From Bacillota bacterium (lineage in GTDB: Bacteria; Bacillota; Dehalobacteriia; UBA4068): a stretch of DNA of 32,754 nt. How positions within the stretch are numbered: position 1 is the first letter of the stretch; each line of letters begins with the position of its first letter. The notes below the pieces were generated by a model. It did no database searches. It saw only the letters and a list, made by a program, of their open reading frames with translations, and had not been told where the DNA came from. Below are positions 1 to 32,754 of the stretch, in pieces. Made by a program: the position numbers and the translations under genes. The stretch spans positions 1-32,754 of the forward strand of contig JAFXLH010000060.1 in NCBI GenBank assembly GCA_017531315.1, read 5' to 3'.

Positions 1-265
1 GCAGCTCCTTGGAGGGGAGCTCTTCGATGCTGGTCAGTTCCAGATATTCTTTAAGGGAGGCGGCGGGGACTTCGTCGTGCATTTTCAGCAGTTCGGCGAT
101 GCTGTCCAGAGATTCGCTGACGCCGTCGTACAGGCTTTCCAGATATTCGTGTACGCCCTTGAAGTTGATGCCTACCACGTTCCAGTGGAGGTTGTGCAGT
201 TTGATATAAGCAACGCCGAGATTGGCCAGATATTTGTTCATTTCCAGTGCGAGTTCTTTTTTCAT
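1..265 (-). CDS. dps: Dps-family ferritin-like protein (5' part, runs off window)
   Basis: Dps proteins form 12-mers that oxidise Fe(II) with peroxide, store the iron and protect DNA. The first 88 codons are visible on the reverse strand, starting at ATG 265; the frame stays open to the window edge. The Dps ferroxidase signature is clear: LHWNV with H27, then H39, E43, D54 and E58, at the spacing known for Dps (two His 12 residues apart, then Asp/Glu). I chose the start at 265 because GGAG lies 9 nt upstream; an ATG at 272 is in another frame and too close to that site. A consensus promoter with a Fur/PerR-like box lies upstream. The C-terminal half is outside the window. Confidence 0.9.
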   Translation of the reverse strand, partial: MKKELALEMNKYLANLGVAYIKLHNLHWNVVGINFKGVHEYLESLYDGVSESLDSIAELLKMHDEVPAASLKEYLELTSIEELPSKEL

Positions 266-351
266 AATTCATTTCTCCTTTTTTGTTTTATTCTATTCTC
301 AATTATGGGGGTTTATTCATTTGTCGGAGCGTGTTCGCTCTTGTTGATATG

Positions 352-380
352 AATATAACATACTCTTCTTTATTTGTCAA
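352..380 (-). promoter_or_regulatory. sigma-70-type promoter of dps
   Basis: On the reverse strand there is TTGACA (375-380), a 17-nt spacer and TATATT (352-357). This is an almost perfect housekeeping promoter, predicting a start near 345 and a leader of about 80 nt before the dps ATG. The leader contains nothing else I recognise. Confidence 0.8.
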
Positions 381-383
381 TAA

Positions 384-398
384 CAATAATCATTATTA
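384..398. promoter_or_regulatory. Fur/PerR-like operator upstream of dps
   Basis: CAATAATCATTATTA contains a perfect 6-1-6 dyad (AATAAT-C-ATTATT). It matches 11 of 14 arm positions of both the PerR box (TTATAATnATTATAA) and the Fur box (TGATAATnATTATCA). It sits 3 bp upstream of the dps -35 element. In Bacillota, dps/mrgA genes are classic PerR targets, so peroxide control is the first guess; the site alone cannot separate PerR from Fur. Confidence 0.65.
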
Positions 399-425
399 TT
401 TAGAAATTTTTGCAAAAAGTTTTGG

Positions 426-457
426 CAAATAAAAAGAGCATCCGCTTGGGATGCTCT
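426..457 (-). terminator. Rho-independent terminator of the PH-like gene
   Basis: A 9-bp stem (435-443 with 449-457) has a 5-nt loop and, on the reverse strand, is followed by TTTTTATTT. It lies about 30 bp past the stop codon at 484. Confidence 0.85.
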
Positions 458-483
458 TGCTCTTTAATATATGGGGTGGGGGA

Positions 484-1080
484 TCAATCGAAGGTATCGG
501 ACCAGCCGGTATCGGGGATGATGACCGGTTTTTCCGGCAGCACGGCGGGGAAACCGGCCTTTTCTGCCAGTTCCAGATAGAAAGCCTGTGTCTCTTCTGC
601 AGTGGGCAGATTGAATACCAGACAGTTGCGGCCATTATCGTAAAAAACGAGAATCGTTTCCAGGGTGGCCGTATAAACATAATTGGTGTACCAGTTGTTG
701 AAGGTGCCCAGATCGTGATTTTCGAAGGTGCCGCAGCGGGTGGTGTTGCTTTCAAAGGCGCCGATCTTTTCACCGTACACATGGCTATAACGATATTCCA
801 GATTATTGATGCTCTCATAGGGGATGACCTTTTCATCCTTGAACTGAGCCTGCACCACCAGCGCATCGTCGCGCAGCTCCGAACTGATATCGCCGATGAG
901 GAAATAGAAGGTGAGGGCAAATACCACGGCTGCGATAACAAAGATGGTGCCTTTATCCAGCTTCCATTTCCAGTTCAGCTCTTTCAGGTCGTTCATCTGA
1001 TTATCCCAGCTGAAGCTGGTCTTTTCGTCTTTCTGTTCGGTGGCTTCCGCGTTTTGCACCTGTTTTTCTGCTTCGGTCAT
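484..1080 (-). CDS. Membrane-anchored protein with bacterial PH-like domain, unknown function
   Basis: A 198-residue protein. Residues 1-40 are charged and probably cytosolic. One membrane helix follows (about 43-64, GTIFVIAAVVFALTFYFLIG). The rest is a soluble domain of alternating strands that ends in a helix containing EETQAFYLELAEKAG. That order (strands, a G-x-F segment, strands, C-terminal helix with ExxxF) resembles bacterial PH domains, but I do not recognise a named family, so the fold call is tentative. ATG 1080 was chosen because AAAGGTG lies upstream; a frame-extending start at 1128 has no such site and would run over the tandem repeat in the leader. It has its own promoter and terminator and is divergent from mntP. 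No catalytic motif is visible. Confidence 0.7.
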   Translation of the reverse strand: MTEAEKQVQNAEATEQKDEKTSFSWDNQMNDLKELNWKWKLDKGTIFVIAAVVFALTFYFLIGDISSELRDDALVVQAQFKDEKVIPYESINNLEYRYSHVYGEKIGAFESNTTRCGTFENHDLGTFNNWYTNYVYTATLETILVFYDNGRNCLVFNLPTAEETQAFYLELAEKAGFPAVLPEKPVIIPDTGWSDTFD

Positions 1081-1093
1081 ATGAATACACCTT

Positions 1094-1125
1094 TCTGTGT
1101 AGGATAGGGTCTGTGTAGGATAGGG
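1094..1125. repeat. Perfect tandem repeat, 2 x 16 bp, in a gene leader
   Basis: TCTGTGTAGGATAGGG occurs twice head to tail (1094-1109 and 1110-1125) with no mismatch. It lies in the transcribed leader of the reverse-strand PH-like gene, just before its ribosome binding site. It could be a slippage product or a duplicated regulatory element. Confidence 0.9.
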
Positions 1126-1140
1126 CAAAGCTCTGTGCTT

Positions 1141-1169
1141 AGTATATCACGATAGTTGAGCTTCGGCAA
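1141..1169 (-). promoter_or_regulatory. Promoter of the PH-like gene
   Basis: Reverse strand TTGCCG (1164-1169), 17-nt spacer, TATACT (1141-1146). The leader between the expected start (about 1134) and ATG 1080 contains a tandem 16-bp repeat. Confidence 0.7.
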
Positions 1170-1185
1170 TTACTTTCTGCTTTGG

Positions 1186-1215
1186 TTGACGGATGGGGCG
1201 GGGATATGCTAAAAT
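1186..1215 (+). promoter_or_regulatory. Promoter of mntP
   Basis: TTGACG (1186-1191), 18-nt spacer, TAAAAT (1210-1215). It is back-to-back with the promoter of the PH-like gene; the two -35 elements are 16 bp apart. The predicted leader is only about 40 nt and opens with a GC-rich hairpin (1228-1242). Confidence 0.6.
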
Positions 1216-1261
1216 GACGGCAGTTTGGGCGGCTTTGCCGCCGTTTTTGCGGAGGAGTGGA

Positions 1262-1825
1262 ATGGGAACAGCGGAACTTTTGCTGCTGGCGGTGGGGCTG
1301 GCTATGGATGCCTTCGCCATCTCGATCTGCAAGGGGCTGGCGACGCCGCGCTTCAGCCTGCGTAAGGCGGCCTGGTGCGGCCTGTGGTTTGGCGGCTTTC
1401 AGGCGCTGATGCCGGTGATCGGCTTCGTGCTGGGGGCGCAGTTTCAGGCGCAGATCGTGGCTATCGACCACTGGATCGCCTTCGGTCTGCTGGCATTCTT
1501 AGGCGGCAATATGATCTATTCCGCCTTTGCCGATGAGGACGAGGCGGCGGATGGCGATATGAGCGTGAAGACGATGTTTTTGATGGCGCTGGCCACCAGC
1601 ATCGACGCGCTGGCCATCGGCATCACCTTCGCCTTTTTGCAGGTGGATCTGGCGGTGGCGGTCACGGCTATCGGCGTGGTCACCTTCGCTTTTTGTGCGG
1701 TGGGCTTCCGCCTGGGCAGTCTGGTGGGCAGCCGCTTCCAGAAGCCGTCGCAGGTGCTGGGCGGGGTGATATTGGTACTTCTTGGCACCAAGATTCTGCT
1801 GGAGCATCTCGGCATCCTCGCATAG
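1262..1825 (+). CDS. mntP: Putative manganese efflux pump MntP
   Basis: A 187-residue integral membrane protein that matches the usual MntP length. MntP exports Mn(II) across the cytoplasmic membrane and prevents manganese poisoning. The family signatures are present: an N-terminal helix with AMDAFAIS followed by a CKG segment, and a second half with ATSIDALAIG. The two Asp-containing helices form the internal pseudo-repeat of this family. About six hydrophobic helices can be counted. The start at 1262 follows GGAGGAGTGG; the open frame extends further 5' but would overlap the promoter. No yybP-ykoY manganese riboswitch was recognised in the short leader. A terminator follows directly, so the gene is probably monocistronic. 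Confidence 0.93.
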   Translation: MGTAELLLLAVGLAMDAFAISICKGLATPRFSLRKAAWCGLWFGGFQALMPVIGFVLGAQFQAQIVAIDHWIAFGLLAFLGGNMIYSAFADEDEAADGDMSVKTMFLMALATSIDALAIGITFAFLQVDLAVAVTAIGVVTFAFCAVGFRLGSLVGSRFQKPSQVLGGVILVLLGTKILLEHLGILA

Positions 1826-1847
1826 GCAAAAATACCGCAAAAGCGCA

Positions 1848-1880
1848 GGCAGAAACGCTGGTTTCTGCCTCTTTTCTTTT
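1848..1880 (+). terminator. Terminator of mntP
   Basis: A 9-bp stem, GGCAGAAAC/GTTTCTGCC (1848-1856 with 1861-1869), has a GCTG loop and is followed by a T-rich tract (TCTTTTCTTTT). Confidence 0.9.
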
Positions 1881-1902
1881 GTAAAACATTTTTGTATAAA
1901 TA

Positions 1903-1931
1903 TAGACAAATATAGTAGATGGTGCTATAAT
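1903..1931 (+). promoter_or_regulatory. Promoter of the potABCD operon
   Basis: TAGACA (1903-1908), 17-nt spacer, TATAAT (1926-1931). Transcription should start near 1938, giving a leader of about 290 nt. A dyad at 1941-1973 begins at the start site: CATGT/ACATG outside, ATACCA/TGGTAT inside, one unpaired base on each side. It could be an operator or the first hairpin of the leader. Confidence 0.75.
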
Positions 1932-1937
1932 GTTATT

Positions 1938-2230
1938 TGTCATGTCATACCAGTTAAAACATGGTATAACATGCGTTTTGCATCTGTGCCACCACGCCGC
2001 GTAAACCGCGGCGCCTGAAACATCTTACCCTAATTGAATAAGATGTCACAATGGGCAGTTCTTAACAAGAACCGTGACCGATATCGGTCTGTGAAACCGT
2101 GTGCTGCGGCGGCATCGCTTTTTGATGCGGCTTGTCATAAAACTCTTTGCGGGGGCGGCGGTTAGTCCAGTGTGGGTTCGCGCAGAGCTTATTAGCTTAC
2201 GCGGTCTTTTGCCGCAAAGGGGGATGCAAA
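1938..2230 (+). promoter_or_regulatory. Long structured 5' leader of potA (candidate regulatory RNA)
   Basis: About 290 nt without a convincing gene. Hairpins by eye: 1947-1952/1962-1967; 1995-2001/2007-2013 (7 bp, loop TAAAC); 2020-2027/2039-2046 (8 bp); 2058-2063/2067-2072 (6 bp); 2076-2089 (perfect 14-nt palindrome); 2112-2116/2124-2128. A long-range 10-bp helix can form between 2143-2152 and 2212-2221. The latter segment includes CCGCAAAGGGG, so this helix covers part of the potA Shine-Dalgarno sequence. Inside it lies another nested hairpin (CGCG, AGCT, TATT, AGCT, CGCG elements). I matched no riboswitch consensus known to me (TPP, FMN, SAM, lysine, glycine, ykkC, T-box). A regulatory role is inference. 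Confidence 0.5.
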
Positions 2231-3358
2231 ATGTCTGAAATCAAGAATATTATCGAACTTAAAGACATCTGTATGGAATTCGACGGGGAGATGGTGCTGG
2301 ACCATCTGAACCTGGCGATCAAAGACGGCGAATTCGTCACGCTGCTGGGCCGTTCCGGCTGCGGCAAAACGACGACGCTGCGTATCATCGCCGGCTTTTT
2401 GAACCCGGTTTCCGGTCAGGTGCTGTTTGATTCGAAAGAAATCAATGGTGTTCCGCCGTATCAGAGACCGGTGAACACCATTTTTCAGCGTTATGCGCTG
2501 TTTCCGCACTACAACGTGTACGAAAACATCGCTTTTGGCCTGCGCCTGCGTAAAGTGCCGGAAGCGGAGATCAAAGAGCGCGTAGAAGAGATGCTGCGCT
2601 TCGTCAACCTGCAGGGCTTCGAAAAGCGCAGCGTCACCCACCTTTCCGGCGGTCAGCAGCAGCGTGTGGCCATCGCCCGCGCCGTCATCAATAAGCCGAA
2701 GGTGCTGCTGTTGGATGAGCCGCTTTCCGCGCTGGATCTGCAGCTGCGCAAAGACATGCAGGTGGAACTGAAAAATATCCAGAAGAAGCTGGGCATCACC
2801 TTCATCTACGTCACCCACGATCAGGAAGAGGCACTCTCTATGTCTGATACCGTGGTGGTGATGAATGAGGGCAAGGTGCAGCAGATCGGCACTCCCATCG
2901 AGATCTACAATGAGCCGCAGAACGCTTTCGTGGCGGACTTCATCGGCGAATCCAATATCCTGGATGGCGTGATGCCCTGCGACTTTACCGCCCGCTTTGC
3001 CGGTCACGACTTCGACTGCCTGGACAAGGGCTTTGCGCCCAATGAGCCGGTGGACGTGGTAGTGCGCCCGGAAGACGTGGATATCGTGCCGGTGGTTCGG
3101 GGCATGCTGAAGGGTGAGGTCACTTCCGTCACTTTCCGCGGCGTGCATTTTGAGATCATCGTCGATATCGACGGCTTCAAGTGGATGATCCAGACCACCG
3201 ACGAACACCATGTGGGCGATGTGGTGGGCCTGTATATCGAGCCCGACGCCATCCACGTAATGAAAAAATCCCAGTACTCCGGTAAATACGGCGATTACAG
3301 CTCTTACAGTGATGAGCTGGAGCAGCTCAGCGAGCTTACGGAGGACGAGGAAGAATGA
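2231..3358 (+). CDS. potA: Spermidine/putrescine ABC transporter ATPase PotA
   Basis: A 375-residue ATPase that powers polyamine uptake with PotB/PotC. Motifs in order: Walker [10 protein letters not shown] (40-48), Q-loop in [12 protein letters not shown] (Q86), signature LSGGQQQR (138-145), Walker B VLLLDEP (158-164), switch His in VTHDQEEA (H196). A C-terminal TOBE-like domain (from about 285) contains [10 protein letters not shown]. Start 2231 follows AAAGGGGG at good spacing; the frame can be extended to 2147, but those residues fall in the structured leader and look non-coding. Its stop overlaps the potB start by 4 bp (ATGA), so the two are translationally coupled. Substrate comes from family and operon context; related importers for other polyamine-like compounds cannot be excluded. 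Confidence 0.92.
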
Positions 3359-4188
3359 AACAAAGACGTTCCTACGCTCAGGTACTGATCAATGCTCCGT
3401 ACTTGCTGTGGGCAGCGATCTTTATTCTGGTGCCGCTGTTCATCGTGGCCTATTATGCCTTCACCGATGCGAGTGGCGCCTTTACCATGGCCAATATCAA
3501 AGAGCTGGCCAATTATAAGCAGACCTTCTGGATCTCGATCAAATATGCCCTCATCGCCACCGCCATCACCTTTGTCATCGCTTATCCGTTTGCCTACTTT
3601 ATGAGCAAAAAGAGCGCGGCCAAGCAGCAGATGATGATGCTGCTGGTGATGCTGCCGATGTGGATGAACCTGCTGATCCGCACTTATTCGTGGATGAATA
3701 TCCTCGAGCGCAACGGTATCATCAACAATCTGCTGGGCATGATGGGCCTTGGCCCGTGGAAGATGATCGGCACCGCCGGTGCGGTCATCCTCGGTATGGT
3801 CTACAACTATCTGCCTTATATGATCTTGCCCATTTACACTATCATGAGCAAGATCGACAATTCGCTGCTGGAGGCGGCGGATGATCTGGGCGCACATTCC
3901 TTTGCCAAATTGCGCCATATTATCTGGCCGCTGTCGCTGCCCGGGGTTATCTCCGGCATCGCTATGGTCTTTGTGCCCTCTATCAGCACCTTCTATATTT
4001 CGCAAAAGCTCGGCGGCGGCAAGATCATGCTGATCGGCGATACCATCGAGCGACAGATACAGACGGCCTATAACTACAACTTAGGCGCGGCGATCTCGCT
4101 GGTACTGATGGTATTCGTGCTGATCTCGATGGCCGTGATGAACCGCTTTGCCGATGATGACGGGGAAGGAGGCGGGATGATCGTATGA
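3355..4188 (+). CDS. potB: Spermidine/putrescine ABC transporter permease PotB
   Basis: A 277-residue membrane subunit with about six helices. It forms the translocation pore with PotC and docks on PotA. The EAA coupling loop is visible around residues 172-198 ([10 protein letters not shown]...[15 protein letters not shown]), as expected for binding-protein-dependent permeases. The first helix (about 13-35) follows a short basic N-terminus. It starts in a 4-bp overlap with potA and ends in a 4-bp overlap with potC, so the three are translated as one coupled unit. Confidence 0.92.
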
Positions 4189-4994
4189 ACAAATTTTTCG
4201 ATCGCTTCCTCACCGCGGCGGTATATGTATTCCTCTATGCGCCGCTGCTGGTCATGGTCTTCTTTTCTTTCAACGAAGGCCGCAGCACCTCGGTTTTCAC
4301 CGGCTTTTCCCTGCGCTGGTATGCGGAGCTGTTTTCCAGCAGCGATACTATTACCGCGCTGAAGAATACGCTTGTGCTGGCGCTGCTTTCTGCCACTATC
4401 GCTACCGTGCTGGGTACGATGGCGGCGGTGGGCATCGACGGTATGCGTAATAAGTGGCTGAACAGCGCGGTGATGACCACCACCAATATCCCGATGATGA
4501 ATCCGGATATCGTGACCGGCGTATCGCTGATGCTGCTGTTCGTCTTCGTCGGCCGCCTGATGGGCCTGGCTACCTCGCTGAGCTTCATTACGCTGCTGAT
4601 CGCCCACGTCACCTTCAACCTGCCGTATGTCATCCTGAACGTGATGCCGAAGCTGAGGCAGGTAGACCGGCGCTTGCCGGAGGCGGCGATGGATCTGGGC
4701 TGCACGCCGCGGCAGGCCTTCTTCAAGGTGGTGCTGCCGTCGATCCGCAGCGGCGTACTGGCTGCTTTCCTGATGGCCTTTACGCTGTCGCTGGATGACT
4801 TTGTCATCAGCTATTACACCAACGGCTCCGGCTTCCAGACCCTGCCGCTGATGATCTTCTCTATGACCAAAAAGACGGTCAAACCCGATATGTACGCGCT
4901 TTCCAGCGTTATCTTTATCACCATTCTGCTGCTGCTGATCCTGGTCAATGTATTGCAGGCCAGATCGGAGCGGGACGCGAAAGGAGCAAAATAA
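4185..4994 (+). CDS. potC: Spermidine/putrescine ABC transporter permease PotC
   Basis: A 269-residue second permease of the polyamine importer, with about six membrane helices. The EAA loop lies around 160-188 (RRLPEAAMDLGCTPRQAF...VLPSIRSG). The conserved PotC segment SLDDFVISYYTNG follows in the next helix. It overlaps potB by ATGA and is followed after 3 nt by potD, so it belongs to the same transcript. A short charged C-terminal tail (ARSERDAKGAK) ends the protein. Confidence 0.92.
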   Translation: MNKFFDRFLTAAVYVFLYAPLLVMVFFSFNEGRSTSVFTGFSLRWYAELFSSSDTITALKNTLVLALLSATIATVLGTMAAVGIDGMRNKWLNSAVMTTTNIPMMNPDIVTGVSLMLLFVFVGRLMGLATSLSFITLLIAHVTFNLPYVILNVMPKLRQVDRRLPEAAMDLGCTPRQAFFKVVLPSIRSGVLAAFLMAFTLSLDDFVISYYTNGSGFQTLPLMIFSMTKKTVKPDMYALSSVIFITILLLLILVNVLQARSERDAKGAK

Positions 4995-4997
4995 TTG

Positions 4998-6110
4998 ATG
5001 AAAAAAGTTTTGGCTTTAATGCTGATCTGTGTAATGCTGCTGTGCTGTGCTTGCGGCGGCGAAAAAGTTTCCGTAGAAGATCTGGAGCTGACCGGCACCT
5101 ATACCAAGGATCTGGCCGGCACTACGCTCAATGTGTTTAACTGGGGCGAATATATCTCCGACGGCAGCGAAGGTTCTTTGGACGTAAATGCTCTGTTTGA
5201 AGAATTGACCGGCATCAAGGTCAACTACACCACGTATGACAGCAACGAAGCGATGTACGGCAAAATGGCCGGCGGCGCCGTGGCTTATGACGTGATCATC
5301 CCCTCCGATTATATGATCGCCCGCATGATCGGCGAAGATATGCTGCAGCCCATCGATATTTCCAAGATCGATAACTATGGCAATATCGACCCCGCTTATC
5401 ACGGCCAGTATTTCGACCCGGAAGATCAGTATTCCGTGCCCTATACCGTGGGCATGGTCGGTCTCATCTACAACACCGAACTGGTGGAAGAAGCGCCTAC
5501 CAGCTGGTCTGCCATGTGGGACGAACGCTATGCCGATGATATCCTCACCTTCAACAATCCGCGCGATGCTTTCGCCATCGCTCAGTTCCTGATCGGCGTC
5601 AGCCTCAACACTACCGACCTGACCGAGTGGGACGCCGCTGCCGCCAAGCTGAAAGAGCAGGCTCCGCTGCTGCAGGGCCGCGTGATGGACGAAGTCTTCA
5701 ACAAGATGGAAGGCGGCAATGCCGCGCTGGCACCCTATTATGCCGGCGACTTCCTCACCATGTATGATGTGAACGAAGACCTGGCCTTTGTCTACCCGGC
5801 AGAGGGTACCAATATCTTCGTCGATTCCATGTGCATCCCCGCCAATGCGCAGAACTATGAAGCCGCGCTGATGTACATCAACTTCATGCTGGAAAAGGAA
5901 ATCGCCACCGCCGTAGCCGAATACATCTGCTACGCTTCTCCCAACCTGGCTGTACGCAATAACCCCGACTACAGCCTCGCTGACAGCGAGGTGCTCTATC
6001 CCGCCGCAGAAGATATGCCGCATACCGAATACTTCCACGATCTTGACCCCGCCGTACGCAGCTACTATGAAAAGCTGTGGGAAGAGATCCTGCGCGAATT
6101 TGCTCAGTAA
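4998..6110 (+). CDS. potD: Polyamine-binding lipoprotein PotD
   Basis: A 370-residue extracytoplasmic receptor that captures spermidine/putrescine. It has a lipoprotein signal: MKK, a hydrophobic core, and a Cys-rich end (CCACGG) with C19 as the likely lipidated residue. The mature part shows the PotD hallmarks NVFNWGEYISDGS, the YDVIIPSDYMIARM segment and YTVGMVGLIYNT, and has the usual family length. A TTG codon directly before ATG 4998 is an alternative start better spaced from the GGAG site (8 versus 11 nt). Last gene of potABCD; a strong terminator follows. Confidence 0.92.
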   Translation: MKKVLALMLICVMLLCCACGGEKVSVEDLELTGTYTKDLAGTTLNVFNWGEYISDGSEGSLDVNALFEELTGIKVNYTTYDSNEAMYGKMAGGAVAYDVIIPSDYMIARMIGEDMLQPIDISKIDNYGNIDPAYHGQYFDPEDQYSVPYTVGMVGLIYNTELVEEAPTSWSAMWDERYADDILTFNNPRDAFAIAQFLIGVSLNTTDLTEWDAAAAKLKEQAPLLQGRVMDEVFNKMEGGNAALAPYYAGDFLTMYDVNEDLAFVYPAEGTNIFVDSMCIPANAQNYEAALMYINFMLEKEIATAVAEYICYASPNLAVRNNPDYSLADSEVLYPAAEDMPHTEYFHDLDPAVRSYYEKLWEEILREFAQ

Positions 6111-6124
6111 GAGATAATACTAAA

Positions 6125-6151
6125 AGCCGCCTCGAAAGAGGCGGCTTTTTT
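6125..6151. terminator. Bidirectional terminator between potD and the TSCPD gene
   Basis: A 9-bp stem, AGCCGCCTC/GAGGCGGCT (6125-6133 with 6138-6146), has a GAAA tetraloop. Forward it is followed by a T-tract; on the reverse strand the other arm is followed by TTTTA. It can end potABCD and the convergent gene at 6164. Confidence 0.9.
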
Positions 6152-6163
6152 GTTGGTGTGTGC

Positions 6164-6412
6164 TTATTTGCCGAGCGCTTCAGCCAGGGCTTTGGTCAGC
6201 TGATCGGGGCAGGAAGTGCTCTTGATGCCGCAGCGGATACCGCTGCAGCGGGCGATGACGTCTTCGGCTTTCATGCCTTCTACCAGCTTGGAGATGCCCT
6301 GCAGATTGCCGTGGCAGCCGCCGCGGAACTGGACATTGCTGATGATGCCGTCGTTTAAGTCAAATTCGATAGCCTTGGCACAGGTGCCGCGGGTAGCGTA
6401 TACATGATGCAT
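6164..6412 (-). CDS. TSCPD domain protein (TIGR03905-like), unknown function
   Basis: An 82-residue stand-alone protein. It carries the namesake motif TSCPDQL near the C-terminus and four further cysteines (C11, C33 in GGCHGN, and two in CSGIRCG), which suggests metal binding. TSCPD domains also occur at the C-terminus of B12-dependent ribonucleotide reductases, but the function of this short form is not known. Start 6412 has AAAGGAG 8 nt upstream. A possible -10 element TAGAAT lies at 6437-6442 on the reverse strand with a weak -35. It converges on potD and shares its terminator. Confidence 0.85.
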   Translation of the reverse strand: MHHVYATRGTCAKAIEFDLNDGIISNVQFRGGCHGNLQGISKLVEGMKAEDVIARCSGIRCGIKSTSCPDQLTKALAEALGK

Positions 6413-6601
6413 GGGTGATGCTCCTTTTTGCGGTAAATTCTAAGACGCACTATGATTCGACAAAAGCCGCCGCACACCTGCCGCAGCCGCAAAAATTTTG
6501 CTTCTGCGCGGTTTTGGCACATCAGGTGGACAACTGAATACAGCCGCTGCAGTTGCCGCGCAGAGAGGCTCTTTTTGCCTGTGTGGGGTAGGGGAGAAAG
6601 C

Positions 6602-6629
6602 AAAAGGCGCACCGTACGGTGCGCCTTTA
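6602..6629 (-). terminator. Terminator of the dpp/hydrolase operon
   Basis: A perfect palindrome with an 8-bp GC-rich stem, GGCGCACC/GGTGCGCC (6606-6613 with 6618-6625), and a GTAC loop. On the reverse strand it is followed by TTTTGCTTT, 8 bp past the hydrolase stop codon. The stretch 6443-6600 contains nothing else I can name. Confidence 0.85.
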
Positions 6630-6636
6630 TCACGGT

Positions 6637-8721
6637 TTATGCTTCTTCCGGCATGATCGGCAGGATCACGCAGCTGGGGTAGCGGCCGCCGTGGTAGACT
6701 TTCTGGTGGGCGATGACGGTATCGACATCATCGCACAGCGGCAGGCCGGTGTTGGTGTTGGGGAAGATGGAGTTATCGGCGCCGCTGGTCACTTCCACGC
6801 GGATGCGGTGGCCGGCGACGAAGCGGTTGGAGATCCAGGTGAGCGGGATCTCGTAGCGGACGATCTCGCCCGGCAGCAGCAGTACCGGCTCGATGAAGGA
6901 GCGGCGATACTTGGCGCGGATGATGCCGTCGCTGAGGCGGGTGGAGTTGCCTTCTTCATCCACGTCGGTGATGCGTACTACCCAGTCGGTATCCTTGGCA
7001 TCGGAGGCGGCATAGATGACGGCCTTCGGTTCGCCGGTGATGGTGACGTCTTTTTCCAGGGGAGCGGTGGTGTAGACCAGAACGTCATCGCGCAGTTCCA
7101 CTTCGCGGTAGTTTTCCGGCGGTTTGCACTCGTTTTCGCTCACGTCGATGAGGAAGGGCGTGGGATCAGCCGGATCGTAGGTGTAGTCATCGGTGGCGGC
7201 GGTGGTGGGGTAGTCCCAGGCGAGCTTGCCATCGCCGTTGCTGGTGTTGGCTTTGCCGCAGCTATCGAGGTAGAGCTCGGTATCCACAGCATCAAGCGGC
7301 GGCCAGGCGGTGGCGGTGTGCCACTTGTTTTCGCCGATGGTGAAGTAATCTACCGGCGGCTCCTTGTCGATGCCGTTTTCGATGCCCTTCAAGAAACGGT
7401 CGTACCAGCGCAGATACTGGTAGAACATATCATGGCGGATGGCATTGCTGCCAAAGTAGATATTGTGGATATCGCGGCAGACGTTCATCTTATGCAGCCA
7501 GGCGCCGCTGATCAGCTTCTGATTCTTGCGCTGATTGCGCTTCATCATTTCCCAGGTCTGCATGCTGCCGACGTTTACATCATCGTACCAGCCGGAAACA
7601 TACATGCAGGGGTAGTCGATCTTGTGCTGATTGACCAGGAAGTTGGCCTTGTGCCAGTAGCCGTCATAGTATTCGTGATCCATCCATTCCGTCCAGAAGG
7701 GGATCTCTTCGCCGATGCCGCGCAGGGGCAGTTCGCGGATGGGGCGGTGCAGCAGCACTTCGTCCCAGTCTTCGCGCAGCATTTCGCTGGGGTCGAATTT
7801 GGGGGTGCGCATGGAGCTGCACCAGGCCATGGTACCGGGGGAGAGCACGCCGGAGGCATGGGGGAAGTCGAACATCGGCACGCCGCCGGTGACCATGCTG
7901 ATCATAGCCTTGAGGTGCGGGTTTCCGCTGGCGGCTACCTGCCACTGCACGATGGCGAGGTAGGATGCGCCGATCATACCGGCGCCGCCGTCGCTCCACG
8001 GCTGGGCGGCCAGCCAGTTCAGGGTGTCGTCGCCGTCATCCTTTTCGTTGATGATCGGCTGCCAGACGCCTTCGGAAAGCTCGCGGCCGCGGGTATCCTG
8101 CGCTACTACGGCATAGCCGTAATGCGCGAAGCAGAAGAACTGGCCGACGCCGAACTTATTGTAGCAGGTGCGAATCAGTACGGTGGGGAATTTCTGGCCT
8201 TCGGCGCGGGGGGTGGGCAGGTAGATATCGGTGGCCAGCTTGATGCCGTCGCGCATCTCTACCATTTCCGTGCCGATGAATTCGATGCCGTAGGTGGGTT
8301 TGGAGAGCAGCTCTTCGCCCATGGCAGCCTGCGGCGTCAGCGGCTCGAAGCCTTCTTCTACCATCAGGCCGATGTAGTTGCGTTCGTTATCGATGGTGGC
8401 GACGATGCGGCCATCGCACAGCACCACGTCCAGCGGATTTTTGCCCAGCGGCTGAATCCACATTTCGCCTTTCAGCTCGCCGCCGCTTACTTCGGCCATC
8501 AGCTCATAGCCTTCCGGCAGGGCGCCCTGCTGCAGCAGCGCTACCGCATCGGCGAGGCGCTTGTCCAGATCGGCCTCGAAGGGCTTCAGCGGCAGAGCGA
8601 AGGGGGCATAGGGGGCGAATTCCATCGTTTTCAGGTCACGCGGGGAGCACAGCACGGTATCGGCGCTGATCTGGAAGCGGGCGATCAGGATACCGGCGCG
8701 ATAATAATTGTACTGTTTCAT
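6637..8721 (-). CDS. CocE/NonD (X-Pro dipeptidyl-peptidase S15-type) serine hydrolase
   Basis: A 694-residue alpha/beta hydrolase. The core starts around residue 152 (EMVEMRDGIKLATDIYLPT). It shows the nucleophile Ser in GASYLA (S253), acid Asp in GWYDD (D380) and a His in GAWLH (H410), the positions expected for the CocE/S15 triad. The C-terminal jelly-roll domain (about 480-694) includes the typical ending IRVEVTSGADNSIFPN. About 145 residues precede the core, an N-terminal part I do not recognise. Start 8721 has AGGAGGT 5 nt upstream. As last gene of a dipeptide transporter operon, an intracellular peptidase role (Xaa-Pro or acyl-peptide cleavage) is likelier than ester hydrolysis, but substrate is not deducible. 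Confidence 0.85.
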   Translation of the reverse strand: MKQYNYYRAGILIARFQISADTVLCSPRDLKTMEFAPYAPFALPLKPFEADLDKRLADAVALLQQGALPEGYELMAEVSGGELKGEMWIQPLGKNPLDVVLCDGRIVATIDNERNYIGLMVEEGFEPLTPQAAMGEELLSKPTYGIEFIGTEMVEMRDGIKLATDIYLPTPRAEGQKFPTVLIRTCYNKFGVGQFFCFAHYGYAVVAQDTRGRELSEGVWQPIINEKDDGDDTLNWLAAQPWSDGGAGMIGASYLAIVQWQVAASGNPHLKAMISMVTGGVPMFDFPHASGVLSPGTMAWCSSMRTPKFDPSEMLREDWDEVLLHRPIRELPLRGIGEEIPFWTEWMDHEYYDGYWHKANFLVNQHKIDYPCMYVSGWYDDVNVGSMQTWEMMKRNQRKNQKLISGAWLHKMNVCRDIHNIYFGSNAIRHDMFYQYLRWYDRFLKGIENGIDKEPPVDYFTIGENKWHTATAWPPLDAVDTELYLDSCGKANTSNGDGKLAWDYPTTAATDDYTYDPADPTPFLIDVSENECKPPENYREVELRDDVLVYTTAPLEKDVTITGEPKAVIYAASDAKDTDWVVRITDVDEEGNSTRLSDGIIRAKYRRSFIEPVLLLPGEIVRYEIPLTWISNRFVAGHRIRVEVTSGADNSIFPNTNTGLPLCDDVDTVIAHQKVYHGGRYPSCVILPIMPEEA

Positions 8722-8738
8722 AGCTACCTCCTGATTCA

Positions 8739-9686
8739 TCAGACATTATAGCAGGAAACGAAGTGTCCGGGGCTGACTTCACGCAGTTCCGGCGTGCCGC
8801 AGCGGCATTGTTCGGTGGCGTATTTGCAGCGGTTGGCGAAGCGGCATTCGTTCTTGGGGTTAATCGGCGATTTGATCTCGCCCTGCAAGATCTCGCGCTT
8901 GCGGCCGCGGCTGCTCAGCTTCGGTACGGGGATGGCCTCCAGCAGGGCCTGGGTATAGGGATGCAGCGGGTTGCGGAACAGTTCGGCCTTGGGGGCTTTT
9001 TCTACGACCTTGCCCAGGTACATGACCATGATATCGTCGGAGATATGCTTGACGACGCTGAGGTTGTGAGAAATGAACATATAGGTGAAGCCGCGGTCAC
9101 GCTGCAGGTCCTGCATCAGGTTGAGGATCTGCGCCTGAATCGATACGTCCAGCGCGGATACCGGTTCGTCGCAGACGATGAATTTGGGGTTGACGGAGAG
9201 GGCGCGGGCGATGCCGATACGCTGGCGGCGGCCGCCATCCAGCTCATGCGGATAGGAGTTGATCAGGCGCTCGGCCAGACCGACGGTATCCATCAGCTCG
9301 GCTACGCGGGCGTTGATCTCCGACTTTTTGCAGATATTGTTGACGATCAGCGGCTCGGCGATCAGCTCGCCGATGCTCATGCGCGGGTTGATGGATTCGT
9401 AGGGATCCTGGAAGATGATCTGCATCTGCTTACGCATCTGGCGCATTTCGCTCTTGGACATGGCCAGTACATCTTTGCCCTCGAATTTGACTTCGCCATC
9501 GGTATGTTCCAGCAGGCGCAGGGTGACGCGGCCGAGCGTGGATTTGCCGCAGCCGGATTCGCCGACGACGCCTAAGGTTTTGCCCTCTTCGATGGTGAAG
9601 GAGACATCGTCTACAGCGTGGAGCAGGCCGTTCTTGGTCTTGAAGTATTTTTTCAGGTTGTTTACTTCCAGCAGGGTCTTGCTCAT
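8739..9686 (-). CDS. dppF: Di/oligopeptide ABC transporter ATPase DppF/OppF
   Basis: A 315-residue ATPase, one of the pair driving peptide import. Walker [10 protein letters not shown] (42-50), Q-loop [13 protein letters not shown] (from 90), Walker B FIVCDEP (169-175), and switch His in ISHNLSVV. The signature reads LDGGRRQR (149-156) rather than LSGGQ, a variant I associate with some Bacillota DppF proteins. The C-terminal cysteine cluster of Opp/Dpp ATPases is present ([16 protein letters not shown]). It overlaps dppD by 4 bp, and its stop is followed after 17 nt by the start of the hydrolase. Confidence 0.9.
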
Positions 9687-10741
9687 GCTTCGGCACCTCC
9701 TTCTTCAGGCTGCTGCGGGTCTTGCAGGTGGCAGCGGACGAAGTGACCGGGCTTTACCTCCTGCGGCAGCGGCAGCTCGCAGGCGCAGCGCTCGGTAGCA
9801 TAGGGGCAGCGCGGGTGGAACTTGCAGCCGGTGGGCAGGTTGACCGGGTCGGGCATCAGGCCGTCGATGGGCGTGAGGCGATCCTGGTCGTCTTCGAGAT
9901 TGGGGATGGAATTGAAGAGGCCGACGGTGTAGGGGTGGCGGCGGTCTTCGAAGATATCTTCGACCGTGCCGGATTCGACGATCTCGCCGGCATACATGAT
10001 GGCGACCTTGTTGCACATTTCCACCACGATGCCCAGGTCATGGGTGATGAGGATCATCGAGGTGTTATGCTTCTGCTTCAGCTCTTCGATCATGTGCAGG
10101 ATCTGCGCCTGAATGGTAACATCCAGCGCGGTGGTGGGCTCGTCGGCGATCAGCAGGGTGGGGTTGCAGGCCAGCGCGATGGCGATGACGATGCGCTGCT
10201 TCATGCCGCCGGAGAACTGATGCGGATATTCCACTTTACGCGCGGCGGGCAGGCCGACGCTTTCCATGATCGCATCAACTTTCTTTTCTACTTCTTCTTT
10301 GGAGATGTCTTCGTGCAGCTCGATAACCTCGGCGATCTGGTCGCCGACGCGCTGCAGCGGGTTCAGGCTGGTCATCGGATCCTGGAAGATCATCGCGATC
10401 TGGCTGCCGCGGACATTGAACATATCTTTTTCCGGCTTCTGCAGCAGATTTTCGCCCTTGAACCAGATCTCGCCGGAAGTGATGCGGCTGGTGCGCTTTT
10501 CCAGCAGGCCCATGATGCCGAGGGCGGTGGTGGTTTTGCCGGCGCCGGTCTCGCCGACCAGACCGAGCGTTTCGCCTTCTTCCAGCTGCAGGTCGATATT
10601 GTTTACGGCGTGGACCACTTCTTTGTAGGCGTGGAATTCAATGCTCAGGTTTTCGATGCTGAGCATCGGGCGTTCCACTTCGGCGGCCTCTGCCATGGTT
10701 TCGTCAATAATATTTTCCATATTTTCGATATTATTTTCCAT
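9683..10741 (-). CDS. dppD: Di/oligopeptide ABC transporter ATPase DppD/OppD
   Basis: A 352-residue partner ATPase of DppF. Walker [10 protein letters not shown] (63-71), Q-loop [12 protein letters not shown], signature FSGGMKQR, Walker B LLIADEP, and switch His in ITHDLGIV. The C-terminal cysteine motif is also present ([15 protein letters not shown]). It starts with about 25 extra Asn/Glu-rich residues (repeated MEN/IEN units) before the ATPase fold begins at MLSIENL. The AAGGAGG site 7 nt before codon 1 supports the longer form. It is preceded by dppC with an 11-nt gap. Confidence 0.9.
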
Positions 10742-10752
10742 GTGCGGCCTCC

Positions 10753-11637
10753 TTATTTAAGTCTGGGATCCAGCGCATCGCGCAGGCCGTCGCCCAGCAG
10801 GTTGAGCGAGAGTACGGTGGTCATGATGCACAGACCGGGGAAGATGACCAGGTACGGCGAGCTGCGGATAACTTCTTTACCTTCGGAGAGCATTTTGCCC
10901 CATTCCGGCAGCGGCGGTTCGATACCGAGGCCAAGGAAGCTTAAGCCTGCGGCGGAGATGATGATCTCGCCGACGCCGAGGGTGGCCTGTACGATGACCG
11001 GGCCGATGGCATTGGGGATGATATGCTTCATGATGATGCGGAAATCGCTGGTGCCGATGGCGCGGGCCGATTCGATATATTCCTTATTGCGGATGGAAAG
11101 CACCGAAGAGCGGATGATACGCGCGTAATATGGTATGTACGACACCGCGACGGCGATCATAATATTGGTGATGCCGGAGCCCAGCGAGGCGATGACGGCG
11201 ATGGCCAGCAGCATCGAGGGCAGGGAGAGGAAAATATCCATGATACGCATCAGGATATCATCCAGCTTGCCGCCGTAGAAACCGGCCACGGCGCCGATGA
11301 GGCCGCCGATGGTCAGCGCAGAGATGGCGGTGATCAGGCCGATGGTGAGCGAGATGCGGGCGCCGTAGATGAGACGGGCCATTACGTCGCGGCCGAGGGC
11401 GTCGGTGCCCAACGGATGCTCGGCGCTCGGCGGCTTGATCTTATTGGGGATGTTCTGCTGTACTACCTGAGTATCGTAATCGATAAAGAGAGGAGCAGAA
11501 ATGGCGATGATGCAGATGACGATGAACACGAACAGACCGGCCATGGCTTGCTTGTTCTTTTTCAGGCGCATCCATACTTCCTGAGCCTGGCTGCGCTTTT
11601 TGGTCGGTGCCTGTGCGGCGGGATTTTGCTGTGCCAT
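10753..11637 (-). CDS. dppC: Di/oligopeptide ABC transporter permease DppC/OppC
   Basis: A 294-residue membrane subunit. A cytosolic Gln/Ala/Lys-rich N-terminus precedes helix 1 (about 33-53). The family segments HPLGTDALGRDVMARLIYGAR and the EAA loop (YIESARAIGTSDFRIIMKHIIPNA) are both present, as is a typical DppC C-terminus (GDGLRDALDPRLK). ATG 11637 was preferred because GGAGGAAG precedes it and it lies just after the dppB stop; a frame-extending start at 11676 would overlap dppB. It forms the pore with DppB. Confidence 0.9.
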   Translation of the reverse strand: MAQQNPAAQAPTKKRSQAQEVWMRLKKNKQAMAGLFVFIVICIIAISAPLFIDYDTQVVQQNIPNKIKPPSAEHPLGTDALGRDVMARLIYGARISLTIGLITAISALTIGGLIGAVAGFYGGKLDDILMRIMDIFLSLPSMLLAIAVIASLGSGITNIMIAVAVSYIPYYARIIRSSVLSIRNKEYIESARAIGTSDFRIIMKHIIPNAIGPVIVQATLGVGEIIISAAGLSFLGLGIEPPLPEWGKMLSEGKEVIRSSPYLVIFPGLCIMTTVLSLNLLGDGLRDALDPRLK

Positions 11638-11653
11638 ATTTCTTCCTCCCTTC

Positions 11654-12571
11654 CTAGTTTCTGATGCGCGGGTCAATGAAGGTGTAGAGGATATCTACGC
11701 ACAGATTGACCAGGCAGAAGGCCAGCGCGATGAGAATAACGCCGGCTAAAACCATCGGGTTATCCAGCTGGCGGATAGAGGTGACCAGCTGCGTGCCCAT
11801 GCCGGGCAGACCGAATACGGTCTCGGTAACTACGGCGCCGCCCAGACTGGCACCGAAGGAGTTGCCCACTACGGTGAGTACGGGGATGATGGCGTTCTTC
11901 AGCGCATGCTTGAAGATGACGCGCTTTTCCGAGGCGCCCTTGGCGCGGGCGGTGCGGATGAAGTCCTGACGGATAACTTCCAGCATACTGGAGCGGGTCA
12001 TACGCATGATGGTGGCGCAGTTGATGCAGCCCAGGGTGACGGAAGGCAAGATCAGGTACTCAAACCCTTTGAAGCCGGACGATGGCAGCCAGCCTAAGTT
12101 TAGCGAGAATAGCAATTGCAGCAGCATGCCCAGCCAGAAGGCGGGGATGGAGGCCATCAGCAAGGCAAATACTACCGCAAAGGCATCGATGGCGGTGTAT
12201 TGCTTTACCGCCGAGAGGATGCCGACCGGCATGCCTATGCCCACCGAGATGATCATGGTCATGATCGCCAAAATCAGCGTCAGCGGGAAGCGTGCCTTCA
12301 GTACATCCCATACCGGCAGGTTCAGCTGGTAGGATTTACCAAAGTCGCCGTGGAGAATGCCCTTCAGATAATCGAAGAACTGTACGTGGAAGGGATCGTT
12401 CAGACCCATGGCTTCTCGCAGTTCCATTACCTGTGCTTCCGGAGCGCGGTCGCCAAGGATCAGGCGGGCCGGGTCGCCGGGGGAGAAATACATGATGGTA
12501 AAGACGATGAAGATGATGCCCAGCATGACCGGGATCAGATAAAGCAGGCGTTTTGCTATGTATTTAAGCAA
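11654..12571 (-). CDS. dppB: Di/oligopeptide ABC transporter permease DppB/OppB
   Basis: A 305-residue permease with about six helices. The N-terminus (LKYIAKRLLYLIPVMLGIIF) is typical of DppB. The extracytoplasmic loop after helix 1 carries FSPGDPARLILG and LGLNDPF-like elements, and the EAA loop reads FIRTARAKGASEKRVIFKHA. It ends in ILYTFIDPRIRN, also typical. A terminator-like hairpin separates it from dppA upstream, which may lower its expression relative to the receptor. Confidence 0.9.
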   Translation of the reverse strand: MLKYIAKRLLYLIPVMLGIIFIVFTIMYFSPGDPARLILGDRAPEAQVMELREAMGLNDPFHVQFFDYLKGILHGDFGKSYQLNLPVWDVLKARFPLTLILAIMTMIISVGIGMPVGILSAVKQYTAIDAFAVVFALLMASIPAFWLGMLLQLLFSLNLGWLPSSGFKGFEYLILPSVTLGCINCATIMRMTRSSMLEVIRQDFIRTARAKGASEKRVIFKHALKNAIIPVLTVVGNSFGASLGGAVVTETVFGLPGMGTQLVTSIRQLDNPMVLAGVILIALAFCLVNLCVDILYTFIDPRIRN

Positions 12572-12605
12572 GGAAGCTGTCTCCTTTCGCGTGCTGAAAA
12601 CAAGA

Positions 12606-12638
12606 ATAGGGGGGACCTGATATCAGCGTCCCCCCTAT
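12606..12638 (-). terminator. Intra-operon terminator-like hairpin between dppA and dppB
   Basis: An 11-bp stem (12606-12616 with 12628-12638) carries a run of six G opposite six C and an 11-nt loop that is itself self-complementary. On the reverse strand it is followed by TCTTGTTTTC, an imperfect T-tract. The position just past dppA suggests partial termination or 3'-end protection of the dppA message. Confidence 0.7.
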
Positions 12639-12678
12639 ATCAAGTTAATTGTTCAGATGAAGCTGTACCGGATATGAA

Positions 12679-14202
12679 CTATTCGTTCAGGGTCCAGTAG
12701 TATACCGGGAAGTAGGTGTTATCGAAGATCTTGATGCCATCGATCTTGGCGTTGGCACCGACGATTTCGTTGGGGAAGAGCAGGCAGATGATCGGCAGGT
12801 CTTCGTGGCCGAGCTTGACGATCTGTTCATACAGATCAGCACGCTTGGCGGTATCGAGTTCCTGGCTGGCCTGTTCGATCAGGGCATCCATTTCCGGGTT
12901 GCTGTAGGCACGGTCATAGTTGAAGGTACCCTGAGTGTGGTACAGGTAGGTGACCATGTTGTTGGAATCCGGCCAGTTGAGGGTGCCGAGGGCGATTTCG
13001 AAGTTGGAGTTGGAGAGGTTGCTGCTCCAGGTGGCCTTTTCCTGCTGGTCGACGAATACGTCGATGCCGATCTGAGCCAGCTGATACTGGATGATCTGGG
13101 CCAGCTTCATGGAAGTGGCATTGGAGGAGTTGACGAGCAGGTTGCAGCTGAAGCCATCCGGATAGCCGGCGTCGATCATCAGCTGTTTGGCTTTTTCGAG
13201 GTCATATTCGTTGAAGGGGATGTCTTCGGTGTAACCGAGCATCAGGGAGTTGAGCGGGGAGTTGGCGATTTCGCCTACGCCGTCAACGGCGCCCAGCAGC
13301 AGGTCTTCTTTGTTGATGGCGTGGTTGATAGCATCACGAACGAGGTCGTTGTTGTAGGGAGCGCCATTCTTGTTCATGGTCAGGTAGTTGATGGTGTAGC
13401 TGGGTTCCTGATAGAGCTTCAGGTCTTTGTCAGCTTCAACGATGGCTACGTCGTTAACAGTGAGAGCAGGAGCGAAGTCGATTTCGCCATTCTGCAGGGC
13501 GATAACGGCGGTATTGGTATCGGGATAGATTTCGAAGTTGATTTCTTTGATGTCGGGTTCAGCGCCCCAGTAATTTTCGTTGTAGACGAATTTGAAGCCC
13601 TGGCCGGGAACGAACTTGTCAGCCAGCATGTAGGGGCCGGTGCCGACGGGTTCATACATGAAGGTTTCGCTGGAGGTGATGGCCTTTTCGTTGACGATGG
13701 CGAAGTAGATCATACCGCACATCGGCAGGAAGTCGGCGCTGGGATAGAGCAGGTTTACCTGGAAGGTGTCTTCATCAACGACTACGGTGTCTTTGATCAT
13801 GACGGTGAGGTAAGAGGTGTAGGGTTCTACCATAACGCGGTCGAAGGTGTACTTGGCATCGGCGGCGGTGAATTTTTCGCCGTTGTGGAAGTATACATCG
13901 TTGCGCAGGTTGAAGGTGTAGGTGAGGCCATCATCAGAAATGGTCCAGTCGGTAGCCAGTTCCGGACGGATGTCGGAGCTGACCATACCGCCATCGGAGT
14001 AAACCAGAGTGTTGTACATCTGGATCTCTACCATCAGGGAAGCGCCGCTGGTGGTGGTGGCGGGGTCCAGACTTTCCGGGCTGCCCAGCAGAGAGAAGGT
14101 GACGGATTTGACGCCGTCATCGGCTTCTTTTTCGCCGCCGCAGGCCGCGAAGCAGCACAGCGCCAGAACGAGCATCAGGATAACTGCAAGTTTCTTCTTC
14201 AT
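12679..14202 (-). CDS. dppA: Peptide-binding lipoprotein DppA/OppA (SBP family 5)
   Basis: A 507-residue solute-binding protein for the dpp importer. It has a lipoprotein signal (MKKKLAV, hydrophobic core, ...FAACGG with C21 as the likely lipidated Cys). The mature part has SBP_bac_5 features: SLDPATTTSGAS, LATDWTISDDGLTYTFNLR, and YFHNGEKFTAADAKYTFDRV. Start 14202 has TAGGAGGAG upstream; the longer open frame would enter the promoter. The binding preference (di- or oligopeptide) cannot be read from sequence, but the neighbouring M19 dipeptidase favours short peptides. Confidence 0.9.
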   Translation of the reverse strand: MKKKLAVILMLVLALCCFAACGGEKEADDGVKSVTFSLLGSPESLDPATTTSGASLMVEIQMYNTLVYSDGGMVSSDIRPELATDWTISDDGLTYTFNLRNDVYFHNGEKFTAADAKYTFDRVMVEPYTSYLTVMIKDTVVVDEDTFQVNLLYPSADFLPMCGMIYFAIVNEKAITSSETFMYEPVGTGPYMLADKFVPGQGFKFVYNENYWGAEPDIKEINFEIYPDTNTAVIALQNGEIDFAPALTVNDVAIVEADKDLKLYQEPSYTINYLTMNKNGAPYNNDLVRDAINHAINKEDLLLGAVDGVGEIANSPLNSLMLGYTEDIPFNEYDLEKAKQLMIDAGYPDGFSCNLLVNSSNATSMKLAQIIQYQLAQIGIDVFVDQQEKATWSSNLSNSNFEIALGTLNWPDSNNMVTYLYHTQGTFNYDRAYSNPEMDALIEQASQELDTAKRADLYEQIVKLGHEDLPIICLLFPNEIVGANAKIDGIKIFDNTYFPVYYWTLNE

Positions 14203-14289
14203 GTGTTCTCCTCCTAAAAATTCTGTGTTAGTTATAAGTAACAAGTTGGAAATATCAACTCTTATTGCCAAACTTGCCTTATGTTCCTG

Positions 14290-14318
14290 ATTATATCAAG
14301 TAAGTTGTATAAATGCAA
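14290..14318 (-). promoter_or_regulatory. Promoter of dppABCDF
   Basis: Reverse strand TTGCAT (14313-14318), 17-nt spacer, TATAAT (14290-14295). Predicted leader about 80 nt. No clear terminator separates it from the dipeptidase gene upstream, so read-through from that gene is possible. Confidence 0.8.
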
Positions 14319-14356
14319 TAGGCACTTTTATCCGTTAAAACGAAAAATAGTACAAA

Positions 14357-15373
14357 TTATTTAAGTATCTCTTTATAGACGCGCAGGAAGTTCTTGCCGT
14401 AGATGCCGTCGATCATTTCTTCCGTGTAGCCGCGCTTTTGCAGTTCGGCGGTCAGCTGCGGCAGGGCGGCATAATTCTTCACGATATCGAAGACGGGGAC
14501 GGAAGTGCCGTTGACAGTGATGGAGGCGCCGGGCATGATGCGCTCCGCCAGATCGAAGCCGAGGCCCACATGCTGCCAGCCGGTCACTTCTACCATATGG
14601 TCGATGTGGTCGACCAGGTAGGAGAGCGTGGTCTCGTGCGGCTGTACGCCGCAGATGATGCTGCAGCCGTTGATGCCGATCACGCCGCCGGTATCGCCGA
14701 TGGCCTTGATCAGGCTATCCGGCAGGTTGCGCTGGGTGGGGTTCAGGGCACGGCAGTTGCTGTGGCTGGCGATGACCGGGCCGGTGGCCAGCTCCAGCAC
14801 GTCGGCGGTGCCGGCGTCGTTTAAGTGGGATACATCCAGCAGCATGCCGAGACGCTGCGCGGTGGTGACGAATTCGGCGCCCAGCGCGGTGAGGCCGCCG
14901 CCCATATCGTATTTGCCGCTGGTGTAGCGAGCGCCGTCGCAGGCCAGGTTGCGGCGGGCATGGGCGAGGCCGAGGCCGCGTACGCCAAGGCGGTGGAAGA
15001 GCGGCAGCAGCTCCGGATTATTGCCCAGCGGCTCGCAGCCCTCGAAGGAGAGCAGGATGGCCAGCTCACCGGCATTGACCGTAGCGACGATCTCGTCGTA
15101 GCTGGTACAGAGGCGGAACAGGCCGGGAGTGGCTTCCTGCTCGGCATAGAGTGCGGCGATCTGCTCGCAGGCCTGCTGCAGCCAGCCGCCGTTGATATCG
15201 GTGGCATCGGTGTAGATGGCGGAGACGATGACATTGACGCCGCCGGCCTTGATATCTTCCAGATAGTCGCTCTTGATCACGCCGTTGCGGCCGTTCTGAT
15301 GTTCCTGACGCAGGTACATGCACATATCAAGATGCGAATCGACAATAATGCGCGGGATATTGAAATCGCTCAT
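14357..15373 (-). CDS. Membrane dipeptidase-type peptidase, family M19
   Basis: A 338-residue zinc dipeptidase of the renal dipeptidase family, which cleaves dipeptides, including some with a D-residue at the C-terminus. Zinc ligands fit the family: HLD near the N-terminus (H14, D16), bridging Glu in SFEGCE (E111), His in DVSHLN (H183) and His in ASHSNCRA (H204), with a later Asp in GLGFDLAE. No signal peptide is seen, so it is probably cytoplasmic. It has a good AAGGAGG site. Located directly upstream of dppA on the same strand, it probably digests peptides imported by Dpp. Confidence 0.9.
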   Translation of the reverse strand: MSDFNIPRIIVDSHLDMCMYLRQEHQNGRNGVIKSDYLEDIKAGGVNVIVSAIYTDATDINGGWLQQACEQIAALYAEQEATPGLFRLCTSYDEIVATVNAGELAILLSFEGCEPLGNNPELLPLFHRLGVRGLGLAHARRNLACDGARYTSGKYDMGGGLTALGAEFVTTAQRLGMLLDVSHLNDAGTADVLELATGPVIASHSNCRALNPTQRNLPDSLIKAIGDTGGVIGINGCSIICGVQPHETTLSYLVDHIDHMVEVTGWQHVGLGFDLAERIMPGASITVNGTSVPVFDIVKNYAALPQLTAELQKRGYTEEMIDGIYGKNFLRVYKEILK

Positions 15374-15393
15374 AATAAACCTCCTTGATGTGG

Positions 15394-15552
15394 TTATTTC
15401 TTCTTATTAGACTTGTTAGATTTGCCGGGTTTGCCGCTCTGCTTCTGGCGCTGCTTGGCGCGGTGGGGCAGGGGGACAAGTATTTTTCAAAATACTTATT
15501 TCTTCTTATTAGATTTGCCGGGTTTGCCGCTCTGCTTCTGGCGCTGCTTGGC
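15394..15552. repeat. Direct duplication of a gene's 3' end
   Basis: The segment 15496-15552 (57 bp, last 18 codons plus stop of the small membrane protein) recurs at 15394-15459 (66 bp). The two match base for base except for a 9-bp insertion (ACTTGTTAG) in the second copy, which adds one SNK unit to the encoded tail. Between them lies a short AT palindrome (15478-15497) and about 16 bp of other sequence. Confidence 0.9.
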
Positions 15553-15729
15553 ACTGCGGAGGCGCAGCAGGGAGCTGGCGAGCAGGAAGGCGCTGCCGGG
15601 GATGAGGAAGCGGGCGCCGGCCAGCTGATTGCCGGTGGCATAATAGGCGATGCTGAGGCCGTAGCAGGTGATGGCCAGCACATAGCCGTACAGCATCAGA
15701 TTGCGGCGGGAAAAGGGAGAATTGCTCAT
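15496..15729 (-). CDS. Small two-helix membrane protein with basic tail, unknown function
   Basis: A 77-residue protein. Two hydrophobic segments (about 11-32, LMLYGYVLAITCYGLSIAYY, and about 40-58, RFLIPGSAFLLASSLLRL) are followed by a strongly basic tail (AKQRQKQSGKPGKSNKKK). GGAG lies 9 nt before ATG 15729. I recognise no family. Its last 18 codons are repeated downstream in the gap before the dipeptidase gene. It could be cotranscribed with that gene (122-nt gap, no standard terminator). The basic tail would face the cytosol under the positive-inside rule. Confidence 0.65.
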   Translation of the reverse strand: MSNSPFSRRNLMLYGYVLAITCYGLSIAYYATGNQLAGARFLIPGSAFLLASSLLRLRSAKQRQKQSGKPGKSNKKK

Positions 15730-15861
15730 AACAGATTGCTCCTTGTTGAATTTTTAAAGACCATGTGCTAAGTATAGCTTATTTTTTGCCAAGATGCTAC
15801 TACAAAAATCGCTGCCGATGCGTTATGATTGATATAATAAGGAAAAAGGAGGGGATAGCCG

Positions 15862-16614
15862 ATGGACGATACAGCCTTATTGCGCCGCCGCCTGAGCGAA
15901 TTGGCCGAGCGTGCCTACAACAGCGGCATTTATACTTATAGCGGCTTCCTCTCTCTGGCAGAGCAGGATGTGCTGCAGCAATGCCGCCGCCAGCTGCCGC
16001 CCTGTGGTATCTCCCTGTTTGGCGGGGCGGATGGCTGTGAGCGGCTGATGCTGCGCTGCGGCAGCGAGGAGCTGTGCGGCTACGACGAGCCGTACCCCAT
16101 CGCCTGTCTGGAGGTGGTGCTGCCGCCGAAGAGCGACATCCGCCTCGGTCACCGCGATTATCTGGGGGCGCTGCTGGCGCTGGGGCTGGAACGCGAGCAG
16201 CTGGGCGATATCATCGTGCTGGAGCGCGGCGCGGTGCTGTTCTGCCGCGAGGCGATGGCCGACTTTATCTGCCGCGAGCTGACTTCGGTGGGACGCGCCA
16301 ATGTCAGCTGCCGCCTCTGCGCCACCCCGCCGCCGGAAGCGGTGCGGCAGACGGAGCGCTTCCGGGTCAATGTCAGCCAGGCGCGGCTGGATACGGTGAT
16401 CGCCCATCTCTACCACCTTTCGCGCGGCGATGCGGCAGAGCTGCTGGCAGCGCGCAAGGTCTTCGTGGACGGGCTGCAGGTGGAAGACGGGGCGCGGCGG
16501 CTCAAAGAGGGCGAGCTGGTCTCGCTGCGCGGGCTGGGGCGCTTCATCTACCGCGGCGAAGTGGGCGAAAGCCGCAAGGGCCGCCTGCTGGTAGAAGTGG
16601 AAAAGTATGTTTAG
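15862..16614 (+). CDS. ylmH: YlmH-family S4 RNA-binding protein
   Basis: A 250-residue protein of the usual YlmH length. The N-terminal and middle part (1-170) is the YlmH-specific region, including PYPIACLEVVLPP and GDIIVLERGAVLFCREAMADF. An S4 domain follows (about 177-235: SQARLDTVIAHLYHLSR...AARKVFVDGLQVED...LKEGELVSLRG). YlmH proteins bind the ribosomal large subunit and have been linked to ribosome quality control (RqcP-like). AAAGGAGGGG precedes the ATG. An extended -10 (TGATATAAT, 15830-15838) lies just upstream. It is followed after 9 nt by a hydrolase gene. The usual sepF/ylm/divIVA neighbourhood is absent here. Confidence 0.88.
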   Translation: MDDTALLRRRLSELAERAYNSGIYTYSGFLSLAEQDVLQQCRRQLPPCGISLFGGADGCERLMLRCGSEELCGYDEPYPIACLEVVLPPKSDIRLGHRDYLGALLALGLEREQLGDIIVLERGAVLFCREAMADFICRELTSVGRANVSCRLCATPPPEAVRQTERFRVNVSQARLDTVIAHLYHLSRGDAAELLAARKVFVDGLQVEDGARRLKEGELVSLRGLGRFIYRGEVGESRKGRLLVEVEKYV

Positions 16615-16623
16615 GAGGTCTAT

Positions 16624-17367
16624 ATGGATATTTGCAGCGTAACTGTAGCGGGCGCCGGTCACGGCGTGCCGGTATGGCATAATATAAAGGGTGACGAGCG
16701 GCTGGTGCTGCTGGTCTGCCACGGCTTTTGCAGCGAGAAGCACAGCGGCACGCCGCATCTGCTGGCAGAAGAGCTGGCGGATCTGGGCATCGGCGTGCTG
16801 GCGATGGACTTCCCGGGGCATGGCGAGCATGAGCTTGATGGCGACGGGCTGACCGTGGCCAACTGCCTGGCCGACGTCCGGGCGGCGGAAGCCTATATTC
16901 AGCAGCTGGCGCCGCAGGCGGAGATCGGCTACTTCGGCAGCAGCTTCGGCGGCTACATACTGCTGCTCTTTGCCGCATTGTGCGCGCCCGCCGGGCAGCG
17001 GCTGATGCTGCGCAGCGGGGCGGTGGATATGCCGCAGATATTCCGTGCGGATACCACGGCAGAGCAGTGGGCGCAGCTGGCCGGGCAGGGCTGGTACGAG
17101 TTGGGCTGGGATCGCAAGCTGCGTATCTACCCGCAGCTGTACGATGACTTCGATGCGCATGATGCCTTTATCAGCTATGCCCCCGGCATGATGCGGCTGA
17201 TGATGGTGCACGGCACGGAGGACGGCGAGGTGCCGTATGCCTCGGCCCAGCGCTTCGCCGCGGAAAAGGGCGCGCTGCTGATCACCGTAGAGGGCGGCGG
17301 GCATCGGCTGGAGCGTGACGGCGACAAGCATCTGCTGATCGCTGCAGCAAGGGCACTTTTTGCTTGA
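16624..17367 (+). CDS. Alpha/beta hydrolase (serine esterase/acyl hydrolase-like)
   Basis: A 247-residue cytoplasmic alpha/beta hydrolase. The oxyanion-hole motif CHGF is at about 32-35, DFPGHGEHE at 62-70, nucleophile elbow GSSFGG (S107), acid in HGTEDGEVPY (D200) and His in GGGHRLE (H227). The triad is complete. The GHG and GxSxG pattern resembles BAAT/dienelactone hydrolase-like esterases; the substrate is unknown. It has an AGGAGG site and lies 9 nt behind ylmH, so the two are probably cotranscribed. No hairpin terminator is obvious after it. Confidence 0.8.
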   Translation: MDICSVTVAGAGHGVPVWHNIKGDERLVLLVCHGFCSEKHSGTPHLLAEELADLGIGVLAMDFPGHGEHELDGDGLTVANCLADVRAAEAYIQQLAPQAEIGYFGSSFGGYILLLFAALCAPAGQRLMLRSGAVDMPQIFRADTTAEQWAQLAGQGWYELGWDRKLRIYPQLYDDFDAHDAFISYAPGMMRLMMVHGTEDGEVPYASAQRFAAEKGALLITVEGGGHRLERDGDKHLLIAAARALFA

Positions 17368-17385
17368 GTTTTGCCTATTATTTGC

Positions 17386-17414
17386 TTGCCATTATCTGTA
17401 AATAGTGCTATAAT
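17386..17414 (+). promoter_or_regulatory. Promoter of the MATE exporter gene
   Basis: TTGCCA (17386-17391), 17-nt spacer, TATAAT (17409-17414), about 46 bp before the ATG at 17461. Confidence 0.75.
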
Positions 17415-17460
17415 CAAGGCTTGTATCGATAAGTATATTTAGATAAGAAAGTGTGCTCTA

Positions 17461-18924
17461 ATGACTACTGCTGCTGTAGAAAATAAGTCTATAATCAAGC
17501 GCCTCTGGGGCTGGCTGACGCGTATTTTTGCCCCGCGTGATATGACGCAGGGTGCGCCGTGGAAGCGCATCGCCGAATTTGCCGTGCCGATGCTGATCGG
17601 CAATGTGGCGCAGCTGCTCTATAATACCGTGGATACGGCGGTCGTCGGCGAATTTGTCGGCGATAATGCCCTCTCTGCCGTCGGCAGCTCCGGTCCCATC
17701 GTCAATATGCTGCTGACGCTGTTCATCGGTATTTCTACCGGTGCCGGCATCATGGTCGCCCAGTGCTTTGGCGCCAAAGACCGCAAGGGTCTTTCCCACA
17801 CTATCGGCAACTGCATCAGCCTCACTTTTATCGCCGGTGCGATCATTATGATCGTGGCGCCGCTGATCACCCGCCCGCTGCTGCTGCTGCTGGATACTCC
17901 GGCCAGCATCATCGACTGGTGCGAGCAGTACCTGAACATCCTCTTCATCGGCGTTTACGGCGGCTGCTTCTACAATATCCTTTCCGGCATTCTGCGCGGC
18001 CTGGGCGATTCGCTTTCTGCGCTGCTGTTCCTCCTGCTGGCAACCTTCATCAACCTTGGTCTCGACCTCTATTTCGTTATTGAGCTGGGGCTGGGCGTGT
18101 CCGGCGTAGCGCTGGCTACTGTTGTCGCGCAGTTTATCTCTGCCTTTGGCTGCCTGATCCGCCTGAAGATGCTGAGCAATGTCTTTGATCTGAACTGGAA
18201 GATGCTGAAGCCGGACCGTTACTATGCCGGCCGCATCATCTCTCTTGGCCTGCCGGCCGGTCTGACGCAGATGATCTTCTCGGCTTCGGCGATGATCGTA
18301 CAGGCGCTGACCAACAGCCTGGGCGAACTGATGATCGCCTGCAACGTTATCGTGATGCGCGTGGACGGCTTTGCCATGATGCCCAATTTCACCTTCGGCA
18401 ACACCATGACCACCTATACCGGCCAGAATGTGGGCGCGGGCCGTATGGACCGCGTGAAGCAGGGCACGGCGCAGGGCCTGAAGATCGCCGTGGGTACTTC
18501 GGCGGTGATGGTCTGCGGTATTCTCATCTTCGGCAAATATCTGATGGATATCTTCACCGATACCCAGTATCTGATCGACCTCAGCTACCGTATGATGTGC
18601 GTGCTGGCGGTCGGCTACATCGCCTTTGCTGTAACGCAGGTGCTTTCCGGTGTGATGCGCGGCGCGGGCGATACCATGACCCCGATGTGGATCTCCCTGT
18701 TCAACACCGTTATCTTGCGTATGCCGCTGGCCTATCTGCTGGCTTATCTCACCCGCTGCCCGGAATGGCCCAATGGTCGCCCCATCGCCATTTTCGGTTC
18801 GCTGCTGATCGCCTGGACGGTCGGCTGCCTGCTGAATATCATTGTCTATAAGAGCGGCCACTGGAAGAAGCGTATGCGCGTGGTCGGCCGTCCGCAGGCT
18901 GCACCCGCAGAAGCTGCCGAATAA
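17461..18924 (+). CDS. MATE-family multidrug/organic cation exporter
   Basis: A 487-residue membrane protein with about twelve helices. The two MATE halves are recognisable: ...FAVPMLIGNVAQLLYNTVDTAVVG near residue 40 and the matching second-half segment SLGLPAGLTQMIFSASAMIV. The motifs GRxxD-like QNVGAGRMDRVKQG and GVMRGAGDTMTPMW fit the DinF/NorM group in Bacillota. MATE proteins expel cationic drugs or metabolites using a Na+ or H+ gradient; the substrate cannot be told. The ribosome binding site is weak (AGAAAG). It has its own promoter and a strong terminator, so it is monocistronic. Confidence 0.9.
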   Translation: MTTAAVENKSIIKRLWGWLTRIFAPRDMTQGAPWKRIAEFAVPMLIGNVAQLLYNTVDTAVVGEFVGDNALSAVGSSGPIVNMLLTLFIGISTGAGIMVAQCFGAKDRKGLSHTIGNCISLTFIAGAIIMIVAPLITRPLLLLLDTPASIIDWCEQYLNILFIGVYGGCFYNILSGILRGLGDSLSALLFLLLATFINLGLDLYFVIELGLGVSGVALATVVAQFISAFGCLIRLKMLSNVFDLNWKMLKPDRYYAGRIISLGLPAGLTQMIFSASAMIVQALTNSLGELMIACNVIVMRVDGFAMMPNFTFGNTMTTYTGQNVGAGRMDRVKQGTAQGLKIAVGTSAVMVCGILIFGKYLMDIFTDTQYLIDLSYRMMCVLAVGYIAFAVTQVLSGVMRGAGDTMTPMWISLFNTVILRMPLAYLLAYLTRCPEWPNGRPIAIFGSLLIAWTVGCLLNIIVYKSGHWKKRMRVVGRPQAAPAEAAE

Positions 18925-18931
18925 GCAAAAC

Positions 18932-18962
18932 AAAAGCTCCCTTGCTGCAAGGGAGCTTTTTT
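18932..18962. terminator. Bidirectional terminator
   Basis: A 10-bp stem, AGCTCCCTTG/CAAGGGAGCT (18935-18944 with 18948-18957), has a 3-nt loop, with T-tracts on both strands. It serves the MATE gene and the convergent ankyrin-like gene. Confidence 0.9.
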
Positions 18963-18975
18963 GTATGCTCGTGGG

Positions 18976-19635
18976 TCAATCGCGCCACTTTTCGGCGATG
19001 GCTTTACCGCGAAACTTTTTCGGGATATCGCCTCTGCCGCCCACCAGCTTGTCGGTGCCGCGCTCATAGAGCAGGTAGCAGCGGCATTCTTCATCGTAGC
19101 GGTAATAGAAGTTTTCGGCGGTGAAGCGGCGCTTGATATGGTCGGTATTCTTTTTGCGGCCGAACCAGGATATCCCCTCAGCTTTTTTTATGGCGGTGCG
19201 TTCTGCCACATAGGCATCGTGGAAATCGGGCATCGTCCAGGCCAGTGCGCCGCTGAAGATGGGCATCGGCCCCTCGCTCTGCATGATGCGCCACAGGCTG
19301 CGCAGGTATTCTGCTTCGGTGTAGGATTTGACAGCGTCCAGCGCCTGCTCCAGTTTATCGTAGGCGCTGAGCCCCTCGGCATCGGTCTGTTCCGGGTCGG
19401 CGCCATGCTGCAGCAGCAGGCGCAGAACAGCGCTGTTTTGTGCGTCGGCTGTCACGCTGCCGTGGTAGATATACAGCAGCGGCAGCAGCCCGGAGAGCTC
19501 ATCTTTGCGGTAGCAGTGCCGCTTCAGCAGCTGCTCTGCCTCGGCGGCGTTCGGGGGCACGGCGGTGATGGCGTTCAGCAATTCCTGCAGCTGGGGCGAT
19601 ATCTGCGGCAGACCTTCATCAAAAGCATTTTTCAT
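18976..19635 (-). CDS. Ankyrin-repeat-like protein, unknown function
   Basis: A 219-residue soluble protein. The middle contains at least one ankyrin unit (AVLRLLLQHGADPEQTDAEG, about 88-107), preceded by helical hairpin-like segments. The C-terminal part (about 120-219) has no family I recognise; it includes the SLWRIMQSEGPMPIFSGALA region and ends in a short basic segment (IPKKFRGKAIAEKWRD). No signal peptide or membrane helix is seen. ATG 19635 has AGGAGGT 7 nt upstream; the longer open frame to 19803 would run into the FMN riboswitch of ribU on the other strand and is not credible. Confidence 0.75.
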   Translation of the reverse strand: MKNAFDEGLPQISPQLQELLNAITAVPPNAAEAEQLLKRHCYRKDELSGLLPLLYIYHGSVTADAQNSAVLRLLLQHGADPEQTDAEGLSAYDKLEQALDAVKSYTEAEYLRSLWRIMQSEGPMPIFSGALAWTMPDFHDAYVAERTAIKKAEGISWFGRKKNTDHIKRRFTAENFYYRYDEECRCYLLYERGTDKLVGGRGDIPKKFRGKAIAEKWRD

Positions 19636-19685
19636 AAGCTCACCTCCTGGCTGTGATAAAATAAGTGTACCACAAAAATTCGTGG

Positions 19686-19714
19686 TTGCATAGGGGAGGC
19701 ATATCGCATATAAT
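19686..19714 (+). promoter_or_regulatory. Promoter of the FMN riboswitch-ribU unit
   Basis: TTGCAT (19686-19691), 17-nt spacer, TATAAT (19709-19714). Transcription would begin near 19721, shortly before the aptamer. Confidence 0.8.
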
Positions 19715-19734
19715 AGTTGCATCTTCATATCGGA

Positions 19735-19856
19735 GATCTTTGGGGCGGGGTGCGATTCCCCACCGGCGGTATGGCGGTTTTCCGCTAAAGCCCGCGAGCG
19801 CAAGCTGATTCGGTGAGATTCCGAAGCCGACGGTATAGTCCGGATGAGAAAAGATC
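19735..19856 (+). promoter_or_regulatory. FMN riboswitch (RFN element) aptamer
   Basis: The RFN consensus blocks occur in order: closing stem GATCTT (19735-19740) with AAGATC (19851-19856); GGGGCGGGGTGCGATTCCCC; ACCGGCGGT; AAAGCCCGCGAGC; CGGTGAGATTCCG; GCCGACGGTATAGTCCGGATGAGA. FMN binding normally switches off the downstream riboflavin gene, here ribU. Confidence 0.97.
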
Positions 19857-19895
19857 AGGCAAGGCGGGGAGCAGTGTCTCCCGGCGGCTTGTCTG

Positions 19896-19924
19896 TACCC
19901 CTGCGCGCAGGGGTATTTTCTGTT
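19896..19924 (+). terminator. Riboswitch-controlled terminator before ribU
   Basis: A perfect 20-nt palindrome, TACCCCTGCG/CGCAGGGGTA (19896-19915), is followed by TTTTCTGTTT. Placed between the RFN aptamer and the ribU ribosome binding site, it is the expected expression platform: it forms when FMN is bound. A competing GGGG-containing segment lies at 19866-19884. Confidence 0.85.
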
Positions 19925-19939
19925 TAAGGAGGTATTTTC

Positions 19940-20554
19940 ATGCAAAACAAGACCAAGCGATTGGTATTGATGGCGATGCTCACCGCCATCTCGGTAGTAT
20001 TGGTGCTGCTGATCCGTCTGCCGCTGTTTCCCGCCGCGCCGTATCTGGAATACGATATGGCGGATGTGCCGGTGCTGCTGGCCTCTTTCGTGCTGGGGCC
20101 GGGCGCGGGGCTGGCGGTGCTGGTGGCGGCCTCGGCCATACAGGCCTTTATGCTGGGCGGGAATGGCATCATCGGCTTTATCATGCACGTATGTGCATCC
20201 GGTGCGCTGGTGCTGCTGGCGCCGCTGATCTGGCGGGCGGGCGGCCGGACGCTGCCGGCGCTGATCGGCGGGCTGGCTGTTGGCACCTGTGCCATGGCGC
20301 TGCTGATGCTGCCCTTGAACTTCATCTTCACGCCGGTGCTGTTTTTCGGCGTGCCGATAGCGGAGTCTTTCGGCATCTTCATCAGCGGCGGGGCAGGGGA
20401 GTTTTCTGCCGATGCGGTGGCGGCCTACGGTATGGTGCGCGGCCTGCTGTGGGTGGTGCTGCTGCCCTTCAATCTGGTGAAGGCGGGGCTGAACAGCGTG
20501 ATCTTCTTCGTGCTGTTCCGTGCGCTGCGCCCGGCACTCAAGCAGTATATGTGA
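19940..20554 (+). CDS. ribU: Riboflavin ECF transporter S-component RibU
   Basis: A 204-residue membrane protein with about six helices and the normal RibU length. It binds riboflavin and docks on the shared ECF module (EcfT/EcfA), which is not in this window. The N-terminal RLVLMAMLTAISVVL helix and the segment LEYDMADVPVLLASFVLGPG are typical of RibU. GGAGG lies 9 nt before ATG 19940. The FMN riboswitch directly upstream settles the substrate with good confidence. It is a single-gene unit ended by a terminator. Confidence 0.95.
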   Translation: MQNKTKRLVLMAMLTAISVVLVLLIRLPLFPAAPYLEYDMADVPVLLASFVLGPGAGLAVLVAASAIQAFMLGGNGIIGFIMHVCASGALVLLAPLIWRAGGRTLPALIGGLAVGTCAMALLMLPLNFIFTPVLFFGVPIAESFGIFISGGAGEFSADAVAAYGMVRGLLWVVLLPFNLVKAGLNSVIFFVLFRALRPALKQYM

Positions 20555-20557
20555 CAC

Positions 20558-20590
20558 AAAACCCCGGACTTGGGAGTCCGGGGTTTTCTT
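20558..20590. terminator. Bidirectional terminator between ribU and metH
   Basis: A 13-bp stem, AAAACCCCGGACT/AGTCCGGGGTTTT (20558-20570 with 20575-20587), has a TGGG loop. T-tracts on both strands serve the convergent ribU and metH genes. Confidence 0.92.
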
Positions 20591-20593
20591 CTA

Positions 20594-23005
20594 TTAGCGG
20601 GAGAGGCTTTGCGCCACTTCTTCGGCATAGCGCACCGCTTCCATAGCGTCCTTGCCGTATTTATCTGCGCCGATGGCGGCGGCATATTCCGGCGTCAGCA
20701 CTGCGCCGCCTACCATCACGCGGCAAGCGGGCGCGGCTGCGCGCAGCAGGCGGATGGTTTGCTCCATGGCGGGCACGGTGGTGGTCATCAGCGCGCTCAG
20801 GCCCAGGAGAGGTGCTTCGGCAGCTACCACGGCATCGACGATGGCCTGCGGCTCGACATCGCGGCCGAGGTCGATGACGGAAAAACCGTAGTTTTCCAGC
20901 AGCAATTTGACGATATTTTTGCCGATATCGTGGATATCGCCCTTGACGGTGGCGATGACGATGCGGCTCTTATCGCCGCTGCCGCCTTCCGTCATGGTGG
21001 CTTTGATCTGCTCGAAGGCGGCCTTGGCAGCTTCGGCGCTCATCAGCAGCTGCGGCAGGTAGACGGTCTTTTTCTCGAAGCCGCTGCCGACGATGTTCAG
21101 CGCGGGGATGATCTCTTCCTGCACTATCTCCAGCCCCGGGCGCTGCTGCAGCTCGGCGGCGGTCAGCTGGGCGGCCTGCTCCTTCAGCCCCTTGACGATG
21201 GCGCGCTGCAGTTCGCTGGCAAATTCGGTGGGTGCAGCGGTGGCGGCGGCGGTGGTCTGCGGGGTGGCGGCGGTGGCCTGCGGCAGCTGTTCCGCATAGC
21301 CGATATAGGCGGCGCAGCTTTCGTCCAGCCCGGCCAGCGCGCAGTAGGCGTGCCAGGCGGTGAGCATCGGCTGCGAATAGGGGTTCATGATGGCGGCGGA
21401 GAGGCCGCGTCCCATCGCCAGCGTGAAGAAATTGGCGGTGATCAGCTCGCGCTGCGGCAGGCCGAAAGAGACATTGGAGACGCCGAGGCTGGTGCGGCAG
21501 CCCAGCTCCCGCTCGATCAGCTCGACGGCGCGCAGCGTTTCTGCGGCGGCACGGGTATCGGCGCTTATGGCCATGGCCAGCGGGTCGAAGATCAGGTCAT
21601 GCGGCGCGATGCCGTACTTTTCCGCCTCTATGAGTATCTTTTTGGCGATGGCGAGGCGCTGCTCGGCTTCGGCGGGGATGCCGTTTTCATCCAGCGTGAG
21701 CGCCACGATCAGCCCGCCGTACTTTTTTGCCAGCGGGAATACCGCGTCCATGCTCTCCTGCTTGCCGTTCACCGAGTTGAGCATCGCCTTGCCGTTATAG
21801 CGGCGCAGGGCGGCTTCCATGGCGACGGGGTCGGAGGTATCTATTTGCAGCGGCAGGTCGATGATAGCCTGCAGCTCGCAGACGGCGGTGGTCAGCAGCT
21901 CCACTTCGTCAATTTCCGGCAGACCCACGTTGACGTCGAGTATCTGCACGCCTTTTTCCTGCTGCGCCAGACCCTCTTTGAGGATATAGTCGATATCATG
22001 GGCGCGCAGGGCTTCTTTGAAGCGCTTTTTGCCGGTGGGGTTGATGCGCTCACCGATCAGCACCGGCTTGCCGCCGAAAGTGACGGCATGGGTGTAGGAC
22101 GATACGCAGCTGATGCGCTTGGGGGTAATCGCTTTGGCGGGGATGCCGCTTGCGGCGGCGGTCAGCGCGGCGATATATTCCGGCGTAGTGCCGCAGCAGC
22201 CGCCGGCCAGGCGCACGCCCTGATGCAGCAGCTCTGCCACCTGCGTGGCAAATTCGGCGGGCAGCACATCGTAGCAGGTGCGGCCTTCTACCGCTTTGGG
22301 CAGGCCGGCATTGGGCTTCAGCAGCACCGGCACGGAGGCGCAGCGCAGGTATTGCTCTACCACGGGCGCCAGCGCGGCCGGGCCCAGCGAGCAGTTGCAG
22401 CCGATGGCATCCGCTCCCATGCCCTCCAGCAGGGCCACCATGGCGGCGGGGTCGGCGCCGGTCATCAGCTTGCCGTCCGCTCCGTAGGCATTGGAGACGA
22501 ATACCGGCAGGTCGCTGTTTTCCTTGGCGGCGAGCAGCGCGGCTTTGGTTTCGTAGCTGTCGTTCATCGTTTCGATAAAGATCAGGTCGGCGCCGTATTT
22601 TACGCCCAGGCGCACGGTGGCGGCGAACAGCTCTACCGCCTCTTCGAAGTCGAGGTCGCCGTAGGGACGGAGCATACGGCCGCTGGGGCCGATATCCAGC
22701 GCTGCCCAGCTGGGGTGGCCGGGGCAGGCGGCCTGTGCGGCGCGCACATTGGCAAGGGCGGCGGCGATGATCTCTTCCAGCTCGGCGGCATCGAATTTGA
22801 GCAGATTGGCGCCGAAGGTGTTGGTGCTGATGATATTGCTGCCGGCTTTCAGGTAATCGCGGTGGATGCCGCTGATGACATCCGGGTGGCTGAGATTCCA
22901 GCGCTCCGGCAATTCGCCCGGCTGCAAGCCCTGCGCCTGCAGCAGCGTGCCCATGCCGCCATCGAGAAAGACGATATTATCTTGCAGGTAAGTGCGTATA
23001 TCCAT
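20594..23005 (-). CDS. metH: Cobalamin-dependent methionine synthase, lacking the activation domain
   Basis: An 803-residue enzyme that transfers a methyl group from methyl-tetrahydrofolate through cobalamin to homocysteine. Domains: homocysteine-binding barrel (1-290) with zinc ligands C205 (GCNCSLGP) and C270/C271 (GGCCGT); pterin-binding barrel (about 305-565; LIGERINPTG, DVNVG); an Ala/Thr/Pro linker (573-595); cobalamin cap (about 595-675); B12 domain with the DxHxxG motif (D690, H692, G695). The C-terminal AdoMet-binding reactivation domain is absent and is encoded by the gene just upstream in the operon. AAGGAG precedes ATG 23005. Confidence 0.95.
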   Translation of the reverse strand: MDIRTYLQDNIVFLDGGMGTLLQAQGLQPGELPERWNLSHPDVISGIHRDYLKAGSNIISTNTFGANLLKFDAAELEEIIAAALANVRAAQAACPGHPSWAALDIGPSGRMLRPYGDLDFEEAVELFAATVRLGVKYGADLIFIETMNDSYETKAALLAAKENSDLPVFVSNAYGADGKLMTGADPAAMVALLEGMGADAIGCNCSLGPAALAPVVEQYLRCASVPVLLKPNAGLPKAVEGRTCYDVLPAEFATQVAELLHQGVRLAGGCCGTTPEYIAALTAAASGIPAKAITPKRISCVSSYTHAVTFGGKPVLIGERINPTGKKRFKEALRAHDIDYILKEGLAQQEKGVQILDVNVGLPEIDEVELLTTAVCELQAIIDLPLQIDTSDPVAMEAALRRYNGKAMLNSVNGKQESMDAVFPLAKKYGGLIVALTLDENGIPAEAEQRLAIAKKILIEAEKYGIAPHDLIFDPLAMAISADTRAAAETLRAVELIERELGCRTSLGVSNVSFGLPQRELITANFFTLAMGRGLSAAIMNPYSQPMLTAWHAYCALAGLDESCAAYIGYAEQLPQATAATPQTTAAATAAPTEFASELQRAIVKGLKEQAAQLTAAELQQRPGLEIVQEEIIPALNIVGSGFEKKTVYLPQLLMSAEAAKAAFEQIKATMTEGGSGDKSRIVIATVKGDIHDIGKNIVKLLLENYGFSVIDLGRDVEPQAIVDAVVAAEAPLLGLSALMTTTVPAMEQTIRLLRAAAPACRVMVGGAVLTPEYAAAIGADKYGKDAMEAVRYAEEVAQSLSR

Positions 23006-23017
23006 ATGCTGCTCCTT

Positions 23018-23623
23018 TCAGCGGCGCGGGTCGTTGCTGATGCCGATGATGGCGGTGACGGATTTGCTGGGGCTCATCATCAGGCTCTGATTGAGGCTGA
23101 TGCCGATGCGGCGCGGGCAATCCAGCACGGCGAAGATATCGCGCTGCAGCGCGAGCGGCAAATCGCCGTAGCCGGGGCTGAAGCGCGGGCGGGTGTAGCG
23201 GCCCTGCGCCAGCTGTGCGGCGGTGATATCGCGGTTGAACTCATCGCAGACCGCCTCCACGCGCTCGCTGCCGATGGCCTGCAGCAGCAGGGCGGAAGCG
23301 GGGGAGAGGCGCTCGGCGCGGGCGATCAGCCGGTCTATCTCCAGACCCACGGTGGCGGCGAAGAGGATGATGCTGTGGCAGCCCGTGAGGTTGCGGCGCA
23401 GGTCGGCAGAGGCGGTGCGGGTGAAGCCGAGATCCAGCGTATCGCCGGCATCGCCGATGGCAAATTCGCGCCAGCACACCTGATAGCTGAGCTTGTCTAT
23501 CTGCGTCAGGCATCTATCCAGCAGCTGCTCCACTTCGGCGCTCGGCTCTTTCATGCCGGCATAGCGCAGTATTTCCCGCCGGTCGATGGGCGGCGCGGGG
23601 TAAGATTTGACAAATACGTTCAT
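23018..23623 (-). CDS. MetH activation-domain protein (stand-alone reactivation domain)
   Basis: A 201-residue protein matching the vitamin B12-dependent methionine synthase activation domain. The family block is clear: YTRPRFSPGYGDLPLALQ (RxRxSxGYGD type, AdoMet binding) and NQSLMMSPSKSVTAIIG near the C-terminus. In E. coli this domain is the last part of MetH and remethylates cob(II)alamin with AdoMet. Here it is a separate gene between metF (8-nt gap) and metH (12-nt gap). The ribosome binding site is weak, so translation may depend on coupling to metF. Confidence 0.93.
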   Translation of the reverse strand: MNVFVKSYPAPPIDRREILRYAGMKEPSAEVEQLLDRCLTQIDKLSYQVCWREFAIGDAGDTLDLGFTRTASADLRRNLTGCHSIILFAATVGLEIDRLIARAERLSPASALLLQAIGSERVEAVCDEFNRDITAAQLAQGRYTRPRFSPGYGDLPLALQRDIFAVLDCPRRIGISLNQSLMMSPSKSVTAIIGISNDPRR

Positions 23624-23631
23624 AGCTTATC

Positions 23632-24507
23632 TCAGCCCAGGATATGCGACAGATTGCTCTGGATCTGCGCCGCCACATCGGGCTTGTTCATCGAGTAGAC
23701 GTGGACATTGGTGATGCCGTTGGCAAAGAGGTCGATGATCTGGTCGGTGGCATAGACGATGCCGGCCTGCTTCATCGCTTCCGGCGAGTGACCGAATTTA
23801 TCTACCAGCGCCTTGAAGCGCTGCGGCATGAACGAGCCGGAAAGCTTGATGGCGCGTTCTACCTGATTGGCATTGGTGATGGGCATGATGCCGGGGATGA
23901 CGGGCACGGTGATGCCGGCCTCGCGGATCTTGTAGAGGAAGTTGTAGAGCAGGTTGTTATCGAAAAACATCTGCGTGGTGAGGAAGGAGCAGCCGGCATC
24001 CACCTTTTCCTTCAGGTAGTAGATGTCCTCTTTCTGATTGGCGCTTTCCGGGTGTACTTCCGGGTAGCAGGCGCCGCCGATGCAGAAATCGGCGCCGCTT
24101 TCTTTGATATCGCGGATCAGGTCGATGGCGTGGCGATAGGCCCATTTGCTGCGGTCGGTCTGCTCCAAAGCCGGGGTGAGGTCGCCGCGCAGCGCCATCA
24201 CATTCTCGATGCCGGCGGCCTGCATCTGGGCGATCTTTTCCCGCACCGTCTCTTTGGTGGAAGAGACGCAGGTGAGATGCGCCAGCGTGGGTACGCCGTG
24301 GCTGTCTTTGATATTTTTGGCGATATCCAGCGTATACTGGCTGGTGCCGCCGCCCGCGCCGTAGGTGACGCTCATGAAAGAGGGACGCAGCTTGGCGATC
24401 TCTTCGGTGGCGAATTTGACGGTATCGAAGGCGGAGTCGGTCTTGGGCGGGAATACCTCGAAGGAGAGGGAGAGCTTGTTCTGGCTGAACAGTTGGGAAA
24501 GCTTCAT
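23632..24507 (-). CDS. metF: 5,10-methylenetetrahydrofolate reductase
   Basis: A 291-residue flavoprotein that makes methyl-tetrahydrofolate, the methyl donor of MetH. Typical blocks: LSFEVFPPKTDSAFDTV near the N-terminus, PSFMSVTYGAGGGT, THLTCVSSTKETV, NVMALRGD, ADFCIGGACYPEVHPE, and FFLTTQMFFDN-like CSFLTTQMFFDNNL. ATG 24507 has GAGGTG about 9 nt upstream; a TTG at 24525 is a weaker alternative. First gene of metF-activation gene-metH, so the operon supplies substrate, catalyst and repair function together. Confidence 0.95.
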   Translation of the reverse strand: MKLSQLFSQNKLSLSFEVFPPKTDSAFDTVKFATEEIAKLRPSFMSVTYGAGGGTSQYTLDIAKNIKDSHGVPTLAHLTCVSSTKETVREKIAQMQAAGIENVMALRGDLTPALEQTDRSKWAYRHAIDLIRDIKESGADFCIGGACYPEVHPESANQKEDIYYLKEKVDAGCSFLTTQMFFDNNLLYNFLYKIREAGITVPVIPGIMPITNANQVERAIKLSGSFMPQRFKALVDKFGHSPEAMKQAGIVYATDQIIDLFANGITNVHVYSMNKPDVAAQIQSNLSHILG

Positions 24508-24556
24508 CTGCGGCACCTCTTGCAAAAAAACTGGGCTTTTGGCCTGTGTTGCGGAT

Positions 24557-24585
24557 ATTCTATCATATAAGCGCAGCTATGGCAA
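24557..24585 (-). promoter_or_regulatory. Promoter of the metF-metH operon
   Basis: Reverse strand TTGCCA (24580-24585), 17-nt spacer, TAGAAT (24557-24562). The leader is only about 45 nt, too short for an S-box or T-box riboswitch; none was recognised. Confidence 0.7.
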
Positions 24586-24688
24586 GCTGAGAAGGGCGGC
24601 AGGAACTTGGCGCAGGAGGTGGAATGTATTTAGATATGCTTTAATGCTGTTAAATATTGTAGCTATTCAGTATTGGGAGGGTAATGTG

Positions 24689-25816
24689 ATGATCTATAAG
24701 GATTTTCAGGGTAAGCAGCTTTCTGCATTGGGGCTGGGCTGCATGCGTTTTCCGGTTATCGACGGCAATATGGCGCAGATCGATGAAGCCAAAACCGCGG
24801 AAATGGTGGACTATGCGATGAAGAGCGGCATCAACTACTATGATACCGCCTACGGCTATCACGGCGGCACTTCTGAACCGCTGATGGGCAAGCTGCTGAG
24901 TAAGTATCCGCGCGAAAGCTTCTATCTTGCCAGCAAATTCCCCGGCTATGATGTGAAGAATCTGCAGAACAAGGAGCAGGTCTTCGCCAGCCAGCTGCAG
25001 CGCTGCCAGACCGAGTATTTCGATTTCTACCTCTGCCACAGCGTTACCGATACCAATATCGATAATTATCTCGACCCGCAGTACGGCCTGCTGGAATACC
25101 TGAAGGCGGAAAAAGCGGCCGGCCGCATCCGCCACCTCGGCTTTTCCTGCCATGCTTCGCTGGAGCAGATGGAGCGCTTCATCGTGGCGGCAGGGGGCGC
25201 GGTGGAATTCTGCCAGATCCAGCTGAACTGGCTGGACTGGACGCTGCAGGATGCCAAGGCGAAAGTGGAGATGCTGGCGAAATACGGCATCCCCGTCTGG
25301 GTGATGGAGCCGGTACGCGGCGGCGCGCTGGCCAAGCTGAAAGATGACTACGCCGCCCGCCTGCAGGCGCTGGCACCCGACCGCAGCGCGCCGGAATGGG
25401 CCTTCCGCTTCCTGCAGGGGCTGCCGGGCGTGACGATGACGCTTTCCGGTATGTCCAACATGGAGCAGCTGCAGCAGAACATCGCTACCTATGCCACCGC
25501 GCAGCCGCTTGGCGAGGCGGAGCTGGCAGAATTGCTGGCCATCGGCGCCGAGATCGCCGCGCAGCCCACGCTGCCCTGCACGGCCTGCCGCTACTGCACC
25601 GAATACTGCCCGCAGCAGCTGGATATCCCCAAGCTGATTGAGATCTACAACGAAGAGATCTTCTCCGGCGGCTATATCCTGCCGCAGGCGGTGGCGCGCA
25701 TCGAGGCGGATAAGCGCCCGGATGCCTGCATCGGCTGCCAGAGCTGCGAGGCGGTCTGCCCGCAGGGCATCAAGATCGCTACGGCCTTTGCCGATTTCTG
25801 CGCCAGAATGAAATAA
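24689..25816 (+). CDS. Aldo/keto reductase with C-terminal double [4Fe-4S] domain
   Basis: A 375-residue protein. The AKR barrel (about 1-285) has the catalytic tetrad D52, Y57, K83, H117 (in DTAYGY, ASKFP and YLCHS). The C-terminus has two CxxCxxCxxxCP clusters: C297/C300/C303/C307 and C347/C350/C353/C357, each expected to hold a [4Fe-4S] centre. Such ferredoxin-fused AKRs are common in strict anaerobes and probably pass electrons between NAD(P)H or a carbonyl substrate and an iron-sulfur carrier; the substrate is unknown. ATG 24689 has GGGAGG 8 nt upstream. The frame is open much further 5', but that part overlaps metF and its promoter. It is divergent from metF. Confidence 0.9.
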   Translation: MIYKDFQGKQLSALGLGCMRFPVIDGNMAQIDEAKTAEMVDYAMKSGINYYDTAYGYHGGTSEPLMGKLLSKYPRESFYLASKFPGYDVKNLQNKEQVFASQLQRCQTEYFDFYLCHSVTDTNIDNYLDPQYGLLEYLKAEKAAGRIRHLGFSCHASLEQMERFIVAAGGAVEFCQIQLNWLDWTLQDAKAKVEMLAKYGIPVWVMEPVRGGALAKLKDDYAARLQALAPDRSAPEWAFRFLQGLPGVTMTLSGMSNMEQLQQNIATYATAQPLGEAELAELLAIGAEIAAQPTLPCTACRYCTEYCPQQLDIPKLIEIYNEEIFSGGYILPQAVARIEADKRPDACIGCQSCEAVCPQGIKIATAFADFCARMK

Positions 25817-25824
25817 GCATCTAC

Positions 25825-25856
25825 GCCCGTGGCTGCGGCTGCGGGCTTTGCTTTGG
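25825..25856 (+). terminator. Possible weak terminator after the aldo/keto reductase
   Basis: GCCCG (25825-25829) can pair with CGGGC (25842-25846), followed by TTTGCTTT. The stem is short and the T-tract broken. The rest of the gap to 26000 is AT-richer and holds no clear promoter. Confidence 0.35.
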
Positions 25857-26000
25857 CCTCAAGTTGAATTATCAACAAATGGCACAAAATGCGGTTAATG
25901 TGTCTTTACTCGTTTTGTGAAATGTGTTAAGCTGATTTTAGAAAACCTGTGATGCGGGTTTTTAAAACCTTTACATTTGAGAAAAGAGGCGTATGTTTTA

Positions 26001-26147
26001 ATGGCTTTGCCGCAGGATAAACTGAAAAAACTTATCGACCTGATGAATTCCAAATCCAATGTCAGCTGCCCGGTGCCGATGCATCCCAATATCATCGAGC
26101 TGTTTGACCTGGCGATGGATGAGCAGACCATGGACTCTGGCGGATGA
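26001..26147 (+). pseudogene. Orphan N-terminal fragment of an unidentified gene, joined out of frame to hypB
   Basis: An ATG with a modest upstream AGAGG opens a 48-codon frame ([20 protein letters not shown], then [21 protein letters not shown]) that stops at TGA 26145-26147. Codon choice looks like a real gene and the start is well placed, but the reading frame dies just after position 26132, exactly where sequence coding for the middle of HypB begins in another frame. The N-terminal residues are not the beginning of HypB, nor of HypA. They resemble the helical N-terminus of ferredoxin-type or reductase proteins, which is only a guess. I read it as the remains of a gene cut by a deletion, or an assembly join. 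Confidence 0.6.
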
Positions 26148-26631
26148 GCGCATCGACCGCAGCCGTGTGGCGGTGATCGAGGGCGACCTCTACACCGCGC
26201 TGGATGCCCAGCGTATGGAAGAGATGGGCGTACGCACCATTCAGCTGAATACCGAGGGCGCCTGCCATCTGGAGGCGGATATGATCGAAGAAGCTCTGGC
26301 GCTGCTTGATCTCAGCGGCATCGATACCGTGATCATCGATAATATCGGCAATCTGGTCTGCACGGCGGAATTCGCCCTCGGCGAGCATATCCGCATCGGC
26401 ATGGCCAGCGTCACCGAAGGCAATGACAAGCCGCTGAAATACCCGCTGCTTTTCCAGACCGCAGATGTGGTGCTGATCAATAAGATAGATCTGCAGCCCT
26501 ACACCAATTTCAGCGTAGAGCGCTTCGAAGCAGACATCCACAGCCTCAATGCCAATGCGAAAGTATATACCTGCTCGGCATTTAAACAAATTGGCTTGGA
26601 GCCGATCATCGAACTCTTCGCGAATAAGTAA
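26131..26631 (+). pseudogene. hypB: hypB fragment (nickel-insertion GTPase) lacking the P-loop
   Basis: In frame from 26131, about 166 codons match the C-terminal three quarters of HypB, the GTPase that delivers Ni to [NiFe] hydrogenase. Visible motifs: [27 protein letters not shown] (metal-binding Cys-His), IDNIGNLVC (third metal ligand), [13 protein letters not shown], and the guanine-specificity NKID. The N-terminal part with the Walker A/P-loop (GxxGxGKT) is missing, and nothing upstream in this frame supplies a credible start. Without the P-loop it cannot bind GTP normally. No other hydrogenase gene is in the window. A terminator follows the stop. Confidence 0.85.
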
Positions 26632-26632
26632 C

Positions 26633-26665
26633 AAAAAAGCCACCTCGTATGAGGTGGCTTTTATT
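26633..26665. terminator. Bidirectional terminator between hypB fragment and SLOG gene
   Basis: A 10-bp stem, AAGCCACCTC/GAGGTGGCTT (26637-26646 with 26651-26660), has a GTAT loop and T-rich tracts on both strands. It overlaps the last codons of the SLOG gene. Confidence 0.88.
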
Positions 26666-27125
26666 TTGCCAATAGTGTTACTTTTATCTTGCTCTGCTTT
26701 TCACGTCTTTGGGCGTATTTTACCAAATCAGCAGCATTACTGGCTGTTTGCCAAGCGTAAGCGATAAGGTAGTCGACGTTATCGATAGTTATGCGGTTGG
26801 CGCGGATTATGGCCAGGCGGCGTGGTACTTTTTCTAATCCTTCTGGGTAGTAGGTGTCGTCAAAACCTGCCGGTGTTTCGGTTGGCCGCTCGGCCGGGTG
26901 GTAGGGGAGCAGCCGCCACAGGCGAATATGCGGGTGCTGCTGCTTGGCATTGCGCAGCGCTGTTGTGGCCATACGGTCAAAATTACCGTAGTGTCCAACC
27001 ACAAAATCGGTTACACCGTATTGGACGATATGTTGCTCTATTACTTCTTGCAGCTGCGAGAGCAGATGCGGCTCAGCATCTCGGTGTCCAATAAAAAAAC
27101 AAGTAATGTTCGTAATAATAATCAC
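26661..27125 (-). CDS. SLOG-family (DUF1273/YpsA-like) Rossmann protein
   Basis: About 154 residues. The family motifs are strong: FFIGHRD at the N-terminus, VVGHYGNFDRMATTALRNAK (the G-x-x-G-x-x-FD nucleotide-binding loop), DDTYYPEGLEKVPRRLAIIRAN, and DNVDYLIAYAW. SLOG proteins are thought to bind or sense nucleotide-derived ligands, often in defence or signalling contexts; the ligand of this group is unknown. The start is uncertain: GTG 27125 (used here) or TTG 27128; no ATG is available and the predicted transcript start is only about 9 nt upstream, so initiation may be nearly leaderless. It is divergent from a small XRE regulator across a perfect inverted repeat. Confidence 0.85.
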   Translation of the reverse strand: MIIITNITCFFIGHRDAEPHLLSQLQEVIEQHIVQYGVTDFVVGHYGNFDRMATTALRNAKQQHPHIRLWRLLPYHPAERPTETPAGFDDTYYPEGLEKVPRRLAIIRANRITIDNVDYLIAYAWQTASNAADLVKYAQRREKQSKIKVTLLAK

Positions 27126-27126
27126 C

Positions 27127-27159
27127 AACCCTTTTGAGTTATTTTAACTCAAAAGGGTT
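27127..27159. promoter_or_regulatory. Perfect 15-bp inverted repeat, probable operator of the SLOG/XRE pair
   Basis: Arms 27127-27141 and 27145-27159 are exactly complementary (AACCCTTTTGAGTTA and its reverse complement) around TTT. The repeat covers the -10 and spacer of the SLOG promoter and ends 2 bp before the SLOG start codon. No T-tract follows that would make it a standard terminator, so a binding site (for the XRE protein) or an RNA hairpin at the 5' end of the SLOG message are the main readings. Confidence 0.8.
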
Positions 27160-27170
27160 AATCTTTTCAA
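27141..27170 (-). promoter_or_regulatory. Promoter of the SLOG gene, embedded in the inverted repeat
   Basis: Reverse strand TTGAAA (27165-27170), 18-nt spacer, TAAAAT (27141-27146). The -10 lies in the loop and inner stem of the inverted repeat, so a protein bound there would block it. Confidence 0.6.
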
Positions 27171-27211
27171 GATATGTTGGGTATCATTTTCTTGTAAGCG
27201 AGGTGATACCC

Positions 27212-27454
27212 ATGAGCATTGGCGAGGCTGTGCGTGAACGCATTCTGGAATTATGCCATGACCGTGAAATATCTATCAATAGGCTTAGTAACATGAGCGG
27301 TGTAACGCAATCTACGGTCAATAATATCGTTAGCGGACGAAATAACAGCGCAACTATTTCTACTATCAAAAAACTGTGCGATGGTTTGGGTATCACAGTT
27401 GAAGAGTTTTTTGCTTCTGAATTGTTCCGTGGTTTGGAACAGGAAATCAAATAA
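27212..27454 (+). CDS. Small XRE-family helix-turn-helix regulator
   Basis: An 80-residue DNA-binding protein made almost only of one XRE/Cro-C1 HTH domain (about 8-68). The recognition core is SINRLSNMSGVTQSTVNNIV, followed by the conserved tail TISTIKKLCDGLGITVEEFF. No sensor domain is present. ATG 27212 has GAGGTG 6 nt upstream; an open extension to 27134 would start inside the inverted repeat and is rejected. A second dyad (GGGTATCA, 27179-27186, and TGATACCC, 27204-27211) flanks the ribosome binding site, which suggests autoregulation. Probable targets are its own gene and the divergent SLOG gene. Confidence 0.88.
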   Translation: MSIGEAVRERILELCHDREISINRLSNMSGVTQSTVNNIVSGRNNSATISTIKKLCDGLGITVEEFFASELFRGLEQEIK

Positions 27455-27456
27455 TT

Positions 27457-27490
27457 AACCCCTTGGAGTGCTCCAAGGGGTTTCGCTTTA
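27457..27490. terminator. Bidirectional terminator between the XRE gene and proA
   Basis: A 12-bp stem, AACCCCTTGGAG/CTCCAAGGGGTT (27457-27468 with 27471-27482), has a 2-nt apex (so a few inner pairs stay open) and a T-rich stretch on both sides. It ends 5 bp from the proA stop codon. Confidence 0.85.
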
Positions 27491-28744
27491 TCTGATTTGA
27501 CCGTTGCCTTTGATGATATACTTGAACGTGCACAATTCCTGCAATCCTAAGGGGCCGCGGGCGTGCAGCTTTTGGGTAGAGATGCCCATTTCGCACCCCA
27601 AACCGAACTCGCCGCCATCGGTGAATCGGGTGCTGGCATTGTGGTAGACGGCTGCGGAATCGACGCCGCGGGTGAACAGGGCGGCAGCGGCGTCATCTGC
27701 GGTGATGATGGCTTCCGAGTGGCCGGTGCTGTGGGCGGCGATATGCGCCATCGCCATTTCTACGCTATCCACCACGCCGATGGCCATGGTGTAGGCGAGG
27801 AATTCGGTATCGAAGTCGGTAGCGGAGGCCGGGATGCCCTCGATGATGGCGGCGGCGCGCTTGGCCAGACGCAGCTCGATGGGCGTTTTGCCCTTGGCGG
27901 TCTGCTCGGCGGTGAGGCGGGAGTGCAGCTTGGGCAAAAATTCGGCGGCGATATCTGCGTGCACCAGGCAGACCTCGGCGGCATTGCAGACGCTGGGGCG
28001 GCTGCATTTGGCATTTTCGATAATATCCAGCGCCATCGCCTGATCGGCGGCCTTATCCACATAGATGTGGCAGATGCCGGTGCCGGTCTCCAGCACGGGT
28101 ACGGTGGCATTATCCACGCAGGCGCGGATCAGCCCCGCACCGCCGCGCGGGATCAGCAGGTCGACATAGCCGCGCGCGGTCATCAGCTCGGTGGCAGAGG
28201 CGCGGCTGGTATCTTCTACCAGCTGCACCGCCTCGGCGGGCAGGCCGGCGGCGGCAAGGCCCTGCTGAATGGCGGTGACGATGGCGGCGGCGGAACGGTG
28301 CGCCTCCTTGCCGCCGCGCAATACGCAGGCCGAGCCGGCCTTGATGGCCAGCGCCGCTGCGTCGGAAGTGACATTGGGACGGCTCTCGTAGATGATGGCG
28401 ATCACGCCCATCGGCATGGCGGTGCGCTCGATGACGAGGCCGTTGGGGCGCTCGGTGCGCGCATTGACCATGCCTACCGGATCCGGCAGCGCCGCCACCT
28501 CGCGGATGCCCTGCGCCATCGCTGCGATGCGGGCAGGGGAGAGGGAGAGGCGGTCGAGCATCACCGGCGCGATGCTGCCGCGGGCGGCTGCCACATCTTC
28601 CGCATTGGCGGCCATGATGGCCTCCGTATGCTGCAGCAGCGCCTCGGCCATCGCCAGCAGAGCGCGGTTTTTGCTATCGGTATCAGCCATGGCGATAGCG
28701 CCCTTGGCCGCTTTTGCTTTGATCAGCAATTCCTGGGTAGTCAT
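27488..28744 (-). CDS. proA: Gamma-glutamyl phosphate reductase
   Basis: A 418-residue NADPH-dependent enzyme, second step of proline synthesis from glutamate. Aldehyde-dehydrogenase-type fold with catalytic C253 in SVCNAAE. Other ProA blocks: [17 protein letters not shown] (114-130), CVLRGGKEA (140-148), [12 protein letters not shown] (195-206), and the C-terminal [18 protein letters not shown]. It starts 3 nt after the proB stop; the AAGGAGG for ATG 28744 lies within the end of proB, so the pair is tightly coupled. Confidence 0.96.
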
Positions 28745-28747
28745 GGT

Positions 28748-29521
28748 TCAGGCCTCCTTGGCGGCGAGAAATCTGGTGCCGATGGCGGCGCCGTCGACGA
28801 TATCGTAGAGCAGATGCGGGTGATTGCCATTGGCGATGACCATTTCGCAGCCGGCTTCGGTGGCCATCTTGGCGGCGCGCAGCTTGGTAGCCATGCCGCC
28901 GGTGCCAAGGTCGCTGCCTGCGCCTCCGGCCAGCGCCTCGATGGCGGGGGTGATGGCCTCTACCTGCGGTATCAGCGTGGCGGTGGGGTCGCGGTGCGGG
29001 TCGGCGGTATAGAGCCCGTCGATATCGGAAAGCAGCACCAGCAGGTCGGCCTGCAGGCTGCGGGCCACGATGGCGCCCAGCGCATCGTTATCGCCCACCT
29101 TGATCTCGGCGGTGGCTACGGTGTCGTTTTCGTTGACGATGGGCAGCGCTTTAAGCTCCAGCAGGCGCTCCATGGTGTTTTCGAAATTGGCGCGGCGCTC
29201 CGCATCATCGATGTCCTCGCCGGTGAGCAGGATCTGCGCCACGGTGTGATTGTATTCGGTGAAGAGGCGGTCGTAGGTATACATCAGCTCGCACTGGCCC
29301 ACGGCGGCTGCGGCCTGCTTGGTGGGGATATCGGTGGGGCGGCCGGGCAGATTCAGCTTGCCTACGCCCATGCCGATAGCGCCGGAGCTGACCAGTATCA
29401 TTTCGTGCCCGGCGTTCTTCAGGTCGGAAAGAACTTTTACCAGCTCTTCCACATGGCGGATATTGAGCCGGCCGGTGGGATGGGCCAGCGTGGAAGTGCC
29501 CACTTTGACGACGATGCGCAT
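28748..29521 (-). CDS. proB: Glutamate 5-kinase, short form without PUA domain
   Basis: A 257-residue amino-acid kinase that phosphorylates glutamate for proline synthesis. Blocks: VVKVGTSTLAHPTGRL at the N-terminus, LVSSGAIGMGVGKL, PIVNENDTVAT, GDNDALGAIVA, LLSDIDGLYTADP, and GTGGMATKLRAAKMA. The C-terminal PUA RNA-binding domain of the E. coli-type enzyme (about 370 residues) is missing; short ProB forms are known in other bacteria, so this is not a truncation. AAAGGAGG lies 7 nt before ATG 29521. It is first in the proBA operon. Repeated operator-like sites lie 47-100 bp upstream. Confidence 0.95.
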   Translation of the reverse strand: MRIVVKVGTSTLAHPTGRLNIRHVEELVKVLSDLKNAGHEMILVSSGAIGMGVGKLNLPGRPTDIPTKQAAAAVGQCELMYTYDRLFTEYNHTVAQILLTGEDIDDAERRANFENTMERLLELKALPIVNENDTVATAEIKVGDNDALGAIVARSLQADLLVLLSDIDGLYTADPHRDPTATLIPQVEAITPAIEALAGGAGSDLGTGGMATKLRAAKMATEAGCEMVIANGNHPHLLYDIVDGAAIGTRFLAAKEA

Positions 29522-29567
29522 CGTGATGCCTCCTTTAATAAATGATGTTATTCATCTATGATAGCAC

Positions 29568-29620
29568 AAAATTTCACGGCGATAAAGGGGTAAGTGCAAG
29601 AAAATTTCATCGCGATAAAG
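29568..29620. repeat. Two 20-bp direct repeats with internal dyad, operator-like
   Basis: 29568-29587 and 29601-29620 share 18 of 20 bases (AAAATTTCAYSGCGATAAAG) and lie 33 bp apart, close to three helical turns. The second copy contains a TTTCATCGCGATAAA near-palindrome centred on TCGCGA. They lie between the divergent proB and lipoprotein genes, where a regulator would bind twice on the same face of the DNA. Confidence 0.8.
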
Positions 29621-29638
29621 CAACAGAGAAAACTCTGC

Positions 29639-29667
29639 TTGCTAAATGCCGCTTCTGGCGGTAGAAT
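29639..29667 (+). promoter_or_regulatory. Promoter of the lipoprotein-MFS pair
   Basis: TTGCTA (29639-29644), 17-nt spacer, TAGAAT (29662-29667), 19 bp downstream of the second operator-like repeat. Confidence 0.7.
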
Positions 29668-29708
29668 AGGGGGTAGCTATTCACTTTGTGTTCATGGGAG
29701 GGCTGCTT

Positions 29709-30083
29709 ATGAAGAAGAGATTGCTGCTTTTGTGCTGCCTGCTGCTGATGCTGTGCCTGCTGGCCGGCTGCGGCGCCAAGGCACCCACGCTGGAAGGCGC
29801 TTATGCCGGGCAGATCAGCATTGTGGATGTGGAGTATGTGTTTGACAAAGAGGGCGGCGTGCTGGCCAAGCTTGGTATGGGCGGCTACCCGGTAGCGGAA
29901 GTGGCCGGTACTTATGCCATTGATAAAGAAGCTGCCACCATCACCTTCACCCTGCCGGAAATGACCGAGACTATGGGCAACTTCTCTTTTACCACGCCGT
30001 CTTTGAGCGGTACCTTCCCCTTTGTGCAGGGCGAGGGCTATATCCTGATCGATGGCACGCAGTACAGCAAGGTGGCTGAATAA
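29709..30083 (+). CDS. Small secreted lipoprotein, unknown function
   Basis: A 124-residue protein. A classic lipoprotein signal: MKKR, a long Leu/Cys core, and lipobox LLAGC with C21. The mature part (about 100 residues) is predicted mostly beta strand, with Gly- and Thr-rich stretches (GTYAIDKEAATITFTLPE, SLSGTFPFVQGEGYILIDG) that read like a small barrel of the kind that reports 'no effect / value' pairs in Bacillota lipoproteins. No named family recognised. GGGAGG lies 7 nt before ATG 29709. The MFS gene follows after 18 nt with its own AGGAGG-like site, so the two are probably cotranscribed. Confidence 0.8.
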   Translation: MKKRLLLLCCLLLMLCLLAGCGAKAPTLEGAYAGQISIVDVEYVFDKEGGVLAKLGMGGYPVAEVAGTYAIDKEAATITFTLPEMTETMGNFSFTTPSLSGTFPFVQGEGYILIDGTQYSKVAE

Positions 30084-30101
30084 GCAGGTGGAGGAACAAG
30101 C

Positions 30102-31322
30102 ATGACGGCGCAAAAGCGCAAATTATTGACTGTGCTGGCTCTGGCCTGGGTCACCTATACCGTATCTTATATGTGCCGCGTCAATATTTCCACGGCGCTG
30201 GATAAGCTGGCTTTCGGCATGGATGTGAGCCTGGATTATTTGGGCATGGCCAGCTCGGTCTACTTCATCACCTATGCCTTTGGTCAGCTGCTGAACGGTT
30301 TCTGGGGCGACCATGTCGATCCGCATCGCTTCCTGATCGCGGCCTGCCTGCTTTCCGGTGCGATCAACACCACGCTGGGCCTGCAGAGCAATGGTACGGT
30401 GTTCTTTATCCTGTGGAGCATGAACGGCTTTTGCCAGTCGATGTTCTGGAGCACGCTGCTGCGTCTGCTCTCCGCCTATGCGGAAGACGGCCAGCGCAAA
30501 AATGTTTCTACCATCATGTCTACCTGCTCGGCTACCGGCTACCTGATCTCGTGGGTCATCCTGAGCGATCTGTTTATGCCCTACAGCTACCGCCCCTACT
30601 TTTTGGTGCCGGGGCTGATCGCGCTGCTGCTGGTATTGGGCTGGTTTGCGATGATGCAGGCGCTGCCCTTTGAGCAGGAGCAGGCGAAGAGCAAGACCGC
30701 GCCGCCGCTGCCGGTGGTGATCGGCGAAATCCGCCACGACCGCCTCTATTTCGTCTGTCTGCTCTGCGTTCTGGTGGGCACGATCAAAGAAGGCGCGGTA
30801 TTCTGGCTGCCCAAGATCTTCACCGATGTGCTGGGCTTCGGCGAAGGCTCGCTGATCTTCCTGATGCTGGTGCCACTGGCCAAGCTGGCGGGTGTCTTCG
30901 CGGCGCGCCGCCTGCTGACCATGGTGGGCGAGAGCGTGAAGCGCGGCGTGCAGGTGATGCTGAGCATCGGCTGCGCCTCCTGCGCGGCGCTGGTGCTGAC
31001 CAGCAGCCACACCTCGCTGCTGACGCTGGCGCTGATCGCGCTGCTGCTGGCGGTGATCAACGGCGCTAACTGGTTTATGATCTCTTATCTGCCGCTGCAC
31101 TTTGCCGAGCGCAATATCGTAGCTACGCTGGTCGGCTGCTTCGACTTTTCTACCTATATCGGTGCTTCGGTAATGACCGGGGTGGTGGGCGTGGCTCTGG
31201 CCCGTTTCTCCTGGGTGGCGCTGCCGCTGATGTGGCTGGGCATCACCTGTGTGGCGCTGCTGCTGGCCTGCAGCGGTGCCGGTACCTGCCTGGCGCTGAA
31301 AGGCAAGCGCCGCGCAGCCTGA
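30102..31322 (+). CDS. MFS transporter, OPA (GlpT/UhpT)-like
   Basis: A 406-residue transporter with about twelve helices. The N-terminal part resembles the organophosphate:phosphate antiporter group: YTVSYMCRVNISTALDKL in helix 1 and FGQLLNGFWGDHVDPHRF between helices 2 and 3 (the MFS G-x-x-x-D-R/H signature). The middle loop is charged (EQEQAKSKTAPP). Substrate could be a sugar phosphate or glycerol 3-phosphate, but many OPA-like proteins in Bacillota have unknown substrates. GGAGG lies 7 nt before the ATG. It is followed by a strong terminator and is probably cotranscribed with the lipoprotein. Confidence 0.82.
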   Translation: MTAQKRKLLTVLALAWVTYTVSYMCRVNISTALDKLAFGMDVSLDYLGMASSVYFITYAFGQLLNGFWGDHVDPHRFLIAACLLSGAINTTLGLQSNGTVFFILWSMNGFCQSMFWSTLLRLLSAYAEDGQRKNVSTIMSTCSATGYLISWVILSDLFMPYSYRPYFLVPGLIALLLVLGWFAMMQALPFEQEQAKSKTAPPLPVVIGEIRHDRLYFVCLLCVLVGTIKEGAVFWLPKIFTDVLGFGEGSLIFLMLVPLAKLAGVFAARRLLTMVGESVKRGVQVMLSIGCASCAALVLTSSHTSLLTLALIALLLAVINGANWFMISYLPLHFAERNIVATLVGCFDFSTYIGASVMTGVVGVALARFSWVALPLMWLGITCVALLLACSGAGTCLALKGKRRAA

Positions 31323-31334
31323 AACTAAATGCGT

Positions 31335-31363
31335 AAGCCCACTCGTAATGAGTGGGCTTTTTT
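31335..31363 (+). terminator. Terminator of the lipoprotein-MFS unit
   Basis: A 10-bp stem, AAGCCCACTC/GAGTGGGCTT (31335-31344 with 31350-31359), has a GTAAT loop and is followed by six T. Confidence 0.92.
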
Positions 31364-31410
31364 GCTCTCCACGCGCATACCTTATGCCAAAAGCATTGGG
31401 GGGTATGGGG

Positions 31411-31923
31411 ATGAAAGCTTTGGGCGCGCGCCTGCATTGGGCAGGCTTTATCTTCAGCGTGGCCGTGGGGTCGCTGCTGCATTTTGTCTACGATTGGAGC
31501 GGCGGCAGCCCGCTGGTCATGCCGTTTGCCGCGATCAACGAATCGACATGGGAGCATATGAAGCTGCTCTACTGGCCGATGCTGGCCTTCGGATGGCTGC
31601 AATGGCTGGCCGGCGGGCGGGATATCGGCGGCTTCTGGCGCTGCAAGCTGGCGGGGATGCTGCTGGGGCTGGCGCTGATACCGGTGCTGTTTTACACTTA
31701 TAACGGCGTGTTTGGCACATCCGGCGCGCTGGTCAATATCGGCATCTTCGTACTGGCGGCTGCGGCGGCGTATCTGCTGGAGTGGCGCTTGCCGGGGCGG
31801 GGTGGCGGTGAGGCGCTGCCGCTGCTGCTGTTATGGCTGCTGGGGCTGGCCTTTTCCGTATTCAGCTTCATGCCGCCGCAGCTGCCGCTGTTCATCTCTC
31901 CGGTATGGCTGCGCTGCTGGTAG
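31411..31923 (+). CDS. Integral membrane protein, DUF6512-like
   Basis: A 170-residue protein with about five hydrophobic helices. The conserved stretch after helix 1 (LLHFVYDWSGGSPLVMPF, then INESTWEHMKLLYWPM) matches what I recall of DUF6512; function unknown. Several in-frame ATGs exist (31384, 31405, 31411); 31411 is preferred because GGGGGGT lies 6 nt upstream and the protein then begins MKALGARLHWAGF. No convincing promoter of its own follows the terminator upstream. It is not obviously linked to the permease downstream, which has its own promoter. Confidence 0.7.
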   Translation: MKALGARLHWAGFIFSVAVGSLLHFVYDWSGGSPLVMPFAAINESTWEHMKLLYWPMLAFGWLQWLAGGRDIGGFWRCKLAGMLLGLALIPVLFYTYNGVFGTSGALVNIGIFVLAAAAAYLLEWRLPGRGGGEALPLLLLWLLGLAFSVFSFMPPQLPLFISPVWLRCW

Positions 31924-31938
31924 CGGCGGCTTTTGTTC

Positions 31939-31967
31939 TTGCTTCTGCGGCAGAAATGGCATATAAT
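31939..31967 (+). promoter_or_regulatory. Promoter of the EamA permease gene
   Basis: TTGCTT (31939-31944), 17-nt spacer, TATAAT (31962-31967), about 40 bp before the predicted GTG start. Confidence 0.75.
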
Positions 31968-32005
31968 AGGCAGTAAATTATGCTGCGGCAGGGGCAGGTG
32001 AGAGT

Positions 32006-32725
32006 GTGTATTCCAAGACGAAAACGTATCTGATCTTGTTCGGCGGGGTGCTGGCTCTCTCCGGTTCGGCGATTTTTGTGAAGCTGGCCGATGCGCCCTC
32101 GGCGGTGATCGCTTTTTACCGTATGCTGATGGCGGGGCTGGTATTGCTGCCCTTTTTCCTCTTCAGCGGCAGCTGCCGGCGCGAATTTGCCGCCCTGCAG
32201 CCGCGCCAGTGGCAGCAGATACTTGCCGCAGGCCTCTTTTTGGCGCTGCATTATGTGATGTGGTTCGAATCGCTCAATTTCACCTCGATCGCCAGCTCTA
32301 CGGTCATCGTCTGCCTGCAGCCGCTGTTTTCGCTGTGGCTGGAGCGCTTCGTCAGCAAGAAGCAGATACGCACCACGGCGCTGGTGGGCTGCGCCATCGC
32401 GCTGTGCGGCTGCTTTATCATCGGCGCGGGCGATTTCCAGATCAGCGGCAGGAGTCTCTTTGGCGATATCATCGCTTTCGTGGCGGCCGGGGTGATCGCG
32501 CTGTATTTCTTCGTCGGCGAAGCGGTACGCAAGGACGTTTCCGCCGTTACTTATTCTGTGCTCAGCTATCTGGTCAGCGCCGGCATCCTGCTGGTTTACA
32601 TACTGCTACTGGGCGAGCCGCTCCACGGCTTCAGCGGGCAGACCTGGGCGGCCTTTGCCGGGCTGGCGCTCTTTTCCACCATCGGCGGGCAGTTCGTCTT
32701 CAATCTGCTGCTGAAAAAGGTTTAA
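32006..32725 (+). pseudogene. DMT/EamA-family permease, apparently frameshifted near the C-terminus
   Basis: A GTG start at 32006 follows AGGTGAGA. The frame encodes 239 residues with two EamA halves (first: GSAIFVKLADAPSAVIAFYRM; second: FGDIIAFVAAGVIALYFFVGEAV). EamA transporters normally have about 290-300 residues and ten helices; this one stops in the middle of the second half at LLLKKV-TAA (32723-32725). Dropping two bases (TA, 32723-32724) restores a continuation SARTIATIAG that fits the family after LLKKV. It is therefore either a 2-nt insertion that breaks the gene, or a sequencing error. Substrates (metabolites, amino acids or drugs) cannot be told. The rest is outside the window. 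Confidence 0.75.
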
Positions 32726-32754
32726 GCGCAAGGACGATTGCAACGATTGCGGGC

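Follow-up and report, generated by a model that had tools for sequence, protein, structure and literature searches.

A conserved pseudoknotted leader RNA before potABCD in gut Clostridia, a candidate polyamine-responsive regulator of potA translation

Comparison of related leaders showed that the potABCD operon of the window (the whole stretch of 32,754 nucleotides analysed here) is preceded by a real and conserved RNA with a pseudoknotted structure. We propose that it is an undescribed cis-regulatory RNA controlling translation of potA, probably a riboswitch switched off by polyamines (probability about 0.58). A bolder reading, to which we would give even odds, is that it represents a second natural class of polyamine riboswitch, unrelated to SAM-I, acting as a translational OFF switch and dedicated to PotABCD in Oscillospirales-type gut bacteria. 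RNA sensing of polyamines in bacteria was long a matter of dispute, given that polyamines adhere to RNA of any kind, and only one class is well supported (PMC10853860). The potA leader was found in about 80 genomes, compared to 13 examples reported for the spermidine riboswitch derived from SAM-I (PMC10853860). Its occurrence only before an importer, its well-supported pseudoknot and its obvious output on the Shine-Dalgarno (SD) sequence make the question of polyamine sensing directly testable, and it may shed light on the way in which Clostridia of the rumen and gut regulate the uptake of host- and diet-derived polyamines.

The leader region covers the 405 nt between the mntP stop codon at 1825 and the potA ATG at 2231, on the forward strand. 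A strong promoter had been proposed about 290 nt before potA in a preliminary description of this DNA. A near-consensus site (TAGACA-17-TATAAT, extended TG, 11 of 12 consensus matches) indeed lies at 1903-1931, so that the transcript should start near 1937, some 293 nt 5′ of the ATG; three promoter-like sites were counted across the stretch, for 0.5 expected. By eye, TTGAC..TATA-like boxes also stand shortly 5′ of the P1 sequence GCATC (see below) in many relatives. The product of potA (2231-3358), the ATP-binding subunit of a polyamine ABC transporter, scored above the cut-offs of two curated families, NF043075 (550.5 bits, cut-off 550) and TIGR01187 (366.1, cut-off 355.6). For the products of potB (from 3355), potC (from 4185) and potD (from 4998 or an upstream TTG), all on the forward strand within 3355-6110, the best NCBIfam names were PotB, PotC-like permease and PotD, with scores below equivalog cut-offs. 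The closest solved structure to PotD was 4eqb, a spermidine/putrescine-binding protein (E 1.3e-66). Judged by these matches, PotA and PotD look like polyamine-transport proteins. Elsewhere in the window, an FMN riboswitch is present at 19732-19859 (forward strand; RF00050, 114 bits), followed by an ORF (19940-20554) whose product resembles a riboflavin transporter of the RibU type.

The RNA from 1938 to 2260 folded with an MFE of -114.1 kcal/mol, against -95.1 +/- 5.4 for shuffled sequences (z -3.5), and it contains several hairpins in series, as already described. A helix of 10 bp had been noted over the potA SD (AAGGGGG, 2217-2223, 7 nt before the ATG). This helix, Pa, formed by 2143-2152 (CTCTTTGCGG) and 2212-2221 (CCGCAAAGGG), is exact and present in the MFE structure, and 98.9% of its cells were paired across 46 homologous sequences. 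It had also been thought to close a nested hairpin domain. Here the helix stood while the simple nesting did not, as Pa is crossed by two further helices, Pz and Px. The 5′ strand of Pz (2047-2056) pairs with 2165-2174 (GTCCAGTGTG) at 9 of 10 positions, and that of Px (AACCGT, 2095-2100) pairs with 2158-2163 (GCGGTT). The 3′ strand of Pz follows directly on that of Px, so that the two share a continuous 3′ strand and together make one long interrupted stem. Because Pa begins inside the loop closed by this stem and ends outside it, the arrangement is an H-type pseudoknot. The whole domain is enclosed by helix P1, between 1976-1985 (TTTTGCATCT) and 2222-2231 (GGATGCAAAA). Its 3′ strand runs from the end of the SD to the A of the start codon and masks the remainder of the ribosome-binding site, a point missed in the preliminary description; jointly, the 3′ strands of Pa, which covers most of the SD, and of P1 cover 2217-2223 entirely and reach the start codon.

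From 5′ to 3′, the conserved order of elements is P1 5′, Pz 5′, Px 5′, the P2 hairpin, Pa 5′, Px 3′, Pz 3′, the Pc hairpin, Pa 3′ and P1 3′. In the compact subgroups B and C, the 5′ strands of Pz and Px lie within a few nucleotides of each other. A compact form of the RNA, in L121 (2325-2491), measures 167 nt. In subgroup A, to which the window belongs, two hairpins are inserted between these strands. The one at 2058-2072 (GTTCTTAACAAGAAC) is conserved within subgroup A only (outer pairs 97.8% paired, inner two 79.5%); the other, GACCG-ATAT-CGGTC at 2076-2089, is a variable subgroup A feature (86.9% paired, all 5 pairs changed on both sides). P2 (2112-2128, placed by eye) varies in length and sequence, and was only 55.7% paired in the subgroup A alignment due to its variable loop length. 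The Pc hairpin (2179-2203, CGCG-CAG-AGCT..AGCT-TA-CGCG) has a conserved CAG bulge, and its outer part was 97.8% paired; its inner stem, like P2, was poorly aligned among the 23 leaders used below. Between Pz and Pc runs a joining segment of conserved sequence, GGGTT (2174-2178; GGGTAT in group B), whose first position also closes Pz and which is possibly an element of a binding site. The conserved unpaired segments are AANAA before Pa, GGG after Pz and the CAG bulge in Pc. A 5′ hairpin predicted in the MFE structure before P1 (CATGTCATACC..GGTATAACATG, 1941-1973) is absent from relatives, and therefore lies outside the conserved core.

Support for these helices came from a sequence-only alignment of 23 subgroup A leaders, scored with the structure as written from the window. 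In total, 90.0% of cells were paired, and 25 pairs had changed on both sides (16.4 +/- 1.6 in shuffles). Doubly changed cells numbered 103, compared to 36.7 +/- 4.5 in shuffles and 17 to 42 in slid controls, and the covariation score was 0.248, compared to 0.135 and at most 0.090 respectively; kinship among leaders inflates the shuffle-based counts, against which the slid controls and the diversity of helix sequences protect better. Changes on both sides were seen at 7 of the 9 Pz pairs and at all 6 Px pairs, the latter being 97.1% paired. A swap test was also applied, in which the strand of a leader is exchanged for those of other leaders to see if pairing with that leader's upstream region gets worse. 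For Px, 71 leaders gave z -7.4 (0 of 20000 permutations), and for Pz, z was -9.9 in groups B and C (24 leaders) and -7.9 in subgroup A (32 leaders). Directed at a wrong partner region, the test returned z -0.2, which means that it is able to fail. When Px strands were anchored by their conserved neighbours, some of these anchors being placed by eye, 150 of 156 cells (96.2%) were paired in 26 distinct subgroup A sequences, for a shuffled mean of 115 (about 74%) and none of 20000 shuffles as high. Two candidate arrangements were discarded. By analogy with subgroup B, the Pz partner in subgroup A was sought next to P1 (z -0.17); the true partner is further 3′. The nested structure of the core proposed by RNAalifold misses the crossing helices.

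Pa is nearly invariant in subgroup A. Across the 46 sequences, three of its pairs compensate in L147, L151, L165 and L170, where CUUUGC is replaced by CUUUGU with its partner changed; CTTTGCGG/CCGCAAAG becomes CTTTGTC/GACAAAG and CTTTGTTCA/TGAACAAAG in relatives. Such changes, in a helix paired at 98.9%, exclude a chance helix. A check of related potA leaders by covariance had been put forward in the preliminary description, and it yielded compensatory changes in Pa, Px and Pz. Against the transcript start near 2200 that had been raised there as an objection speak the near-consensus promoter at 1903-1931 and the conserved P1 5′ strand at 1976. In P1, 10 of 10 pairs were kept in all 23 group A leaders and GCAUC/GAUGC is invariant, so that P1 offers no covariation within this subgroup; the same sequence recurs outside A, in B, C and some of D, and most leaders of every group have it, and ACAGC/GUUGU in L051 and L053 looks compensatory by eye. 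Also by eye, a UGUG beside P1 may pair with the Pc bulge (CGCAGA), with CUUG/CAAG at these places in L151 and a hint of the same contact in CUGUGC/GCACAG of L146 and L156, a possible tertiary contact.

The leader DNA matched potA leaders in 3 other genomes of the window's family. A scan with PotA returned 80 loci from Oscillospiraceae, Ruminococcaceae and Clostridia MAGs, mostly of ruminant guts. About 20 of these have the RNA domain directly before potA, while about 60, in the same order, do without it, which means that the RNA is not essential to the transporter. Genome searches with covariance models R1 and R2 then revealed it in one order (26 carriers among 394 genomes), in the class of that order (9 among 391) and in another family (34 among 295); the class to which the window belongs had no more than 4 carriers in 43 genomes. 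Carriers amount to about 80 other genomes, with 71 distinct cores, and the structure is conserved across genera. In every strong match with readable context the downstream gene was potA, whose product is 61-82% identical to the PotA of the window. Five weak matches (L127, L128, L149, L150 and L152; E 0.001-0.01) were not before potA and were judged to be due to chance.

In a PotA tree, RNA-bearing proteins of all four subgroups were placed along the backbone, and a well-supported clade of 49 proteins and one of 10 were without the RNA; this was a quick FastTree run in which deep supports vary. The simplest reading of the tree would be one ancestral RNA followed by losses, or by divergence beyond detection. 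Leaders examined in the clade of 49 are short. As to polyamine metabolism, in 12 carrier genomes with incomplete assemblies, spermidine synthase (PF01564) was unmatched in 9 and nspC was above the cut-off in none. This pattern fits reliance on uptake and would make import important, insofar as incomplete assemblies allow.

The leader had been presented as belonging to no described class, and it was likewise foreign to Rfam 15 (4227 families), where neither it nor its counterparts in 14 homologous loci gave a match at gathering or permissive thresholds, the only hit among those loci being an unrelated tRNA in L166. The SAM model gave nothing over positions 1850-2300 of the window, even with E allowed up to 10, and the four-stem fold of SAM-I is not seen. 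The T-box model did not match either, the likeness of GGGUAUCGCG to a T-box sequence being superficial only. In the literature, potA goes unmentioned in the main texts of three papers on genome-wide RNA discovery (PMC6429828, PMC8632094, PMC11109978). As far as main texts go, the class is likely to be undescribed, with priority probable. The one spermidine riboswitch with good support is a SAM-I variant with a four-stem fold, known from 13 representatives located before biosynthesis genes and acting by transcription termination (PMC10853860). Both would exert polyamine-responsive OFF control on polyamine genes of Gram-positive bacteria, but the potA leader is pseudoknotted, precedes potA, masks the SD and does not match SAM-I. 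The potC RNA motif (RF01751), listed as marine only (PMC2864571), resembles it in the name of a polyamine transporter gene, but the Rfam scan gave no match of the leader to this motif. The potE motif WRC-18-1 is likewise a putative leader RNA, lying before a gene for polyamine transport; in the main text of its description, it is confined to Veillonella, about 200 nt from potE, with weak covariation and, according to its authors, no expression platform (PMC8632094).

The output of the leader was explored with ViennaRNA, in which pseudoknot energies are outside the model and forcing Pz and Px excludes Pa. The calculated mean probability that the SD is unpaired was 0.00 with Pa and P1 formed, and 0.74 with Pz and Px but no Pa. 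These two states were only about 3 kcal/mol apart in this nested model (-114.1 and -110.8), and Pz formed unprompted when the 5′ strand of Pa was forbidden to pair. The RNA, then, has two near-equal nested states in the model and, beyond it, a full pseudoknot combining both, from which we infer that any factor favouring the pseudoknot would shut translation. The leader thus joins two traits of riboswitches, a conserved and structured 5′ domain with covarying helices and, by calculation, an expression platform that hides or exposes the SD. Its predicted fold can sequester the potA ribosome-binding site, and translational control is very likely. PreQ1-I, preQ1-II and SAM-II riboswitches act on translation through an H-type pseudoknot in which the SD region forms part of the second helix. 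The potA leader has this logic in common with them, but their aptamers are much smaller, with unrelated sequence and helices, and the leader has no Rfam match.

Since copies of the element were seen nowhere but in front of a polyamine importer, the ligand is most likely a polyamine and the sign most likely OFF. In this scheme a small molecule, in all likelihood spermidine or one of the other polyamines, would bind the conserved joining segments and the Pc bulge, the unpaired AANAA, GGG and CAG being natural candidates for the binding site. Binding would stabilise the full pseudoknot, with Pa and P1 closed, so that ribosomes could not start and polyamine uptake would fall. When the ligand is absent, Pz and Px would be formed but Pa open part of the time, the SD exposed and the importer made. 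The net effect would be that of a translational OFF riboswitch exerting feedback on polyamine import. With a single gene context, the ligand hangs on one association, which would also suit Mg2+, a different cation or a protein. One context demonstrates association rather than ligand, and polyamines overlap in function with Mg2+, so the same pseudoknotted translational switch might respond to Mg2+, another cation or a growth-linked metabolite, potABCD being one output. We find this unlikely, as the search of ~1,200 genomes revealed no copy ahead of a transporter for Mg2+ or another cation, and potA follows the RNA wherever a copy was inspected.

An mRNA leader that is large, conserved and structured can equally be a site for a protein, and autogenous control would agree with the exclusive association with a single operon. 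Pa might then be stabilised by a transporter subunit, or by an autoregulator resembling a ribosomal protein, with no small-molecule ligand. This appears improbable, since conserved unpaired segments in a compact pseudoknot are rather a mark of aptamers for small ligands, and an NCBIfam search recognised no RNA-binding family in PotA, PotB, PotC or PotD. Less probable still is a device working without ligand, such as an RNA thermometer or a constitutive damper on translation: the MFE structure does mask both the SD and the start codon, but crossing long helices, conserved joining segments and an invariant Pa core exceed the needs of a thermometer, and the named hosts are mostly gut bacteria, living at a steady temperature. 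Hardly any credit is left for conservation at the DNA level, an unrecognised ORF upstream or an N-terminal extension of PotA, with no RNA element at all. A TTG at 2147 does open in frame with potA, but by eye this frame is closed by a TGA in L041, which rejects the extension, and compensatory changes across distant strands, which need RNA pairing, refute the non-RNA reading as a whole. The polyamine-responsive OFF switch keeps our preference.

Several individual leaders depart from the common plan. In L209 (1590-1859), the RNA and potA are about 250 nt apart, and the SD masked by the RNA is no longer the one adjacent to the gene, possibly as a result of decay or insertion. In L049 (2305-2507), the loop that joins Pc to the 3′ strand of Pa contains a GC-rich insert of about 95 nt. 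Genome G053 has two potA leaders of different sequence, L054 and L151, and thus either two operons or a mixed bin. Finally, many subgroup A leaders, L157, L196 and L202 among them, have after P1 a 5′ hairpin, absent in the window, with the loop GCAAAGG; this loop copies the SD-containing strand of Pa and could pair with the Pa 5′ strand, which would free the SD.
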